From assembly GCF_002742335.1 (NCBI RefSeq), contig NZ_MDGR01000007.1, positions 1,740,501 to 1,804,500 on the forward strand: DNA of 64,000 nt, in the 5' to 3' direction. Shown piece after piece: positions 1 through 64,000 of this stretch (the stretch's first letter is position 1; every line of letters begins with the position of its first letter). The notes under the pieces were generated by a model. It was not told the DNA's origin and did no database searches. It saw only the letters and a list, made by a program, of their open reading frames with translations. A program made the position numbers and the translations under genes. The DNA is from Reichenbachiella sp. 5M10 (lineage in GTDB: Bacteria > Bacteroidota > Bacteroidia > Cytophagales > Cyclobacteriaceae).

Positions 1-1
1 T

Positions 2-2731
2 GCAGGGCAAGATGATGGGGAGTACTTGATACAAAAGTTTGTCGAAGACTACCCATACAATCACTATGCAAAGAGCGCCTATATTGACTTGGGCAATTAC
101 TTTTTTGATCGAGGAGATTATGAGTCTGCCTTGCAAAACTATGAGAAAAACAAGGATGCCTATTCTCCTGAGTTGTTTTTTAGAAAAGGGTATGCTCTAT
201 TTAGTTTGAAGCGCAACCAAGAGGCGATGAAGTCTTTTGCCAAGCTAGAGGGGTCGTTTACTTCGTATGAAAAGGATGCTGCATATTTTCAAGGGTATAT
301 TCTTTACCATGAGGGGAAAATCGAAGATTCGTTTCCCTACTTAGAGACGGGGTTTGAGTCTGAGCAGTTTGGGATTTCGTCGTTGGAGCTCTATGTGAGT
401 GCTCTGTATAGTGCCAAGAAGTACAAAACTTTGATTGATTTCTTGGATGAACAGAACGCAGAAATGACTAGTCAGACGATTGTTAATTTTTATGCGGATG
501 CGCACTATGCGCTAGGACATTACAAAGAGGCTGCTGGGAAGTACGACGAGTTGTTTGCGAAATATCACCGTTCGCGAAATGTCGTGAACTATTTCAAAGC
601 GGGGTATTCTAATTTCAAACTGCAAAATCATGAGACAGCCGAAGATCAGCTCAAACGTTCGGCGGTATCAGATGATACTGTGGGAGCTTATGCATCTTAT
701 TATTTGGGTGTGCTCTACTACCGGGACCAAAACTTGCCCTTTGCAAGTACGTCGTTTGAGAATACTGCCAAGTACAATACTAGGCTCAAGGAAGATGCGA
801 TCTACCAGTTGGCCAAGACACTGATGCTCATCCCTAATTATGAGCGAGTGATTGCTGTACTGAATGAATACAATAAGGAATTCCCTAAAGGGAAGTACAA
901 AGACTCAACAGGAGATATGCTTAGTGTCTCTTATGCGCTTACTGATAATTATGATTTGGCGATCAACTATATAGAGAGTCTGGATAAATTGACTCCACAG
1001 ATGAAGCAAACCTATCAGCGTGTTTCGTTTTTGAAAGGGATGTCATTGTTCAATGACAAGAAATTTGAGCTGGCAGTGGAGGTGTTTCAAAAGGCATTGA
1101 TACATAATGTAGATAGTGATATCACACAAAATGCCTATTACTGGATCGGTGAGAGTTTGTCACTGCTCAACTGGGAGGATGAGTCGTTGTTTTACTATCG
1201 CAGTGTCACCAATGATGGCTCGGAAGTGTACTTGAAGTCGCTGTATGGCAAGGGATATGCTTATTTCAATTTGAAACAATACGATGATGCACGAGATGCA
1301 TTTCTCGCGTTTGTGAAATGGTACAGGGAAGATATCAATGGTAAATATTTGTCTGACACGTACATGAGGTTAGGCGATTGTTATTTTGCGCTGAAAGAGT
1401 ACAGTCAAGGGATTACAAATTACAAAAAGGCACAAAAGGCAGGGAGTAAAAAACTTGGGGAAATCTACTTTCAAATTGGCTTGCTCAATCGCTATTTGGA
1501 TAATGATAAGGAAGCAAAGGTTTACTTCAATAAATTGATTCAAGAAGTGCCAAGCTCGCCAGATGTGGATGATGCATACTATCAGATTGCCAAGATCGAA
1601 TACGAAAACGGGGAAGGAGATAAAGCGATCGCTTCGTATGGCCGATTTATGGAAAAATACCCGTCGAGTTCTTTGATTCCGTTTGCCTTATTGGAGCAAG
1701 CAGTTGCCTATGACAACAAAGGGAAGATCAATGAAAGCATAGCTAACTACAAGCAGATTCTGGAGCGGTTTCCACGGCATGAGACAGCCAACAGTGCCTT
1801 GCTGGGTCTTCAACAGAAGAGTAATCAGGGCAGTTTTCAGGATTTTGACAATTACTTAGCGATGTACAAGCATGCCAACCCAAACAGCGAGGCATTGGAG
1901 AATATCGAGTTTGAGACGGCGCAGGCGAACTATTATAACCAAAAATATACTGTGGCGATCGAAGGTTTTCAAGAATTTGTACGAAGCTATCGCAAGAGCT
2001 CATTGGTGGTCACTGCCAAGTATTTTATAGCGGATTCATACTTTCGGTTGGAACAAGAACAAAAGTCTCTAGAAGTATTTAAAGAGATCGAAAACGACAA
2101 GGACTTTTCTAAACATGACAAGGTGCTCTACCGTATCGCGACGATTGAGGCAGCTCAAGGACATTTTGACTTGTCCAATAAATATTACTACCGAATGAGT
2201 TCGGTGACGAGTTCGGCAAGAAATAGGATCTTTCTAGAGACAGGGCTCATGGAAAATTACTACGCGACCGAGCAATATGATTCTGCGATACATTATGGTA
2301 CTTCATTGTTGGGCAATTCGCGTGCAGGCGTGCTGGTAGAGGCCAATGCCAATTTGATCATTGGCAAGTCGGAGTACTATAAGATGAATTACCAAGAGGC
2401 GTTGGTTTATTTTTTGCCTTTGGTGGGCAATTCGCCAGATGAGCGCGGAGCAGAGGCTTATCTGTACATCAGTAAGATTTATTTTGTGCAAGGAGAGTAT
2501 GAAAAGTCTCTTGAGAGTCTTTTTATTTTGACCAACAACTTCAAGAATTACGAATATTGGCAAGGGGAAGCTTTTCTACTGATGTCCGATATTTATGTCA
2601 ATACGGACGAGATTTTTCAGGCCAAGGCGACTCTCAATTCATTGATCAAAAATTCTACCATCGACGAGATCAAAATCAAAGCAGAGGAACGTCTAAATAA
2701 GATAAGTGAGAGCAATGAGGAAAACAACTGA
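2..2731 (+). CDS. Large TPR-repeat protein, 5' end outside the window
   Basis: The reading frame is open to the left edge, so the first codons are missing; 909 residues are visible. The protein is built almost entirely of tetratricopeptide-like helical pairs, with recurring patterns such as A.Y..G..Y...G.Y..A and blocks spaced about 34-37 residues apart. The central part (roughly residues 500-620) reads like BamD/YbgF-type TPRs. TPR arrays are protein-protein scaffolds; no catalytic motif is visible. The stop lies 7 bases before the start of an outer-membrane barrel protein, so the two are probably co-transcribed and this may be a periplasmic partner of that barrel (inference). The signal peptide would lie outside the window. 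TPR content is certain, the role is not. Confidence 0.85.
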   Translation, partial: AGQDDGEYLIQKFVEDYPYNHYAKSAYIDLGNYFFDRGDYESALQNYEKNKDAYSPELFFRKGYALFSLKRNQEAMKSFAKLEGSFTSYEKDAAYFQGYILYHEGKIEDSFPYLETGFESEQFGISSLELYVSALYSAKKYKTLIDFLDEQNAEMTSQTIVNFYADAHYALGHYKEAAGKYDELFAKYHRSRNVVNYFKAGYSNFKLQNHETAEDQLKRSAVSDDTVGAYASYYLGVLYYRDQNLPFASTSFENTAKYNTRLKEDAIYQLAKTLMLIPNYERVIAVLNEYNKEFPKGKYKDSTGDMLSVSYALTDNYDLAINYIESLDKLTPQMKQTYQRVSFLKGMSLFNDKKFELAVEVFQKALIHNVDSDITQNAYYWIGESLSLLNWEDESLFYYRSVTNDGSEVYLKSLYGKGYAYFNLKQYDDARDAFLAFVKWYREDINGKYLSDTYMRLGDCYFALKEYSQGITNYKKAQKAGSKKLGEIYFQIGLLNRYLDNDKEAKVYFNKLIQEVPSSPDVDDAYYQIAKIEYENGEGDKAIASYGRFMEKYPSSSLIPFALLEQAVAYDNKGKINESIANYKQILERFPRHETANSALLGLQQKSNQGSFQDFDNYLAMYKHANPNSEALENIEFETAQANYYNQKYTVAIEGFQEFVRSYRKSSLVVTAKYFIADSYFRLEQEQKSLEVFKEIENDKDFSKHDKVLYRIATIEAAQGHFDLSNKYYYRMSSVTSSARNRIFLETGLMENYYATEQYDSAIHYGTSLLGNSRAGVLVEANANLIIGKSEYYKMNYQEALVYFLPLVGNSPDERGAEAYLYISKIYFVQGEYEKSLESLFILTNNFKNYEYWQGEAFLLMSDIYVNTDEIFQAKATLNSLIKNSTIDEIKIKAEERLNKISESNEENN

Positions 2732-2738
2732 TAGAGGC

Positions 2739-4385
2739 ATGAGAACAAAATTGAAATATACGCTAGGGTTGGTTTGTGTCCTGACTACATCGGCTGTGAT
2801 GGCTCAAGGTCAGTTTGACGATCAAGGCGATGTGCAAGATGCGGAGATTGTCATCGAGAAGGACCGTCAGATCGAATTGCAAAAGGAAGTAAAGCTCTAT
2901 GAGTTTATCAAATGGAAGCCTGAAACCCAAACTTATGAGCCGGTCAATCCGGGAGAGTTTCAGGTGTTTGAGTACGATCTGGCGGACGAACCGCAAACTT
3001 TCAAATCCGCCAAGACCGAGGTACAAAAGAAAGAGTCTGCCTACCATCAGTACCTCAAGGTAGGTGCAGGTAACTATTGGTCTCCTTTGGTGGATTTGTC
3101 ATTGGTGTCACCTGGTGACCCAAACCAAACCGTAGGACTCAATTACAAGCATTTGTCCTACAAAACTGGAGACGTAGATGCGGAAAATAGTGCATCGTCC
3201 CTCAATGAAATCAGTGTCTATGGTGCCAAGGTATGGGAGAGGGTCAAGACTACAGGGATCGTATCGTTCAAGTCAGATGTGAATTACTACTATGGATACC
3301 CTGAAGGCACGGTGGTCGATCGCCAAGACATCAAGAAGGCCAATCGCTTCATTAGTGCGCAAGTAGGAGTGGAGGACAATAATCTAAAAGACCAGTGGGA
3401 CTACAGTTTGATTGCAGGATTCAGAGGGTTTTATGACAACTATGACAATGCAGAAAGCACTTTGGATGTAGAAGGTACGATTGGGTTTTCGGACGACTTG
3501 ATGCTAGAGGCGAGCCTCCATACTTCTAATTATGAACAAGCTCAGCCGTCAGCGCGTAGTTTGTTTCGGGTTCAGCCCTATTATAATTTCGCGTTGAATG
3601 GAGTGAAAATAAAAGGAGGAGTGAGTCTTAGTATACAGAGTGATGATGCTCCTGACTTGGGACAGATCAAAGTGTTTCCCTATCTCATGGCGAGTTATGA
3701 TCTCACAGAGGACTATGAAGTGTACATGAGTTTGGATGGGGGTTATGATTTTAACACTCTGTATGATTTTTCTGACAAAGTACCATACCTCAACCCGTTG
3801 ACAAGTGCCATCAATACGGATCGTGTGGTGGATGTTGATTTGGGAGTGCGTGGTGACGTGACAGACAAGTGGTATGCCGGTATAAATGTGGCCTATCAAG
3901 GGTTGAAGTATCTGCCTATGTATATCAATGATCTCACGGATCAAAGCCATATCGATGTGATCTATGATACCGAGTTGACGAATGTGTTTTCTGTAGGATT
4001 GAATTCACAGTATTTCTTGAATAAGAACCACAGTATAGAGTTGGCTTTCCTATACAATAGCTATTCGGGAGGGCAGTATGAGACAGCGTATCATTTGCCC
4101 ACGACGGAGATGACTTTGAGTGGGGAGCACTTGTTTGTCGAGAAGTTGACTTTGCAGTGGCAATATGGCTTGATGGCAGGGATCACTGCCTACGATGCTG
4201 TGACCGACGCAGATGTGGATCTGTCAGCTATATCGAGATTGGATTTGACTCTTCACTACCAGGTCAAAGAACGACTAGGAGCCTTTATCTCCTCAGACAA
4301 TACCATTGGAAAGTCCTATTCTCGATACCTGTATTATCCGCAACGTGGCATTCAAATCAAAGGAGGAATAACGTATAGGTTTTAG
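2739..4385 (+). CDS. Outer-membrane beta-barrel protein
   Basis: A 548-residue protein if translated from the ATG at 2739, preferred over upstream in-frame ATGs because it begins a clean signal peptide (MRTKLKYTLGL...VMAQ) and has AGAGG just before it. After a charged stretch of about 90 residues (many E/K/D), the rest is alternating hydrophobic/polar beta strands with many aromatic Y/F residues, ending in ...GGITYRF with the C-terminal Phe usual for barrels inserted by BamA. It could be a porin or a TonB-receptor-like barrel, but I see no TonB box or plug domain. It follows the TPR gene by 7 bases, so an operon is likely. The substrate is unknown. Confidence 0.75.
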   Translation: MRTKLKYTLGLVCVLTTSAVMAQGQFDDQGDVQDAEIVIEKDRQIELQKEVKLYEFIKWKPETQTYEPVNPGEFQVFEYDLADEPQTFKSAKTEVQKKESAYHQYLKVGAGNYWSPLVDLSLVSPGDPNQTVGLNYKHLSYKTGDVDAENSASSLNEISVYGAKVWERVKTTGIVSFKSDVNYYYGYPEGTVVDRQDIKKANRFISAQVGVEDNNLKDQWDYSLIAGFRGFYDNYDNAESTLDVEGTIGFSDDLMLEASLHTSNYEQAQPSARSLFRVQPYYNFALNGVKIKGGVSLSIQSDDAPDLGQIKVFPYLMASYDLTEDYEVYMSLDGGYDFNTLYDFSDKVPYLNPLTSAINTDRVVDVDLGVRGDVTDKWYAGINVAYQGLKYLPMYINDLTDQSHIDVIYDTELTNVFSVGLNSQYFLNKNHSIELAFLYNSYSGGQYETAYHLPTTEMTLSGEHLFVEKLTLQWQYGLMAGITAYDAVTDADVDLSAISRLDLTLHYQVKERLGAFISSDNTIGKSYSRYLYYPQRGIQIKGGITYRF

Positions 4386-4472
4386 GTTTTTTGCTGCGAA
4401 TAAACAGATATTTAGACACTTGACTATTTGAATAATTTTTCTAATTTGATTTTTGTTAAATGAAATCAGCAC

Positions 4473-5018
4473 ATGAGAAGAATTATTGTATTATTCGCCA
4501 CTTTTGGCATTTCTGTGTCTGCGTTTTGTCAGACAAGTCCACAAAACAACGGGTATAACCTCAAAGAATATTGTGATCCAGCAAGTTGTTTGTATTTCAA
4601 ATTTACCAACGCGATGGAGTACCCTATGGCTGCCGAGCAGAAAGATTGGGTGATGGAAAATGGTGAATTTGCTGTCAAACGTTCGGGGAGTTACCTGATT
4701 ACAGGTGACTTGGCAATCCATGGAGAAGATATGGGAGCTCGCCTCAATTTTGAGATCGAATTTTATGATGCCAACAATCAGTTGATTTTTTCCAAGGAGT
4801 CAGGAGTATTCGAGTTTCATACCGAATTTGATCGAGCTGAGCCCATCGTGATCAGTGGCGAGTTGGACCCTGCTATTGCAGAGCGAGTAGATTTTATGGA
4901 TTTTTTGGTGGTATCGAGTGAGGTGGTGCCATACTATGAGTTGGATTCGGACTGTTATGGACCATGCAAGGTGCACGAACTCAATGTCGGCATAAAAGAA
5001 TTTAAGAAGGCCAAGTAA
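4473..5018 (+). CDS. Secreted protein of unknown function (paralogue A of a tandem pair)
   Basis: A 181-residue protein with an N-terminal signal peptide ending near SAFCQ. I do not recognise a family. The mature part has four conserved cysteines, two near the N terminus (EYCDPASC) and two near the C terminus (DCYGPC), suggesting two disulphides outside the cytoplasm, and a basic tail (IKEFKKAK). The next gene, 5134-5691, is a clear paralogue sharing the cysteines, the YP near residue 50, the VVPYYEL motif and the basic tail. The centre is beta-strand rich. Probably periplasmic or exported. Confidence 0.7.
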   Translation: MRRIIVLFATFGISVSAFCQTSPQNNGYNLKEYCDPASCLYFKFTNAMEYPMAAEQKDWVMENGEFAVKRSGSYLITGDLAIHGEDMGARLNFEIEFYDANNQLIFSKESGVFEFHTEFDRAEPIVISGELDPAIAERVDFMDFLVVSSEVVPYYELDSDCYGPCKVHELNVGIKEFKKAK

Positions 5019-5133
5019 GGCTTAATGACTCAAAGAAAGACTCTATGGAGAAATAATGAAGGAATGGGTCATACTTGTTTGATATGTAGGATTTATTCTA
5101 TTATTTCAAGGAAAATTTCAATGCAGCAAACAA

Positions 5134-5691
5134 ATGAAGGAAATTCTTATAGGCCTATCCATTCTTACCTGTTTCCATTTTAGTTCATTTAGTCAAACCC
5201 ATCAGCCGTCTCTACCTGAGAACAATGGTCTCAACTTAGAAGGCGTATGTTCTTTGCCACAGTGTCTGTATGCGGCTATCCCTGGAGCGATTCAGTATCC
5301 TGAGGATAGTAGCGTCCAATGGGCCATGAACAACGTGGAAGTAGCCCTGAAGAGCAATGGCAAGTATTTGATTACCAGTGATTTTTCTGTAATAGGTGAA
5401 GAGTTGGGTGCGATAGTCAATTTGGAGCTCCAATTTTATGACTATGAAAACCAGTTGATTCAGACCTTGTCATCTGGCGAATTGCAGTTGTATGCCGAAC
5501 AAGGCTATGCCGAGCCTTTTGTTTGGACAGGAGATCTAGGAGAGGAGACAGGACAACGTACAGATTATTTTGCACTCAAAGTGACGCGTAGTGAGATAGT
5601 ACCCTACTACGAGCTCAACAATAATTGTTATTTGCCATGTAAAAATGAAGAGCTCAAGACAAGGATCAAAGAATTCAAGAAGTCTAAATAG
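5134..5691 (+). CDS. Secreted protein of unknown function (paralogue B of a tandem pair)
   Basis: A 185-residue protein with a signal peptide ending near SSFSQ, 115 bases after its paralogue at 4473-5018. The two share an NNG.NL start to the mature part, the Cys pair (VCSLPQC here), the phrase G(K/S)YLIT.D, an FYD..NQLI strand, a near-identical VPYYEL followed by a second Cys pair (NCYLPC), and the IKEFKK tail. Identity is high at the ends and low in the middle, as expected for an old tandem duplication. No known domain is recognised. Confidence 0.7.
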   Translation: MKEILIGLSILTCFHFSSFSQTHQPSLPENNGLNLEGVCSLPQCLYAAIPGAIQYPEDSSVQWAMNNVEVALKSNGKYLITSDFSVIGEELGAIVNLELQFYDYENQLIQTLSSGELQLYAEQGYAEPFVWTGDLGEETGQRTDYFALKVTRSEIVPYYELNNNCYLPCKNEELKTRIKEFKKSK

Positions 5692-5740
5692 TACTTTGCT
5701 TTTGCCTCGCTAGATTAGCAGTTCATTAATCCTTGATTTC

Positions 5741-8329
5741 ATGATATCACGTTGTTTACTAGCTCTTGTTGTACTTTGTCTGTTGTTTTCTTGTGAGCAG
5801 GTAGCTTCTGTAGAGCAGGGCGTGACTCGCACTCTTGCGGTAGAGCGTAGTGATCGGTTTTCGTCGGTGCACTACGATTTGACCTTTCACCTACCCGGAG
5901 ATAGAAGTGAGCCTGTGGTGGGAACTCTGCTGCTTTCATTCAAAACCATTGCAGCAGATCAAGATCTCGTATTGGATTATACTCCTAGTGAATCTACGGT
6001 ACAAAGTGTATGGGTCAACGAGGAAAAAGTGTCCGCCATCTTGTCACAAGGGCATTTGATTGTACCTGCTCGTTTTATTGAGAAGGGCTACAATGAAGTG
6101 AGGGTTAGTTTCCAATCCATGTGTGACGCTTTACACCGCAGTGAGGATTATATGTATAGTTTGTTTGTACCCAACAAAGCTTCCGAAGTATATCCCTGTT
6201 TTGATCAGCCTGACATCAAAGCTACCTATTCGTTGACCTTGAATGTTCCTTCTATGTGGGAGTGCATGTCCAACGCTGCGGTTGCGAAGGTTGCACTTGA
6301 GGGTGAACGTAAAAGCGTCATGTTTGAAAAAACTGAGCTTATCAGTAGTTATTTGTTTGCATTTACCGCGGGTATATTTGAGAAGAGAAGCTTCACCGGG
6401 GAAGTGTTTGATTTTGAAATGATTTATCGGGTCCATGATGAAGAGAGGCTAGAGGAGAATCTCGAGGAAATTTACAATTTGCACATGCGATCGGTGGCAT
6501 GGATGGAGGAGTATACAGGGATTGCTTTTCCATTTGATAAATTTGGTGTTGCAGTATTGCCGAGTTTTCCATTTGGAGGAATGGAACACCCTGGAGTGAT
6601 TGACTACCGAGCATCACTGTTGATGCTGGATGAAACAGCTACGTTAGAGGATCAACTGAAGCGTGCTGGATTGATAGCACATGAGACGGCGCATATGTGG
6701 TTTGGTAATTATGTGACGATGACTTGGTTTGACGATGTATGGATGAAAGAAGTCTTTGCCAATTTCATGGCGGATAAAATTGTGGCAGAACTCTATCCAG
6801 AGGTCAATCATGAGTTGGCCTTTTTGTATGATCACTATCCGAGTGCATACGAAGTGGATCGTACACAAGGGACGGTGCCTATTCGTCAAGAACTTGTAAA
6901 TCTGGATGAGGCAGCCAATATGTATGGCAATATTATCTATCACAAAGCCCCGATTATGATGAGGCAATTGGAGATATTACTTGGCGAAAAGGTGCTTCAG
7001 TCTTCACTCAAAGACTACTTGGATAGTCATGCTTATGGTCATGCTGATTGGGAGGATTTGGTTACTATCATGCAACGCGTGTCTGGCCGGGACCTGTCCG
7101 TATTCAACAAGTCATGGATATACCAAGAAGGCATGCCATTCTTTGAACTGACTTTTCAAGACACGGATGTATTGTATGAGTATGACATTATACAGCATGA
7201 TCCCAAAGGAAAGGGGCGCGTATGGCCACAGTATACGGATATTCGTTTTGAGGATGACTTGGGTTACTTCAACAATAGTCTCTATCTGGACGATCATCAT
7301 TATATTTTGCCAAGTAGAAGAGGTGCCGACGTGTCCAATTTCGTGGCGATGAATACTCATGGTCAGGGTTATGGTGTTTTTTCATATGGTTTGGGATATG
7401 TCAAGGAAGAGTTTCTGTTTGAGCAAGCGAGGGTGGATATATCGAGGTATGAGGATGACCTGATTCGTGGAGCGACTTATCTTAACTTGCACGAGTATTT
7501 GCTGCAAGAGGGCTTTCATCCGCAGATGTACTTTTTCTTTTTGCAAAACTACCTTAGGGAGGAAAAAAACGAACAAATTGTAGAGTATCTCTTGTCATTG
7601 ACTAAGCAGGTGTACTTTCGATTTTTTGATCAAAGAATGAGGAGTGAGAATGCGGAAAATATTGAAAACTTGCTGCTCAATAAAATTGAAGAGGTAGAAA
7701 GTCAGTCTCTCAAAACGAGCTTGTTCAATGCCTATGTAGAATTGTCTGTCAGTCCCGAGGCAATTCGTCGTTTGAAGTATTTTTGGGAGGGGGATTCTTT
7801 GCCGTCAGGGGTGACAGTATCTCAGCGGCAAGAGGAGAATTTGGCACTGCATATTGCTCTCAAGGGATCTGTGGAGGATGAAGACTATTTGACATGGCAG
7901 ATGGAAAAAATGGATGATGATGACAGAGTTCGGCGTTTGCAGTTTATCGCACCAGCTACATCACATGATGCAGCGATGCGTGATGAGTTTTTTGAGCTAT
8001 TGCGTCGCCCCGAAAATCGAACGCATGAATCTTGGGTACTGACTGCTCTTTCGTATCTGCATCACCCTGTGCGAGGGGAGGCTTCAATTGACTATCTGAA
8101 ACCCTCTCTCGATATGATCCCCGAGCTCCAGCGCACGGGGGATATCTTTTTTGTCAAAGGCTGGCTGGATCATACGCTATACGGGTTTAATTCGACCGCA
8201 TCGGCAGACGTGGTTCGTCAATGCCTCAATCAAAATAACACGTCAATTCACTTGCAAAACAAATTGCTGCAAGCGTCAGATTTGTTGTTTCGTGCAGAAG
8301 CAAACTTGATTGATTATCAAGCGGATTAG
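5741..8329 (+). CDS. M1 family zinc aminopeptidase, lipoprotein
   Basis: An 862-residue member of the M1 (gluzincin) aminopeptidases, which remove N-terminal residues from peptides. The zinc site is intact: HETAH at residues 314-318 and the third ligand E337 exactly 18 residues on, in HETAHMWFGN...WMKE. The substrate-recognition loop is GGMEHP at 279-284, in place of the common GAMEN. The N terminus is a lipoprotein signal (LLFSC, Cys18), so the enzyme is probably membrane-anchored outside the cytoplasm, where it would digest imported or environmental peptides. The last third is an all-helical region similar in layout to ERAP1-like C-terminal domains. Its 3' end overlaps the convergent ABC transporter gene by 4 bases. 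Confidence 0.92.
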   Translation: MISRCLLALVVLCLLFSCEQVASVEQGVTRTLAVERSDRFSSVHYDLTFHLPGDRSEPVVGTLLLSFKTIAADQDLVLDYTPSESTVQSVWVNEEKVSAILSQGHLIVPARFIEKGYNEVRVSFQSMCDALHRSEDYMYSLFVPNKASEVYPCFDQPDIKATYSLTLNVPSMWECMSNAAVAKVALEGERKSVMFEKTELISSYLFAFTAGIFEKRSFTGEVFDFEMIYRVHDEERLEENLEEIYNLHMRSVAWMEEYTGIAFPFDKFGVAVLPSFPFGGMEHPGVIDYRASLLMLDETATLEDQLKRAGLIAHETAHMWFGNYVTMTWFDDVWMKEVFANFMADKIVAELYPEVNHELAFLYDHYPSAYEVDRTQGTVPIRQELVNLDEAANMYGNIIYHKAPIMMRQLEILLGEKVLQSSLKDYLDSHAYGHADWEDLVTIMQRVSGRDLSVFNKSWIYQEGMPFFELTFQDTDVLYEYDIIQHDPKGKGRVWPQYTDIRFEDDLGYFNNSLYLDDHHYILPSRRGADVSNFVAMNTHGQGYGVFSYGLGYVKEEFLFEQARVDISRYEDDLIRGATYLNLHEYLLQEGFHPQMYFFFLQNYLREEKNEQIVEYLLSLTKQVYFRFFDQRMRSENAENIENLLLNKIEEVESQSLKTSLFNAYVELSVSPEAIRRLKYFWEGDSLPSGVTVSQRQEENLALHIALKGSVEDEDYLTWQMEKMDDDDRVRRLQFIAPATSHDAAMRDEFFELLRRPENRTHESWVLTALSYLHHPVRGEASIDYLKPSLDMIPELQRTGDIFFVKGWLDHTLYGFNSTASADVVRQCLNQNNTSIHLQNKLLQASDLLFRAEANLIDYQAD

Positions 8330-10068
8330 ATTTTGGCCTGGTATGTATAGAGTTCAAAATAGCGCCCTTCTTTGGCAATAAGTTCATCATGCGAACCGGA
8401 CTCGTAGATTTGTCCCCCCTCGATGACAAGGATTTGATCTGCTTGCTTGATTGTACTTAGCCTATGAGCAATCACAAATGTGGTACGTCCTGCCATCAGA
8501 GATTTTAAACTCTCTTGGATGTAGGATTCACTCTCGGTATCTAGGTTTGATGTAGCCTCATCTAAGATGAGAATTTTAGGGTCTGCTAGGATTGCTCTAG
8601 CGATGGCAATGCGTTGCCTTTGCCCCCCAGATAGCTTGACCCCACGTTCTCCAATTACCGTCTTTAGCCCTTCGTCAAATCGATCAGTAAATTCGTCGAC
8701 ATGTGCTGCTTTGACAGCATGGAGTAGCTCTTCTGTTGTGGAGTTAGGTCTAGGGAATAGGATGTTTTCTTGGATGGTCCCCTCAAATAAGAAGTCGTCT
8801 TGAAGGACCACTCCTATGTTTTTTCGGTAGCTGTTGAGTGTCACTTGAGAGAGGTCATGGCCGTCTATTTTGATTTGTCCAGAAGCAGGAGTAATGAAGG
8901 ATGCGACCAAACCAGCGATTGTGGATTTGCCTGAGCCTGAGGTCCCAACGAGTGCAGTGACGCTACCTTTGGGTGCATCAAACGAAATCTCTTTAATGAC
9001 ATTTTTGTCTTCTTCGTAGGCAAAGGAGACGTGATCAAATCGGATATCTCCTTCTACTTGTTCTAACTCGATGTGTCTATCTAAGAGGTCTACTTCGGTA
9101 TCCATTGTCATGATTTCTTCTGTTCGATCGAGTCCTGCAAATGCTTCTGTGAGCTGACTGCCAATGTTGCTCATTTGCACGATGGGTGCGATCATAAAGC
9201 CTAACAATAGAGTAAAGGAAATGAAGTCCCCAAGTGTGAGTTGATCGTGAATGATCATGTATCCACCTATACCCATTATTCCTGTAGAGGCTAGTCCGAG
9301 CAAAAACGTTGCTGAACTAGTGACGAGCGCTGTGGAAGTTAGGCTCTTTTTGACATTGTCAAAAAGACGAAGTGCTCCAGTTTCGAAAGATTTGATTTCT
9401 TGTTCTTCAGCGTTGAACCCTTTGATGACTCGAATACCGTTGAGTGTTTCGGTGAGTCTTCCTGTTACTTCTGCATTGATCTGTCCGCGCTTGCGAAAGA
9501 TCGGCCGTATGTAGCCAAACGCTTTCAAAGAGATGACTCCAAAGATAGCAATAGGGATCAGCACGTATAGGGTCATCATGGGACTGATATTGATGAGCAA
9601 GACCAATGAAATGATAGCGGTCAGGACACCACCAAAGAGTTGCACCAGCCCTGTGCCAACCAGATTTCGAACACCTTCCACATCACTCATGATACGAGAG
9701 ACTAGTGCACCGCTTTTGTTGTTGTCGAAGAAATGAATGGGGAGTTGGATGATTTTCTTTTGAACCTTGACGCGCAGTTGAGCGATGAGGTGTTGGGCTT
9801 CTACGCTGAGCAATCGAGTGAGTGCGAAGCTAGTGGCTGCTTGCACGACAATGGCTATTGATACTACGATCAAGATCGTTTTCAGCAAAGGGTAGTTGCC
9901 CTTGCCAATGACATCATCCATTAGGTATTTACTAGCGTAGGGCAGGACTAAACTTGCAAGACGGCTAATGATGATTAGTAATAACCCAAGAAGTAATAGA
10001 TTCTTTCGAGGCAGGATGATGGTTTTGAAAACTTGGCGAAGGGAAGCTTTGTTTTTTTGCATAGTCAA
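8326..10068 (-). CDS. ABC exporter, fused permease and ATPase (MsbA-like)
   Basis: A 580-residue type IV ABC half-transporter. Residues 20-320 form the six-helix membrane domain. The ATPase follows, with Walker A GTSGSGKST from 375, the LSGGQ signature at 479-483, Walker B ILILDEA at 499-505 and the switch His at 535. Such half-transporters act as homodimers exporting lipids, lipid A precursors or drugs; the substrate cannot be read from sequence. It is preceded by a strong terminator of the upstream barrel gene, so it is probably transcribed from its own promoter in the short gap. It ends convergent with the M1 peptidase, overlapping by 4 bases. Confidence 0.93.
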   Translation of the reverse strand: MTMQKNKASLRQVFKTIILPRKNLLLLGLLLIIISRLASLVLPYASKYLMDDVIGKGNYPLLKTILIVVSIAIVVQAATSFALTRLLSVEAQHLIAQLRVKVQKKIIQLPIHFFDNNKSGALVSRIMSDVEGVRNLVGTGLVQLFGGVLTAIISLVLLINISPMMTLYVLIPIAIFGVISLKAFGYIRPIFRKRGQINAEVTGRLTETLNGIRVIKGFNAEEQEIKSFETGALRLFDNVKKSLTSTALVTSSATFLLGLASTGIMGIGGYMIIHDQLTLGDFISFTLLLGFMIAPIVQMSNIGSQLTEAFAGLDRTEEIMTMDTEVDLLDRHIELEQVEGDIRFDHVSFAYEEDKNVIKEISFDAPKGSVTALVGTSGSGKSTIAGLVASFITPASGQIKIDGHDLSQVTLNSYRKNIGVVLQDDFLFEGTIQENILFPRPNSTTEELLHAVKAAHVDEFTDRFDEGLKTVIGERGVKLSGGQRQRIAIARAILADPKILILDEATSNLDTESESYIQESLKSLMAGRTTFVIAHRLSTIKQADQILVIEGGQIYESGSHDELIAKEGRYFELYTYQAKI

Positions 10069-10072
10069 GGAT

Positions 10073-10125
10073 AAAAAAATAATCTTAACCTATAACGGGA
10101 GTGTCCTCAAATAGATTAAGATTAT
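10073..10125 (-). terminator. Intrinsic terminator after the barrel gene
   Basis: On the minus strand, 10-base arms (ATAATCTTAA and TTAAGATTAT, at 10116-10125 and 10079-10088) enclose a 27-base loop and are followed by a run of seven T. It separates the 10158-11354 pair from the ABC exporter downstream. Confidence 0.7.
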
Positions 10126-10157
10126 AAAGAAAAGATGTACTCAGATTTAGGGTTGTA

Positions 10158-10748
10158 TCAGTAGGCGATAGCAAAACCAAGGTTGAGGGATACACTTTGG
10201 ACGTGGAAGTCGTTGCTAGATTGGAAAGCTTGCTCATAGCGTCCACTGATATGGAATCCACCACCAGCCAACCCGACAGGCAGGTAGATACCGATTTCTG
10301 GAGAAATCGTAAAGTGCGCTGAGGTGTCTGTGACTTCATATAGTCCCACTTGTACACGCTGGTTTACGAAGGATACTCCCACGTTGACGCCTGCGTAGGG
10401 TCTTACCCCTCCATCACTCCCTAGATAGAAGTGTGTGTTGACCATAAGCGGGTAAACATTGATATGACGTAGCTGTGTGCCCCAGATGTCGACACCTGGT
10501 TGACTCTGTACGAGCCCATCTTGTTTGTCATAGTACATTTGCCATCCAGCATAGCCCCCTACAGAGAAAAAGTCGTAGATGAATTTTCGGCCACTGATGT
10601 TAAGACCACTAGCACTGGTGCCTCCGACATAGTCGTCTAGATCATAGACAGGTACGGAGATTCCCCAGTTGATATTGAACATCGATTCTTGTGCTTTGGC
10701 TGAACCAAAACAACCAACAATTGCGAGTAGTAAAATGAGTTTTTTCAT
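10158..10748 (-). CDS. Small outer-membrane beta-barrel protein
   Basis: A 196-residue protein with a signal peptide (MKKLILLLAIVG...AKAQ) and an OmpA/OmpW-like eight-strand barrel pattern: alternating hydrophobic strands ending in Tyr/Phe, glycine-rich turns, and a last strand VSLNLGFAIAY. It starts 9 bases after the DUF4136 lipoprotein gene and ends at a strong terminator, so the two form a bicistronic unit. Small barrels of this kind in Bacteroidota are often structural or stress-related; no specific role is visible. Confidence 0.75.
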   Translation of the reverse strand: MKKLILLLAIVGCFGSAKAQESMFNINWGISVPVYDLDDYVGGTSASGLNISGRKFIYDFFSVGGYAGWQMYYDKQDGLVQSQPGVDIWGTQLRHINVYPLMVNTHFYLGSDGGVRPYAGVNVGVSFVNQRVQVGLYEVTDTSAHFTISPEIGIYLPVGLAGGGFHISGRYEQAFQSSNDFHVQSVSLNLGFAIAY

Positions 10749-10757
10749 GTAGATAGA

Positions 10758-11354
10758 TTATTGGGTCTGTAGGTAGGGAGATTGGCTGTAGGCTTGATCG
10801 ATGAATTCTTCTATGTTGCTTTTGGTCAATTCATCGCGGAGTAGTCCATTGACCAAGCCAGTCCATGCGGATGTAGCGTCTGCGTCAGCTGGCAATGTAG
10901 GAGTGAAGGTTACCATGGATATGATGATACTGCCTGTACGATAGGAATAAACATAGGCGGGAGGATAGTAGCCCCAACCTGGATACCAAGGATCGTACCA
11001 CCACCAGCAGTCCCAGCATCCACCAGCAGCATAGTTTTCTGTAGTGATTACTTCTGGTAAGATGAGTATATCGGGGTCTGTTGTGTTTGGATCTACACGT
11101 GTATAACCATAGTTGGTCATATTTGTTTTGATGCTACTCAAGATCGTGCCATTGAATTTGTGATAGGTACTGTGATCGTCGTTTTGATACAAAACAGAAT
11201 CTGGCATAGCGTAGGTTTTGTATTGGTTGGGCTGGAAGAGCTCTTCGTCATATGTGGTGACTACTATGTCAAACTCGTCTGCTTCGGTGATTTGATCAGG
11301 GTAGCAGCCTGCTATCATAGAAGACAGTAGAAGAGCCAAAAGAATGTTTTTCAT
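10758..11354 (-). CDS. DUF4136-type lipoprotein
   Basis: A 198-residue lipoprotein with lipobox SMIAGC (Cys17). The mature part matches the DUF4136 pattern: an early YKTYAMPD segment, a paired helix/strand layout and an aromatic-rich central loop (WDCWWWYDPWYPGWGYYPP) before a strand with TGSIII. It probably sits in the outer membrane, facing the periplasm. The function of the family is unknown. It is the first gene of the pair with the small barrel. Confidence 0.8.
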   Translation of the reverse strand: MKNILLALLLSSMIAGCYPDQITEADEFDIVVTTYDEELFQPNQYKTYAMPDSVLYQNDDHSTYHKFNGTILSSIKTNMTNYGYTRVDPNTTDPDILILPEVITTENYAAGGCWDCWWWYDPWYPGWGYYPPAYVYSYRTGSIIISMVTFTPTLPADADATSAWTGLVNGLLRDELTKSNIEEFIDQAYSQSPYLQTQ

Positions 11355-11513
11355 ATCTATGTGGAATTGATTAGACTGCTAAAATAGGTAAAAAGAGGCC
11401 TTGAGTCATTTACTTCTATAAATTAGTTGTGCCAGGCAAAGGATAAATCATTCTTCATTTTCTTATAATTTTTATTTGTCTAGTTTTGGAATATTCAACC
11501 AAAAACAAAACAA

Positions 11514-11906
11514 ATGCATCGTTATATTTTTGCTTTTCTTGTTCTTCTTACTGTTTCATGTTCTAAGCCTAAAGTAGAGGTGATTTCTACGGCTGATTTT
11601 AAAAATACATACAATCAAGTAAGTACCGAGACGGTACTGATTGATGTACGGACAGAAGAAGAGGTAGCTACAGGCGTCATAGAGGGCGCGGTTAATATGA
11701 ACTTTCATGATCCAGAGTTCAATACCCAACTGATGGCTTTGGATAAAAATAAAACCTATTATCTCTATTGCAAAAGTGGAGGCAGAAGCAATCGTACTGC
11801 AGAGCTCATGAAGGAGAATGGTTTCAAAGAGGTATATGACCTAGAAGGTGGGATTACGGCATGGCAAGCGCAAGGTTTTCCTGTAGTGCTCCCTACGGAT
11901 AAATAA
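11514..11906 (+). CDS. Rhodanese-domain lipoprotein
   Basis: A 130-residue protein: lipoprotein signal with Cys16 (LLTVSC) followed by a single rhodanese domain. The active-site loop is CKSGGRS with catalytic Cys86, and the CH2-like motif EGGITAWQAQGFPV is at the end. Single-domain exported rhodaneses carry sulphur as a persulphide; the acceptor is not known. Its 3' end overlaps the convergent NamZ-type gene by 14 bases. Confidence 0.9.
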   Translation: MHRYIFAFLVLLTVSCSKPKVEVISTADFKNTYNQVSTETVLIDVRTEEEVATGVIEGAVNMNFHDPEFNTQLMALDKNKTYYLYCKSGGRSNRTAELMKENGFKEVYDLEGGITAWQAQGFPVVLPTDK

Positions 11907-13059
11907 GATACTGGGACCGCATTGTATTGAATTGGTTCAAATCTGCTTGCCAAGTACGGCGGATCTCAGAGGCGGTCATGCCTGATTCAATTTGTCGTTG
12001 TAGTACATCTGTACCAGCTAGTTTACTGAAGAAGCTATTGAAAAAATCGTCTGGAGAGGACTGATACATCTCAAGCAAAAAGACCAAGTCCAATTGGGAT
12101 AGCCGAGGTAGTGCTCTCAAATCTTTTCCGTAGCATGTTTGACCTTCATGTTTGGGGTACTTGGAGTAACCTGGCTTGCTGACCGGCTCAAACTGGAAAC
12201 TACCTATACTCGAATCTCCTGGGTAACCATAAACCTGAAAGGGATAGTCTGTACCTCTGCCTACGCTGACTTTGGTTCCCTCAAATAGACACAAACTAGG
12301 GTAGAGGTTGATAGCATGATCGTTGGGTAGGTTGGGAGATGGAGCGATAGGGATTGGGTAGATTTGCTCATGGTCCCAATTTTGTACCGCAATGATATCA
12401 ATTTGCAGTTGTTGGCTAGTTTTGAGCCAGCCTTCTCCTAAAATCATTTGCGCCAATTCTCCGGCAGTCATGCCGTATACAATAGGTATTGGGTGCATTC
12501 CTACAAAGGACTCGAACCCTGGCTTTAGGACTGGTCCATCTACATAGTGTCCGTTTGGATTGGGCCTATCCAGTAGGACAAATGACACGGAGTGTTCTGC
12601 ACAAGCTTCCATCATGTAATGCATGCTGCTGATGTAAGTATAGAATCGAGCACCCACATCTTGAATGTCATATACGATTACATCCAGAGTTTTTAGCTGA
12701 GCTTTTGTAGGTTTTTTGTGTTCCCCGTAGAGAGAGACAACAGGGATACCTGTTTTTTCATCTCGTCCATCAACGACAGTTTCTCCATTGGCCATATCCC
12801 CCCGAAATCCATGCTCAGGGGCAAAGATGGTTTGTACATTTACCCCTAAAGCAAGCAGAGTATCGAGGAGGTGGGTTTGATGGATGTATGAGGTGTGATT
12901 GACGAGCAGACCCACTTTTTTATCTTGAAGCAAGGGAAGGTATGCCGGTAGGTTTTCTGCCCCTGTGATGAGTTCATTTTGAGCAGGTCTTGGAGAGGTA
13001 CAAGCATATAGGTGAAGACCGAAAATGAGTATCATAGATATCAAATAGTATTTCTTCAT
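11893..13059 (-). CDS. namZ: Exo-beta-N-acetylmuramidase NamZ family (DUF1343) lipoprotein
   Basis: A 388-residue protein with lipobox LYAC (Cys20). It has the family hallmarks in order: GLLVNHTS, FAPEHGFRG, a GEHKKPT segment, VYDIQDVGARFYTYISS, LLDRPNPNG and GRGTDYPFQ. Characterised NamZ enzymes release terminal N-acetylmuramic acid from peptidoglycan fragments, so this one probably works on wall turnover products in the periplasm. The gene is convergent with the rhodanese gene and divergent from the permease at 13130, with a 70-base shared promoter gap. Confidence 0.9.
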   Translation of the reverse strand: MKKYYLISMILIFGLHLYACTSPRPAQNELITGAENLPAYLPLLQDKKVGLLVNHTSYIHQTHLLDTLLALGVNVQTIFAPEHGFRGDMANGETVVDGRDEKTGIPVVSLYGEHKKPTKAQLKTLDVIVYDIQDVGARFYTYISSMHYMMEACAEHSVSFVLLDRPNPNGHYVDGPVLKPGFESFVGMHPIPIVYGMTAGELAQMILGEGWLKTSQQLQIDIIAVQNWDHEQIYPIPIAPSPNLPNDHAINLYPSLCLFEGTKVSVGRGTDYPFQVYGYPGDSSIGSFQFEPVSKPGYSKYPKHEGQTCYGKDLRALPRLSQLDLVFLLEMYQSSPDDFFNSFFSKLAGTDVLQRQIESGMTASEIRRTWQADLNQFNTMRSQYLIYP

Positions 13060-13129
13060 ATTGTAAGGTACGTTCGTTTAAAATTGGCTTATTTTACATC
13101 AAAACATCCGACAGCAAGTTATTACAAAA

Positions 13130-14347
13130 TTGAATTTCCCCTATTTTATATCGCGTAGAATATCCGAAGGAGTAGAGTCTTCATTTACGAGTGTCATTTC
13201 TAGGTTAGCAGTAGTAAGTATTGCCTTGGGGCTTTCAGCGATGATTTTGTCTTATTTTATATTGGGAGGTTTTCAACAAACCGTCAAGGACAAGATATAC
13301 AATTTCAAGGGGCATTTGGAGATTACCAAGTATACTTTGGGTAGTTCTTTTGACGACCATCACATAAGTACGGGGCCTCAGTTTTATGAGGATTTAGGGC
13401 AATACGATTTTATTGAACGATTGCAGCCTTATGCTTACAAAGCAGGGATGTTGCGTACTCAAGAAGAGGTAGAAGGTGTCATGTTCAAAGGGATTGCAGA
13501 AAACTTTGATACGCTGAGTTTTCAAAGCAATATAGTAGAAGGGCGTTTTGTCTCGTTTTACGATTCTTTGTATTCCAAAGAAGTGGTTTTGAGTAGGCGT
13601 ATTGCCAATAAGTTGCTATTAGAAGTGGGGGATTATGTGACAATTTATTTTGTACAGTCACCACCTAAGTTTAGGAGATTAGAGATTGTTGGGCTGTATG
13701 AGACAGGTCTCGAAGAGATAGACAAGACCATGATACTAGGAGATCTTAGAATGGTGCAACGCCTAAACAATTGGGCAGATACAGTAGTGGCAGGAGTAGA
13801 AGTGTTTGTCAAGGAGGGAGTTGATATAGATCAAGCGGAGGATACGCTGTTTGAAGGAGTAGATGCACATCTCTATGTGGATAAGGTTAGTGATAAATAT
13901 GTGCAAATATTTGACTGGCTGGAGTTGCTCAATCAGAATGTGTCCGTCTTTTTGATGCTTATACTAATTGTAGCTTGTTTCAACATGATCTCGATCTTAC
14001 TAATACTGATTATGGAGCGTACATATATGATCGGTGTATTTCAATCTTTGGGGGCTACCAAGAGGCAAATTAAGAAGGTTTTTATGCTAAACGGTATGTG
14101 GTTGGTGACTAAGGGGATGCTTTTGGGTAACTTCGTGGCATTGGGTATCGCTTATGTTCAGTCAGAATTCAAATTGATTCCATTGGATCCAGTCAATTAC
14201 TATATGCATTTTGTGCCCATTGATTGGAATTTTAAAGCATTGATTTATCTCAACATTCTTACCTTTTGTATCGTATTGTTAGCCTTGAGGATACCACTGG
14301 GAGTGATTGCCAAAGTAAAGCCTGTCACGGCATTGAAATTTGATTGA
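13130..14347 (+). CDS. FtsX/LolC-like ABC permease
   Basis: A 405-residue membrane protein with the LolC/LolE-MacB layout: one N-terminal helix (about residues 20-45), a large periplasmic domain (to about 265), then three C-terminal helices with the conserved FQSLGATKRQIKKVF cytoplasmic loop. It starts at TTG; no ATG or GTG lies nearby in frame, and the family usually begins N.P.FI.RRIS, as here. These permeases pair with a LolD-type ATPase, which is not adjacent. In Gram-negatives they extract lipoproteins from the inner membrane or drive other mechanotransmission; the exact role is not fixed by sequence. Confidence 0.88.
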   Translation: MNFPYFISRRISEGVESSFTSVISRLAVVSIALGLSAMILSYFILGGFQQTVKDKIYNFKGHLEITKYTLGSSFDDHHISTGPQFYEDLGQYDFIERLQPYAYKAGMLRTQEEVEGVMFKGIAENFDTLSFQSNIVEGRFVSFYDSLYSKEVVLSRRIANKLLLEVGDYVTIYFVQSPPKFRRLEIVGLYETGLEEIDKTMILGDLRMVQRLNNWADTVVAGVEVFVKEGVDIDQAEDTLFEGVDAHLYVDKVSDKYVQIFDWLELLNQNVSVFLMLILIVACFNMISILLILIMERTYMIGVFQSLGATKRQIKKVFMLNGMWLVTKGMLLGNFVALGIAYVQSEFKLIPLDPVNYYMHFVPIDWNFKALIYLNILTFCIVLLALRIPLGVIAKVKPVTALKFD

Positions 14348-14398
14348 TCGCAAATCCATTTTTCATTCAATACATTCACCAAACAACGACTGAATTAC

Positions 14399-14983
14399 GT
14401 GCGATTTTCTGAAGAAGACATACTCGATAAAATTGGTAAGGGAGACCGCACTGCGTTCGAACAGGTTTTTAAGACCTATTATGTTGATTTGAGTAGGTTC
14501 TGTTTGAAATATGTCAGGGATGAGCATGTTGCAGAGGAGCTAGTTCAAGAGATTTTTATCAATATTTGGGAACGTAGAGAAGTGTTGACCATCACTACTT
14601 CGGTCAAGGCATACCTGTATACTGCGGTACGCAATCGATCCTTCAATTATCTCAAACTACAAGTTCCAAAAGAGCAAAAAAAAGTCGACGTAGAAGGTGT
14701 AGTTGATTTGGGAGATGGTGCGGAGAACCGTGAAGACGAAATGGTTTATGAAGAAATAAAGCGCTATGTCCAAGATGCAATAGATGCATTGCCTCCGAAA
14801 TGCAAGGTGATTTTCAATTTGAGTCGAAACGCTGGAATGAGCTACAAGGAAATTGCCGAAGAGCTGGATTTGTCCGTCAAGACGGTTGAAAATCAAGTCG
14901 GAGTAGCTCTTCGTAAACTTCGTGAAAGATTGAACCCGGTTTGGGACAAGATTGTGTTCCTGTTTGTGTTATATTTTTTATGA
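14399..14983 (+). CDS. ECF sigma factor, FecI-like
   Basis: A 194-residue sigma factor with region 2 (residues about 18-85, containing AFEQVFKTYYVDLSRFCLKY...LVQEIFINIWERRE) and region 4 (about 125-180, LPPKCKVIFNLSRNAGMSYKEIAEELDLSVKTVENQVGVALRKLRE). It starts at GTG. It heads a cluster with a FecR-type regulator, an STN-bearing TonB receptor and a DUF4249 lipoprotein, the usual cell-surface signalling arrangement in Bacteroidota, and probably turns on the downstream receptor genes when substrate binds. Confidence 0.92.
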   Translation: MRFSEEDILDKIGKGDRTAFEQVFKTYYVDLSRFCLKYVRDEHVAEELVQEIFINIWERREVLTITTSVKAYLYTAVRNRSFNYLKLQVPKEQKKVDVEGVVDLGDGAENREDEMVYEEIKRYVQDAIDALPPKCKVIFNLSRNAGMSYKEIAEELDLSVKTVENQVGVALRKLRERLNPVWDKIVFLFVLYFL

Positions 14984-15048
14984 AAAAACAGGGTATTGTA
15001 TAGGGGGGGAGAGTCAAAGCATTGACCTACAAGTGAAAGAAATATAGA

Positions 15049-16011
15049 ATGGACAACATAGAAGAAAAAATACAAGCCTACTATGGTGGTTTTCTGAGCG
15101 AAGAGGGAAAGCAGGAGTTGGAGAGTTGGGTCAAAACTTCCGATGAAAATCAGAAGACTATGGACGAGCTAAAAAAGGTCTATGAGCTATCATCGCTGGA
15201 TGCGGAGAAGTTTTGCCCTAACGTAGATCGTGCGTGGCAGTGTGTTGAACACAAGCTTTTTAGACCTACCAAGCAAATCTTCATGAACCACCCTTTGTTC
15301 AAGATCGCAGCAGCAGTGGTATTGACGGTAGGTTTGGCATGGGTTGGACTTCCGTATTTGATTCACGACAATCTCTTGTCCATCAAAACAAACAAAGGAG
15401 AGGTGCGTGAAGTAATCTTAGATGATGGGACACATATCTGGCTCAATAGCAATTCATCTTTGAAATATCCAGAGAAATTTGCTTTAAACAAATCAAGAAA
15501 GGTGTACTTGTACGGGCAAGCATACTTTGAAGTGGCGCATGACCAAACTCGTCCATTCAAAGTGATTGGCAAATCTGCCGTGACCGAAGTATTGGGTACA
15601 TCATTTGACTTGCTAGCCAAAAGAACTAGAAATGAACTGAATGTAATGACGGGAAGAGTGGCTATCAGACCGCAAGAAGGAAAAGAAATCATCGTAGCAG
15701 CCAAAAATCAACGCGTAGTACTAGAAGGAAAGGAAGCGACAATGACTTCTCAACTCAATACCAAGACGATTGCGTGGAGGTTTGGTGAGTTGAATTTTCA
15801 AAGTACCCCCATGACTGAAGTGGTGAAAGTCTTGTCCAAACACTATCAGATAGAGTTTGAACTGGACCAATCGATCGAAAATTGTTTGATCACATCGAAA
15901 TTTAAAAATAAGAGTATTGAAGAAGTGTTGGAGATTTTAGGGAAAATTGCCAACATCAAATATACCAAGTCTGCCGACGATAGTATTGCTTTGACTGGTC
16001 CGAGCTGTTAG
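15049..16011 (+). CDS. FecR family anti-sigma regulator
   Basis: A 320-residue protein. A cytoplasmic N-terminal segment (about 1-80) carries a tryptophan-rich start and would bind the sigma factor. One membrane helix lies near 86-110 (FKIAAAVVLTVGLAWVGLPYLI). The periplasmic FecR domain follows (KGEVREVILDDGTHIWLNSNSSLKYP), then a C-terminal DUF4974-like domain (LNFQSTPMTEVVKVLSKHYQIEF). It follows the sigma gene directly and presumably relays the state of the TonB receptor to it. Confidence 0.92.
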   Translation: MDNIEEKIQAYYGGFLSEEGKQELESWVKTSDENQKTMDELKKVYELSSLDAEKFCPNVDRAWQCVEHKLFRPTKQIFMNHPLFKIAAAVVLTVGLAWVGLPYLIHDNLLSIKTNKGEVREVILDDGTHIWLNSNSSLKYPEKFALNKSRKVYLYGQAYFEVAHDQTRPFKVIGKSAVTEVLGTSFDLLAKRTRNELNVMTGRVAIRPQEGKEIIVAAKNQRVVLEGKEATMTSQLNTKTIAWRFGELNFQSTPMTEVVKVLSKHYQIEFELDQSIENCLITSKFKNKSIEEVLEILGKIANIKYTKSADDSIALTGPSC

Positions 16012-16049
16012 TCGAGACATGTTCATCTAGGTCATTTTATTTACATTCG

Positions 16050-16068
16050 TAGGGCATTCCCTATTTTC
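16050..16068 (+). terminator. Weak hairpin between fecR-like gene and TonB receptor
   Basis: TAGGG and CCCTA arms with a CATT loop followed by TTTTCT. The stem is only 5 bases, so at best this attenuates read-through from the sigma/FecR genes into the receptor gene. Confidence 0.3.
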
Positions 16069-16121
16069 TAATTATTCTCTTTATAAATTTGATTTTTTGA
16101 ATCGGATCTATCAGAGAAAGG

Positions 16122-18779
16122 TTGAAAGTTCGACATTTACACCTTATCGTTTTATTGCTTACAATTCTGACACTACGCCATTCGGCAAAGTCTCAGTCAA
16201 ATCCGCTTACCCAAGAGGTTTTCATTGCTAAGCAGAGATATAAAGTCAGTACACTGCTCGAAAAGGTTTTTCCCGAGAATGAAATTCCACTATCATATCA
16301 CGACAACATTGTGCCGCTTAAAAAAGTTATTGTTTTTGGGGAGGCCCCAAAGTCATATGCAGTTCAAAGAATACTAGAGAAGGTTTGTGAAAACGAAAAC
16401 CTGAAGTATGAGCTGAAGGGAGGGCAAATATTGTTGCAGTACTATGATCGCCCAGAGAATGAATATAGGTATACAATCAGTGGGAAAGTCAAAGACGCTG
16501 AAAATGGCGAAGTATTGATTGGTGCTACGGTTTATCTTGCCAATTTAGAAGTGGGGGTTTCCACCAATGCTTATGGGTTTTATTCTTTCTCGATCCCCAC
16601 GGGTAAGTACAAACTGCAAGTGCGATACATTGGATACCGGTTGGTCGAAACTGAAGTAGAGGTCAACAAGGATTTTCAACGAGATTTCGAACTCGAACCT
16701 ATGCCCTATCAGCTGGAAGACTTGTTGGTGGATGAGTCTCAAAGCATGGACGTGCAGGCACACAGTATCCTGTCTAGTACCAACCGGATAGACATGGATA
16801 TGGCTGAGAGTATTCCATACTTAGGAGAGGTAGATGTGTTTCAAAGTTCATTGTTGTTGCCTGGGATTACCAATATTGGAGAGGGAGTATCGGGAGTGAA
16901 TGTACGAGGAGCAAGTTCAGACCAAAACCTCGTACTGATGGACGAGGCTGTTCTTTACAATGCCAATCATTTCTTTGGTTTGATATCCATTTTTAACCCT
17001 GATGCAATCAATGATGTTGAAATCCTCAAAGGCGATTTTCCAGCTAAGTATGGGGGTAGAACATCTTCAGTGATGCATGTTCGACAAAAGGAAGGGAATG
17101 AGAAGAAAGTAAAAGTATCTGGAGGTCTGGGGTTGATTACTAGTCGATTGATGGTGGATGGTCCTGTTTTGGGCCAAAAGGCTACATTCCTGTTTTCTGC
17201 TCGTAGTACATTTTGGGACTTGATTTTGAGAAACTTGAGTGATCCAGATTTCAATGATGTTCGAGCCAATTTTCAAGATTTGAATGGTAAGTTCAAATAC
17301 AATATCAACTCGAATAATAAAGTGTATTTTTCTGGATATTGGGGAGGTGATGCTACCAAGTTTGGAACAGAGGCACTTCAGAAATGGGGCAATTCGGTAT
17401 TGTCCTTGAGGTGGAATCATATCTTGAATAACAAGCATTTTTTTAACCTGACGAGCTACTATACAGGATACAGATACAGTGTGATAGAGGATGTAGAGTT
17501 CAAAGAGGTAAGAGGTCGTGCCCTCATCAATGATTTGGCTTTCAAACTAGACGCAACGAGCTATTTGGTGCCTGGCTTTATATTGGACTGGGGAATTTCC
17601 ACGATTCATCATCACCTTTCACCAGGAGAAGTGTCCACGGGTGAGTTGTATGGCAATGAGACCTTATCTTCATTACCAGATGAGCGGAGTTTTGAATCTG
17701 CGGTCTATTTGTCTAGTGAAAACCAATTTGGTGGCCGGTTGACTACTTCACTGGGGTTGCGTCTGGCACATTTTAGAAATACAGGTGAATCCGATGTATA
17801 TGTCTACAATAGCCAAGCTAGTAAATCCATCCAATCGATATCGGATACAATAAAGGCTGGTTCAGACGAGAGTAAGGTCAGTTATTGGAATCTATTGCCT
17901 CGTGTGTCAGTCAAATTTCAATTGGGAGAAAACTCATCGGTGAAGGCCAGTTACAGTAGCTCTGTACAGTACATGCATTTACTCTCCAATACTACCTCTC
18001 CCTCATCATCAGACGCTTGGGTGATGAGTGGGTACAACATACTGCCTACTACGATGAATCAAATTACACTGGGTGTATACAAATACTTTCCATTATTGGA
18101 TTTGAATGCGTCGACCGAAGTGTATCACAGAAGTTTAAATCATGTCATCGACTACAAGAATGGTGCAAACTTGATCTTGAATCAGAACGTTGAGACCGAA
18201 CTAATCTATGGCGTAGAGCGAGCTTATGGTATTGAATTTTTTATAAAAAAAACACTCGGGAGATGGACAGGTTGGATTGGGTATACTTTGTCCAAAGTCG
18301 AACGAAAGTTTGACAGTACACTTGAGGGAGAGAGTATCAATCAGGGACAGTATTATCCCTCAGATTTTGATAGAACACACGATTTTGCGCTCACGGTAGC
18401 GTTTGAAGCCACCGAGAGGTTGACATTGTCAAGTAATTTTGTCTTTTATACCGGTGTGCCCTATTCCTTTCCTGACTCCAAGTATGAAGTTGACGGCTTG
18501 TTGGTCCCGAATTTTCCAGATCGGAACTTAGATCGGTTAAGCAATTACCATCGATTGGATGTGTCTGCTACCTATGAAATCAGTCCCTATAAAAAGAATG
18601 GAGAAAAACGAAACTATGAATCCAATGTAGTGTTTTCGGTCTACAATGTTTATGGAAGGAAAAATGCTCAGGCTTATTTCTTTACCGAGAAGGATGGAAA
18701 TCCGGGACAATCTAGTGTTCAGCAACTTTCTGTTTTATCTTTCCCAATCCCAACGGTTACTTACAATTTTAGATTTTAA
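16122..18779 (+). CDS. TonB-dependent receptor with STN and CarboxypepD-reg-like domains
   Basis: An 885-residue outer-membrane receptor starting at TTG after GAGAAAGG. After the signal peptide comes an STN-type domain (about 27-105), the module that talks to FecR. Then comes a carboxypeptidase-regulatory-like Ig domain (about 112-190: ISGKVKDAENGEVLIGATVYL), a plug domain (NVRGASSDQNLVLMDEAVLYN; GDFPAKYGGRTSSV) and a beta barrel ending in YNFRF. It is not a classical SusC: the neighbour is a DUF4249 lipoprotein, not SusD. Together with 14399-16011 and 18780-19643 it forms a self-regulated uptake or surface-sensing unit. The ligand is unknown. Confidence 0.93.
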   Translation: MKVRHLHLIVLLLTILTLRHSAKSQSNPLTQEVFIAKQRYKVSTLLEKVFPENEIPLSYHDNIVPLKKVIVFGEAPKSYAVQRILEKVCENENLKYELKGGQILLQYYDRPENEYRYTISGKVKDAENGEVLIGATVYLANLEVGVSTNAYGFYSFSIPTGKYKLQVRYIGYRLVETEVEVNKDFQRDFELEPMPYQLEDLLVDESQSMDVQAHSILSSTNRIDMDMAESIPYLGEVDVFQSSLLLPGITNIGEGVSGVNVRGASSDQNLVLMDEAVLYNANHFFGLISIFNPDAINDVEILKGDFPAKYGGRTSSVMHVRQKEGNEKKVKVSGGLGLITSRLMVDGPVLGQKATFLFSARSTFWDLILRNLSDPDFNDVRANFQDLNGKFKYNINSNNKVYFSGYWGGDATKFGTEALQKWGNSVLSLRWNHILNNKHFFNLTSYYTGYRYSVIEDVEFKEVRGRALINDLAFKLDATSYLVPGFILDWGISTIHHHLSPGEVSTGELYGNETLSSLPDERSFESAVYLSSENQFGGRLTTSLGLRLAHFRNTGESDVYVYNSQASKSIQSISDTIKAGSDESKVSYWNLLPRVSVKFQLGENSSVKASYSSSVQYMHLLSNTTSPSSSDAWVMSGYNILPTTMNQITLGVYKYFPLLDLNASTEVYHRSLNHVIDYKNGANLILNQNVETELIYGVERAYGIEFFIKKTLGRWTGWIGYTLSKVERKFDSTLEGESINQGQYYPSDFDRTHDFALTVAFEATERLTLSSNFVFYTGVPYSFPDSKYEVDGLLVPNFPDRNLDRLSNYHRLDVSATYEISPYKKNGEKRNYESNVVFSVYNVYGRKNAQAYFFTEKDGNPGQSSVQQLSVLSFPIPTVTYNFRF

Positions 18780-19643
18780 ATGACACGAGCCCAATTGTAC
18801 CGTAATATAATTTTTCTAGTAACCATGTTGGGGTTGATTTCTTGTGTGGAGACTGTGCATTTGGATTTGCCAGAAGGAAACCCTAGACGAGTAGTCTTTG
18901 GTTGGGTGACGTCTTTGGACTCGGTTCCATATGTGAAGTTGTCTTGGAGTAATGGCTTCAATGACAACCAGAGTTACCCTCTTATTCATGATGCGGAAGT
19001 GTATGTCTATTCAGCAGGACACCGGTATGCATATGTAGAAAGAGAGGGGACAGGCATGTATTACATGACAGATACAACTTTTCGTGCAGGGGTAGGGTAT
19101 AGTTATCGACTCATGGTAATGACCGAAGGAGATACTTTGTTTTCACAAACGGAAAAAATGGATGCTTTATCAACGGTGGATTCCTCATTTGTGAGTTTTG
19201 TGGTTGATCCCAATGCATACCAAGTCAAAGAGGAGCAGGACAATTATTACATTTCAGGGTTGGTTGATGATGACCCTAGCAAGAGGAACTATTATAGATG
19301 GAAGGTTTATGTCAACGGGGAGTTGAGAAATCTTCCGTCAGAACTAGTGTTGTTTGATGATATCTTGACAATCAATGGTACTTTGAGAGTAGATGCGAGC
19401 AACGTCCTGTTCAAAAAAGGTGACTCAGTTAGTTTTGAGCATATGTCACTAACTGAAGCAGCCTACAACTATTACCTCAGTGTTCAGAGTCAGACCAATA
19501 ATGATGCCTTGGAGCCCACAGCCAAGCCAGGCACAGTGTTGGGCAATGTCATCAATGTATCATCTCCTAATGAACAGGTTCATGGCTACTTTGGAGCCTC
19601 GGATGTTCAAATTGTAGCCGATGTGTATTGGGGAATTAGGTAA
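18780..19643 (+). CDS. DUF4249 lipoprotein, partner of the TonB receptor
   Basis: A 287-residue lipoprotein (lipobox GLISC, Cys22) whose ATG directly abuts the TAA stop of the receptor. The mature protein has the DUF4249 pattern: an early V.GW.TS...PY.KLSWS strand, then D.EV.VY and GYSYRL..., with a C-terminal segment ending GYFGASDV. DUF4249 proteins accompany TonB receptors across Bacteroidota and are thought to be surface lids or ligand-binding partners. Translational coupling with the receptor is likely. Confidence 0.88.
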   Translation: MTRAQLYRNIIFLVTMLGLISCVETVHLDLPEGNPRRVVFGWVTSLDSVPYVKLSWSNGFNDNQSYPLIHDAEVYVYSAGHRYAYVEREGTGMYYMTDTTFRAGVGYSYRLMVMTEGDTLFSQTEKMDALSTVDSSFVSFVVDPNAYQVKEEQDNYYISGLVDDDPSKRNYYRWKVYVNGELRNLPSELVLFDDILTINGTLRVDASNVLFKKGDSVSFEHMSLTEAAYNYYLSVQSQTNNDALEPTAKPGTVLGNVINVSSPNEQVHGYFGASDVQIVADVYWGIR

Positions 19644-19729
19644 AATTCTTAAAAAGAAAAAGCAATACAATTACGAATGTATTTGAAAGTCAGGTGCACC
19701 AACTTTGCAACAAATACAGCCTTACATCA

Positions 19730-19858
19730 ATGAAGAATAGAAAGTTTGTAATGATCATGTTGCTTTTAGTCAGTTTGCTAGTAATCAAGAAAGTAACTGT
19801 AGACAATAAAACAGAAGGAAAAGAGCAATTGACTGCCTTACCAGCTATGGGACGCTAG
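19730..19858 (+). CDS. Possible small membrane peptide, 42 residues
   Basis: An ATG-started frame of 42 codons with a basic start (MKNRK) and one strong hydrophobic helix (about residues 6-20, rich in L, V, I), then a polar tail. It lies 86 bases after the DUF4249 gene. The last 4 bases overlap the 3' end of the convergent lipoprotein gene. The composition is protein-like but no family is recognised; it could be a short membrane peptide or chance. Confidence 0.35.
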   Translation: MKNRKFVMIMLLLVSLLVIKKVTVDNKTEGKEQLTALPAMGR

Positions 19859-20229
19859 CTTCGTTCTATCAAGACAACTTCACTCACGTATCCCAGTGAG
19901 TTGATTCTCAATCTCAAATATTGATTTATATTTTTGTGTAAGTCACAATTGATTTTATACTCGTAGAATTTTTGCCCACGTTCATAGAGTAGGGTTTGAT
20001 TTGGTGCACCCAGTACATCGATCGTTTGCTCCTCAGTTAGAGATAACAAGCTACTATTCAGGGAGTCCAGATCGCCTACGATGAGTGCGCGATAACTACC
20101 GCAATTTTCTAGATCCTTTTTCCATAAGGTAGAATCTATGTTTTCTATTTGTGTTTTCTTGGACTTTGTACAGGATTGCAGTGCGATGAAAAATATGAAG
20201 AAAACAATAAATCGATGGCTTAAATACAT
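19855..20229 (-). CDS. Small lipoprotein, possibly BamE/SmpA-like
   Basis: A 124-residue protein from the ATG at 20229, chosen because it opens a lipoprotein signal (MYLSHRF...ALQSC); a longer frame upstream would bury that signal. The C-terminal half has the pattern SLTEEQTIDVLGAPNQTLLYERGQKFYEYKI, which resembles the helix-strand core of SmpA/OmlA (BamE) proteins, where a G.P turn follows the helix. That resemblance is weak and the function is open. Confidence 0.6.
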   Translation of the reverse strand: MYLSHRFIVFFIFFIALQSCTKSKKTQIENIDSTLWKKDLENCGSYRALIVGDLDSLNSSLLSLTEEQTIDVLGAPNQTLLYERGQKFYEYKINCDLHKNINQYLRLRINSLGYVSEVVLIERS

Positions 20230-20352
20230 GTGATTATACTTGGTTAATCCGCGTAAAATGTGAACAATAGCAAATGAGGTAAAATGTTTTGCCCTCATTT
20301 CTTGCGCAATAATAGCAGTATTATTATTGGATTTTACAAAGCTTAGGATTAA

Positions 20353-20383
20353 GTTGTAAAGTCAAATTAATTCTCTACATTTA
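20353..20383 (+). promoter_or_regulatory. Candidate Bacteroidota promoter for the SPOR-domain gene
   Basis: GTTG at 20353-20356, 19 bases, then TACATTTA at 20376-20383. This is one mismatch from the consensus in each box (TTTG and TAnnTTTG). The start of transcription would fall near 20390, about 45 bases before the ATG. Confidence 0.45.
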
Positions 20384-20435
20384 CTGACAAGAATTAATAC
20401 TAGAATATTTTACTATATCAACAATTAGATTGACT

Positions 20436-21731
20436 ATGGCTGATGACAAGCTAAACGAGGGTTCAGAGGAAGAAAAAAAATCATCAAATGACCTTTCTGA
20501 TGATGATTTCGGGTTGCCTGATTTAGAGTTTGATGAATTGCAAGAATTGGATTTGTCGAGTGAAGACGATGAAGACGAAGAACCTATTATAGAAGAACCT
20601 ACTCCAGCTTCTGAATCTCCATTTGGTGGAGGAGTTGAAGAAATAGATATGAGTGTCTTGGATGACATAGACGTACTCGGAGGCTCAGATGATGACCTGT
20701 CTATTTTGGATGAAGGAATTGAAGAAGTTGAAGACGTTTTGGATAGCGCACAGTTGATTTCTGATCGTTTGGGAGATGATGACGAAGAAGAGCCATCTAC
20801 TGATGGTGATTTTGATGGCGGTAGTACCATGAATTATGATGATTTGATGGGGGATGTTGATAGTTCAGATTCTGGTTCGGACTCACTTTTTGAGAGCGAT
20901 AGCCCTGTTAGTGATGAGGCAGAAGAGGATCCGTTGTTGTCCAGTGATGATCTGTTTGCGAGTATTGATAGTCCTGATGATTTGGCAGCACTTGGTATGG
21001 CAGATGAAGAGGATGATTCTACGGACTCTTTGTTTGCAGCAGATATAGGTAGCTCTAGTGATGATGATATGGATTCGTTGTTTGATTCGGATAGTATTGC
21101 GATGAGCGCTACTCCTGAAGAGGAAGTACAGGATGAATTCAAGGCGTATGAAGAAGATAAAAAATTGCCGGATAACTACAAGGCTTACACTTACAATGAG
21201 TCATCTGGAGGATTTACAAAAATAATAGTCATCGGTGTGGTGGTCATTGCAGTGATTGCAGCAGGGATGCTGTGGCTGTCTGGCGATCCTGAATCACCAA
21301 AGAAACAAGTAGCGCAGACAGAAAAGGCCAAGCCGAAGCCTGCTCCAAAAAAGGAAGTAGCTAAACCTGTAGAGGAAGTACAAGAAAGTGCTACGCAAGA
21401 GGAAGAACAATCGTCCCCAGTCCAAGAAGAGAAAGCCAAGCCTGCATTGGCTGTTTCAAATTCAGCACCAGCGGGAGAGATAGAGCAAGTGACTGCTAAG
21501 ACAGGGCTTTCTTACGTGATCATTGGTAGTTTCATTGATCAAGACTTGGCGATGGATTATGCACAAGAATTGAGTGAAGAGGGGAGAGGCGTCAAAGTGA
21601 TTCATCCATATGGCAAATCCAAGAGATACCGAGTGTCTGTTGCAGACTTCTCTACTTATGGTGATGCTGCAAGCCAGTTAGGTAGCTATCAAGATGAATA
21701 TGGCCAGCAAGTTTGGGCTCTGAAATATTAA
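20436..21731 (+). CDS. Acidic membrane protein with C-terminal SPOR domain
   Basis: A 431-residue protein from the ATG at 20436; an in-frame TTG 6 bases earlier is unlikely. About 230 N-terminal residues are extremely acidic and serine-rich (runs of D, E and S), predicted disordered and cytoplasmic. One membrane helix lies near 263-283 (IIVIGVVVIAVIAAGMLWL), followed by a Lys/Pro/Ala/Glu-rich linker. The SPOR domain covers about the last 75 residues (SYVIIGSFIDQDLAMDYAQEL...VSVADFSTY). SPOR domains bind denuded peptidoglycan at division sites. It precedes the ExbB/ExbD/TonB-like genes but is separated from them by a terminator. Confidence 0.85.
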   Translation: MADDKLNEGSEEEKKSSNDLSDDDFGLPDLEFDELQELDLSSEDDEDEEPIIEEPTPASESPFGGGVEEIDMSVLDDIDVLGGSDDDLSILDEGIEEVEDVLDSAQLISDRLGDDDEEEPSTDGDFDGGSTMNYDDLMGDVDSSDSGSDSLFESDSPVSDEAEEDPLLSSDDLFASIDSPDDLAALGMADEEDDSTDSLFAADIGSSSDDDMDSLFDSDSIAMSATPEEEVQDEFKAYEEDKKLPDNYKAYTYNESSGGFTKIIVIGVVVIAVIAAGMLWLSGDPESPKKQVAQTEKAKPKPAPKKEVAKPVEEVQESATQEEEQSSPVQEEKAKPALAVSNSAPAGEIEQVTAKTGLSYVIIGSFIDQDLAMDYAQELSEEGRGVKVIHPYGKSKRYRVSVADFSTYGDAASQLGSYQDEYGQQVWALKY

Positions 21732-21762
21732 AAGGATTTTAAGAATTATCACATATTAAATG

Positions 21763-21788
21763 AAAGGTCAGTTTTGGCCTTTTTTTTG
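21763..21788 (+). terminator. Intrinsic terminator after the SPOR-domain gene
   Basis: AAAGGTC and GGCCTTT pair (one G-U) around AGTTTT, followed by eight T. It isolates the SPOR gene from the ExbB operon. Confidence 0.7.
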
Positions 21789-21802
21789 TTTAAAACAATC
21801 AC

Positions 21803-22489
21803 ATGGAAATACTCAGCATGATCTTGGTCTCCGTTCTACAGGAAGTCCCTGTTGAAGAGACTGTTAAGGAAGTATCCGTTTTGGATTTGTTGTTCAAAGG
21901 GGGGTACATGATTTTACCTATTGTATTATTATCGTTAGTCGGCACCTATATTTTGGTGGAGAGACTGATGACTATCAAAGCGGCGGATCAGACGCCTGAG
22001 AGTTTGATGGATGAAGTGAAGCAAATGGTGGTGTCGGGTCGTGTCTCAGAAGCACAGCAGTTGTGTGCCCGCAATTCAACGCCAATTGCCAAGATGCTTG
22101 AGAAGGGATTGTCTCGTATTGGTAACCCGTTGAAAAGCATCGAAGCATCTATAGAAAACGTAGGTAAGATAGAGGTCTATAAGTTGGAAAAGAATTTGAC
22201 CTTGTTGGCAACCATATCGGGTGCAGCACCTATGATTGGTTTTTTGGGTACGGTTACAGGGATGATACAAGCGTTTATGTCGATTGCTCAAGAAGAAGGC
22301 GCTGTTAGCCCAAAGTTGCTCTCTAGTGGAATATACGAAGCGATGATTACGACTGCTGCTGGTCTTTTCGTTGGGATTATCAGTTACTTGGCCTACAACT
22401 ACCTGATTACCAAAGTGGGTAAATTGATTCACAAGATGGAGTATACATCTATCAACTTTATTGATTTACTCCAAGAACCACAGAAGTAA
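21803..22489 (+). CDS. exbB: MotA/TolQ/ExbB proton channel protein
   Basis: A 228-residue inner-membrane protein with three helices. The first is at about 30-55; two more enclose the conserved segment LATISGAAPMIGFLGTVTGMI and the region ITTAAGLFVGIISYLAYNYL. With the ExbD-type protein encoded 6 bases downstream it would form the proton channel that energises TonB. It could equally be called TolQ; the TonB-like third gene favours an Exb/Ton-type complex. Confidence 0.9.
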   Translation: MEILSMILVSVLQEVPVEETVKEVSVLDLLFKGGYMILPIVLLSLVGTYILVERLMTIKAADQTPESLMDEVKQMVVSGRVSEAQQLCARNSTPIAKMLEKGLSRIGNPLKSIEASIENVGKIEVYKLEKNLTLLATISGAAPMIGFLGTVTGMIQAFMSIAQEEGAVSPKLLSSGIYEAMITTAAGLFVGIISYLAYNYLITKVGKLIHKMEYTSINFIDLLQEPQK

Positions 22490-22495
22490 AAAACT

Positions 22496-22885
22496 ATGGA
22501 TATTAAAAGCAAGCACAAGGTAGAGGCGTCCTTTTCAATGTCGTCGATGACGGATGTTATATTCTTGTTGTTGATATTCTTCATGTTGACCTCTTCGTTT
22601 ATTACTCCATCTGGTCTTCCGGTCAACTTGCCTACGAGCAAGAGTTCGAATATCGTAATGCAGAAGGTCAGCGTGACGATTACGCCAGATTTGCAATACT
22701 ATGTCAATGACAACAAAGTGAGTCTCGAGAACCTCGAACAGTCACTCAAGAGTGAATTGACGGAAGAGGAAGGAGTAGTCGTGCTGCACTGTGACAAATC
22801 AGTGCCAGTTGAGCATTTGGTCAATGTAGCAAGTATTGCTACAAAGTTGGAAGCAAAAATTTCGTTGGCGACTAAGCCAGATTAG
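22496..22885 (+). CDS. exbD: ExbD/TolR family protein
   Basis: A 129-residue protein with one membrane helix containing the essential aspartate: SSMTDVIFLLLIFFMLTSSF (about residues 16-35), followed by a periplasmic ExbD/TolR domain. It partners with the adjacent ExbB. The next gene starts 2 bases after its stop, so the three are co-translated. Confidence 0.9.
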   Translation: MDIKSKHKVEASFSMSSMTDVIFLLLIFFMLTSSFITPSGLPVNLPTSKSSNIVMQKVSVTITPDLQYYVNDNKVSLENLEQSLKSELTEEEGVVVLHCDKSVPVEHLVNVASIATKLEAKISLATKPD

Positions 22886-22886
22886 T

Positions 22887-23708
22887 ATGGAGCTGAAGGA
22901 AAAGAAAAATAGGATTACGGGGGTCTACATCAGTGTGGGTATTCACGCAGTGTTGTTCTTGATGTTCTTTTTCATGATGGCCTGGACCGAACCAGATCCG
23001 CCGATACCTGAGTATGGGATTGAGTTCAATATGGGCAATGAAATCATCAGTGATGCTAAGTCAGAAGACCCTGTGAAAGCTGAGGAATTAGCAGACGTAG
23101 AGGAAGTGAAAGAGGTGGAAGAAGCAGAGGAGGTGACTGAGGCAAGTGAAGCTCCTACCCAAGAAACTCCTGTTGAACCCGAGGTGACTAGCCAAAGTGA
23201 AGTCGTAGAGGAGACGGTAACCACAGAAGATGTCAATAGCCCTGATGTGGTTGAAAAAGTGGAAGAGAAAGTAGTTGAGAAGAAGGAAATCAAAAAAGTA
23301 GAGAAACCAGAAGTCAACGAAAACAAGGAGACGGAAGCAAAGGAAACTGAGACCAAGACGACTGCTAGTGAACCAAAGATTGATAACCGTGCGATATTCA
23401 AAAAAACAGATGCAGGTAGTGGTAGTGGCAATAAAGGGGCTAGCCTAGACTTGAGTGGTTGGGCGTGGGACTTTAAGCCGCAGCCCGATGACAATTCCAC
23501 AGAAGAGGGATACATCGTATTTGAGATCAAAGTAGATGGAGAAGGAGAGATTATCAATATTCGTACGGTAGAAAAAACAGTGTCCCCTGTGGTCGAGCGT
23601 GTGTACAGGGATGCGGTTATGGAGTTGACTTTTAGTAAGACTTCTGACAATCGATCAACGGCCTCTACATCGACGGGGCGTATTACATTCATCATTACCT
23701 CCAAGTAG
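22887..23708 (+). CDS. TonB-like energy transducer
   Basis: A 273-residue protein from the ATG at 22887, 2 bases after the exbD stop; the frame extends further upstream inside exbD but that start is unlikely. It has one N-terminal membrane helix (about 12-32) and a long linker of Glu/Val/Lys/Pro repeats (roughly 60-165). The compact C-terminal domain has the TonB-like GYIVFEIKVDGEGEI and AVMELTFSKT. It would span the periplasm and transmit force from ExbB/ExbD. The short C-terminal domain makes TolA an alternative. Confidence 0.82.
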   Translation: MELKEKKNRITGVYISVGIHAVLFLMFFFMMAWTEPDPPIPEYGIEFNMGNEIISDAKSEDPVKAEELADVEEVKEVEEAEEVTEASEAPTQETPVEPEVTSQSEVVEETVTTEDVNSPDVVEKVEEKVVEKKEIKKVEKPEVNENKETEAKETETKTTASEPKIDNRAIFKKTDAGSGSGNKGASLDLSGWAWDFKPQPDDNSTEEGYIVFEIKVDGEGEIINIRTVEKTVSPVVERVYRDAVMELTFSKTSDNRSTASTSTGRITFIITSK

Positions 23709-23715
23709 TTAGTTT

Positions 23716-24990
23716 ATGACATATCAGGAAGCATTGGACTTTCTGTATTCGCAGTTGCCTATTTTTCAGCGTATTGGAAAGGCCGCTATGAAAGCAGACT
23801 TGTCAAATACCATTGCTTTGGCAAAGGCACTTTCCAATCCAGAACGTTCGTTCAAATCGATTCATATCGCAGGGACCAATGGCAAAGGTTCTACAGCGCA
23901 TATGTATGCATCCGTGTTGCAAGAGGCTGGATATAAGGTGGGCTTGTACACTTCTCCACATCTCAAGGATTTTAGAGAGAGGATTCGAGTAAATGGAGAA
24001 CTAATGGATTCAGATTTTCTAGTTCCTTTTGTTGAGCGTACTAAACAATTGATGCTGGATGTTCAACCATCCTTCTTTGAAATAACAGTGATCATGGCGT
24101 TCGAGTATTTTCGAATGCAACAAGTAGATGTGGCGGTGATAGAGACAGGGCTTGGGGGGAGGTTGGACTCTACCAATATTGTCGATAGTGTATTGTCGGT
24201 GATTACTTCGATTGCTTTGGATCATGAGGACATTTTGGGGCATGGTATTGAAAACATAGCCAGGGAGAAGGCCGGAATCATTAAGAGTGATACACCGGTG
24301 GTTTTGGGTAAACTTTCTCCTGAGGCGTTTTCAGTAATGCAGGCTAGAGCGGAGGAACTAGGAGCTCCTTTGGTTCTGTCGCATGCTTTTTCAGAAGCAA
24401 AATTTGAGGATGGCGTATTGAGTTTGATAGATTTAGATTCCAATGAGCAATATTCTATTGAATCAGAATTGGGAGGAAATTCATTGGTGAAAAATGTCCC
24501 TGTGGTCATACGTGGTGTTCGATCATTGAAAGAAAAAGGCTTTCAGGTTTCGAAAGAACAACTGGTACAAGGGATCAATCGCGTCGTGACGAATACAGGC
24601 CTGAAAGGTCGGTGGCAGACGTTGAGAGAGTCTCCGGAGGTTATTTGTGATATTGGACACAATGAAGAGGCTGTTTCCGAGTTGATGCAGCGATTGGCTC
24701 GAATAGGGAAGAAAGTACACATTGTTTGGGGGATGGCTGCAGATAAATCCGTAGATAGTGTCTTCCAGTTGTTATTAAAGGATGCTAGGTATTACTTTTG
24801 CGCAGCACAAATCCCTAGGGCATTGTCTGTAGATGGATTGAAAACAATCGCGGATAAATATGGATTAAGAGGAGGTAAGTATGCTTCGGTGAGTGACGCG
24901 TACGCTGCTGCCTTGGACGAAGCAAGGGAGAATGATGTGGTGTTTGTAGGGGGAAGTACTTTCGTAGTTGCAGAAATAAAGGATTTATAA
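23716..24990 (+). CDS. folC: Folylpolyglutamate/dihydrofolate synthase
   Basis: A 424-residue Mur-ligase-fold enzyme that attaches glutamate to dihydropteroate and folates. The P-loop GTNGKGST is at 53-60; the omega-loop region SPHLKDFRERIRVNG and the GLGGRLDSTN motif follow; DIGHNEEA is in the C-terminal domain. It begins 7 bases after the TonB-like gene and is followed 1 base later by trmB, so the five genes from exbB on are probably one operon. Confidence 0.95.
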   Translation: MTYQEALDFLYSQLPIFQRIGKAAMKADLSNTIALAKALSNPERSFKSIHIAGTNGKGSTAHMYASVLQEAGYKVGLYTSPHLKDFRERIRVNGELMDSDFLVPFVERTKQLMLDVQPSFFEITVIMAFEYFRMQQVDVAVIETGLGGRLDSTNIVDSVLSVITSIALDHEDILGHGIENIAREKAGIIKSDTPVVLGKLSPEAFSVMQARAEELGAPLVLSHAFSEAKFEDGVLSLIDLDSNEQYSIESELGGNSLVKNVPVVIRGVRSLKEKGFQVSKEQLVQGINRVVTNTGLKGRWQTLRESPEVICDIGHNEEAVSELMQRLARIGKKVHIVWGMAADKSVDSVFQLLLKDARYYFCAAQIPRALSVDGLKTIADKYGLRGGKYASVSDAYAAALDEARENDVVFVGGSTFVVAEIKDL

Positions 24991-24991
24991 A

Positions 24992-25654
24992 TTGGGAAGA
25001 AAGAAATTAGAGCGGTTTGCTGACAATGCTGTGCGATTCAATATCGTAGAAAATGGCAAAGAGAAATTTGGGAAAATGGCTGGAAAATGGCGGTCAGAGC
25101 ATTTTCAAAACGAGCATGATTTGGTAGTGGAGTTAGGCTGTGGGAGAGGAGAGTATACGACAGGGCTTGGAGAGAAATTTCCCGACAAGAACTTTGTGGG
25201 AGTAGATATAAAAGGTTCTCGTATTTGGGTGGGGAGTAGTTATGCTATTGCTCATAATTTGGATAATATTGCTTTTTTGCGTACTCAAATAGAACAAATA
25301 GATGCTCACTTTGGTGAAGACGAAGTGAGTGAACTTTGGATTACTTTTCCTGACCCTCGCCCTAAGGATAAAGACGAAAAGCGTCGTTTGACAGCACCGA
25401 GATTCATGGAGATGTACAAAAAACTGATTGCCAAGGATGGTTGGTTAAAGTTCAAAACAGACAATACGCCCTTGTTTGATTATACCCTAGAATTGATTGA
25501 GACAGGACAAATCAAAGTGAAAAATTTAAGCCATACGCACAATTTGTATGAATCAGAGTTTATGGATGAGCACTTTGGTGTCAAGACCAAGTATGAACAA
25601 CTCTTTTATGACAAAGGAGAAGATATTAAGTATCTCAAGTTTCAATTTGCCTAG
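24992..25654 (+). CDS. trmB: tRNA (guanine-46-N7) methyltransferase
   Basis: A 220-residue class I methyltransferase: SAM motif VVELGCGRGEYT, then NFVGVDIKGSRI, and the family signature ITFPDPRPKDKDEKRRLT. It methylates G46 in the variable loop of tRNAs. The start is TTG one base after the folC stop; no better start is nearby. The last 4 bases overlap the convergent gene at 25651. Confidence 0.95.
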   Translation: MGRKKLERFADNAVRFNIVENGKEKFGKMAGKWRSEHFQNEHDLVVELGCGRGEYTTGLGEKFPDKNFVGVDIKGSRIWVGSSYAIAHNLDNIAFLRTQIEQIDAHFGEDEVSELWITFPDPRPKDKDEKRRLTAPRFMEMYKKLIAKDGWLKFKTDNTPLFDYTLELIETGQIKVKNLSHTHNLYESEFMDEHFGVKTKYEQLFYDKGEDIKYLKFQFA

Positions 25655-26568
25655 CTTACAACGAGGGCAATCCCAGGATAAATTTTCCGGAAATTGTGAG
25701 TAAAGATAACCTCAGGACCAATTTTAATGTGAGGGTTGATACTCTTCTGTATGGTTGCTTTCATCGTGTTGGCTTGATATACCCCACTGCTATCTTGATT
25801 TAGCTTGTAGCCTATTCTAGCATTCCAGCCGTACCCTCCAGACTTCTTTTGGCTTTCATACTCCAAATTAGCAAATACACTAGGTACAGGAGTTATATAT
25901 CCAGACCCAATTTGCTCTACTTCATTGGACGAAGAGTTGGTATAGGTGATTTGAGTAGATATGCCTGCTTTGAAAGTATGTACTCTGTCTATTTGGTCAA
26001 TCTTCAAAATTGGTAAGCTGATACCTAGCTCTGGAGACAATCCATTTTGATTGAACAGGAGGGAACCAAATAATTCAGGTTTTGAAGGAAAGAAAGGGGG
26101 ATTCCCAGTGGTTTCTTCACTGCTTTTTGCTTGTCCTGGGGTATTTGGTATTTGTCGTTGTATGGTGAGAGACTCATCTTCCCAAGCTGTAGCTTGAATG
26201 GTTTCGATTTCCTTAGGAGTAATTTTTTCCAATACGACTACTTTCATTGGAGCCTTTGGTTGGGGAGGGGTGATAGTGTGGGTATGCGCGATCTTGCCTT
26301 CCATCACCATATCGTGTTTGTTTTGAAATGGGATTTCTATTTGAATGAAATTCATGCTACCAGCTATAAGTAGTGAAACTGAAGTTGCCATGGCGAACAG
26401 CCATGTCATGATTCGTTTGTCCATTTCTCCTAGCTTGGAGGAAATACTCTCCCAAAGTTGACCTTTTTTTGTTGGATTCAACGATAGCTGATCAGCAACT
26501 TGGCTTGCACTCAGGCAAACCCGGTCTATTAGGTTGATGTTTTTGCTGTTCTTGTTACGTTGTTTCAT
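25651..26568 (-). CDS. Membrane protein paired with an ECF sigma factor (putative anti-sigma)
   Basis: A 305-residue protein encoded 14 bases after an ECF sigma gene. Residues 1-50 are cytoplasmic and helical and could bind sigma. A single membrane helix lies at about 53-73 (MTWLFAMATSVSLLIAGSM). The periplasmic part begins with a Pro/Thr-rich linker. The last 120 residues alternate like a small beta barrel or beta sandwich (LGISLPILKIDQ..., VGYKLNQ-type strands, final valines). I do not recognise a known anti-sigma domain; the role is inferred from gene order and topology. Confidence 0.6.
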   Translation of the reverse strand: MKQRNKNSKNINLIDRVCLSASQVADQLSLNPTKKGQLWESISSKLGEMDKRIMTWLFAMATSVSLLIAGSMNFIQIEIPFQNKHDMVMEGKIAHTHTITPPQPKAPMKVVVLEKITPKEIETIQATAWEDESLTIQRQIPNTPGQAKSSEETTGNPPFFPSKPELFGSLLFNQNGLSPELGISLPILKIDQIDRVHTFKAGISTQITYTNSSSNEVEQIGSGYITPVPSVFANLEYESQKKSGGYGWNARIGYKLNQDSSGVYQANTMKATIQKSINPHIKIGPEVIFTHNFRKIYPGIALVVS

Positions 26569-26582
26569 GGTGTGTTGCTGGT

Positions 26583-27206
26583 TTAAATAGCACCAATGCG
26601 TACGAGTGACTTGATCAAGGATGCTCTCGCTTTGCTGAGTTGAGATTTCGATGTGTTTTCACTGATTCCCAATTTTTCTCCGATTTCCTTGTGACTGTAG
26701 CCCTCAATCGCATACAGGTTGAAAACTGTTCTGTATCCTTTCGGTAATTTCTTTATTTCCTCAATGATATCTTCTTCGATCAGTTTCTGATCTACATTAT
26801 TAGAAAATTTCATCTTAGCATCGCTTTGACTAATTTCTACAAAACTCTGTCTTCTCTTTCTGAGTAGCATCAAAGATTCATTGACCATGATTCTTTTCAT
26901 CCAACCTTCGAGGCTTCCTTTTCCTCGGTATTCAAATGAATTAAATTTGGCAAAAATCTTAACAAACCCTTCTGTGACAGTGTCTTCAGCTTCGTCTTCT
27001 GTAGCAAGATATCTGAAACATAGCCCATACATTTTTTCTGCATACTTTTCATAAAGTAGCTTTTGAGCTGTGGCATCAAATGCCTTGCATCTGGTTACAA
27101 GTTCTGCCTCATCCAATTGCGTTGAATGTTTATAGTCATGATTTTGATAGTCTAATGCTTCCAATGTAGTGATCGTTGCCTGTGAGTATTTAAATCCTCC
27201 AAGCAA
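26583..27206 (-). CDS. ECF-type RNA polymerase sigma factor
   Basis: A 207-residue sigma factor. Region 2 is at about 40-115 (LYEKYAEKMYGLCFRYLATEDEAEDTVTEGFVKIF, then GSLEGWMKRIMVNE) and region 4 at about 150-205 (LPKGYRTVFNLYAIEGYSHKEIGEKLGISENTSKSQLSKARASL). The true start may be slightly inside the frame; the first 35 residues are not conserved in style. It probably regulates itself with the membrane partner encoded downstream. Confidence 0.9.
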   Translation of the reverse strand: MLGGFKYSQATITTLEALDYQNHDYKHSTQLDEAELVTRCKAFDATAQKLLYEKYAEKMYGLCFRYLATEDEAEDTVTEGFVKIFAKFNSFEYRGKGSLEGWMKRIMVNESLMLLRKRRQSFVEISQSDAKMKFSNNVDQKLIEEDIIEEIKKLPKGYRTVFNLYAIEGYSHKEIGEKLGISENTSKSQLSKARASLIKSLVRIGAI

Positions 27207-27269
27207 AGTAGAGCATAAACCAACGCTATGTTGTTAATGAGGTGTTAAAAGTTGTTAAGCTATGTTAAC

Positions 27270-28244
27270 TTAGGACATTCTTGTGAAGTACAAAAAGACC
27301 ATGTAGGCTACAAATCCTAACAAATAAATAGCCCCCTCTGCACGGTCGAGTTTGTATTTTTTGAGGGTAAACATGAAAAGGAACAGCATAAATGTACCAA
27401 TCATGATGACATACAAGTCAATGTTGAGATCAGTATCGAACTGTAGAGGGGAGTTCAATGCCGCAGTTGCTCCTAGGACAAGCAGTAAGTTAAAGATGTT
27501 AGAACCGACAATGTTGCCTACAGCCAGGTCCGATTTCTTGTGAAAAGCTGCGACAGCTGTAGTAGCTAGTTCAGGAAGAGAGGTGCCCGCAGCTAGGATT
27601 GTTAGGCCAATTACTTTTTCACTGATGCCGAATTCTTGAGCGATGAGGATAGAATTTTCTACAATGAACTTACCACCAAAAACTAGGCCTGCAATACCAC
27701 CGATAATCATCAAAGCAGTCTTGAGCGTACCATGCATCTCGACTTCTTCCATGTCACCATTTGTATCTCCAGTTCTTTGCATGTTGATAAAAACATAGTA
27801 AAGAAAGATGCAAAACATCCCAAGTAAAATCAATCCATCAAACAGGCTAGCTTCATTGGTTTCTTTGCCCCAGAACAGCTGATCATTGACCAAAACAAAA
27901 AACACCACAGTAGCCAAAAGCGAATATGGGACTTCTTTCCACAGGGCATTTTTTTGAACTGTAAGCGGGTAGATGACGCTGGAAATTCCCAGAATCAAAA
28001 ACATATTGAATATGTTGGATCCGATAATATTGCCAAATACTACGTCGTTGTGACCTCCCGAACCTGAAATGATATTGACTACCAATTCTGGAGCTGACGT
28101 TCCCATCGCTACGACGGTGAGACCGATGGCAATATCCGAAACGTTGTATCTTTTGGCGAGAGAAGAGGCTCCATTAACTAAGAAATCGGCGCCTTTAATA
28201 AGAATGACAAAACCGATGATTATTAGTATTGATTCCCAGATCAT
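27270..28244 (-). CDS. Calcium/sodium antiporter, CaCA family (YrbG-like)
   Basis: A 324-residue ten-helix membrane protein with the two alpha repeats that bind the cations: GTSAPELVVNI...GSNIFNMFLILG in the first half and GTSLPELATTAV...GSNIFNLLLVLG in the second. This pseudo-twofold repeat is diagnostic of K-independent Na/Ca exchangers. It stands alone, with 237 bases of AT-rich DNA upstream in which I see no gene. Confidence 0.93.
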   Translation of the reverse strand: MIWESILIIIGFVILIKGADFLVNGASSLAKRYNVSDIAIGLTVVAMGTSAPELVVNIISGSGGHNDVVFGNIIGSNIFNMFLILGISSVIYPLTVQKNALWKEVPYSLLATVVFFVLVNDQLFWGKETNEASLFDGLILLGMFCIFLYYVFINMQRTGDTNGDMEEVEMHGTLKTALMIIGGIAGLVFGGKFIVENSILIAQEFGISEKVIGLTILAAGTSLPELATTAVAAFHKKSDLAVGNIVGSNIFNLLLVLGATAALNSPLQFDTDLNIDLYVIMIGTFMLFLFMFTLKKYKLDRAEGAIYLLGFVAYMVFLYFTRMS

Positions 28245-28465
28245 TTAATGCTATTTAGTGTTTGGATGGTTCCCTAATCAGACTCGAAATATAAATATAT
28301 TTAGAATACTTTTTTGCAATAATATGAATTATTGAGAGATTTTGTGAGGGACCATAGAGCTTGAAATGTAATTATTGTTATAGTTCAATTAAATATATTT
28401 AATGTTCTATGACATGCCTACGTTTGGTGAGTAAATATGATTGTTAACAGGTTTGTGTATGTTGT

Positions 28466-28502
28466 TAAAAACAGAATTGGGCTATGCTAAGCCCAGCTCT
28501 GT
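28466..28502 (-). terminator. Terminator overlapping the phosphoglucomutase stop codon
   Basis: On the minus strand ACAGA and TCTGT flank a GGGCT/AGCCC stem, with a 3x3 internal loop and a 6-base loop, ending in TTTTT. The coding stop (28482-28484) lies inside the stem. Confidence 0.65.
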
Positions 28503-30212
28503 TTTGATTACAGCGATTTTTTTATTCAAGATTTCTTTTTGCGTTTCAATCTTGTCAGATGATCCTGCATCCGATTTTACACTGAAGTAAAATTTGATTT
28601 TTGGTTCGGTACCTGATGGTCGTAGGGAGACTTTGGTGCCATCTTCTGTCAAGAATTGCAAAACGTTTGATTTTGGATAATTCATGGTAGTTTTAGAACC
28701 TGTCGTCAAGTCGGTTGCCTCTCCACTTTGGTAGTCGAGTAGAGTGGTTACCTTCGAGCCACCCAGTTGTGATGGGGCATTGGTTCTAGCATCACTCATC
28801 ATTTTTTGGATTTCCTCAGCTCCTGACTTTCCTTTTTTGGTCAAAGAAGATAGAGATTCCCAGTACATGCCAAACTCACTGTAAATTTCTTCTAGAAGTT
28901 CCATGACGCTCTTGCCCTGGTCCTTGGCCCAAGCTGCCATCTCAGCAATCATCGCACACGAAGCGATGGCATCTTTGTCTCTAACCTTGTCGCCTATGAG
29001 GTAGCCGTAGCTCTCTTCTCCTCCTCCTATGAATTCTTTTTTTCCTTCGAACTCACGGATCAAACCAGCAATGAATTTGAAGCCAGTCAGTGTGTCATAA
29101 CTCTCTATGTCAAAGTGAGTAGCGATGTCTTTGATGAGCTCTGTGGTGACGATCGTTTTGACAATGAATTGTTTGCCGTTGAGTTTTTTGTTTTCTTTCC
29201 ACTTGGTGCATAAGTAGTAGATCAACAATGAACCTGTTTGGTTGCCATTGAGAAGTTCGAATTTACCTTGCTTGTTTTTGACTGCTATGCCTACACGGTC
29301 AGCATCTGGGTCGGTGGCCATGACGAGATCTGCATCGATAGACTCTGCAGTGCTGAGGGCGATACTCATGGCTTCTTGTTCTTCGGGATTGGGGTAAACG
29401 ACTGTTGGGAAATTGCCATTAGGCTCTGCTTGTTCCTTGACAATGGTTACATTTTTGAAGCCAAGTCTTTCCAATATATTGGGGACAAGGGTGATTCCTG
29501 TACCATGTATGGGAGAAAATACGATGGAGAGATCAGATTGATTTCGGATCGCATCAGGGGATAGACTTAGTGCTTCCAACATGTCGAGGTACTTGTTGTC
29601 TATTTCTTGACCGATGGTCTCAATGAGTGCAGGGTTTTCTTGGAAGTTTACCTCATCAAACCCTTTGATTTTGCGCACTTCATCGATTACGTTGGTGTCG
29701 TGTGGAGCGATCATTTGCGCACCATCTTCCCAATATGCTTTGTATCCGTTGTATTCTTTGGGGTTGTGTGAAGCAGTCAAGACTACACCGCTTTTGCACC
29801 CGAGCTCACGTATCGCAAAAGAGAGTTCAGGAGTAGGTCTGAGACTTTCAAATAAATATACTTTGATACCGTTTGCCGAAAATACGGAAGCGGTTGTTTG
29901 AGCAAAAAAGTCACTGTTGTTTCTGCTGTCATGAGCAATGGCTACAGAGATATCTTCACCTGAAAACTCCTTTTTGAGATAATTGGCAAGACCTTGTGTA
30001 GCTACACCGATGGTGTATTTGTTCATGCGGTTGCTACCTAATCCCATGATGCCTCTGAGTCCTCCCGTACCAAACTCTAGTTCTTTGTAGAACGAGTCGA
30101 TGAGTTCAGTTTCCTCACCAGAGGAGATCATGTTTTCAATGGTTTGTTTGTCTGCTTGATCTATGCTACCGTTGAGCCACTTGTCGATTGATTCTTGTAT
30201 GTATGCTTCCAT
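28482..30212 (-). CDS. Phosphoglucomutase/phosphomannomutase
   Basis: A 576-residue alpha-D-phosphohexomutase from the ATG at 30212. The frame extends 93 codons into trpS, but that part is not homologous. Motifs: GTGGLRGIMG near the start, the phosphoserine loop TASHNPKEYNGYKAYW, the metal loop DPDADRVG, the sugar loop GGEESYG and the phosphate-binding RPSGTEPKIKFY. It interconverts hexose 1- and 6-phosphates, feeding glycogen, LPS and exopolysaccharide. It starts 10 bases after trpS and ends in a built-in terminator. Confidence 0.95.
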   Translation of the reverse strand: MEAYIQESIDKWLNGSIDQADKQTIENMISSGEETELIDSFYKELEFGTGGLRGIMGLGSNRMNKYTIGVATQGLANYLKKEFSGEDISVAIAHDSRNNSDFFAQTTASVFSANGIKVYLFESLRPTPELSFAIRELGCKSGVVLTASHNPKEYNGYKAYWEDGAQMIAPHDTNVIDEVRKIKGFDEVNFQENPALIETIGQEIDNKYLDMLEALSLSPDAIRNQSDLSIVFSPIHGTGITLVPNILERLGFKNVTIVKEQAEPNGNFPTVVYPNPEEQEAMSIALSTAESIDADLVMATDPDADRVGIAVKNKQGKFELLNGNQTGSLLIYYLCTKWKENKKLNGKQFIVKTIVTTELIKDIATHFDIESYDTLTGFKFIAGLIREFEGKKEFIGGGEESYGYLIGDKVRDKDAIASCAMIAEMAAWAKDQGKSVMELLEEIYSEFGMYWESLSSLTKKGKSGAEEIQKMMSDARTNAPSQLGGSKVTTLLDYQSGEATDLTTGSKTTMNYPKSNVLQFLTEDGTKVSLRPSGTEPKIKFYFSVKSDAGSSDKIETQKEILNKKIAVIKTELGLA

Positions 30213-30222
30213 GTGTATTGGA

Positions 30223-31191
30223 TCAAAATCCCATTTTTTCTTTAGTTCTCTGCAATACTTTTGAGGCGATTGCTCGTGCCTTATCTTCACCTTCTTTGAG
30301 CTTTTGCTCAAGTTCAGCGTCATTTTCCATATAGTAGTTAAACAGTTCTCGTTCTTTTTGGTATTTTTCCAATATGAGATCAAGTAGTGCTGTTTTGGCA
30401 TGACCATAGCCAAAGTTGCCTGCGAGGTAATGGGCTCTAAGTGCTTCTGTTTGTTCTGGGCTGGCGATGATTTCGTAAAGCTTGAATACATTGCAAGTCT
30501 CAGGGTCTTTGGGTGACTCTAGTGGCAAGCTGTCTGTGACTATCGACATGACACTCTTTTTGAGTTGCTTGGTAGGCAAAAAGATGTCAATCGTGTTGCC
30601 GTAGGATTTGCTCATTTTCTGACCGTCTGTCCCTGGGATGGTCTTGAGATTTTCGTCAATTCGTGACTCAGGTACTACGAAGGTTTCACCATACTGTCTA
30701 TTAAAACTATTGGCAATATCGCGCGCCATTTCTAAGTGTTGCTTTTGATCTTTGCCTACAGGTACGATTTCTGCGTCATATATGAGGATGTCGGCAGTCA
30801 TCAATACTGGATAGGTGAAGAGTCCGGCATTTACATCTGATAATTTGTCGGACTTGTCTTTGAAAGAGTGCGCATTGGCTAGCATAGGAAATGGCGTGAG
30901 ACAACTCAAGTACCAAGAGAGCTCACATACTTCAGGGACCTTCGATTGTCTATAAAATATGGATTTGCTTGTGTCAAGTCCGAAAGCTAGCCATGCTGCA
31001 GCTACAGCACGTGTGTTTTCTTTTCGAACCGTTCCATCTTTGATGGTCGTCAAAGAGTGCAAATCCGCAATGAAAAGTAGTGATTCTTGATTTTCTTTTT
31101 CTGTCAGTTGGATCGCCGGTAATATGGCTCCCAATATATTGCCCAAGTGTGGACGACCTGAACTTTGTATTCCTGTGAGTACTCTTGCCAT
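30223..31191 (-). CDS. trpS: Tryptophanyl-tRNA synthetase
   Basis: A 322-residue class Ic synthetase. The HIGH-like motif is GRPHLGN (within TGIQSSGRPHLGNILG), the KMSKS loop is QKMSKSYGN, and PVGKDQKQHLEMARDIA lies between. Length is typical of bacterial TrpRS. It charges tRNA-Trp with Trp using ATP. It is transcribed with the phosphohexomutase gene downstream and is divergent from the DUF1573 gene. Confidence 0.96.
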   Translation of the reverse strand: MARVLTGIQSSGRPHLGNILGAILPAIQLTEKENQESLLFIADLHSLTTIKDGTVRKENTRAVAAAWLAFGLDTSKSIFYRQSKVPEVCELSWYLSCLTPFPMLANAHSFKDKSDKLSDVNAGLFTYPVLMTADILIYDAEIVPVGKDQKQHLEMARDIANSFNRQYGETFVVPESRIDENLKTIPGTDGQKMSKSYGNTIDIFLPTKQLKKSVMSIVTDSLPLESPKDPETCNVFKLYEIIASPEQTEALRAHYLAGNFGYGHAKTALLDLILEKYQKERELFNYYMENDAELEQKLKEGEDKARAIASKVLQRTKEKMGF

Positions 31192-31339
31192 CTATTTTAA
31201 TTGGTCGGCCGAAATAGCCTATGATAATTTATGAAGCGTTTAAGTAAGTGTAAAATAAACGCAATAATGCTTATCATGAAAACACATTCAAAAAAATCCG
31301 TTGAATTAGAGGAAAGAAAAAATATCCTTAGTTTTGACC

Positions 31340-32437
31340 ATGGAATTATCAAATCGATTCAAGAATAGTACATTAATTATAGGCTTTATTCTAGGGTGTA
31401 TTGTCCCAAATCAGCTATTGGCTCAAGCCAAGATGGAACTCCAAGAGACTACCCATGATTTTGGTACAGTTCAGGAAGAAGATGGGCCCATTTTGCACGA
31501 ATTCATTTTTACCAATATCGGAGATGCCCCCTTGTTGATATCGACTGTCAAGGCTTCATGTGGCTGTACGACCCCTGATTGGACAAAGATTCCCGTATTG
31601 CCTGGTGAGACAGGGTATATACGTGCACAGTATAACCCAAGAAATCGTCCAGGCTCATTTAGTAAGTCGCTGCGTATCATGAATAATGGTGAAGGAGGGG
31701 TGGCATATGCTTACATCAAAGGGACGGTGATCCCTCGTGTCAAAACAGTTGAGGAAGAACTCCCACTACAGATTGGAGCACTCCGTATCAAGAGCAAAAG
31801 TGTGAGTTTTGGTCGAATGACTAATGAGAAAGCTAAATCTATGACGATGGAGGTTTACAACGCTGGAGAGGATAGCTTGACTTTTACTGATGAGTATGAT
31901 GGGCCTACATCGATCGTCGTAAGCGTCGATCCCAAGCAATTGGCCCCAAAGCAGAAGGGGGAAATGACAGTTACCTACACGCCTGCGAAGAACGATTTGG
32001 GCTCAATCAATTATGGAATAACAATCTATACGGATGAAACGGAAATGGAGAGGAAAAATTTAGATGTACGTGCTTCGGTGCGTGAGTATTTTGCTCCACT
32101 GACAGATGAAGAAAAAGGCCAAGCTCCGGCACTATTGATTAGTGACAAACTGCAAAATGTAGGGCGTATCACGCAAGGACAAACGGTCACAGCAGAGTTC
32201 GCCTTGATGAATAGCGGAAATTCAAAACTCAATTTTAGAAAAGTGGAATCGAACTGTGCCTGTTTGGTCGCTGAGCTGGCAGATTATGATTTGAAGCCGG
32301 GGAAGACAACTACGCTAAAGATGACTTTTGACACGTCAAACCGTAGAGGTACGCAAAACAAAACTGTTTATCTCTATACCAATGATCCGGTCAATTCTAC
32401 ACAGGTGGTCACAATCCGAGCCACCATTGTCAACTAA
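31340..32437 (+). CDS. Exported DUF1573 protein with two ASH-like domains
   Basis: A 365-residue protein with a signal peptide ending near LLAQA (ATG at 31340 chosen over a TTG two codons earlier). Two DUF1573/ASPM-SPD-2-Hydin-like beta domains are visible, with the family phrases HDFGTVQEEDGPILHEFIFTNIGDAPL and SCGCTTPDW in the first, and LQNVGRITQGQTVTAEFALMNSGNSKLNFRKVESNCACLV near the C terminus. A third, degenerate unit may sit between them. Such proteins are common exported proteins in Bacteroidota, with unknown role. Confidence 0.85.
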   Translation: MELSNRFKNSTLIIGFILGCIVPNQLLAQAKMELQETTHDFGTVQEEDGPILHEFIFTNIGDAPLLISTVKASCGCTTPDWTKIPVLPGETGYIRAQYNPRNRPGSFSKSLRIMNNGEGGVAYAYIKGTVIPRVKTVEEELPLQIGALRIKSKSVSFGRMTNEKAKSMTMEVYNAGEDSLTFTDEYDGPTSIVVSVDPKQLAPKQKGEMTVTYTPAKNDLGSINYGITIYTDETEMERKNLDVRASVREYFAPLTDEEKGQAPALLISDKLQNVGRITQGQTVTAEFALMNSGNSKLNFRKVESNCACLVAELADYDLKPGKTTTLKMTFDTSNRRGTQNKTVYLYTNDPVNSTQVVTIRATIVN

Positions 32438-32472
32438 ATAAGTAGATCATCGACAAGTAATGGGGAAACTAT

Positions 32473-32500
32473 GGCAAAAGCACTTAGTTTTGCCGCAAAA
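32473..32500 (+). promoter_or_regulatory. Inverted repeat with a -7-like box before the TPR lipoprotein gene
   Basis: GGCAAAA and TTTTGCC form 7-base arms around 8 bases. The same stretch holds TAGTTTTG (32485-32492), which fits the TAnnTTTG box, though I see no TTTG box 19-20 bases upstream. It could be a promoter/operator or a chance hairpin. Confidence 0.3.
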
Positions 32501-32508
32501 TTTATACA

Positions 32509-33102
32509 ATGAAGAATATATTATGGGTAGTACTCGCGGCAGTAAGTATGCTGGCTTGTGAGACTGAGGATAGAACAAAAGGCGACTCGCTATATGCGTC
32601 GAAAGAATATAAAAGTGCTGTAAAGGCTTATGACGAATATTTGGAACTGCACCCAACACATGTCAAGTCACTGTACAACAGAGGTAGATCTTACGAAGAG
32701 TTGAAGGAGTATGATAAAGCTTTGGCTGACTTTAATCAAGTACTGGAACTGGACAAGAAGAATACTTCGGCGATGTTGAGTTTGTCTAAGTACTATTATC
32801 GAGCAGAAAAATTCGACCAATCGTTGTTTTATGCAGAGTCAGCGATCAAGGTCAAAGATGATATGGCTGAGGGGTTCTTTTGGGTAGCCCGTGCGAGTCA
32901 CCACATGGGTGATTTCCCTAAGGCCAAAGCGGCTTATAACAACGCGATCAATCTCAACAAGCAGTATGGAGAAGCATATTTGTACCGAGGGGCTCTCAAG
33001 ATGCAAGAGGATAAAAAGACAGGTGCTTGTCAGGATTTCAAACAAGCGAAAAACTTGGGGATCAAGGAAGCAGAAGCTGCGATCAAAAAGTACTGCAATT
33101 GA
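32509..33102 (+). CDS. TPR lipoprotein
   Basis: A 197-residue lipoprotein (lipobox SMLAC, Cys17) consisting of about four TPR units: KSAVKAYDEYLELHPTHVKSLYNRG, YDKALADFNQVLELDKKN, FDQSLFYAESAIKVKDD and FPKAKAAYNNAINLNKQYGEAYLYRG. It is probably a periplasmic scaffold. Its last codons lie inside the terminator hairpin of the convergent nuclease gene. Confidence 0.85.
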   Translation: MKNILWVVLAAVSMLACETEDRTKGDSLYASKEYKSAVKAYDEYLELHPTHVKSLYNRGRSYEELKEYDKALADFNQVLELDKKNTSAMLSLSKYYYRAEKFDQSLFYAESAIKVKDDMAEGFFWVARASHHMGDFPKAKAAYNNAINLNKQYGEAYLYRGALKMQEDKKTGACQDFKQAKNLGIKEAEAAIKKYCN

Positions 33103-33113
33103 TCGCAGTACTT
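33081..33113 (-). terminator. Terminator shared by two convergent 3' ends
   Basis: Arms AAGTACTGC (33088-33096) and GCAGTACTT (33105-33113) around 8 bases. On the minus strand a T-run follows, so it ends the nuclease transcript. It lies over the last codons and stop of the convergent TPR gene. Confidence 0.6.
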
Positions 33114-34164
33114 ACCAATCGGAGTAGTTATAATAGCTCTCAATCTTGTTTTCTAAATCGTCAGGCATAGCTGGGAAGAAATCCATTCCGGTTTCTCGCT
33201 CAAGCTCATCAACTGATTTGGCAAACTCATATAGTTCCATGTTTGATTTTTCGTTGCTTAGTGCAAAAGCAATGGCTTTTACTTCATCACCGTCGAGTTC
33301 TAGGATGACTTTGTAGTACCCTTGAGGGATGACTACTTTGTTACTTCCTATCTTCTGATTGTAATGGGTGTATATAGGTCCTGTTACGACGAATACTTGG
33401 TTGTTGTCCATGGCCCAATCCCGCACTTTTTCTTCTAGTTTTTTCCATATGCCCCGATTAAATCCCGGTGCTTGTGGACTCATGTTGCTCATGAAAAAGG
33501 TTTCGCTAAGTGCCTGTTCGTCCCAAGTGAAATCTGCTGCAGGAGCGAGATGTCCTCGGTCGTATCCACTGCCTTTGTAGTCGTTGGGGTGAGCAGATTT
33601 GCTTTGTACTGCAGGATCTGCTCTGAAGTCATCTTTGCGCTTGAATTTAGCGTTTTTGAGATGATCGGCTGTCAGCGAGTAGGCTACCCAGTCCGCTTGC
33701 TCCGTCTTTTCATTGTATTTGAGGGTGTAGTATTCGTGTTCGATGATTTGATCTCCTTGGTCGTATTTGGGCCATGCGAAATCAAAACTCTTGGAGAAGT
33801 AGTATTGGTCGTCGTTTGTATAAGTGGGTAGGTCCTCATTGGTTTCGACGGTTTCTATCATACGCTCCTCGTTGGTAGGATTGGAGATAGGAGGGGGCGT
33901 AGAGGGAGTCTTAGGGATAGATTCGGGTGATGTTGCCTTAGGGGAAGTTGCTACAGGTTTGTTGTTTTCTTCATTCTTAAAGTAGGAGTCGCTCGTTTCC
34001 CACTGGAATGTGATCGGTTCGAAATCGGCAGTGTCAGATACGTATTTGAGTCCAAAGATCCCTCCACCTACTACCGTGAGTATGATCAATATAGTCAATG
34101 GTTGGTTACCTTGCGAACCACCTTTTTTAGATTTTGCCGTACTTTTCTTTTTTGCCTGCGCCAT
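33112..34164 (-). CDS. DNA/RNA non-specific endonuclease (EndoG/NucA family), membrane-anchored
   Basis: A 350-residue protein. A basic N terminus is followed by one membrane helix at about 22-39 (PLTILIILTVVGGGIFGL) and a Pro/Ser/Thr linker. The beta-beta-alpha-metal nuclease domain covers the second half, with the catalytic motif YDRGHLAPAADF (the His is the general base) and SNMSPQAPGFNRGIWKKLE carrying the metal-binding Asn. The domain would sit outside the cytoplasm. It starts 1 base after the stop of the dehydrogenase gene, so they are one transcript. Confidence 0.9.
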   Translation of the reverse strand: MAQAKKKSTAKSKKGGSQGNQPLTILIILTVVGGGIFGLKYVSDTADFEPITFQWETSDSYFKNEENNKPVATSPKATSPESIPKTPSTPPPISNPTNEERMIETVETNEDLPTYTNDDQYYFSKSFDFAWPKYDQGDQIIEHEYYTLKYNEKTEQADWVAYSLTADHLKNAKFKRKDDFRADPAVQSKSAHPNDYKGSGYDRGHLAPAADFTWDEQALSETFFMSNMSPQAPGFNRGIWKKLEEKVRDWAMDNNQVFVVTGPIYTHYNQKIGSNKVVIPQGYYKVILELDGDEVKAIAFALSNEKSNMELYEFAKSVDELERETGMDFFPAMPDDLENKIESYYNYSDW

Positions 34165-34165
34165 G

Positions 34166-35056
34166 TTATTTAGTAAATCTTGGAGATACGTTCAATTCTT
34201 TTGAGCCAGGAACATACGTGTAGAACCCTTCTCCTGTTTTTGCGCCGAGTCTACCAGCCGTCACCATATTGATGAGCAACGGGCAGGGAGCATATTTGGG
34301 TTGACCAAAACCATGATGTAGTACTTGTAAGATAGATAGGCATACGTCAAGACCAATGAAGTCCGCCAATTGAAGTGGCCCCATGGGATGAGCCATGCCG
34401 AGTTTCATGACTGTATCGATCTCTGTCACCCCAGCTACTCCTTCGTGCAGGGAAATGATCGCTTCGTTGATCATTGGCATCAAGATACGATTGGCGACAA
34501 AACCAGGATAGTCGTTGACCTCTACTGGGGATTTTCCGATTTGTCGTGAGAGCGTCATGATGGTCGCTGTGGTTTCGTTGGAAGTATTGTATCCACGGAT
34601 GACCTCTATGAGCTGCATGATGGGCACGGGGTTCATGAAGTGCATCCCAATGACTTGTGCGGGTCTATGGGTAGCTGCGGCAATCTTGGTGATTGATATG
34701 GACGAGGTGTTGGTAGCGAGTATGGCCGAGCTTGGAGCTGCTGCATCGATTTTTTTGAACAGTTCAAGCTTAACAGCCTCATGTTCTGTAGCAGCCTCTA
34801 CGATGAGATCTGCTTCTTTTATACCAGTGATGAGGTCTGTCGATGTGCTTATGTTTGTAAGTGTAGTGTCCTTGGTGGCTTCTGTGATTTTTTCTTTGGT
34901 CAGTAGTCGATCCAAATTCTTCTCGATGGTAGAAAGTCCTTTTTGAATGGCCTCCGTAGATAGGTCTACTAGTGTGACTTTGAATCCGTTTTGGGCAAAT
35001 ACATGAGCTATTCCATTGCCCATTGTGCCTGCTCCGATTACTGTAATGTTTTTCAT
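34166..35056 (-). CDS. 3-hydroxybutyryl-CoA dehydrogenase
   Basis: A 296-residue NAD-dependent 3-hydroxyacyl-CoA dehydrogenase from the ATG at 35056 (preceding codons are not conserved). It begins with the Rossmann motif TVIGAGTMGNGIAHVFAQNGF and has the signature IGMHFMNPVPIMQLIEVI, which includes the catalytic His, then DYPGFVANRIL. It oxidises 3-hydroxyacyl-CoA to 3-ketoacyl-CoA in fatty acid or butyrate metabolism. It is followed closely by the nuclease gene. Confidence 0.94.
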   Translation of the reverse strand: MKNITVIGAGTMGNGIAHVFAQNGFKVTLVDLSTEAIQKGLSTIEKNLDRLLTKEKITEATKDTTLTNISTSTDLITGIKEADLIVEAATEHEAVKLELFKKIDAAAPSSAILATNTSSISITKIAAATHRPAQVIGMHFMNPVPIMQLIEVIRGYNTSNETTATIMTLSRQIGKSPVEVNDYPGFVANRILMPMINEAIISLHEGVAGVTEIDTVMKLGMAHPMGPLQLADFIGLDVCLSILQVLHHGFGQPKYAPCPLLINMVTAGRLGAKTGEGFYTYVPGSKELNVSPRFTK

Positions 35057-35154
35057 GTCAGCTGATTTTGGGAGTGTGTTTAGAGAGATCAATGTTAGTG
35101 AAAAATGAGCTGATCAAAAAATGCGATGCAACAGTATTTGCAAAAAAAACAGGG

Positions 35155-35184
35155 CATAAAAAAAGGGACACAGATAGTCCCTTT
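35155..35184 (-). terminator. Intrinsic terminator after the aldolase gene
   Basis: AAAGGGAC and GTCCCTTT arms with a 7-base loop; on the minus strand a run of seven T follows. It ends the fbaA transcript. Confidence 0.75.
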
Positions 35185-35206
35185 AGTATGATTTGAGTAG
35201 GTTGAT

Positions 35207-36271
35207 TTATTTGTTCGTACCTACATTGTTCAAGTCTTCGAAAGCATCCTTGAGTCTAGCTACCAATGACTGTTCAGCAGCCCTAGTCCATACTCTTGGG
35301 TCGTACGCCTTCTTGTTAGGAGCGTCAGCACCTTCAGGGTTGCCAATTTGTCCTTGCAAGTAGTCTTTCTTGTTTTCGTAGTATTTTCTAATACCATCCC
35401 AATAAGCCCACTGTAGATCTGTGTCGATGTTCATTTTGATTGCACCGTAAGAGATCGCTTCTCTGATTTCTTCTCTTGAAGAACCTGATCCACCATGGAA
35501 TACGAAGTTTACAGGGTTTTCACCTGTTCCGTATTTCTTTTGAATGAAGTCTTGAGAGTTTTTCAAGATTTTAGGAGTCAACTTTACATTGCCTGGTTTG
35601 TATACACCATGGACATTACCAAATGCAGCCGCTATGGTGAATTTGTCACTTACTTTACTCAATTCTTCGTATGCGTATGCGACTTCTTCAGGTTGAGTGT
35701 AGAGCTTTGACTCATCTACGTCGGAGTTGTCCACTCCATCTTCTTCACCACCAGTGATGCCTAGTTCGATTTCTAGTGTCATGCCCATTTTAGACATTCT
35801 CTCTAGGTATTTCTTACAGGTCTCGATGTTCTCTTCAATAGATTCTTCAGACAAATCGATCATGTGAGAACTGAAAAGTGACTTTCCTGTTCTTTCATAA
35901 AAAGCTTCACCTGCGTCCAACATACCATCGATCCATGGCAATAATTTTTTTGCACAGTGATCGGTATTCAAAATGACAGTCACACCGTATGCTTCAGCCA
36001 TCATGTGGACGTGGTGAGCACCGGCTACAGCACCTGCGATAGCTGCTTTTTGGCCGTCGTTTGACAATCCTTTTCCTGCGTTGAAGGCAGCGCCTCCATT
36101 TGAGAACTGTACCATCACTGGAGACTCTAGGTCTCTAGCGGTTTCCAATACTGCATTGATTGAACTGCTACCAATTACATTGGCAGCTGGTAATGCAAAT
36201 TTGTTCTCATTTGCATACTTTAATAATTCGGTAACTTCGTCTCCTGTGAGTACCCCTGGTTTAAATTTCAT
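35207..36271 (-). CDS. fbaA: Class II fructose-bisphosphate aldolase
   Basis: A 354-residue zinc-dependent aldolase that interconverts fructose 1,6-bisphosphate with dihydroxyacetone phosphate and glyceraldehyde 3-phosphate. Visible markers are the zinc site in NTDHCAKKLLPW, ELGITGGEEDGVDNS, the second zinc His in FGNVHGVYKPGNV and the phosphate-binding loop VFHGGSGSSREE. The size fits the class IIA (FbaA) group. It is monocistronic, with its own terminator. Confidence 0.96.
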   Translation of the reverse strand: MKFKPGVLTGDEVTELLKYANENKFALPAANVIGSSSINAVLETARDLESPVMVQFSNGGAAFNAGKGLSNDGQKAAIAGAVAGAHHVHMMAEAYGVTVILNTDHCAKKLLPWIDGMLDAGEAFYERTGKSLFSSHMIDLSEESIEENIETCKKYLERMSKMGMTLEIELGITGGEEDGVDNSDVDESKLYTQPEEVAYAYEELSKVSDKFTIAAAFGNVHGVYKPGNVKLTPKILKNSQDFIQKKYGTGENPVNFVFHGGSGSSREEIREAISYGAIKMNIDTDLQWAYWDGIRKYYENKKDYLQGQIGNPEGADAPNKKAYDPRVWTRAAEQSLVARLKDAFEDLNNVGTNK

Positions 36272-36308
36272 ATGTATAATATTAGTGTTTGATTTGGGTA
36301 ATGCTGGG

Positions 36309-36316
36309 CAAATATA
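36309..36316 (-). promoter_or_regulatory. Candidate -7 box for fbaA
   Basis: On the minus strand TATATTTG, a full match to TAnnTTTG, lies about 40 bases upstream of the fbaA start. I see no clear TTTG box at the usual 19-20 base distance. Confidence 0.35.
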
Positions 36317-36450
36317 TGCATTTGTCCTATAAATAATTACCGAATAGAGGGCAATATCAAAATGGATAGGTAGTTAATAATAGGTATGAAAAATAGCGCT
36401 CTGTATGGAGTGTTTGTTAAAAATGTAGAATTACTAATCAACCTTTAATT

Positions 36451-37509
36451 ATGAAAAAAACGATGAAGAAATTTTTGCTATCAATGTTAGCTGTCTGTAT
36501 AGGATTGGCTTCTTGTAAAGAGGAAGAAACAGTAGGAGAATGGTCACCAGAAGAGGGGAAGGAAGCTGTAAGAAATATGTCTCAGGATATCGAGACAGAC
36601 TTGGTAGAGATGGTGGAGTCGGAAGGCGTACAAGGCGTGTTGGAAATGCTCGATTTTGTAGAATTGGATGGTATGAGCCTGATGGTCGATGGAGAACAAG
36701 CCGTTCAGGTGAGGAAGTTGGGGCGTGACATGCGACGTGTTGCAGGTGCTTTTTCTCCAAAAGCTAGATTATTGACTGAAGATGCTGATGAAGATGATTT
36801 TGTTTTGGCCGAGAATTATGGAGTATATGAGTGGAACGAGCAGATCGGTGATTTTGTACTTTCTGAAGAAGAGGTAGAGTATGTAGAGTTGAGATTCCCT
36901 GCCAAAGGAGCAACGACCAACAATGCGAGCTTCTTTCTTTACGATTGGCAAGAAGTGGAGATGGGTTTGACTGAAGTTGATGCAGCACTCAAGGTGGATA
37001 GTGAAACTATCGCAACGGTGAAATTTTCTGCAACTTATACTGCTGATGGTGAGGCGTCAAAATTGGATTTGGACTTATACCTCAAGCCATTTACGTATGT
37101 GATTTCGCTGGATGATTCGAAAGCTAAGCAGTCGAGTGTAGCCATCCGTATCAAGAAGGACAGTGATGTGTTAACTTATGTGGATTTGACGGTGGATTAC
37201 GAAACTGAGTCAAAATTTGTCGCTACTAAGGTGTCAGGAGGAGTAGGCTATGGCGATATGGAAATAACGGGAACTGTGGATACCGAAGGGATCAATGCCT
37301 CAACAGACGAAGACATCAACGACTACATCGATGTACAGCTGTACTATGATGGTGGATTGGTTGGTGATTTGGAATTGGTCATTACTACTGGCGGTGAAGT
37401 AGATGTATTTGTAGTTTATAGTGACGGGACTTCAGATTCTTTAGTTGAGTTCCTTGAGCCTGCTATTGACGAACTCGAAGATGTTTTGATTGAAGCCGAA
37501 GGAGTGTAG
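36451..37509 (+). CDS. Acidic lipoprotein of unknown function
   Basis: A 352-residue lipoprotein with lipobox LASC. The start could also be the second Met, 4 codons in. The mature protein is rich in Asp, Glu, Val and Thr and looks beta-rich in its second half (repeated D.Y...V.V and YDGGLVGDLELVIT strands), with a helical Glu-rich segment at the start. No domain is recognised. It is monocistronic, followed by a strong terminator. Confidence 0.7.
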   Translation: MKKTMKKFLLSMLAVCIGLASCKEEETVGEWSPEEGKEAVRNMSQDIETDLVEMVESEGVQGVLEMLDFVELDGMSLMVDGEQAVQVRKLGRDMRRVAGAFSPKARLLTEDADEDDFVLAENYGVYEWNEQIGDFVLSEEEVEYVELRFPAKGATTNNASFFLYDWQEVEMGLTEVDAALKVDSETIATVKFSATYTADGEASKLDLDLYLKPFTYVISLDDSKAKQSSVAIRIKKDSDVLTYVDLTVDYETESKFVATKVSGGVGYGDMEITGTVDTEGINASTDEDINDYIDVQLYYDGGLVGDLELVITTGGEVDVFVVYSDGTSDSLVEFLEPAIDELEDVLIEAEGV

Positions 37510-37538
37510 TCGCATGTAAGCTGAGTATAAAAATCATG

Positions 37539-37567
37539 AAGGTGAGATGAATGTCTCACCTTTTTTT
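37539..37567 (+). terminator. Intrinsic terminator after the acidic lipoprotein gene
   Basis: AAGGTGAGA and TCTCACCTT arms around TGAATG, running into a T-run. Confidence 0.8.
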
Positions 37568-37574
37568 GTGCCTT

Positions 37575-38585
37575 TTAGGGCAGGTCCGAGAAGTGTTTTT
37601 GCTTTTTGATGAAGTAGTGAAAGAGGATGCTCTTGACGGTGTTTTGTGTCATTTTGGGGTTAGCTCTGTGAGTGGGTTTTCTGCGTTTCTTGGTGTTTTG
37701 AGGTAGCAATAGGACAAAATCCTTGTGCGCACGTAGTATAGCCAAGCAATGGGCAAATGACTCATCTTTCCAGAATTTCAATGCGGATATCCAGTCCAAG
37801 CTCATGCGAAGAGGGAGCTTCCAGATCAGGTTGATCCGGCTTTCATTTTTGAAAATCATCGAGAGATTATTACGGAAGTTGAGGTAGGTCTTTTGAGGAT
37901 TGATTTTGGAGAGGGTTCCTCCGCCAACATGGTATACGGTACTCTCGGGTAGGCAGTAGACTAGCTTGTCTTGCAGTTGCAGCCTCCAGCAAAGATCTAT
38001 TTCTTCCATGTGCGCAAAGAAGTCTTCGTCTAGTCCTCCTACTGCTTGGTAGTCTGCAGTTCGGATAAACAAGCAGGCGCCAGTAGCCCAGAAAATAGGC
38101 TGTATTGTGTCGTATTGGCCGGTATCTGATTCCAGTGTATCGAAGATCCTGCCGCGACAATAAGGGTAGGCCAGTGCATCAATAAACCCTCCTGCAGCTC
38201 CGGCATATTCAAACTTGTCTTTCTCATAGTAGGCTTTGATTTTAGGTTGGCAGGCGGCTACCTCTGGATGTTCGTCTAAAAATTCCACAATAGGTGTAAT
38301 CCAGTGTGGAGTGACTTCTATGTCGGAGTTGAGCAGTACGGTGTATTCGTGATCGATTTGATCAATGGCTCTGTTGTAACCTCCCGTGAAGCCGTAGTTT
38401 TGATCAAATACAATGAGTCGCAGCTCTGGGTGTGCCCGTCGAAGATAATCAAGAGAGCCATCCGTCGAGCCATTGTCAGCGACGATGACATCTGCGTCCG
38501 GACTGAGGGCGATGACTCCTGGGAGAAACTGCTTGAGAAATCCTACCCCATTGTAGTTGAGTATGACGACTGCCGTTTTAGGCAT
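37575..38585 (-). CDS. Family 2 glycosyltransferase
   Basis: A 336-residue GT-A enzyme. The nucleotide-sugar fold starts VVILNYNGVGFLKQFLPGV and VIVADNGSTDGSLDYL; the acceptor region has VLLNSDIEVTPHW, WATGACLFIR and EEIDLCWRLQ, as in rhamnosyl- and other surface-polysaccharide transferases. The ATG at 38585 is preferred over one 7 codons upstream because the fold starts there; it overlaps ybaB by 8 bases, suggesting translational coupling. The C terminus is basic, with an amphipathic stretch near 215-260. Donor and acceptor are unknown. Confidence 0.9.
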   Translation of the reverse strand: MPKTAVVILNYNGVGFLKQFLPGVIALSPDADVIVADNGSTDGSLDYLRRAHPELRLIVFDQNYGFTGGYNRAIDQIDHEYTVLLNSDIEVTPHWITPIVEFLDEHPEVAACQPKIKAYYEKDKFEYAGAAGGFIDALAYPYCRGRIFDTLESDTGQYDTIQPIFWATGACLFIRTADYQAVGGLDEDFFAHMEEIDLCWRLQLQDKLVYCLPESTVYHVGGGTLSKINPQKTYLNFRNNLSMIFKNESRINLIWKLPLRMSLDWISALKFWKDESFAHCLAILRAHKDFVLLLPQNTKKRRKPTHRANPKMTQNTVKSILFHYFIKKQKHFSDLP

Positions 38586-38922
38586 TGAACATATTGCCAA
38601 GGTCAAACCCAGGGATGTTAGGCATCAAACCTTCGGTATGTTTTTGCATGTACTCTTTGGCTTGTATGTCTGCTTCTTCGGTGGCTTTGTTGACTGCAGC
38701 GACGATGAGATCTTGCAAGACTTCCTTGTCTGCTGTATTGACGAGTGATTCATCAATATCCATTTTGAGTAGTTTCTTTTGACCATTGACGAGTGCTTTG
38801 ACTAGTCCAGCTCCAGATTCTCCTTCTATTTCAATTTGGGCCAGTTCAGCTTGAGCCTCTTTCATTTTGGCTTGCATTTCTTTGACCTTTCCCATCATTT
38901 TCATCATGTCAAACATAAGCAC
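38578..38922 (-). CDS. ybaB: YbaB/EbfC nucleoid-associated protein
   Basis: A 114-residue protein with the YbaB pattern: an N-terminal coiled helix MMGKVKEMQAKMKEAQAELAQ, then IEGESGAGLVKALVNGQKKLLKMDIDESLV and LQDLIVAAVNKATEEADIQAKEYMQ. These homodimeric proteins bind DNA. The exact start may be 2 codons later. It sits in an operon with hisS, the T9SS protein and the glycosyltransferase. Confidence 0.93.
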   Translation of the reverse strand: MLMFDMMKMMGKVKEMQAKMKEAQAELAQIEIEGESGAGLVKALVNGQKKLLKMDIDESLVNTADKEVLQDLIVAAVNKATEEADIQAKEYMQKHTEGLMPNIPGFDLGNMFNA

Positions 38923-38930
38923 AGTGTTTT

Positions 38931-40868
38931 TTAGTGTCTCATCAGAAGAAAGGTGCCCGATTGGTCGTATTTTTTACCAGCACCATCCTCGAAAAAAATC
39001 TTGTAAATATAGGTGGCTTCTGGAGCTTTTTCACCTCTGTATTGTCCATCCCATCCGTTGATCAGGTCGTCCGTTTGGAAAATACGGTCTCCCCAGCGGT
39101 TGTAAATTTCCATTTTGAAGTTGAACACCGCAGGTCCCTTCGCAATGAATAGGTCATTGCGGTTGTCTCCGTCTGGTGTGAAAGCATTGGGTAGAAACAT
39201 AACCGTCTGGAGTCGTGTTATTACCAAGTTGGAGTAGCTGATTTGCGCCTCTTCGTCCAATGACTCGGCGCGTACTCGGATGTATTTATCATCTAGATCA
39301 TTGATCTCAAACTCTACGTCCTTTTCACGACCACTCAGTACGGGATATTCATCGATCACGTTGCCTGCTGAGTCTACTCTCTCCAGTGTGTAATTGCGAA
39401 TGCCTTCGGTCCAGGTTTCGTACTTGTTCCACCGATAGGTGACTATTTTTCCTCTAGAAGAGACTTGCGTCAAAATGATGGGAGTAGTCAAGGGGGAAGG
39501 GGAGGCTTTGTTGCCACAATCATCGTCATATGAGATACGGTAGGAGGGCACCGTGTAGGTGTCCAAGTCCGTGTCTGTATAAGTGGTGTCTTCGGTAGCG
39601 TCTACATGATGCCACGAACGGTTGTTGATGTTTTTTTCTATGATGTAGCGTCGAAACGGGATCTCCCCAGGGTCTGGAGCTGACCAGTTGAGTAGGACTT
39701 CATCGTTGAGGTCAATACTCGATGAAGGGTAGCTAAGAATGGCAGGAAGCGCACCGGATTGCGAAGCAATAACAGCTGTATCCAATGCCAAAGCGGACCC
39801 TTGGGAATAGACCGCTTGGATGTTGTAGATGTATTCGTTTTTACATATGACCGCAGTGTCAACGTAGTTTTTGACAGTTGTATCTGTGATTTTGGTGAGT
39901 AGGCTATTGTTTCTGATTACATTGTAGCTGCTGGCTTGTGTCGAGTCAGTGTCCCAAGTCAGTAGGTTGCCACTGTCGCTGGACTCGACGCTGAATTGTA
40001 CCGAACACATCGTGTTGGAAGGAATGATGATACTGTTGCAGGCGTCATAGGTATCAATCCGGTAGCAGCTGTAGCTGCTGTAGGTGTTGAGTTGCTCGAT
40101 GAAGGTGTCGGCTCCAGACACGCTCCTCATGCTATCAAAGTCGTTGGTGTTTTTCTCAGAAGAGAGGAGCTGATAGATAGAGTTGTCTCCCAATGTGTGC
40201 CCCATTTGGATATGGCCATTTTGAGGGGAATTCAGCGTCGTTTCTACCGAAGTGATCACAGGGGGGACAATCTCGTCTATGGTAGTGAATCCTCGATTGA
40301 TGATGGTGCAGTTGGGTGCTGCATCTGTAAACTGACCTTGCACATCGATGCGGTAGTCGCCTTGTACTCCATAGTCGTACTCGCTACTCGTAGTGTTGGG
40401 TGCTACGATTTCTGAATCGGTAGACGTGAAGTGTACCTCGTATTGGTCGTAGTAGTCGTCGTTGATTTCGACACGCACGACATGGTTGTCACAGTTGCGT
40501 ATGATGAAACTCGGTTCGTGAGGCTCGACGACCTCTACCCGTACAGAGTCAAGCTGATTGTTCTCATAGATGCCATCGTCGTTGTTGATCAGCAGTGCTA
40601 TGTAATACTGTCCTGGAGTGTCGTAGGTGTGAAATAGGTCTGACTCGGGTAGTAGGCCCGCGTCAAATCCCGTGTACCAAAACCGAGGTTCTTCGAATTC
40701 TCCACTGGGGTCGTTGAGTGTGACATTGACTTGCCAGCCAGTACATCCTTTGATATAATCGACTTCAAAACGCCCTTGCACACTGCTGTATTGAGCACTT
40801 GTCCATAGAGGCAAGCTGCAGAGTAGGGTCAATAGTAGTGGCGATTTGAAGTGCTGCAAATGATTCAA
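38931..40868 (-). CDS. Secreted protein with T9SS type B sorting domain
   Basis: A 645-residue protein starting at TTG (an upstream in-frame stop leaves no ATG). It has a signal peptide (LLLTLLCSLPLWTSAQ) and then several beta-sandwich units: an early PKD-like segment (DTPGQYYIALLINNDDG) and fibronectin-like units in the middle. The last about 90 residues are the gliding-motility-associated type B sorting domain: FLPNAFTPDGDNRNDLFIAKG, MEIYNRWGDRIFQTDD, NGWDGQYRG and YIYKIFFEDGAGK. It is exported by the Por/T9SS system to the cell surface or medium, probably as an adhesin or structural protein. Confidence 0.9.
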   Translation of the reverse strand: MNHLQHFKSPLLLTLLCSLPLWTSAQYSSVQGRFEVDYIKGCTGWQVNVTLNDPSGEFEEPRFWYTGFDAGLLPESDLFHTYDTPGQYYIALLINNDDGIYENNQLDSVRVEVVEPHEPSFIIRNCDNHVVRVEINDDYYDQYEVHFTSTDSEIVAPNTTSSEYDYGVQGDYRIDVQGQFTDAAPNCTIINRGFTTIDEIVPPVITSVETTLNSPQNGHIQMGHTLGDNSIYQLLSSEKNTNDFDSMRSVSGADTFIEQLNTYSSYSCYRIDTYDACNSIIIPSNTMCSVQFSVESSDSGNLLTWDTDSTQASSYNVIRNNSLLTKITDTTVKNYVDTAVICKNEYIYNIQAVYSQGSALALDTAVIASQSGALPAILSYPSSSIDLNDEVLLNWSAPDPGEIPFRRYIIEKNINNRSWHHVDATEDTTYTDTDLDTYTVPSYRISYDDDCGNKASPSPLTTPIILTQVSSRGKIVTYRWNKYETWTEGIRNYTLERVDSAGNVIDEYPVLSGREKDVEFEINDLDDKYIRVRAESLDEEAQISYSNLVITRLQTVMFLPNAFTPDGDNRNDLFIAKGPAVFNFKMEIYNRWGDRIFQTDDLINGWDGQYRGEKAPEATYIYKIFFEDGAGKKYDQSGTFLLMRH

Positions 40869-40898
40869 GCGATTGGACTTGTTTGATCAAGCGTCAAT

Positions 40899-42269
40899 CT
40901 AGTGACTATTCTTGATTTTAGAAATAACTTCATCTATTTTGAGGGTCTCTTGTTCGCCACTTTCCATGTTTTTGAGAGTGAAGCTTTTCGATTTGATTTC
41001 GTCTTCGCCAATGACGACTACATAAGGCACCTTGTTGTTGTTGGCGTAGCTCATTTGCTTCTTCATCTTGGCTGCATCAGGATAAAGTTCGCTATTGATA
41101 CCCGCCTCTCGGAGAGCCTGCATGAGTTGGATACCTACGACCATTTCGTCCGGTCCAAAATTGGTAATCATGACTTGGAGCGCCGAGGCGTTGGCTTCTG
41201 GATAGAGGTTGAGTTCGTCGAGCACGTCGTAGATTCGGTCCACGCCGAAAGATATGCCTACTCCAGATACATCTGGAAGGCCAAATACACCCGTGAGATT
41301 GTCGTAGCGGCCACCACCACAGATGCTACCGATTTTGACACCATTGGCCTTCACTTCGAAGATTGCACCAGTATAATAAGAGAGTCCTCTCGCTAAGGTC
41401 AAGTCGAGTTCTAAATGATCGTTTTCAATTTGATAAGCTTGGAGGTAGGCGAGGATCTGCTCGATCTCTTCGATTCCTTTTTGACCTATCTCGCATTGTG
41501 CGAAAAATGTCTTCAGGAAGTCTAGGGCTGCAGTGATGCTCTTGTTTTCGTCAAATATGGGGTCGAGCTGTTGCAGGTTCTCTTTTGAAAAACCATTGTT
41601 GACCAGTTCTTCGATTACTTTTTCCTTTCCGATTTTATCAAGTTTGTCAATGGCCACACAAAATGTCGTTTCCTGTCCAGGAGCACCAATTACCTCTGTG
41701 ATCCCTGTGAGTACTTTTCGGTTGTTGAATTTTATTGTAAAGTCTTCCAGCTGTAAAGCTTGGAACACGTCATTGATCATCAAGATAATCTCCGCTTCGC
41801 AAAGCAAAGAGTCCGTGCCTACTACATCAGCATCACACTGGTAGAACTCACGGTAGCGCCCTTTCTGCGGTCGGTCTGCACGCCAGACGGGTTGGATCTG
41901 AAAGCGTTTGAAGGGAAACGAGATCTCGTTGCGATGCATCACGACATATCGAGCAAATGGTACAGTGAGGTCGTAGCGTAGACCCTTTTCGGATACTTTG
42001 GGCAAGAAAATCTTGCTGCCTGCAGCATAGTCTTCCTCGGAGGTTTTGGAAAGGTAGTCTCCTGAGTTGAGTACTTTGAAGAGCAATTGGTCTCCTTCAT
42101 CCCCGTACTTGCCCGTCAACACCGATAGGTTTTCCATAGTAGGGGTTTCCAGTTGGGCGAAACCATATTTTTGATACACCGATTTAATGGTGTTGAATAT
42201 GTAATTTCTTTTGACCATTTGCTCTGGTCCGAAATCTCGGGTACCTCTCGGGATTGATGGTTTTTGCAC
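40899..42269 (-). CDS. hisS: Histidyl-tRNA synthetase
   Basis: A 456-residue class II synthetase. The GTG start at 42269 is chosen because family proteins begin KPSIP.GTRDFGP; the frame opens further upstream without homology. Motif 2 is FKRFQIQPVWRADRPQKGRYREFYQCDADVVG; the His-specific loops are ARGLSYYTGAIFE and GGGRYDNLTG; the anticodon domain occupies the last 90 residues. It heads the hisS, T9SS-B, ybaB, glycosyltransferase operon and is divergent from the NlpC/P60 gene. Confidence 0.95.
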   Translation of the reverse strand: MQKPSIPRGTRDFGPEQMVKRNYIFNTIKSVYQKYGFAQLETPTMENLSVLTGKYGDEGDQLLFKVLNSGDYLSKTSEEDYAAGSKIFLPKVSEKGLRYDLTVPFARYVVMHRNEISFPFKRFQIQPVWRADRPQKGRYREFYQCDADVVGTDSLLCEAEIILMINDVFQALQLEDFTIKFNNRKVLTGITEVIGAPGQETTFCVAIDKLDKIGKEKVIEELVNNGFSKENLQQLDPIFDENKSITAALDFLKTFFAQCEIGQKGIEEIEQILAYLQAYQIENDHLELDLTLARGLSYYTGAIFEVKANGVKIGSICGGGRYDNLTGVFGLPDVSGVGISFGVDRIYDVLDELNLYPEANASALQVMITNFGPDEMVVGIQLMQALREAGINSELYPDAAKMKKQMSYANNNKVPYVVVIGEDEIKSKSFTLKNMESGEQETLKIDEVISKIKNSH

Positions 42270-42386
42270 GGTTCTCTGTGTTTTAAAAATTTGGGCAAAA
42301 CTAAGAACCTGCCGTGTCGAAACCAATGTTTTGTCTAGATATTCAGATGAGAGGAAAGTTTCACCTTATTCATTAGATTAGCGACT

Positions 42387-43562
42387 ATGAAATTACAATC
42401 TCTCGGAGCGATATGTGTGCTCATTATCTTGACTGTTGGACTGCTAGATGGCTGTGTAGAGCCACCTGAATCGATGATTCATTGGACGCAAGTCAAAGAC
42501 AGTATCCAAGCTATCTATGCCCCTGACAAGCGTGTGGCATGGTTTGATGTAGAACTGAAACAAGACGGAAAACAGCTCCTACTAAGTGGGGTGACTGATC
42601 AACAGGAGGCTCTGCAAGTACTGCTATCCAAGCTCCACGATGCGGGCGAGACGGTAGTCAATCAGGTGACGGTTCTGCCAGATAGTAGCGTAGGAGATAT
42701 GAGGTATGCAGTAGTCAATAACTCCGTCTGCAACATCCGTTCGGAGCATCGGCATTCTGCAGAGCTAGCTACACAGGCACTGCTCGGTATGACACTCAAA
42801 GTCCTACAAAGACTAGAGGAATGGTATCTCGTGCAATCTCCCGACGGCTATATCTCGTGGGTAGATCATGGTGGTGTACAACTCATGACTGGATCGGAGC
42901 AACTCAAGTGGAGTAAGAGCCCAAAAGTGGTCTACCTGCGCAACTATGGCAATGCTTACGGAGACACTCAAGGGACTACAGTCTTGTCAGATTTGGTTCT
43001 GGGAGATTGTTTGGTCCGACGAGGTACTGTGGATGGCATGGTTGAAGTGCAGTTTCCAGATCGACGCATAGGCTATGTGCCGATAGATGAGGTGGCGGAC
43101 TTTAGGACGTGGCGTGAGTCCGTAGTGCCTTCGGGGGAACTGGTCGTAGCATACGCTCAGAGTCTGCTCGGTTCTCCCTATCTGTGGGGAGGGACTTCTA
43201 CAAAAGGAATGGATTGCTCGGGATTCACCAAGATGGCTTACTTGATGAATGGCTATATCATACCGAGAGATGCTTCACAGCAAGTGCACGCAGGGACAGT
43301 TGTAGATCCTAACTTGACTTTCGAAGGGTTGGAAAAGGGAGACTTGCTCTTCTTTGGTAGAGCAGCAACAGATAGTACGCGTCAGCGCGTCACGCATGTG
43401 GGATTGTGGATGGGGGATAGTACATTTATCCACTCTTCGCAACAAGTCCGTATCAGCTCGGTCGACTCCAATGCGCTACAGTACGATGAGTTCAATAAAA
43501 ACCGATACCTCGGTAGTAGGCGCTATCTCGGTACTATGGTAGGGATTAGTCATTGGTATTGA
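42387..43562 (+). CDS. NlpC/P60 (C40) peptidoglycan endopeptidase lipoprotein
   Basis: A 391-residue lipoprotein (lipobox LLDGC). Two SH3-like segments lie in the middle (VNNSVCNIRSEHRHSAELATQALLG and a second near 190-240). The C-terminal NlpC/P60 domain has its catalytic Cys277 in GMDCSGF, His337 in THVGLW and His349 in FIHSS. It cleaves cell-wall stem peptides between D-gamma-Glu and the diamino acid. A probable wall-remodelling or recycling enzyme, monocistronic. Confidence 0.92.
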   Translation: MKLQSLGAICVLIILTVGLLDGCVEPPESMIHWTQVKDSIQAIYAPDKRVAWFDVELKQDGKQLLLSGVTDQQEALQVLLSKLHDAGETVVNQVTVLPDSSVGDMRYAVVNNSVCNIRSEHRHSAELATQALLGMTLKVLQRLEEWYLVQSPDGYISWVDHGGVQLMTGSEQLKWSKSPKVVYLRNYGNAYGDTQGTTVLSDLVLGDCLVRRGTVDGMVEVQFPDRRIGYVPIDEVADFRTWRESVVPSGELVVAYAQSLLGSPYLWGGTSTKGMDCSGFTKMAYLMNGYIIPRDASQQVHAGTVVDPNLTFEGLEKGDLLFFGRAATDSTRQRVTHVGLWMGDSTFIHSSQQVRISSVDSNALQYDEFNKNRYLGSRRYLGTMVGISHWY

Positions 43563-43656
43563 TACTCGGAGCAAAATACTTTTAATCAATCAAAATGGTA
43601 TAAGAGCATTGTTTCACCCATCGAAAGGCGGGGTGAATTGGTGTGTTTTCTCAAGT

Positions 43657-43670
43657 TTACCATATGGTAA
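43657..43670. promoter_or_regulatory. 14-base perfect palindrome upstream of the secreted nuclease gene
   Basis: TTACCATATGGTAA, 77 bases before the ATG. It could be an operator for a dimeric regulator. It is short enough that chance cannot be excluded. Confidence 0.3.
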
Positions 43671-43746
43671 TATAGGGGTCATGGATAGTTAGGAGATAGC
43701 GGTTTATCTTTATGCTTCAATGAATTCATAACCATCTAATTACAAC

Positions 43747-46700
43747 ATGAAAAAACTTATCCTTACTTATTTATCCTTGATGTTATCCGTGGCTGCATGG
43801 AGTCAGCAGGTATTCATCAACGAGATTCACTACGACAATACCGGAGCAGATGCGGATGAAGGCGTAGAAATCGTCGGACCAGCAGGGACCAACCTGACAG
43901 GTTATTCCTTGATCGCTTACAATGGAAATGGAGGAACTCCATATGCTACAGTCAATCTTACTGGAGTATTGTCGGATCAGTCCAACGGCATGGGGACGGC
44001 CTTTTTTGCCATGACTGGCTTACAGAACGGGGCACCCGATGGAGTCGCACTATATGACGGTAGCACGGTACTTCAGTTTTTGAGCTATGAAGGGACTTTC
44101 TCCGCAGTGGGTGGAGTGGCTGATGGTATGACGAGTACCGATATCGGTGTGAGCCAGACGAGTACGACTCCTGTGGGGGTTTCTTTGCAGTTGACGGGTG
44201 AGGGTGCTCTTTATACGGATTTTACTTGGGTCGCTGGTGACCGTTCGTACGACCAGATCAATGTGGGGCAAAGTTTTGGCGGAGTGACCGACACGACAGG
44301 TCAAGAGCCAGTAGATACTGTCGTCGTAGTGACTTCTGGGACGGTATTTATCAATGAAATACACTATGACAATGCGGGGGCAGATTCAGGTGAAGGAGTA
44401 GAACTGGCCGGGACAGCTGGGCTGGATTTGACAGGTTATATCCTTACGCTCTACAATGGGAATGGAGGGTCGAGCTACGGCTCACAAAACCTTTCAGGTG
44501 TATTTGCCGATCAGCAAGCGGGGTATGGTACATTATTTTTCCCAGTTGCAGGATTGCAAAATGGATCTCCCGATGGAGTAGCCTTGATTGATCCAGAGGG
44601 CAATGTGCTGGAGTTTTTGAGCTACGAAGGAGCATTCACTGCTGTAGGCGGTGCAGCAGATGGTATCCTAAGTACCGATGTGGTCGTCGCAGAGACTAGC
44701 AGTACACCAGAGGGGTTCTCGTTGCAATTGACTGGAGTGGGGTCTGTGTCTTCAGACTTTGTATGGGCCGAAGCAGCTGCAGCGACCTACGATACGGTCA
44801 ATACAGGGCAAACTTTTGTCTCTCCTGATCCAATCGTGTTTGTCAACGAAATCCACTATGACAATGCGAGTAGCGATGTGGACGAGGCAATCGAAGTGGC
44901 AGGCACCGCGGGAACGGACCTGAGTGGCTGGTCACTGGTGCTGTACAATGGCAATGGTGGAGCAGTCTACCATACGGCTGCACTTTCTGGAGTGTTGCCC
45001 AACCAAGACAATGGATATGGAACTTTGGGTTTTGCGATTGGCGGTATACAAAATGGATCACCTGATGGAGTGGCATTGGTGGACGATGAAGGTCACGTAT
45101 GGGAGTTTTTGAGCTACGAGGGGGCATTTGTAGCCGTAGGCGGTCCAGCAGATGGCATGATGAGTACGGATATAGGAGTCACGGAGACTAGCAGTACACC
45201 TGTTGGGTTTTCGTTGCAATTGATAGGAGCCGGGAGCGAAAGTGCTGATTTTGAATGGTCAACGCCCGTCGCTCAGACCCAAGGTGCAGTCAATGCAGGG
45301 CAGAGTTTTGGCGGTGTGATCGTCGAGCCACCGGTGCTGTCTGATACAGTGACTGTGGCACAAGCCAGAGGCTTGAGTGTTGGGACGGAGGTTGTAGTGA
45401 AGGTGACCTTGACAGCTACGGACCAATTGGGAGGACCAGCCTATGCACAGGATTCTACAGCAGGTATTGCCATCTTTGATTATCAGGTGCATGACGATGG
45501 ATTGTATACTATAGGAGATCAACTTTGGATCACTGCGGAGCTAGGATCGTTTAGCAACCAGATTCAGTTGGTAAATGTCGATACCGTCGTATGGGTAGGG
45601 CATGAAGAGGTTGACCCCACAGTAGTGTCCTTGGCGGATTTGTCGACTGTCGAAGGGCAGTTGATTACCATCGAGGGAGTTTCCTTTGATTCGCCGACAG
45701 GGTTGTTGTATCCCAATTCTAACTATGCTATCTCGGATGGTACGGCTACTGCCGAATTGCGCATCGATGCAGACGTGGATTTGGTAGGACGGTTGGTGCC
45801 AGGAGATACAGGCACTGTGACGGGCGTGTTGGGACGCTATCAGACGGTGTTGCAGCTTTTGCCAAGATATGTAGCGGATATGCCAGGTGCTATGGAGTTC
45901 ACCCCTGGAGGCTCAGAAGTTCCATTCGAAAACACCTTTGACGTCACTACTTGGAACATGGAGTTTTTCGGGACGGAGATCACAGGATATGGTCCGTCAG
46001 ATGTTTCGTTGCAAAAAGAAAATGCTATCGCCGTACTGGAAAATCTCCATGCGGATATCGTTGCAGTGCAGGAAGTGTCCGAAGAAGCTCTGTTGGACTC
46101 GGTGGTGTCGGTATTGCCTCATCATGCATTTGTATGTTCTCAAGTGTATTCGTATTCGTTCGAAGCACCGAATCCTAGCGACCCCTTTCCTGTTCAGAAA
46201 TTGTGCTTCATCTACGATACGACGAGTGTTAGGCTGTTGTCCGAGCGTGTAGTTTTTGAGGATTTTTATACTGCCGCACGCACGGGACAGATCACAGACT
46301 TGGATGATCATCCAGGGTCGAGTGGAGCACAGTCCTTTTGGTCAAGTGGTCGATTGCCGTACATGATGACTGCCGAAGTGACGGTGTCAGGAGTGACCAA
46401 AGAGGTGACCCTAGTCAATATTCATGCGAAATCTGGGGCATCAGCCAATGATCAAGCAAGAAAAACATATGATCTTGGAGTGCTCAAGGATACATTGGAT
46501 GCCGCGTACGCAGACCAAAATGTCATCTTGCTAGGAGACTACAACGATGATGTGGACGAGTCCATCGGGGGAGGGCCGTCGACTTATGCTGCATTAGTCA
46601 ATGATACGACCTATGCTGTAGCGACGAGTAGTTTGAGTACAGCTGGGTTGAGGTCTTACTTGTTTGCAGACAACATGATCGATCATATCACCCTCTCGGA

Positions 46701-47469
46701 CGGGTTGTTTGGAGATGTGATTTCAGGATCAGAAAATACTTTCATTCCTTTTCAATTGGTTGAGAATTATGCCAATACGACTTCTGATCACTTGCCAGTC
46801 TCTGTACGTTTTGATTTTGTCGAGCCCATGCAGTTGACACTGGAGACCTCAGCGATAGATCTATACTATGGGTATGAGCCCCTATCACAGAGTAGGATGA
46901 CTGTAGCTGTAGAAGGGGGTATGGCACCCTATACCTACCTGTGGAATACAGGAGAGACCGTTGAGGAACTTTCGATTGCTCCACAAGAGTCTATGACCTA
47001 TTGGGTGTCAGTGACAGACGGTAGGGGGCAAGTAGTCTCGGACAGTGTAGAGGTACTAGTGACGGACGTCGCTTGTGGAAGGTACGATGAGAAAGTCGAA
47101 CTTTGCTGGAGAGGACGTAGTCTTTGTGTGTCGGAGCATGCCGTGACGTATCTCTTGGAAAAGGGGGCGTCTCTAGGTGCGTGCGATGTAGAGGATTTGC
47201 CCTATGTCGACAAGGTATTCATAGGGCCCAACCCTTTCTTGAGATACTTCTCCATATTTATGGAGGCCAACAAACCTTTTGTCATGAACGTAGTGTTGAG
47301 GAATCAATCTGGGGAAATCATCAAAAATGAAAAGTTGGACGTGCCTAGTGGGTATTCTTGTCACCCATTTAGTCTTTCTTACGCACCAAGAGGGATGTAT
47401 TTCATCGAATTGATCAATGAAGCCACTGGTGAAGTAGAAAAATCTGAAAGGCTTTACAAGTGGAGATAA
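43747..47469 (+). CDS. Large secreted T9SS nuclease with three lamin-tail-like repeats
   Basis: A 1240-residue exported protein. After the signal peptide come three near-identical units of about 160 residues (starting near 22, 200 and 364), each opening VFINEIHYDN, typical of lamin-tail-like (LTD) domains. Next is an OB-like region resembling DUF5689 (about 535-715). The endonuclease/exonuclease/phosphatase domain follows (about 732-1025), with WNMEFFG, the catalytic Glu in AVQEVSE, GDYNDD and the final His in SDHLPV. A SprB-like beta unit (APYTYLWNTGETVEELS) and a T9SS type A sorting domain (about 1155-1240, VFIGPNPFLRYFS to ERLYKW) complete it. It probably digests environmental DNA or RNA for phosphate. 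Confidence 0.9.
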   Translation: MKKLILTYLSLMLSVAAWSQQVFINEIHYDNTGADADEGVEIVGPAGTNLTGYSLIAYNGNGGTPYATVNLTGVLSDQSNGMGTAFFAMTGLQNGAPDGVALYDGSTVLQFLSYEGTFSAVGGVADGMTSTDIGVSQTSTTPVGVSLQLTGEGALYTDFTWVAGDRSYDQINVGQSFGGVTDTTGQEPVDTVVVVTSGTVFINEIHYDNAGADSGEGVELAGTAGLDLTGYILTLYNGNGGSSYGSQNLSGVFADQQAGYGTLFFPVAGLQNGSPDGVALIDPEGNVLEFLSYEGAFTAVGGAADGILSTDVVVAETSSTPEGFSLQLTGVGSVSSDFVWAEAAAATYDTVNTGQTFVSPDPIVFVNEIHYDNASSDVDEAIEVAGTAGTDLSGWSLVLYNGNGGAVYHTAALSGVLPNQDNGYGTLGFAIGGIQNGSPDGVALVDDEGHVWEFLSYEGAFVAVGGPADGMMSTDIGVTETSSTPVGFSLQLIGAGSESADFEWSTPVAQTQGAVNAGQSFGGVIVEPPVLSDTVTVAQARGLSVGTEVVVKVTLTATDQLGGPAYAQDSTAGIAIFDYQVHDDGLYTIGDQLWITAELGSFSNQIQLVNVDTVVWVGHEEVDPTVVSLADLSTVEGQLITIEGVSFDSPTGLLYPNSNYAISDGTATAELRIDADVDLVGRLVPGDTGTVTGVLGRYQTVLQLLPRYVADMPGAMEFTPGGSEVPFENTFDVTTWNMEFFGTEITGYGPSDVSLQKENAIAVLENLHADIVAVQEVSEEALLDSVVSVLPHHAFVCSQVYSYSFEAPNPSDPFPVQKLCFIYDTTSVRLLSERVVFEDFYTAARTGQITDLDDHPGSSGAQSFWSSGRLPYMMTAEVTVSGVTKEVTLVNIHAKSGASANDQARKTYDLGVLKDTLDAAYADQNVILLGDYNDDVDESIGGGPSTYAALVNDTTYAVATSSLSTAGLRSYLFADNMIDHITLSDGLFGDVISGSENTFIPFQLVENYANTTSDHLPVSVRFDFVEPMQLTLETSAIDLYYGYEPLSQSRMTVAVEGGMAPYTYLWNTGETVEELSIAPQESMTYWVSVTDGRGQVVSDSVEVLVTDVACGRYDEKVELCWRGRSLCVSEHAVTYLLEKGASLGACDVEDLPYVDKVFIGPNPFLRYFSIFMEANKPFVMNVVLRNQSGEIIKNEKLDVPSGYSCHPFSLSYAPRGMYFIELINEATGEVEKSERLYKWR
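43810..45318 (+). repeat. Three tandem in-frame repeats of about 500 bases
   Basis: Units begin near 43810, 44344 and 44836. Each encodes the same order of strands: INEIHYDN, D..E..E..G.AG, L.LYNGNGG, a G.LF or A.GLQNG.PDGVAL core, EFLSYEG.F.AVGG..DG, STD, and S.TP.G.SLQL.G. Linkers between units are Asp/Thr/Pro-rich. Such arrays can change copy number by recombination. Confidence 0.9.
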
Positions 47470-47497
47470 TTCTTACTGGTAAGTAAGTCATTAGTGT

Positions 47498-47541
47498 AAA
47501 AGCTGTCTTGATACCATGTGTCGAGACAGCTTTTATTTTTT
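47498..47541 (+). terminator. Intrinsic terminator after the secreted nuclease gene
   Basis: AAAAGCTGTCT and AGACAGCTTTT, 11-base arms around 15 bases, followed by ATTTTTT. Confidence 0.8.
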
Positions 47542-47650
47542 GTACTGTATTGAAAAAGGGTTGTACATTGATGTTTTTACATAGTGTGTTGATCTGGTGT
47601 ATGAGATTAGGGACAGCTAGATAAGCTCAATATTATATCGTAAAAAAGGA

Positions 47651-47848
47651 TTGATCCTTACACATTGTTTCTCAAGAGTCTCTCATGCCATAGAGATGAA
47701 TAGCAATGACAAATGGAACAGTCGAATTGATTATATTCATGACAATCCAGTAAGAGCAGGATGTGTTGAATGCCCTTCCGATTATCTTTACAGTAGTGCA
47801 AGAAATTATGCCGGACAGCAAGGACTATTAGCTATAGAAATGATATAA
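47651..47848 (+). pseudogene. C-terminal fragment of a REP-associated tyrosine transposase
   Basis: The frame encodes HAIEMNSNDKWNSRIDYIHDNPVRAG...YLYSSARNYAG, the standard C terminus of RAYT (IS200-like, Y1_Tnp) proteins, whose usual form is HPIE...IDYIHNNPVKAG...Y.YSSA.DY. The HUH and catalytic Tyr part is absent and the start is a chance TTG. It marks the left side of a decayed element. Confidence 0.75.
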
Positions 47849-47870
47849 AGGTGTAGTAAATACTACACCT
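47849..47870. repeat. REP-like hairpin 1
   Basis: Perfect arms AGGTGTAGTA and TACTACACCT with a 2-base loop, directly after the stop of the RAYT fragment. Confidence 0.7.
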
Positions 47871-47990
47871 AGAAGGGATGATGATAACCGAGGTAATCAT
47901 GGTGTTAAATATTATAGCATTAGTGAGTTGAAAGAAAATGATCCCGAAGCATATCAGTGGTTGTTAGATGCTGGGTTAATTACAGAGTAA
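47871..47990 (+). pseudogene. C-terminal tail fragment, possibly of a polymorphic (Rhs-type) toxin
   Basis: An open frame with no start codon (open from 47844 through hairpin 1) ends KYYSISELKENDPEAYQWLL, then DAGLITE, at a TAA one base before the next gene. The short charged SISELKE...AYQWLLDAG style resembles the tails of contact-dependent or Rhs toxins, but I cannot name a family. The gene is broken: no promoter, start or N-terminal domain. Confidence 0.35.
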
Positions 47991-47991
47991 T

Positions 47992-48261
47992 ATGAGCGTT
48001 ATTAGAATAAGAAAGATTGGATTATTAGCTATTTTGGGGGCAACAGTCATTGCTGAAATTATAGCCAATCTTCCAGAATCAGAGGATCCTGGATTGTATG
48101 GGGTTGTTCAGCTCTATTGGCCTTTAATTAACGGAGCAGTAGTGTTATGTATTTTTATGCTTATCACCTTTGTCTTAAAAAGAGAAAGGGTTTTGATGTA
48201 TGTGCTTTACGCTTGCGTATTATATTTAATATACGTCGGTGTTTATACTAGATTTTTTTGA
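47992..48261 (+). CDS. Small membrane protein, possible immunity protein
   Basis: An 89-residue protein with three hydrophobic helices (about 9-26, 42-62 and 67-86) and a short acidic loop (LPESEDPG). It starts 1 base after the stop of the toxin-tail-like fragment, the spacing typical of toxin/immunity pairs. No family is recognised. The immunity role is inference from position only. Confidence 0.5.
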   Translation: MSVIRIRKIGLLAILGATVIAEIIANLPESEDPGLYGVVQLYWPLINGAVVLCIFMLITFVLKRERVLMYVLYACVLYLIYVGVYTRFF

Positions 48262-48287
48262 AATATATACGTTAAAAAATGAAAACA

Positions 48288-48388
48288 CCCCCACTCGGCG
48301 TAGTATGCACTCAAAAGCAATGACTAGGTGAAGTTTGCAACTTCACCTTATTATCATTGGGAAGCAGAAAGCAGCATTTTGTAAATGC
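48288..48388. repeat. REP-like unit 2 (two hairpins)
   Basis: A lead CCCCCACTCGGCGTAG, then arms AGGTGAAGTT and AACTTCACCT (48326-48348, loop TGC), then GCATTT and AAATGC (48374-48388, loop TGT). The same order of elements recurs at 48766-48878. Confidence 0.7.
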
Positions 48389-48439
48389 GGTATTGATCAA
48401 AGACAGTATCTTGAGGTGCAGTATTATAACCTTTACGAT

Positions 48440-48739
48440 ATGGGATCAGCCTATCAAATCAGAGATCAGGAATTGCCATACTATTTTACTTTTCAGGTAG
48501 TTGGCTGGGCAGATGTATTTTCACGTCAAATCTACAGAGACATAGTGATAGACAGTTTCAAATATTGCCAGCTGAACAAGGGCATGAAGCTATATGCTTA
48601 TGTAATCATGACCAATCATGTTCATACGATCATAGCCAGTACTGCAAACGATCTGTCAGGCTTGGTCAGAGATTTTAAGAAATACACCAGCAAGCAAATC
48701 TTGAAGGCAGCATCTGAGAATAAGCAGGAAAGCTTGTAG
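48440..48739 (+). pseudogene. N-terminal half of a REP-associated tyrosine transposase
   Basis: From the ATG at 48440, 99 residues: AYQIRDQELPYYFTFQVVGW, ADVFSRQIYRDIVIDSFKYC and YVIMTNHVHTIIAS (the HUH-type metal motif), ending DFKKYTSKQILKA...ENKQES. This matches the first half of RAYT proteins. The stop TAG lies inside a 17-base repeat (48731-48747), so the gene was cut by recombination. RAYTs mobilise REP hairpins such as those around it. Confidence 0.8.
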
Positions 48740-48765
48740 CTTGTGCCCTGCACGGTCGAAGTATG

Positions 48766-48878
48766 TTTTCCCCAACTGGGCGTAGGATGAAATAGTAAAA
48801 ATAGAATAGATCACTAGGCGTAGAGTTTTCTACGCCTTTGTATTTTGTAAGGAGCAGAGCTTAGCATTTTTCAAATGC
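48766..48878. repeat. REP-like unit 3 (two hairpins)
   Basis: TTTTCCCCAACTGGGCGTAG at the start, then arms AGGCGTAGA and TCTACGCCT (48816-48837, loop GTTT), then GCATTT and AAATGC (48864-48878, loop TTC). It is parallel to unit 2. No coding frame fits this stretch. Confidence 0.7.
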
Positions 48879-48916
48879 GGGTTGTGAAGTGGAATTGATT
48901 GGTGGTATAGATAATG

Positions 48917-48939
48917 AAGTGTAGATGCAATCTACATTT
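48917..48939. repeat. REP-like hairpin 4
   Basis: Arms AAGTGTAGAT and ATCTACATTT (one G-U pair) around GCA. The surrounding 48940-49080 has no gene that I can see. Confidence 0.6.
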
Positions 48940-49092
48940 AACGTTTGTAGTAATCTCCTTGGCGTTATTTTTCCCATCGGGACTGGTGATACATTCAAAT
49001 CCAAGACGGAAAGCAGGACTTTAGATACGTAGATTAGCTGCCTGCTAGCGACTAAGTGTCTATGCGATAAATTACCTCTTTTTTCCCCAGCT

Positions 49093-49115
49093 GGCGCAAG
49101 CTTGTAGCTTGTGCC
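49093..49115. repeat. REP-like hairpin 5 and right copy of a 17-base direct repeat
   Basis: Arms GGCGCAAGCT and AGCTTGTGCC around TGT, preceded by TTTTCCCCAGCTGGCG. The 17 bases AGCTTGTAGCTTGTGCC (49099-49115) also occur at 48731-48747. They bracket 351 bases. Confidence 0.7.
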
Positions 49116-49250
49116 AAACGAGATCAGAAGATTGATTACATTCACAACAATCCTGTGGAATCTGGTTTTGTGCTAGAGTCTCAGTATTGGAAATATAGCA
49201 GTGTTGCTGATTACGCGGGCAGCAAAGGTTTGGATATTGATTGTGTCTAG
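49116..49250 (+). pseudogene. C-terminal fragment of a second REP-associated transposase
   Basis: The frame reads RDQKIDYIHNNPVESGFV, then WKYSSVADYAGSKG, to a TAG. It is the C terminus of the RAYT cut at 48739, judging from position and style. About 40 codons between the two pieces are missing. Confidence 0.7.
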
Positions 49251-49261
49251 GAATGGGTACG

Positions 49262-49277
49262 AGCTACAAGCTTGCGC
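49262..49277. repeat. Inverted copy of the hairpin 5 left arm
   Basis: AGCTACAAGCTTGCGC is the reverse complement of 16 bases at 49094-49109. The two bracket the RAYT C-terminal fragment. Confidence 0.6.
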
Positions 49278-49327
49278 AACGAGCACGATTAGGCCTCCAA
49301 CTTAACAAAGGTACTTAACAAAGGGTA

Positions 49328-49360
49328 TAAAAAAAGGTAGTCACGAAAACGTAACTACCT
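49328..49360 (-). terminator. Terminator after tRNA-Thr
   Basis: AGGTAGT and ACTACCT arms, with an inner ACG/CGT stem and AAAA loop (read on the plus strand), followed on the minus strand by a run of seven T. It lies just past the 3' end of the tRNA gene. Confidence 0.7.
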
Positions 49361-49371
49361 GATTATCAAAG

Positions 49372-49444
49372 AGCCCCCTGTCGGACTCGAACCAACGACC
49401 GCCTCATTACAAGTGAGGTGCTCTACCAACTGAGCTAAGGAGGC
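49372..49444 (-). tRNA. tRNA-Thr (anticodon TGT)
   Basis: 73 bases on the minus strand starting GCCTCCTTAGCTCAGTTGGT. The acceptor stem GCCTCCT pairs with AGGGGGC with one G-U. The anticodon loop is CTTGTAA between CCTCA and TGAGG, giving TGT (Thr, ACA codons). The T arm GTTCGAGTCC is standard. No CCA is encoded. The decayed RAYT island abuts its 3' side. Confidence 0.95.
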
Positions 49445-49588
49445 AATAAATTCGCTTGAAATTAGAACCTTGGTTCTGTTTTCATGACCTCTTTTGGTCA
49501 ATTGCGAGTGCAAAATTAACGTAGAATTTTTACCGTGCAAGTATCTCTGAAAAAAAAATCGAACAGTGGTAAAAAGAGCTGTTGCTCA

Positions 49589-51601
49589 TCACCCTGCGTA
49601 GGTGATGAGCTTCAATTCTTCCTTCAATTCTTCTAGTTGATTTTCAGCAGATTGTATTTTTTGTTCGAATTCTTGGAGCATTTTTTCAGCACTTTTTGAG
49701 TTCGCAAAAAATCCTAAATTATTTTTCCAAGTAGAGATGTCATTCTCCAAAGTTTGGATTTTTCGCTTGAGCGAATATTCCTTTCGTTGCAGTTTTTGAT
49801 CACCATGCGGTCCTGCTTTGATTTTGTGTATGCTGATCAGAGACTTCAATTCGTCGAGTTCGTCTTTTTCGAAGTTGTCGGTATTCTTAATCACTGCTTT
49901 CAATGCAGCTTGGTAGCGATTCTGAATACTCTTTATAGCTCGCTTAGGGACGAAACCGAGCGCATTGAATTGGTCTTGTAGTTCATAGACTTGCTCTGGG
50001 TCCAAGTCATCTACTTTGGCGAGGTCTTCGATTTGCTTGCATATTTCCTCTTTCTTGAGAAGGTTGTCGTCGTAGGATGACTCCATTTCTTTGTTGTGTC
50101 CTCGTTTTCTGTTGAAAAACTCGTCACAATGAGATTTAAACTCCTTGTATATAGACTCTCTAAACTTCTCAGGTACTGGACCTACGTCTTTCCATTCGCG
50201 TTGGAGGTCTTTGAGTTTGTTGGCTGTTTCGGCCCACGCGTCACTTTCACTCAGTTCTTTGGCTCGTGCTACTAGCTTTTGTTTGAGTTCCAAGTTGCCT
50301 TCTCGCTTGGAATCCAATGATTTAAAAAATGCAGATTTGTTGTGGAAAAAACCCTTGAATGCACCCCAAAACTTCTTGTTGATCTCCTTGGCTTGTTCTT
50401 TGGGCATGCTGCCTATAGCTTCCCACTCTTTTTGGATGGCCTGGAGTTCTTTGCTCTTGGCGTTCCATTCACCTATTTTTTCAGAAGCAAATTCAGCAAA
50501 CTCCGCAATCTTATCTGCTAGGGCAGATTTCTTTTCGAAATTGGCTTTAAATTCTTCTTTGAGCTGATTGTAGTATTTTTTGCGCCGGTGATAGATTATG
50601 TCCGAAGCAGATTTGAACCTTTGCCATGTCTCTTCTTGTTTTTCTTTTGGGACAGGGCCTATGTGTTTGTATTCTTCGTGCAGGTCATTGAGCTTCTTGA
50701 TTGCCTCGTTGAGGTTTTCTAGTTTGTCGAGTTCTTCGGCTTGTACACAGAGTTCTTCTTTCTTTTCGAGGTTTTTCTTTTTGTCAAGTTCTTTGAGCTC
50801 AAAATAGATGCTGCGATGATCATAATATAAGTCAAGCAGCGCGTTGAAATTGGCCCAGAGAGTTTTGTTGTGTTGGGGGTGTACGGGTCCGATGGATTTC
50901 CATTCGTCTTGCAGTGCACGCAAATCTGTGATACTCGTCGTGTTTTCGTCATTGTCTACAAAGACACGTAGGCGTTCGAGTAGGTCGTTTTTGAGTTTGA
51001 GGTTGGTTTCTTTTTGCTTTTCTAGCTCTTTGGCATTTTGCTGGCGTTTTTCGCGAAGGAGCTTGTGGTACGCTTCGAAGTTTTCGCTGATGTCATCGAG
51101 TTTATAATCAAAATCGTCTTCTTGACCACCTTCTTGTATGAATTTGGATAAGGCTTTTTCTTTTTCTTTGTCGAAGATGTCGTCGTAGGCATTGCGGATC
51201 GCATGGATTTTCTTCCCCTTCTTGAACCCATCTTCTGTTTGAGCGATAGCGGCTAGGTGTTCGAGCAACTCGGCCTTGGACATTTTGCTGTAGTCTACCT
51301 CATCTTCATGTTCGTCCTCGTGGAGTTCGTCATGATCTTTGTGTTCGTCTTTGGTGTCTTCGGGTTCTTCATTTTCGCTTGCCGTGCTGCTACTATCTGC
51401 CTTGGGCTCTTCACTCACTGTGGGGCTGGAAGGGGTGATGGGCTCCTGTTGCACTTGAGCCTCGGGAGACGCAGGTGCTATTGCTTGCTCTTCCTCTTTC
51501 GGATCTGTTGTGCTCTCGTTTGATTCGGCTTGTGTCCGAACAGCATCTGACTGCTTTGCGTTTTCGGCAGTGTGGTCAGCATTTTCTTTGTTATCGCTCA
51601 T
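49589..51601 (-). CDS. DUF349 coiled-coil protein
   Basis: A 670-residue protein from the ATG at 51601. Residues 1-110 are acidic, low-complexity and Glu/Asp-rich. The rest is helical, with four or five DUF349 repeats recognised by L..L..EWK.IGPVP....... .W..F: QDEWKSIGPVHPQ, HEEYKHIGPVPKE, QKEWEAIGSMPKE and QREWKDVGPVPEK. These form three-helix units and long coiled coils. Role unknown; the family is widespread in Bacteroidota. Confidence 0.85.
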   Translation of the reverse strand: MSDNKENADHTAENAKQSDAVRTQAESNESTTDPKEEEQAIAPASPEAQVQQEPITPSSPTVSEEPKADSSSTASENEEPEDTKDEHKDHDELHEDEHEDEVDYSKMSKAELLEHLAAIAQTEDGFKKGKKIHAIRNAYDDIFDKEKEKALSKFIQEGGQEDDFDYKLDDISENFEAYHKLLREKRQQNAKELEKQKETNLKLKNDLLERLRVFVDNDENTTSITDLRALQDEWKSIGPVHPQHNKTLWANFNALLDLYYDHRSIYFELKELDKKKNLEKKEELCVQAEELDKLENLNEAIKKLNDLHEEYKHIGPVPKEKQEETWQRFKSASDIIYHRRKKYYNQLKEEFKANFEKKSALADKIAEFAEFASEKIGEWNAKSKELQAIQKEWEAIGSMPKEQAKEINKKFWGAFKGFFHNKSAFFKSLDSKREGNLELKQKLVARAKELSESDAWAETANKLKDLQREWKDVGPVPEKFRESIYKEFKSHCDEFFNRKRGHNKEMESSYDDNLLKKEEICKQIEDLAKVDDLDPEQVYELQDQFNALGFVPKRAIKSIQNRYQAALKAVIKNTDNFEKDELDELKSLISIHKIKAGPHGDQKLQRKEYSLKRKIQTLENDISTWKNNLGFFANSKSAEKMLQEFEQKIQSAENQLEELKEELKLITYAG

Positions 51602-51643
51602 AAGTGTGATTTTCTCTTGTTGCAATTTAGCAAAAATTCCATT

Positions 51644-52222
51644 TTAGTTCATCCGTGGGTCAGCTGGGTATTTGGAGAACATTTTGAACTTGCCTCCTAG
51701 CTGCTCCAAGACTTCTTTCCAGAGCTCATCTACTTGGGTATCAAATACCTGTGATGGCGTGGCTTTTTTGTGTACGACCCAGGATTTGGCTTCCAGCTCT
51801 TCGGTCAGTTGTCCATGGCTCCAACCCGAGTACCCGACAAAGAATCGGAAGTCTCTCGGGTCAAGTATACCCAATTGGATAAGCTGAATGAGGCGATCAT
51901 AGTTGCCGCCCCAAAACAGACCATCGCCTAGGACTTGTCCTCCTAGTTCTGGATCGTCGCATCGATGGATGAAGTGCAAGGTGTCTTGTTGGACGGGCCC
52001 TCCCAAGAATAAAGGCTCGTCGAATCCTCCTGCTTCATCGATTGCATCATTGAATCGCATGTTGGCGGGTTTGTTGAGTACAAATCCGAAGGAACCATTG
52101 TCGTCGTGTGCGCATAGGAGTATGACGGTTCGTTCAAAATTGGGGTCAGGCAGATAGGGCTCAGAGATCAATAGGTCCCCTTTGGCTGGGCTAAAGTTTT
52201 GTTTGGAGTGAAAGTAATCCAT
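51644..52222 (-). CDS. algH: YqgE/AlgH family protein
   Basis: A 192-residue protein from the ATG at 52222, which sits 1 base after the miaE stop; the frame extends back into miaE but the family starts at KGDLLISEP. Diagnostic segments are FERTVILLCAHDDNGSFGFVLNKP, PLFLGGPVQQDTLHFIHR and FFVGYSGWSHGQLTEEL. The biochemical function is undefined. It is co-transcribed with miaE. Confidence 0.93.
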   Translation of the reverse strand: MDYFHSKQNFSPAKGDLLISEPYLPDPNFERTVILLCAHDDNGSFGFVLNKPANMRFNDAIDEAGGFDEPLFLGGPVQQDTLHFIHRCDDPELGGQVLGDGLFWGGNYDRLIQLIQLGILDPRDFRFFVGYSGWSHGQLTEELEAKSWVVHKKATPSQVFDTQVDELWKEVLEQLGGKFKMFSKYPADPRMN

Positions 52223-52223
52223 A

Positions 52224-52808
52224 TCAATGCAATGCGGGTGTAAAAGGCATTTTTGCCATGATTTTTCCTTCAATTTCATTAATTTCTGTTAGACGATCAA
52301 ATACTTCATCCTCTTTGAAGTAATGGAGCGCCAAGTGCACGAACACTTCGCCGTGTTTAGCTTCAGAAGCCCAGAGGTCTTGGTAGAAGCGCTTGAGCTC
52401 ACCTGTTTCTAGGTTTTCGTAGACGATTTTAAAGCGCTCAGCGCCTCGGTTTTCGACGACTGAGGCGAGGAGTAGTCTGTCTAGGAAACGTTCTTCTCGT
52501 CCACTGCGGCAGGCTTGAATGAGTTGCTTCATGTAGAGGTCTTCGCGAATTTCATGTCGCAGTTGGATGCCTCGCTTTTCCATGATTTGGTATACGGATC
52601 GAAAATGCTCCAACTCTTCAACGGCTGTATCAATGAGTGCCGGGATGATCTCGATTCGGTCGGGAAATTTGGCGACAAAACTCATTGCCATGGAGGAGGC
52701 TTTGCGCTCACAATCAGCATGATCCTGCAAGAATTCGTCGAAATTTTCAAGTACAGCTTGGATCCATTCGGGGGAGCTTTGGTGGACTAAAGGGAGTCGT
52801 AGTTGCAT
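52224..52808 (-). CDS. miaE: tRNA-(ms2io6A)-hydroxylase
   Basis: A 194-residue ferritin-like di-iron enzyme that hydroxylates ms2i6A37 in tRNAs. The iron ligands lie in CERKASSMA, the EELEHF pair of helices, and VVENRGAERF with ASEAKHGEVF. Length and helix order match MiaE. The algH gene follows after 1 base. Confidence 0.92.
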   Translation of the reverse strand: MQLRLPLVHQSSPEWIQAVLENFDEFLQDHADCERKASSMAMSFVAKFPDRIEIIPALIDTAVEELEHFRSVYQIMEKRGIQLRHEIREDLYMKQLIQACRSGREERFLDRLLLASVVENRGAERFKIVYENLETGELKRFYQDLWASEAKHGEVFVHLALHYFKEDEVFDRLTEINEIEGKIMAKMPFTPALH

Positions 52809-52913
52809 GAGGTTTGGGTTTAAAAACTATATATGTCGGCACAACTATTGCCATGATTGTCTGCACATAGTTACTGATTTAATTGATATTTGCACAACAT
52901 TGAAAAAGAAACA

Positions 52914-53558
52914 ATGGGTGAAGGAAACATTCAAGATATAAGAAAAGATTACGGGATCGAAGAACTGTCTAAGGCCAGTGTATTGGACAATCCCATCGAC
53001 CAGTTCGAGCTATGGTTCAAAGACGCGATGAAGTCCGAAGGGTGTGAGGTCAATGCCTGTGTACTATCCACGCTGGACGAAAACCAATGTCCAGAGGGGA
53101 GGGTCGTCTTGCTCAAATTTTATGCAGAAGACGGGTTTACGTTTTATACTAACTATCAAAGCAAGAAGGCTGTCCAACTAGCGAGGCATCCGATGGCGTC
53201 TATGACGTTTTATTGGCGGAGCAGAGAGCGTCAGGTTCGTGTGAAGGGACGTATAGAGAAGGTGCCTGCAGAGATATCGGATGTGTATTTCAAAGAGAGA
53301 CCCGAAGGTAGTCAGATTGGAGCATGGGCATCTCCTCAGAGTCAGGAGATTCCTGATCGTGCTTTTTTGCAAGAGCGCGTTGCAGAGACTAAGCAGAGGT
53401 TTGCACATGAGGAACTGACAAGACCAGAATTTTGGGGAGGGTATATATTGCAGCCCATAGAGGTGGAGTTTTGGCAGGGTAGGCCAAGTCGACTGCACGA
53501 CCGCATCGTCTATACGAGAGAGGGAGAAGTATGGGAGACCAAGCGATTGGCTCCTTAA
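52914..53558 (+). CDS. pdxH: Pyridoxamine 5'-phosphate oxidase
   Basis: A 214-residue FMN enzyme from the ATG at 52914 (a TTG 8 codons upstream is less likely). FMN and PLP contacts are seen in PEGRVVLLKFY, TFYTNYQSKK, YWRSRERQVRVKGRIEKV, GSQIGAWASPQSQ and FWQGRPSRLHDR. It oxidises pyridoxamine or pyridoxine phosphate to PLP. The glycosyltransferase-like gene starts 2 bases after its stop. Confidence 0.95.
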   Translation: MGEGNIQDIRKDYGIEELSKASVLDNPIDQFELWFKDAMKSEGCEVNACVLSTLDENQCPEGRVVLLKFYAEDGFTFYTNYQSKKAVQLARHPMASMTFYWRSRERQVRVKGRIEKVPAEISDVYFKERPEGSQIGAWASPQSQEIPDRAFLQERVAETKQRFAHEELTRPEFWGGYILQPIEVEFWQGRPSRLHDRIVYTREGEVWETKRLAP

Positions 53559-53560
53559 GA

Positions 53561-54823
53561 ATGTTGGAGAGTCGAAACATCTATTTGGAGCGCTATGCGT
53601 ATGCCAAACAATACTTATCGATAGACTGGAGCGAACAGAGCCCTACGTTGATTGTTGTCCTGCCTTCGCACAACGAACCAGATCTGATTTCCTCTCTAGA
53701 GTCTATTGAGGCCTGTTTATTGCCCCAAGGAGCTGTGAGTATTGTCGTGGTGATCAATGCTTCACAAAATGCTTCGGATGCTCTCAAGGCTTTTCATGTC
53801 GAGACCTATCGGCATTGTCAGGAGTGGGCAGTAGGGAAGCGCTACGACTATCACTTTATTTTAGAGAATGAACTGCCCGCCAAGCATGCCGGAGTGGGTT
53901 TGGCGCGAAAGATAGGCATGGATGAGGCTGTGCGTGCTTTTGATCAGATTGGACGTGATGGGGTTATTTTGTGCTATGATGCGGACAGTAGTTGCGAGCC
54001 CAACCTGTTGCAGGCCGTAGAGCAACTCTTTGATTCGGATCCTACGATACCAGGGTGTTCGATTCATTATGAACACCCGATGTCCGGAGACCTTCCAGGA
54101 GGGCATTACACGGGTATTATAGGGTACGAATTGCACCTACGTTACTACATTGACGCTTTGCAGTATGCAGGGTTTCCCTATGCCTACCAGACCATAGGGT
54201 CGAGCATGGCTACTAGGGCTTCTGCCTATATGAAACAGGGAGGGATGAACCGTCGCAAGGCTGGGGAAGATTTTTATTTTTTGCATCGTATTATTCCTTT
54301 GGGGAATTTCAAGAACCTGTCAGCTACTTGTATTTACCCTTCGGCACGACGATCTGATCGAGTGCCATTTGGGACGGGCAAAGCCATAGGAGATTGGTTG
54401 GAAGGAGGGGAGAAACCGTACATGACCTATCATCCCACTGTGTTTACAGACCTCAAGCTGTTTTTAGACCAGGTGGAGATTTTGTATGAGCAAGGTACAG
54501 AAGAGGTGGTTTATGAGGGGTTTCCAGCGGTCGTGCGATCGTTTGTTTCCAAGGAGTTATTTTTGAAAAAGCTAAAAGAGATTAAATCCCAGTCTACTAC
54601 TGGAGAATTATTTGTTAAGCGGTTTTATCAATGGTTTGATGGGTTCAAAGTATTGAAGTATGTCCACCATGCTCGGGATACCTGTTATCCAAATGTCACG
54701 GTAGATGAAGCCACCAATTGGTTGTTTACAACTCAGGGAGTAAAATCCGACTTGTGGAGCCTAGAGGATAAGCTGGTAGCATTGCGGCAGTGGGATAAAC
54801 AATGGTCTGGACCGAGTATTTAA
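53561..54823 (+). CDS. GT2-like glycosyltransferase
   Basis: A 420-residue protein from the ATG at 53561, immediately after pdxH; an alternative start at 53531 overlaps pdxH. A GT-A type nucleotide-binding core is visible: TLIVVLPSHNEPDLISSLESIEA, VVVINASQNA and the metal loop VILCYDADSSCEPN. GEDFYFLHRII near the middle is the likely acceptor-site region. It resembles GT2 enzymes only in the first half; the C-terminal 150 residues are unfamiliar. Donor and product unknown. Confidence 0.7.
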   Translation: MLESRNIYLERYAYAKQYLSIDWSEQSPTLIVVLPSHNEPDLISSLESIEACLLPQGAVSIVVVINASQNASDALKAFHVETYRHCQEWAVGKRYDYHFILENELPAKHAGVGLARKIGMDEAVRAFDQIGRDGVILCYDADSSCEPNLLQAVEQLFDSDPTIPGCSIHYEHPMSGDLPGGHYTGIIGYELHLRYYIDALQYAGFPYAYQTIGSSMATRASAYMKQGGMNRRKAGEDFYFLHRIIPLGNFKNLSATCIYPSARRSDRVPFGTGKAIGDWLEGGEKPYMTYHPTVFTDLKLFLDQVEILYEQGTEEVVYEGFPAVVRSFVSKELFLKKLKEIKSQSTTGELFVKRFYQWFDGFKVLKYVHHARDTCYPNVTVDEATNWLFTTQGVKSDLWSLEDKLVALRQWDKQWSGPSI

Positions 54824-54879
54824 CGAATTGGTGCTAAGAGGGTCTACCTGTTTTTAGAGACGCATGTCTCTAAATTGCC

Positions 54880-55470
54880 TCACTCATCCATCATTTCCAT
54901 GCCTAGCTCGCCTTGAAGGTATTGATTGTATTGTTCGCAAGTGAGTTTGCCAGAGAGGCCAGAGTAGGGGCAGGTTTGGTATACAGCACCAAACTTTCCT
55001 TTTTGGATCAAGACACCCCCACCGTGACAGATCGGACACATGACATACTCTCCCGGACAGTCGTAGTAGTCACTGACCATGAGCTGATGGTGTGTCTCTT
55101 GTATTTCTTGTTCTTTTACTTTTTTGTACGCAGCATTGGACATGTTGAGGTAGAGTACGGCTTGATCGTAATATTGCCCAGAGGTTCCTTTGAGTTCGAC
55201 ATACTTAGTCAGCCAGTTGATGGCCTGTTTGTATTTGTCGAGATGATAAGAGTTGCGGCCAAAGTAGTAGGCCATTTCGCTAGGGAGCTTGCTGAGTTGA
55301 CCGAGCGCTTCTCTAAACAATTGATCAGCGAGGATATAGTTGCCATCGTACATGGCCTGTGCTCCTTTGTCCATATTGGTGAGACCGTCTCGTTGTACGA
55401 TTCCTTGACTATAGGCCCCTGATGACCATCCCATCACGATGAGAAGAAGTAATATGCGTAATCTATTCAC
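54880..55470 (-). CDS. Exported TPR protein with a C-terminal cysteine cluster
   Basis: A 196-residue protein with a signal peptide (MNRLRILLLLIVMGWSSG) and about three TPR-like helical hairpins (ADQLFREALGQLSKLPSEMAYYFGRNSY, YKQAINWLTKYVELKG). It ends with a Cys/Gly-rich tail: CPGEYVMCPICHGGGVLIQ, then CPYSGLSGKLTCEQY. The CPIC.GGG part looks like a DnaJ-type zinc motif, unusual on an exported protein. No family is recognised. Confidence 0.65.
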   Translation of the reverse strand: MNRLRILLLLIVMGWSSGAYSQGIVQRDGLTNMDKGAQAMYDGNYILADQLFREALGQLSKLPSEMAYYFGRNSYHLDKYKQAINWLTKYVELKGTSGQYYDQAVLYLNMSNAAYKKVKEQEIQETHHQLMVSDYYDCPGEYVMCPICHGGGVLIQKGKFGAVYQTCPYSGLSGKLTCEQYNQYLQGELGMEMMDE

Positions 55471-55604
55471 TATGTTCTTTAATGTAAAAGAGTGTGTTAG
55501 GGTTGCAAACCTAGATATTGATACGCTAAAAGATGAAATTTTTGCAAAATTTGATAGTGGATAATTAGAATCTTGAAAATGTTTAAATATTTTCAGGTAT
55601 TTGC

Positions 55605-55635
55605 TTTGATATTATTCAATCAATTTTCAACTTTG
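55605..55635 (+). promoter_or_regulatory. Candidate promoter of the aromatic amino acid operon
   Basis: TTTG at 55605-55608, 19 bases, then CAACTTTG at 55628-55635, one mismatch from TAnnTTTG. Transcription would begin near 55642, about 11 bases before the leader ORF. Confidence 0.5.
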
Positions 55636-55652
55636 AGCATCAAGATATACTT

Positions 55653-55727
55653 ATGATGGAATCAAGAGCATATTGGAACTACTTTTATTTTTATTTCTAT
55701 GCAAAGGCATCAGGGGTGAAAGAATAG
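55653..55727 (+). CDS. Aromatic leader peptide (24 residues)
   Basis: A small ORF with a double ATG (55653 and 55656) encoding 24 residues. Residues 7-16 are YWNYFYFYFY: five Tyr, three Phe and one Trp in ten codons, the classic signature of a ribosome-mediated attenuator. It stops at 55725-55727, 25 bases before a strong terminator and 74 bases before the prephenate dehydratase start. Ribosome stalling at uncharged Tyr or Phe tRNA would leave the following RNA free to disrupt the terminator. The encoded peptide itself has no expected function. Confidence 0.85.
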   Translation: MMESRAYWNYFYFYFYAKASGVKE

Positions 55728-55752
55728 TTCTTTTGTGTAAACAAGAAATATG

Positions 55753-55784
55753 AAAAACCCCGAACTGTCTCGGGGTTTTTTTTT
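55753..55784 (+). terminator. Attenuator terminator before the aromatic operon
   Basis: AAAAACCCCGA (55753-55763) and TCGGGGTTTTT (55770-55780) around a 6-base loop, with T to 55784, just 17 bases before the first structural gene. No plus-strand gene precedes it except the leader ORF, so it acts on the operon's own transcript. A candidate antiterminator partner is GGGGT at 55713-55717, complementary to ACCCC at 55757-55761; the pairing is only 5 bases. Confidence 0.85.
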
Positions 55785-55801
55785 GATATAAACGTGAATA
55801 A

Positions 55802-56626
55802 ATGGAAGTTGGAATTCAGGGTGTTTTAGGGTCGTTTCATGATCAAGCTGCCACGACTTACTTTGAGGGTAAGGAATTGGACTTGAAGCCTTTTCATGAT
55901 TTTCGGTCATTGGCCAAAGCCATCCATGCCAGAGAGTTGGATTATGGTGTGATGGCTATCGAAAACACGATTGCGGGTAGCATATTACCCAATTATGCGC
56001 TGATGAATGAGTATGACTTGGAGGTTACCGGCGAGGTTTATATTAGGATAGAGATGAATTTGATAGGGCACGCTGGAGTGAAACCAGAGTCGCTCAATCA
56101 AGTATACTCACACCCAATGGCCCTTCTTCAATGTGCAGATTTTTTGGCAGAGTATCCGCGGATCAAATTGACAGAGTTTGATGATACCGCAGATAGTGTA
56201 CGACTGATCAAAGATGAAAAAATGCTGCAGGCGGGAGCAATTGCGAGCAAAAAAGCCGCTGAGCTGTTTGGTATGGAGATATTGGCTGAAAACATCGAAA
56301 CCAATAAATTGAATTATACGCGGTTTTTGATCATGAAGAGTCGTATGAACGGTCAGACATCTGTGCCCAAGAAGGCCTCTTTGCGAATTATGACCAAGCA
56401 CGAGCCAGGACGTCTCTCGGATGTGTTGGTAGTGTTCAAGGAGCATAAGATCAATATGACCAAAATACAGTCTATGCCCGTAGTGGGACAGCCGTATCGT
56501 TATGCGTTCAATATCGACGTGGCTTGGGAGGACTATCAAAACTATCAATCGGCTCTCAAGGCCATTGCCCAAAGTGCTGAATTGATAAAAATACATGGTG
56601 AATATGAAAAAGGCGTAATGCCCTGA
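55802..56626 (+). CDS. pheA: Prephenate dehydratase with ACT domain
   Basis: A 274-residue enzyme converting prephenate to phenylpyruvate, the committed step to Phe. The catalytic half has GVLGSFHDQAA, YGVMAIENTIAGSI and the NYTRF motif (the TRF Thr is catalytic); the C-terminal ACT domain (about 197-270, SLRIMTKHEPGRLSDVLVVF) would bind Phe for feedback inhibition. It is a free-standing dehydratase; chorismate mutase is on the fourth gene of the operon. First structural gene after the attenuator. Confidence 0.93.
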   Translation: MEVGIQGVLGSFHDQAATTYFEGKELDLKPFHDFRSLAKAIHARELDYGVMAIENTIAGSILPNYALMNEYDLEVTGEVYIRIEMNLIGHAGVKPESLNQVYSHPMALLQCADFLAEYPRIKLTEFDDTADSVRLIKDEKMLQAGAIASKKAAELFGMEILAENIETNKLNYTRFLIMKSRMNGQTSVPKKASLRIMTKHEPGRLSDVLVVFKEHKINMTKIQSMPVVGQPYRYAFNIDVAWEDYQNYQSALKAIAQSAELIKIHGEYEKGVMP

Positions 56627-56628
56627 TT

Positions 56629-57786
56629 ATGATAAAGGTAGCAGATAGAATAGCAGATGTAAAAGAGTACTATTTCTCCAAGAAGTTGGACGAAATCAGA
56701 GGGATGATTGCCTCTGGCAAAGATGTCATCAATTTAGGGATTGGTAGCCCTGATTTGCCACCGGCTCCAGAAGTCGCAGAGGCGTTGATTGCGAGTGCAA
56801 GCAATACGTCCAATCATGCCTATCAATCGTATCGTTCGATACCCGAATTGAGAGAGGCGATAGCCTCATTTTATGATGCACACTATGGCGTTCGGCTAGA
56901 CCCAGTTTCGGAGATTTTGCCTTTGCTAGGCTCCAAAGAAGGGGTGATGTACATTTCTATGGCATTTTTGAACGCTGGAGATACCGTCTTGATTCCCAAT
57001 CCAGGGTACCCTGCCTACAAGACCGCAGCAGAGATGATGGGAGCCAAAGTGGTGTACTACGATTTGAAAGAAGAAAACAATTGGGTACCTAAGTTTAGCT
57101 CTATTGATCGTGAAGCCGTCAAAGCGGCCAAATTGATGTGGGTCAATTATCCCAATATGCCTACAGGCAAGAAAGCCAACAAGGCGATTTTGAGTGGGCT
57201 GGTAGATTTTGCCAACGACAATGATATATTGGTGGTTAACGACAACCCTTATAGTTTTATCTTGAATGATAATCCGCTCAGTTTGTTGTCTGTAGAGGGG
57301 AGCAAGGAGAATTGCTTGGAACTCAACTCGATGAGCAAGGCTTTCAATATGGCTGGCTGGAGAGTAGGTATGGTGAGTGGACGGTCAGAATACATCGATG
57401 CGATTCTGCGTGTGAAGTCCAACGTGGACTCGGGGATGTTTAGACCTGTCCAAGATGCGGCAGTCAAGGCATTGAGCTTGCCCAAGGAGTGGTTTGCAAG
57501 CATCAACGAAGAGTATGCCAAGAGAAGGTCCTTGGCGGAAAAGCTACTGGATGTACTTGGGTGTGCTCATGACGAAGAACAATCGGGTATGTTTTTGTGG
57601 GCGAAAATCCCAAGAGGCAGGCAAAGCGAGGAGTTTATAGAGGAAATTTTGCAAGAAAAGCACGTATTTATTACTCCGGGGACTATTTTTGGTTCCAATG
57701 GAGAGGGGTATATCCGGATTTCTTTGTGCTCCACACAAGAAGTCCTCAAAACAGTCTTGCAAAGACTAGAATCAATAAAGGCATGA
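56629..57786 (+). CDS. Class I/II aminotransferase, probably of aromatic amino acids or prephenate
   Basis: A 385-residue PLP enzyme. Features: NLGIGSPDLPP near the start, LLGSKEGVMYISMAFLN, NPGYPAYKTAA, WVNYPNMPTG, NDNPYSFIL and the Schiff-base Lys237 in SMSKAFNMAGWRVGM. Between the dehydratase and dehydrogenase genes it would aminate phenylpyruvate and 4-hydroxyphenylpyruvate, or prephenate itself (arogenate route); sequence alone does not tell these apart. It overlaps tyrA by 4 bases. Confidence 0.9.
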   Translation: MIKVADRIADVKEYYFSKKLDEIRGMIASGKDVINLGIGSPDLPPAPEVAEALIASASNTSNHAYQSYRSIPELREAIASFYDAHYGVRLDPVSEILPLLGSKEGVMYISMAFLNAGDTVLIPNPGYPAYKTAAEMMGAKVVYYDLKEENNWVPKFSSIDREAVKAAKLMWVNYPNMPTGKKANKAILSGLVDFANDNDILVVNDNPYSFILNDNPLSLLSVEGSKENCLELNSMSKAFNMAGWRVGMVSGRSEYIDAILRVKSNVDSGMFRPVQDAAVKALSLPKEWFASINEEYAKRRSLAEKLLDVLGCAHDEEQSGMFLWAKIPRGRQSEEFIEEILQEKHVFITPGTIFGSNGEGYIRISLCSTQEVLKTVLQRLESIKA

Positions 57787-58670
57787 TTGTATCAATTATA
57801 GGTTTAGGATTGATTGGAGGATCGGTAGGCAAGCGACTCAAGGAAGTAGGTTTTGCAGACCAAATTTTGGGCGTAGACCTAAGTGATGATCACTGTAAAA
57901 AAGCGGTTGAACTGGGGCTGGTCGATGAGACGGTGATTTTTCAACAAGCCGTAAGTGTATCAGATTTGATCATCTTGGCTATCCCCGTGGACGGTATGAC
58001 CAAGCTGTTGCCTGCCTTGCTGGATCAGATCGGAGAAGGGACTACGGTGATGGATTTGGGGTCGACCAAAGAGCAAATCTGTGCAGTAGTACAAGGGCAT
58101 AACAATCGTAAGAGTTTTGTCGCAGCTCACCCTATTGCAGGTACTGAGAATTCTGGGCCAGAGGCAGCATTTTCGACACTGTTTGAAGGCAAAACTGGGA
58201 TTATCTGTGATGCAGAGGAATCACAGGGTTCTTCGTATGTGTTGGCAAAGTCGTGCTTGGAGAACTTGGGAATGCACATCATTGAGATGGAGAGCAAATC
58301 CCATGATTTGCATATTGCGTATGTATCTCATATCTCGCACATTAGTTCTTTTATACTCGGTCAGACGGTCTTGGAGATTGAAAAGAACGAGGCGAATATT
58401 TTCAACTTGGCAGGTAGTGGTTTTGCTTCCACGGTTAGACTAGCGAAGAGTTCACCTCAGATGTGGGCGCCGATTTTTAAGCAAAATAAGAAGCATATTA
58501 GTGACGCGCTGGGCGCGTATATAGATAATCTAGCGGCGTTCAAGGCACTGCTGGATCAGGGAGAAGAGGATGCCATGATTGCATGCATGGATAACGCCAA
58601 CGAAATCCGTAGGGTTTTGAAAGGTATCGATAGTAAGAAAGTACAAAGTATTAAAGAAGAAGTAGTATAA
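57783..58670 (+). CDS. tyrA: Prephenate dehydrogenase
   Basis: A 295-residue NAD-dependent enzyme from the ATG at 57783, inside an ATGA overlap with the aminotransferase stop. The NAD loop is IIGLGLIGGSVGKRL; HPIAGTENSGPEAAF carries the prephenate-site residues; SHISHISSFILGQ is the conserved core helix. It makes 4-hydroxyphenylpyruvate for Tyr. A longer frame upstream inside the aminotransferase gene is not real. No ACT domain follows. Confidence 0.94.
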   Translation: MIVSIIGLGLIGGSVGKRLKEVGFADQILGVDLSDDHCKKAVELGLVDETVIFQQAVSVSDLIILAIPVDGMTKLLPALLDQIGEGTTVMDLGSTKEQICAVVQGHNNRKSFVAAHPIAGTENSGPEAAFSTLFEGKTGIICDAEESQGSSYVLAKSCLENLGMHIIEMESKSHDLHIAYVSHISHISSFILGQTVLEIEKNEANIFNLAGSGFASTVRLAKSSPQMWAPIFKQNKKHISDALGAYIDNLAAFKALLDQGEEDAMIACMDNANEIRRVLKGIDSKKVQSIKEEVV

Positions 58671-58688
58671 CTCATTATAATTAAGGAC

Positions 58689-59801
58689 ATGAAAATTAAT
58701 TTGACTTTATCACCCATGGAGAACTGGATTGAGGGGATGAACACCCCTTTGATCATCGGTGGGCCATGTAGCGCAGAAAGTGAAGAGCAAGTATTGGAAA
58801 CAGCTCGTCAGATCAAAGCAAATACCAATATTCAAGTGTTGAGAGCAGGTATTTGGAAGCCAAGAACTAGACCGGGAGCCTTTGAAGGGATCGGTGTAGT
58901 AGGGCTCAAATGGTTGGAAAAAGCGAAAGCAGAGACAGGTTTGTTGACGGCCGTAGAAGTTGCCAACGCAGAGCACGTAGAGTTGGCGTTGAAATTCAAC
59001 GTAGACATCCTTTGGGTAGGAGCCAGAACGACGGTGAACCCATTCTCAGTACAGGAAGTAGCAGATGCGTTGAAGGGACATGATGTGCCTGTATTGGTCA
59101 AGAACCCAATCAATCCAGATCTACAGTTGTGGATTGGAGCTTTGGAGCGTATCAACCAAGCTGGGATCACCAAATTAGGAGGTATCCATAGAGGGTTCTC
59201 TGCCAAAAGTGGGTCTCAATACAGAAACGATCCGACTTGGGAGATTCCGATCGAGTTGAAGAGATTGGTGCCAAACTTGCCAATCATCTGTGATCCTAGT
59301 CATATTGCGGGCAACAGAGCTTTGATTGAGCCTGTATCACAGAAGGCATTTGACCTTCAGATGGATGGTGTGATGATCGAGTCACATATTGATCCTGACA
59401 ATGCACTTAGCGACGCTAAGCAGCAGATCACACCCAAGACCTTGGGAGATATCTTGGATAGATTGATCATCAGAGATGCCAATTCGGAAGATGTAGATTT
59501 CGAAATTAGATTGAAAAACCTCAGAGAGAAAATCGATAAGATTGACAATGAGTTGCTTGAAGTATTGGCTCAAAGAATGCAGGTAGCTGAAGAGATTGCT
59601 TTGCACAAGAAAGAGCACAATATCACTATCCTACAAGTAGGTAGATACGAAGAGATCATGGAAAATCGTGTCAAAAAAGGCAAGGACTTGTTGCTGCAGG
59701 AGCAGTTTGTACATGATCTATATGAGATGATACACAACAATTCTATCAAACGTCAGACCGCCATCATGAATACCGATGAGTCCAAAGCGGAGAAGGCTTA
59801 A
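58689..59801 (+). CDS. DAHP synthase fused to C-terminal chorismate mutase
   Basis: A 370-residue bifunctional enzyme. Residues about 1-265 are a type I-beta DAHP synthase: IIGGPCSAESEEQVLE, LRAGIWKPRTRPGAFEG, GARTTVNPFSVQE, KLGGIHRGFS and CDPSHIAGNR (metal ligands include the Cys and His). Residues about 275-360 are an AroQ-type chorismate mutase (LKNLREKIDKIDNELLEVLAQRM...HKKEHN). It makes the first shikimate-pathway product and converts chorismate to prephenate, supplying the dehydratase and dehydrogenase encoded upstream. The mutase may also act as an allosteric sensor. Confidence 0.94.
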   Translation: MKINLTLSPMENWIEGMNTPLIIGGPCSAESEEQVLETARQIKANTNIQVLRAGIWKPRTRPGAFEGIGVVGLKWLEKAKAETGLLTAVEVANAEHVELALKFNVDILWVGARTTVNPFSVQEVADALKGHDVPVLVKNPINPDLQLWIGALERINQAGITKLGGIHRGFSAKSGSQYRNDPTWEIPIELKRLVPNLPIICDPSHIAGNRALIEPVSQKAFDLQMDGVMIESHIDPDNALSDAKQQITPKTLGDILDRLIIRDANSEDVDFEIRLKNLREKIDKIDNELLEVLAQRMQVAEEIALHKKEHNITILQVGRYEEIMENRVKKGKDLLLQEQFVHDLYEMIHNNSIKRQTAIMNTDESKAEKA

Positions 59802-59826
59802 GACTTAAATTTGACAACACAATAGA

Positions 59827-59865
59827 AAAAAGTCCTGGTTGAGCATAGCCAGGACTTTTTCTTTA
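59827..59865 (+). terminator. Intrinsic terminator ending the aromatic operon
   Basis: AAAAAGTCCTGG and CCAGGACTTTTT, perfect 12-base arms around 10 bases, then CTTT. Confidence 0.9.
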
Positions 59866-59895
59866 TAAAAAAATAGGATCATTTCTATAAATACT

Positions 59896-59926
59896 TTTGA
59901 AAAGAGGGGGTGATATCATACATTTG
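59896..59926 (+). promoter_or_regulatory. Bacteroidota promoter for the H1-like gene
   Basis: TTTG (59896-59899), exactly 19 bases, then TACATTTG (59919-59926): a full match to the TTTG / TAnnTTTG consensus. The start of transcription is expected near 59933, about 23 bases before the ATG. Confidence 0.7.
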
Positions 59927-59955
59927 CACCTCCAAAAATAATTCATAGCGGAAAA

Positions 59956-60321
59956 ATGGCTGTAACTAGATTAAAAAGAAAAGGAAGAAGAAATAAAGTT
60001 GTTGCAAAACAAAAAGTAGCACGCATCCAAAGATTGAGCAGTACGCCTGTCATCAAGCAAGTAGATGTAGAGGCTATCAAAGCTGAGTTTGCAGCACCTA
60101 AACCAAAGGCTAAGAAAGCTGAAAAAGCCGAAGAGGTGAAAGCAGTAGCTACTGAAGCAGCAGTAGAAGAGAAGCCAAAGAAGGCCGCTGCAAAAAAGCC
60201 AGCCGCTAAGAAATCGGAAAAAGCAGAAGACGCGAAAGAAAAGCCAGCTGCAAAGAAAAAAGCTCCAGCGAAGAAAGCTGCGGCTAAAAAGACAGAAGAG
60301 TCTAAAGAAGAAGAAAAATAA
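59956..60321 (+). CDS. Lys/Ala-rich histone-H1-like DNA-binding protein
   Basis: A 121-residue very basic protein. A short N-terminal basic block (MAVTRLKRKGRRNKVVAKQK) is followed by a possible helix (VDVEAIKAEFAAPKP), then a low-complexity tail of AAAKKPAAKK-type repeats mixed with Glu, as in bacterial H1-like proteins (HctA, AlgP). It probably coats or compacts DNA. Its consensus promoter and terminator suggest strong expression. Confidence 0.65.
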   Translation: MAVTRLKRKGRRNKVVAKQKVARIQRLSSTPVIKQVDVEAIKAEFAAPKPKAKKAEKAEEVKAVATEAAVEEKPKKAAAKKPAAKKSEKAEDAKEKPAAKKKAPAKKAAAKKTEESKEEEK

Positions 60322-60350
60322 GATAGCGTTCAGCTTATCACTCAAAAAGG

Positions 60351-60382
60351 AGCCTTGGCATTACATGTCAGGGCTTTTTTTT
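60351..60382 (+). terminator. Intrinsic terminator after the H1-like gene
   Basis: AGCCTTG and CAGGGCT (one G-U pair) around 11 bases, followed by a long T-run. Confidence 0.65.
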
Positions 60383-60614
60383 GCCTTGTTTTCTTGGAGT
60401 AGTCAAGTCTTGACTAGGTATCAATCCGTAAGGTTGGGGATAAGAATTATTCTTCTATATTCAAATAATGAAGCATGTTGCAATAAGTTAGGTGATATTT
60501 TAGTGGCTAGTATGCCCAATCTTAACTAGGATAGGGTGTGTGATTTTCTCCTTCAGTTCTGTGGTGTTTTAGGTTTATAGTGCTTTAGTTTACAGTTTCA
60601 ACAACCATTATCTC

Positions 60615-61376
60615 ATGAAGCCAGTACCTTTTTGCCCGGTAGATTCTGATTATCATTGGACAGTGCAAGTGTCCTCCAAGGATTGTTCGAATAGACGTGC
60701 GATCAAGCTGCCCATTCTTCTTGACTATATGCAGGAAGCTGCGTGGTATAACGCTACGCAACTGGGGTTTTCTACGATTGATTTGATGAGTCATGGGGTG
60801 ACCTGGGTGATGAATCGTATGGTTTTGAATATCCATCGTTTGCCAGGACACAACGAAACAATCGATATAGAGACTTGGCCAGCATCAATGAATAAGTTCT
60901 ATACGAAAAGAGATTTTCGCCTTACGGAGGGTGAGGAAGTTCTGGTCGAAGCAAGTTCAAATTGGTTGGTGATGGATGTTGATGCGCGAAAGTTGATTCC
61001 CATACCGTCGTTTATTGTAGATGCTGATTTTGTAGTGGATCGAGACAATTTGCCAGAACCTTCAGGTAAATTGCTTTTTGATACAGAAAGAGTCCAAAAG
61101 GTACGCGAAATTCAGGTCAGTTGGTTTGATTTAGATATCAATGATCATGTCAACAATACCAAGATATATCAGTGGTTGTTGGATGCTTTAGATGATGATT
61201 ATCTCGATCAACACAATATTCAAAGCATGGATGTGTTATTCAAACATGAGATTAAGTTGGGAGACCGCCTGAGGTCAGAGAGCTACTGGGATGAGCAGCA
61301 GGACATGTGGTGTCATGCTTTGATTCACTGTGAGACACGTGTCTTACATGCAGTAGCTGTGTCTGGTTTTGATTAG
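60615..61376 (+). CDS. Acyl-ACP thioesterase
   Basis: A 253-residue double hot-dog protein of the FatA/FatB family. The first domain includes DYMQEAAWYNATQLGFS and TWVMNRMVLNIHRLPGHNETI. The second has VSWFDLDINDHVNNTKIYQWL, which holds the catalytic Asp/Asn/His set, and the KHEIKLGD strand. It releases fatty acids from acyl carrier protein and sets chain length. The upstream 230 bases hold only a 17-base palindrome at 60400-60416. Confidence 0.92.
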   Translation: MKPVPFCPVDSDYHWTVQVSSKDCSNRRAIKLPILLDYMQEAAWYNATQLGFSTIDLMSHGVTWVMNRMVLNIHRLPGHNETIDIETWPASMNKFYTKRDFRLTEGEEVLVEASSNWLVMDVDARKLIPIPSFIVDADFVVDRDNLPEPSGKLLFDTERVQKVREIQVSWFDLDINDHVNNTKIYQWLLDALDDDYLDQHNIQSMDVLFKHEIKLGDRLRSESYWDEQQDMWCHALIHCETRVLHAVAVSGFD

Positions 61377-61446
61377 CCTTATGGTGTGTTGTTTCTTTCG
61401 CCAAATCCAGTTAAAATTGTCACAACCAAATCATATTATACTACCT

Positions 61447-61968
61447 ATGAAAAAGACTTACTTTATTTCTTTCGTACTGTTGTTTGTGAACTTTTGGGTT
61501 CAAGGACAGGGACAGACGGCTCTAGTCAAGACAGTGGATAGCTTGAGAATCGTGTGGGACAAAGAGGCTGTGATATTAGAGACATACAAAGGGATGGAAG
61601 AGTACTGTCGCAACGGACAATATCGACGAAACACCATTGAACTGGTAAAGGTAATTCATCACTATGACTCCATGTTGTACAAGACCGTAGTGGACAAATA
61701 TGATGCAAGTGAGGACGAAGAAGCCAAAGCTACCCTTAAGGATATCGAGAAGTTGGAGAAAGACTATACGACGAAGAGTTTTTTGACATTCATCCATGAG
61801 GAGTGCTCAGAATTTAACTCTATTGAAAAGAATTATAGCAAAGCGAATAGCAAGCAGTATAAAAAGGAAGTGGCCAGTATGGAGAAAAAACTGGTGAAGT
61901 ATGTCGAACAGATCACAAGTCAAATAGATATTGTAGACGAGCACATACATCACTTGGAGAATTTGTGA
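61447..61968 (+). CDS. Small exported helical protein of unknown function
   Basis: A 173-residue protein from the ATG at 61447, which opens a signal peptide (MKKTYFISFVLLFVNFWVQG); a longer frame starting inside the thioesterase gene is unlikely. The mature part is alpha-helical and highly charged (KATLKDIEKLEKDYTTKS, YKKEVASMEKKLVKYVEQI), with the feel of a periplasmic coiled coil. No family is recognised. It is convergent with the patatin gene. Confidence 0.6.
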   Translation: MKKTYFISFVLLFVNFWVQGQGQTALVKTVDSLRIVWDKEAVILETYKGMEEYCRNGQYRRNTIELVKVIHHYDSMLYKTVVDKYDASEDEEAKATLKDIEKLEKDYTTKSFLTFIHEECSEFNSIEKNYSKANSKQYKKEVASMEKKLVKYVEQITSQIDIVDEHIHHLENL

Positions 61969-61981
61969 TGAGGAAGAATGA

Positions 61982-64000
61982 TTATTGAATGCTCTCCACG
62001 AGTTTGGAAATAGTAGCACTGTTGCTTTTGGAGTGAATATTTCTCAATAGGGATTTTTTTTCGTTGGCAGTGAGATGCCAATTGAGAGAGGGCCTTCGAG
62101 CTTTTGTGGAGTCTTTGGTGGAAATTCCCTTGAGGAGATTGACTTCTTTGTAATCCACATACATGTCGTATTCTACGGTGAAGAACTGTATTTCCTTGGG
62201 GTACCAAGATTTCATATAGGCTATTTTGTATTCGTTGTTGATGTCTTGAAAATTCGTCAGGTTATTGTAAACACTACTGATGGGGTTGGATATCTTGTCA
62301 AAGATCGATTGGTAGTTTTGTGGTTCGATGACTTGTACTCTCTTGGTGTCACGAATGGATAGTATGACAATCGACGAAGTGTTTTTTGCCAGCCAATCCT
62401 TGAATGCATAGACGAAACGTACTGCGTCGGTTATACCGAAGTTGTCCGTGACTCCAGCGTCCATGACCTTGATGGCAGGAGAACTAGGTAGGGTGATGTT
62501 GGGGGTGATGTATGGAAAGGAGGCATTCATCCGCAAGGCACTGGTGTATTTGAGGTCCTTAGCATCTTGATCCGCAAACAGCCTGTTGAAATCTACACCG
62601 TCAACCACCGTTTCACTAACGCCGTAATTGTTTCTGGGCATGATATTCATGTATGAGGTGTGTTGTGTAGAAATATAGAGTTTTCGACCGTCGTTCATTA
62701 TGGATGGTCCAAAGAGTACCATAGGAATCTCTGCACGGGCTTCTAGTGGTTCATAGTCTGATAGTTTTTTGTCCATCACAAAATCAGTGTTGATGTTTAG
62801 TTGTTTTTCGAAGGCATAGCCTCTGTCTTTGGTGTATTGCTTGTCTGCATAGTCAAAGCGAGGGTTGCGTAAGAAAAGATCATTGACCACCATGTTGAAT
62901 ACCACTGGGTTGAGGTTGTCTTGAGAAATTTTGGCAAAGTACTCGGGACTGTTGAGGTCGTGGGTTATCCCTTGGTCTCTTTGGTAGGACATTTCACGAA
63001 AGTAAGAAGCACCGACCATACCACCAGAGGCTCCAGTGATCAAAACAGTCTGATCCATCAATGAATGACTGAGTTGTTGATCAATTTGTGCTAGACTCGA
63101 ATATGCCCACAGCGCCGACCGGGAGCCTCCACCGCTCACACATACAAATACTGCCTTGGGAAGGGAGTCACTTTGCTTACGTTTCCAATGCTCTAAGATG
63201 GCTAAAATCTCTTGTTTGTCATTCGCTAAGATGCTGTCTTTGGTCATCGCATTGAGATTGGGTAGGGTGTAAGGGGCTTTCGTCGTGTGATAGTTGAGAC
63301 CAAAGGCCTCATGATAGTCAAGTATGACACCTTTGGTAAATAGAATATTGAAAACAAGGTAAAGTACCAATGCTGCTGATACGATCCATTCCTTGGCCCA
63401 ATAGGAGAGTGCGCCGATAGCCATGGTGATCATGGCCATGAAGAAAAATAAACTGGCTGCTGCAGGCAATTGAAAAGCCGCATAGTCTATCCCTAGCCCC
63501 ATCAATAGAATGAGTCCCGTGAGGATTGCCACCAGGATGACCGAGTTCATGTGGTTTTGATCAAATACCTTAGTGATGATTTTTTTGTTGGGGAAGTGAT
63601 AGAGTTCATGTGTGGATTTGAACTTGAGGTCTAGGTCTATGAAGGACGTGACCTTTCTTTTCTTCTTGTAAGAGAGTCGGTCTAGGATATTGAGACGGCT
63701 GAGGGCTATTTGTTTGAGCCTGTTGTTGAGTTTGTTGGTGATGAACTCGTAGATATCTTTGTTGGTGATGCGAAAATAGCCGTATAAAAGCGCAATGGTG
63801 ATCGTTGTACCACTCAAGAACCCTGCTATGTGTCCGAAGATTTGAGCAGTGCTGGTCGCCTCATTGCTCGCTTGGAATATTACAACACAAGTGAGATAGC
63901 ATATCAAGGTGAAGAAAGGGATGATGCTGTTGTTGATAGAGAATTTGCTGAACGGTTTGGTCAATAGACCGATAAATCGATACTTGCCGGCGTGGAGTAT
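61982..64000 (-). CDS. Patatin-like phospholipase, membrane-bound, 5' end outside the window
   Basis: 672 residues are visible and the frame stays open to the right edge, so the true start lies beyond. The first 250 residues contain several membrane helices (FFTLICYLTCVVIF, SGTTITIALLYGYF, LVAILTGLILLMGLG, FFFMAMITMAIGALSYW, IVSAALVLYLVFNILF). Then comes a patatin domain: oxyanion loop VSGGGSRSA, the nucleophile Ser in GASGGMVGAS, and a DAGVTDNFG motif holding the dyad Asp. It probably hydrolyses phospholipids at the inner membrane. Confidence 0.85.
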   Translation of the reverse strand: MLHAGKYRFIGLLTKPFSKFSINNSIIPFFTLICYLTCVVIFQASNEATSTAQIFGHIAGFLSGTTITIALLYGYFRITNKDIYEFITNKLNNRLKQIALSRLNILDRLSYKKKRKVTSFIDLDLKFKSTHELYHFPNKKIITKVFDQNHMNSVILVAILTGLILLMGLGIDYAAFQLPAAASLFFFMAMITMAIGALSYWAKEWIVSAALVLYLVFNILFTKGVILDYHEAFGLNYHTTKAPYTLPNLNAMTKDSILANDKQEILAILEHWKRKQSDSLPKAVFVCVSGGGSRSALWAYSSLAQIDQQLSHSLMDQTVLITGASGGMVGASYFREMSYQRDQGITHDLNSPEYFAKISQDNLNPVVFNMVVNDLFLRNPRFDYADKQYTKDRGYAFEKQLNINTDFVMDKKLSDYEPLEARAEIPMVLFGPSIMNDGRKLYISTQHTSYMNIMPRNNYGVSETVVDGVDFNRLFADQDAKDLKYTSALRMNASFPYITPNITLPSSPAIKVMDAGVTDNFGITDAVRFVYAFKDWLAKNTSSIVILSIRDTKRVQVIEPQNYQSIFDKISNPISSVYNNLTNFQDINNEYKIAYMKSWYPKEIQFFTVEYDMYVDYKEVNLLKGISTKDSTKARRPSLNWHLTANEKKSLLRNIHSKSNSATISKLVESIQ

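Follow-up and report, generated by a model that had tools for sequence, protein, structure and literature searches.

The pheA gene of Reichenbachiella sp. 5M10 (Bacteroidota, Cytophagales) is, with a probability of roughly 0.93, preceded by a classical ribosome-mediated transcription attenuator which reads the supply of phenylalanine and tyrosine. The region lies within a stretch of 64,000 nucleotides of genomic DNA (hereafter, the window), and an earlier note on that stretch had already interpreted it as an attenuator. The support for this interpretation comes from sequence comparison: an aromatic leader that recurs before pheA and is conserved among relatives, the terminators that follow it, an antiterminator pairing that covaries, and a spacing between the aromatic codons and the antiterminator that corresponds to the footprint of a ribosome.

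Leader, terminator and operon in the window

A 24-codon aromatic open reading frame (ORF) situated between a promoter match and a terminator ahead of the pheA operon, as the earlier note had described it, was confirmed on the sequence (Table 1). Nine of the ten residues encoded by codons 7-16 of this ORF are aromatic. When aromatic, His, Trp and ILV leaders were sought on both strands of the 64-kb window by density and terminator criteria, this leader was the sole match. In the whole genome, 27 six-codon Phe/Tyr runs were counted, several of them overlapping, against 16 for a reversed control pattern; a second leader was not recognised among the stop-to-stop frames listed for them, and the three His-run matches in the genome had no leader-like appearance. 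The window also carries a tRNA gene at positions 49372-49444 on the minus strand.

The terminator is located 24 nt 3' of the leader stop codon and 20 nt 5' of the pheA ATG, and the fold of positions 55752-55790 has an energy of -16.5 kcal/mol (z -4.65). The four genes that follow overlap by as much as 7 nt or stand as much as 18 nt apart, and the tyrA match alone passed the curated cut-off among them.

Table 1. Features of the putative pheA attenuator and its operon, in window coordinates
Feature	Position	Strand	Basis
Promoter-like TTTG-N19-CAACTTTG, Bacteroidota sigma-ABfr type, -33 and -7 boxes	55605..55635	+	Sequence match; TTTG at 55605-55608, CAACTTTG at 55628-55635
Leader ORF, 24 codons, MMESRAYWNYFYFYFYAKASGVKE	55653..55727	+	Read from sequence; ATG at 55653, TAG at 55725-55727
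Control codons Y W N Y F Y F Y F Y (codons 7-16)	55671..55700	+	Sequence; density recurs in relatives
Region 1, predicted partner of region 2 (1:2 protector hairpin)	55690..55702	+	Folding only
Region 2, GGGGT, predicted antiterminator 5' arm	55713..55717	+	Fold, arm search, pair counts
Region 3, ACCCC, common to predicted antiterminator and terminator 5' arm	55757..55761	+	Fold, pair counts
Intrinsic terminator (3:4 hairpin, 12 pairs) and T-run	55752..55784	+	Hairpin 55752-55781, T-run to 55784
pheA, prephenate dehydratase, predicted first regulated gene	55802..56626	+	PRK11898, E 4.7e-53, 180 bits, below curated cut-off of 219
Aminotransferase	56629..57786	+	Best match LL-diaminopimelate aminotransferase, below cut-off
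tyrA, prephenate dehydrogenase	57780..58670	+	PRK08507, 360 bits, above cut-off
DAHP synthase joined to chorismate mutase domain (DAHPS/CM)	58689..59801	+	E 9.3e-52 and 8e-12, both below cut-off

Recurrence of the leader upstream of pheA

A comparison of pheA-upstream regions across the order, which had been proposed as a check of the attenuation reading, was carried out, and aromatic short ORFs, hairpins and covariation were found. The order-level sample comprised 157 such regions, taken in order of match quality. The family of the window supplied 120 (the best 120 of 173 matching genomes, 295 searched) and the order's other families 37 (the best 37 of 136 matching genomes, 194 searched at 1e-20), the weaker matches being longer PheA proteins outside the sample. 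One locus, L045, came without upstream sequence, and 156 regions were usable. A leader was counted where the 450-nt upstream stretch held an ORF of 8-75 amino acids with at least 6 aromatic residues in 8. Among these best matches, 81/156 usable regions carry an aromatic leader (67/120 in the family and 14/37 in the other families), and the same criterion was satisfied by 3/156 opposite strands, by 32/3120 dinucleotide shuffles and by 6/674 flank stretches (1/337, and 5/337 in reverse). One of the 81 leaders, that of L139, runs into the start of pheA and is probably due to chance. Within the genus, the leader was present in all eight genomes examined, for example as MKNSRAYWNYFYFYYYAKASGVKE in R. 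agariperforans and MNKNKSYYNYFYYFYYSVEAR in R. versicolor, whose PheA proteins are 82% and 73% identical to that of the window, respectively.

The wider phylum was represented by 63 further genomes, mostly the best matches of 243 matching ones (296 searched), and 40 of them have an aromatic leader. By family label, leaders were counted in 7/7 (f23), 7/8 (f24), 14/26 (f26), 5/5 (f27) and 2/2 (f30) regions; by class, in 35/48 regions inside the class of the window and in 5/15 outside it. Ten of the 12 misses in f26 have a leader-like peptide such as FYFSNSFYFFF, which scores 5 of 8. In several families outside the class (L163, L165, L168 and other matches), the open frame that contains PheA is about 670-740 amino acids long, which suggests fusion proteins.

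About half of the order-level regions have no leader, and 12 of these are accounted for by the position of pheA behind another gene. Among the 78 loci with long flanks, a leader was found in 0/12 where pheA follows a same-strand ORF by less than 100 nt and in 45/66 of the others. In five of the 12 loci, the preceding ORF, as read by eye, begins like EPSP synthase (aroA). Five loci under one genus label, g3 (L011, L020, L022, L023 and L028), have pheA 5-12 nt behind an aroA-like gene and no leader. Since the leader is absent where pheA follows an aroA-like gene, the attenuator appears to be tied to operons that start with pheA. No aromatic leader was detected in the 235-271 nt before the aroA-like gene in five loci, and four others had almost no upstream sequence there, which makes this a weak negative.

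Two aromatic leaders in series precede pheA in L026, L149 and L154 (f13) and in L225 (f27). In L225, a terminator-like hairpin follows each of the two leaders, and tandem attenuation is likely. In L026, L149 and L154, the plus-strand scan detects the first hairpin only, the second being an interrupted inverted repeat with a T-run noticed by eye; tandem attenuation is possible there. L227 was dropped as a fifth tandem locus, as no hairpin was seen between its two aromatic ORFs.

The promoter-like element of the window has a spacer of 19 nt, and the first base of its -7 box deviates from the Bacteroidota consensus, given as TTTG / TAnnTTTG in passages of PMC7366714. A form of this consensus, TTG-N17-23-TAnnTTTG, was found in 18 of the 79 leader regions (shuffles 0.6%), and every one of these matches ends 17-21 nt 5' of the leader ATG. 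The window, in which the corresponding distance is 17 nt, fits only a relaxed form, present in 17/79 regions (shuffles 0.2%). The constancy of this distance in relatives supports both the assignment of the start codon and a very short 5' leader.

Terminator and antiterminator

A terminator-like hairpin lies between leader and pheA in 79 of the 81 order-level loci, compared with 45/1620 dinucleotide shuffles of these stretches and with 8/75 regions without an aromatic leader. In the wider phylum, 35 of the 40 leaders are accompanied by such a hairpin, and five have no terminator by the criterion used. Eight f26 loci (L177, L178, L179, L182, L215, L216, L218 and L221) combine leader-like peptides (FYFSNxFYFFF and similar) with no terminator by this criterion, which may reflect a differing hairpin or T-run, or a varied mechanism. 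In the alignment of 79 sequences, 96% of the terminator cells are paired and 65 cells are changed on both sides, and the terminator surpasses 500/500 shuffles on all five measures. At the genus level, it was above shuffles on three of the five measures (4/500 each) and not on the other two (105/500 and 488/500).

To find the antiterminator, the RNA from the last aromatic codon to the hairpin was paired against the 5' arm of the hairpin in each of the 79 loci. The best pairings of the segment so found (arm 2) with the terminator ranged from -9.9 to -20.3 kcal/mol. Arm 2 pairs with its own terminator at a mean of -15.2 kcal/mol, against -11.5 (sd 0.3) after terminators were swapped among the loci, and 0/2000 swaps were as good; for the 35 phylum leaders the values were -16.0 and -10.6 (sd 0.5), again with 0/2000 as good, in a test that kinship of the sequences inflates. 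With sequence-dissimilar terminators the mean pairing was -10.1, and the own terminator surpassed every dissimilar one in 36/79 loci. Taken locus by locus, at most 2/200 shuffles were as good in 34/79 order-level loci and in 28/35 phylum loci.

In the 79-sequence alignment, 81% of the antiterminator cells are paired and 42 are changed on both sides, with 500/500 shuffles surpassed; two measures were not above shuffles (pairs changed on both sides, 313/500; pair types, 455/500), and on the others kinship alone can exceed shuffles. The genus-level pair count gave 202/500, partly because three rows of the alignment have arm 2 one column off and one row has it in the wrong place. The pairing changes along with the terminator: the window has GGGGT:ACCCC, R. 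versicolor has CGAGGT:GCCTCG, much of the family has CGGGACTT:AAGTCCCG, and other loci have AGAAGGGCT:AGCCCTTCT and GAACGAGT:ACTCGTTC.

GGGGT:ACCCC is the predicted antiterminator of the window. The pairing was proposed in the earlier note, where the antiterminator was called the weak point; this holds for the window taken alone, as the helix is short and unremarkable there (-10.0 kcal/mol, 21/200 shuffles as good), and the wider set of loci settles the matter through covariation across the 79 and the 35 loci. The second pairing put forward with it, AGTTC:GAACT, is not conserved and was rejected: it crosses GGGGT:ACCCC in pseudoknot order, and GAACT reaches into the terminator loop, a part whose sequence is not shared by the seven other genomes examined in the genus.

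Ribosome position and order of folding

A ribosome covers approximately 12 nt past the first base of its A-site codon. Across the 79 loci, arm 2 starts at a median of 13 nt (IQR 12-14) past the first base of the last aromatic codon, which suggests that the antiterminator arm sits at about the edge of a stalled ribosome if the footprint has its standard length. With a 12-nt footprint assumed, a stall at the last aromatic codon would leave arm 2 wholly free in 51/79 loci, a stall one codon earlier in 74 and two codons earlier in 77. On reaching the stop codon, the ribosome would overlap arm 2 by at least 3 nt in 60/79.

Region 1 is a candidate for sequestering arm 2 in the period when no ribosome stalls. 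In the window, 3/100 shuffles were as good as the 1:2 fold, and in the predicted folds of all 79 loci three or more bases of arm 2 have an upstream partner. At most 5/100 shuffles were as good in 28 of these loci, and 50/100 or more in four. Covariation of the 1:2 hairpin was not detected in the pair test on the alignment of relatives.

The outcome of folding in the window depends on which part of the RNA is available. In the fold of positions 55709-55769, where region 1 is covered and the 3' arm of the terminator is still unmade, the helix 55713-55717:55757-55761 forms at -13.2; in the fold of 55728-55790, where arm 2 is covered, the terminator forms at -20.4. In the complete RNA, 55709-55790, the terminator prevails over the antiterminator even with region 1 removed, so that antitermination would have to be kinetic. 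This is usual for ribosome-mediated attenuators.

Proposed mechanism

Of the parts of the mechanism, we infer where transcription starts, that the 1:2 hairpin forms, that the ribosome stalls, that the switch responds to Phe or Tyr, and that the competition between folds is kinetic. Transcription would begin about a dozen nucleotides 5' of the leader ATG, and a ribosome would translate the leader while RNA polymerase proceeds. With ample Phe-tRNA and Tyr-tRNA, the ribosome would pass the aromatic codons and reach the stop codon, where region 2 (GGGGT) would be either covered or paired back to region 1. Region 2 being sequestered, the 3:4 terminator would form and transcription would end before pheA. 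When Phe or Tyr is short, the ribosome would stall on the aromatic codons and cover region 1, leaving region 2 free just past its footprint to pair with region 3 (ACCCC) while region 4 has yet to be transcribed. This 2:3 pairing would preclude the terminator, and the pheA-aminotransferase-tyrA-DAHPS/CM operon would be transcribed. Through the interleaving of Phe and Tyr codons, the leader would act as an OR gate with the operon's two products as its inputs.

Alternative explanations and the amino acids sensed

The classical pheA leader is Phe-only, and Phe codons outnumber Tyr codons in 54 of the 79 leaders. Both points count for an attenuator reading phenylalanine alone (or tyrosine alone), with the remaining aromatic codons incidental. 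We consider this unlikely, as Phe and Tyr occur together in 79/79 leader peptides, Tyr equals or exceeds Phe in 25/79, the operon makes both amino acids, and the control stretch of the window holds 5 Tyr and 3 Phe. In total, the 79 leaders contain 355 Phe, 281 Tyr and 34 Trp among 1769 residues. This composition is consistent with control by the supply of both Phe and Tyr through an OR gate, as we infer it to operate, and either amino acid by itself makes up only a part of the control codons. A single switch reading two or three tRNA pools had been suggested from the window; the Phe and Tyr part of that suggestion agrees with the make-up of the leaders, whereas Trp as a third sensed pool, and with it a three-pool switch, is not supported, since Trp is present in only 31/79 leaders.

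Control might also act mainly on translation or mRNA stability, with the leader altering access to the pheA start, and the end of the hairpin only 20 nt 5' of pheA would suit such a role. This explanation is improbable, for the hairpin is followed by T-runs typical of intrinsic terminators, and in a number of relatives it ends 60-200 nt 5' of the pheA match, too distant to mask the pheA start.

A terminator with an alternative pairing would serve any attenuator, including one in which a riboswitch, an RNA-binding protein or a T-box-like sensor of tRNA is in charge and the ORF is a by-product. The probability of such a regulator is very low. In the window and eight relatives, no Rfam regulatory family, whether leader or T-box, reached the gathering threshold, and only a tRNA passed it. 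Neither the length nor the sequence of the RNA is constant between the stop codon and the terminator. What recurs is the aromatic codons in frame and their distance to arm 2, which has the length of a footprint; both are things that a ribosome would read.

Finally, there is next to no chance that the hairpin simply terminates a neighbouring gene and that AT-rich sequence has produced the aromatic ORF by accident, a view for which the 27 Phe/Tyr runs in the genome against 16 in the reversed control may be cited: the gene 5' of the leader (54880-55470) is divergent, so that the hairpin at 55752-55781 is not its terminator and instead lies between the promoter match and pheA, and the recurrence and covariation in relatives contradict chance.

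Significance

Beyond ribosome-mediated attenuation in the window itself, we think it fairly probable that these loci represent an old, phylum-wide family of Bacteroidota attenuators which act as a Phe and Tyr OR gate and stand two in series in a few genomes. One candidate would thereby become a defined regulatory family with a comparative footprint over several Bacteroidota families. If this is true, the survival of the family implies that, in a phylum whose promoters are of a type of their own, these loci are transcribed with a ribosome close behind RNA polymerase. As the switch works only with a ribosome close behind the polymerase, the leader offers a direct test of transcription-translation coupling in Bacteroidota. 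In addition, a natural sensor with two inputs, Phe and Tyr, together with the apparent series arrangements, would lend itself to measurable response curves.

The attenuator was missed by the profile libraries searched, with no NCBIfam match and no Rfam match at gathering. The NCBIfam search, made with seven leader peptides, gave 0 matches at E up to 10, in a procedure whose HMMER filters can lose such short peptides.

Comparison with known systems

The pheA leader of gamma-proteobacteria combines an aromatic peptide, alternative hairpins which share a terminator arm, and an intrinsic terminator before the prephenate dehydratase gene. The element of the window is like this leader (Rfam Phe_leader, RF01859) in its aromatic leader peptide, in its predicted shared terminator arm and in the position of the terminator 5' of the prephenate dehydratase gene. 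It differs in its sub-threshold score (27.5 bits against a gathering score of 55, E 0.47), in a peptide that mixes Tyr with Phe, in an operon that adds tyrA, the aminotransferase and DAHPS/CM, and in its phylum and promoter type.

Leaders that read more than one amino acid are known from the ilvGMEDA and thr operons of E. coli. The proposed switch resembles them in its multi-amino-acid reading and is unlike them in the amino acids sensed, the operon and the group of organisms. The name of the Bacteroid-trp motif (RF01692) suggests a link to trp genes. This motif, entered in a table of PMC2864571 and a candidate cis-regulatory RNA of Bacteroidetes, is comparable to our element in that respect and differs from it in that no match to RF01692 was found in the genome of the window.

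Among the publications listed as matches, judged by their titles and the openings of their abstracts, none describes a Phe/Tyr leader in Bacteroidota. Passages of PMC7366714 mention sORFs reminiscent of attenuating leaders in Bacteroides, and passages of PMC1262725 report that no conserved Phe or Tyr element was found in Actinobacteria and name T-boxes as the tyrosine regulators elsewhere. With a sub-threshold Phe_leader score and no paper on a Bacteroidota Phe/Tyr leader found in that list, the predicted element is classed with the ribosome-mediated attenuators and not with RF01859.

The remark in the earlier note that such leaders are little described in Bacteroidota is right, which is not to say undescribed. 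Passages of PMC9723704 (2021) report 'strong clues' of leader-peptide attenuation before amino-acid biosynthesis operons in Flavobacterium psychrophilum, as well as a conserved structured 5' element before pheA in Flavobacteriaceae with no Rfam hit. These passages contain no analysis of the peptide, codons, antiterminator or cross-phylum distribution of the pheA element. It shares the gene name and the phylum with the attenuator of the window, and from what these passages say of it, the two probably belong to the same family.
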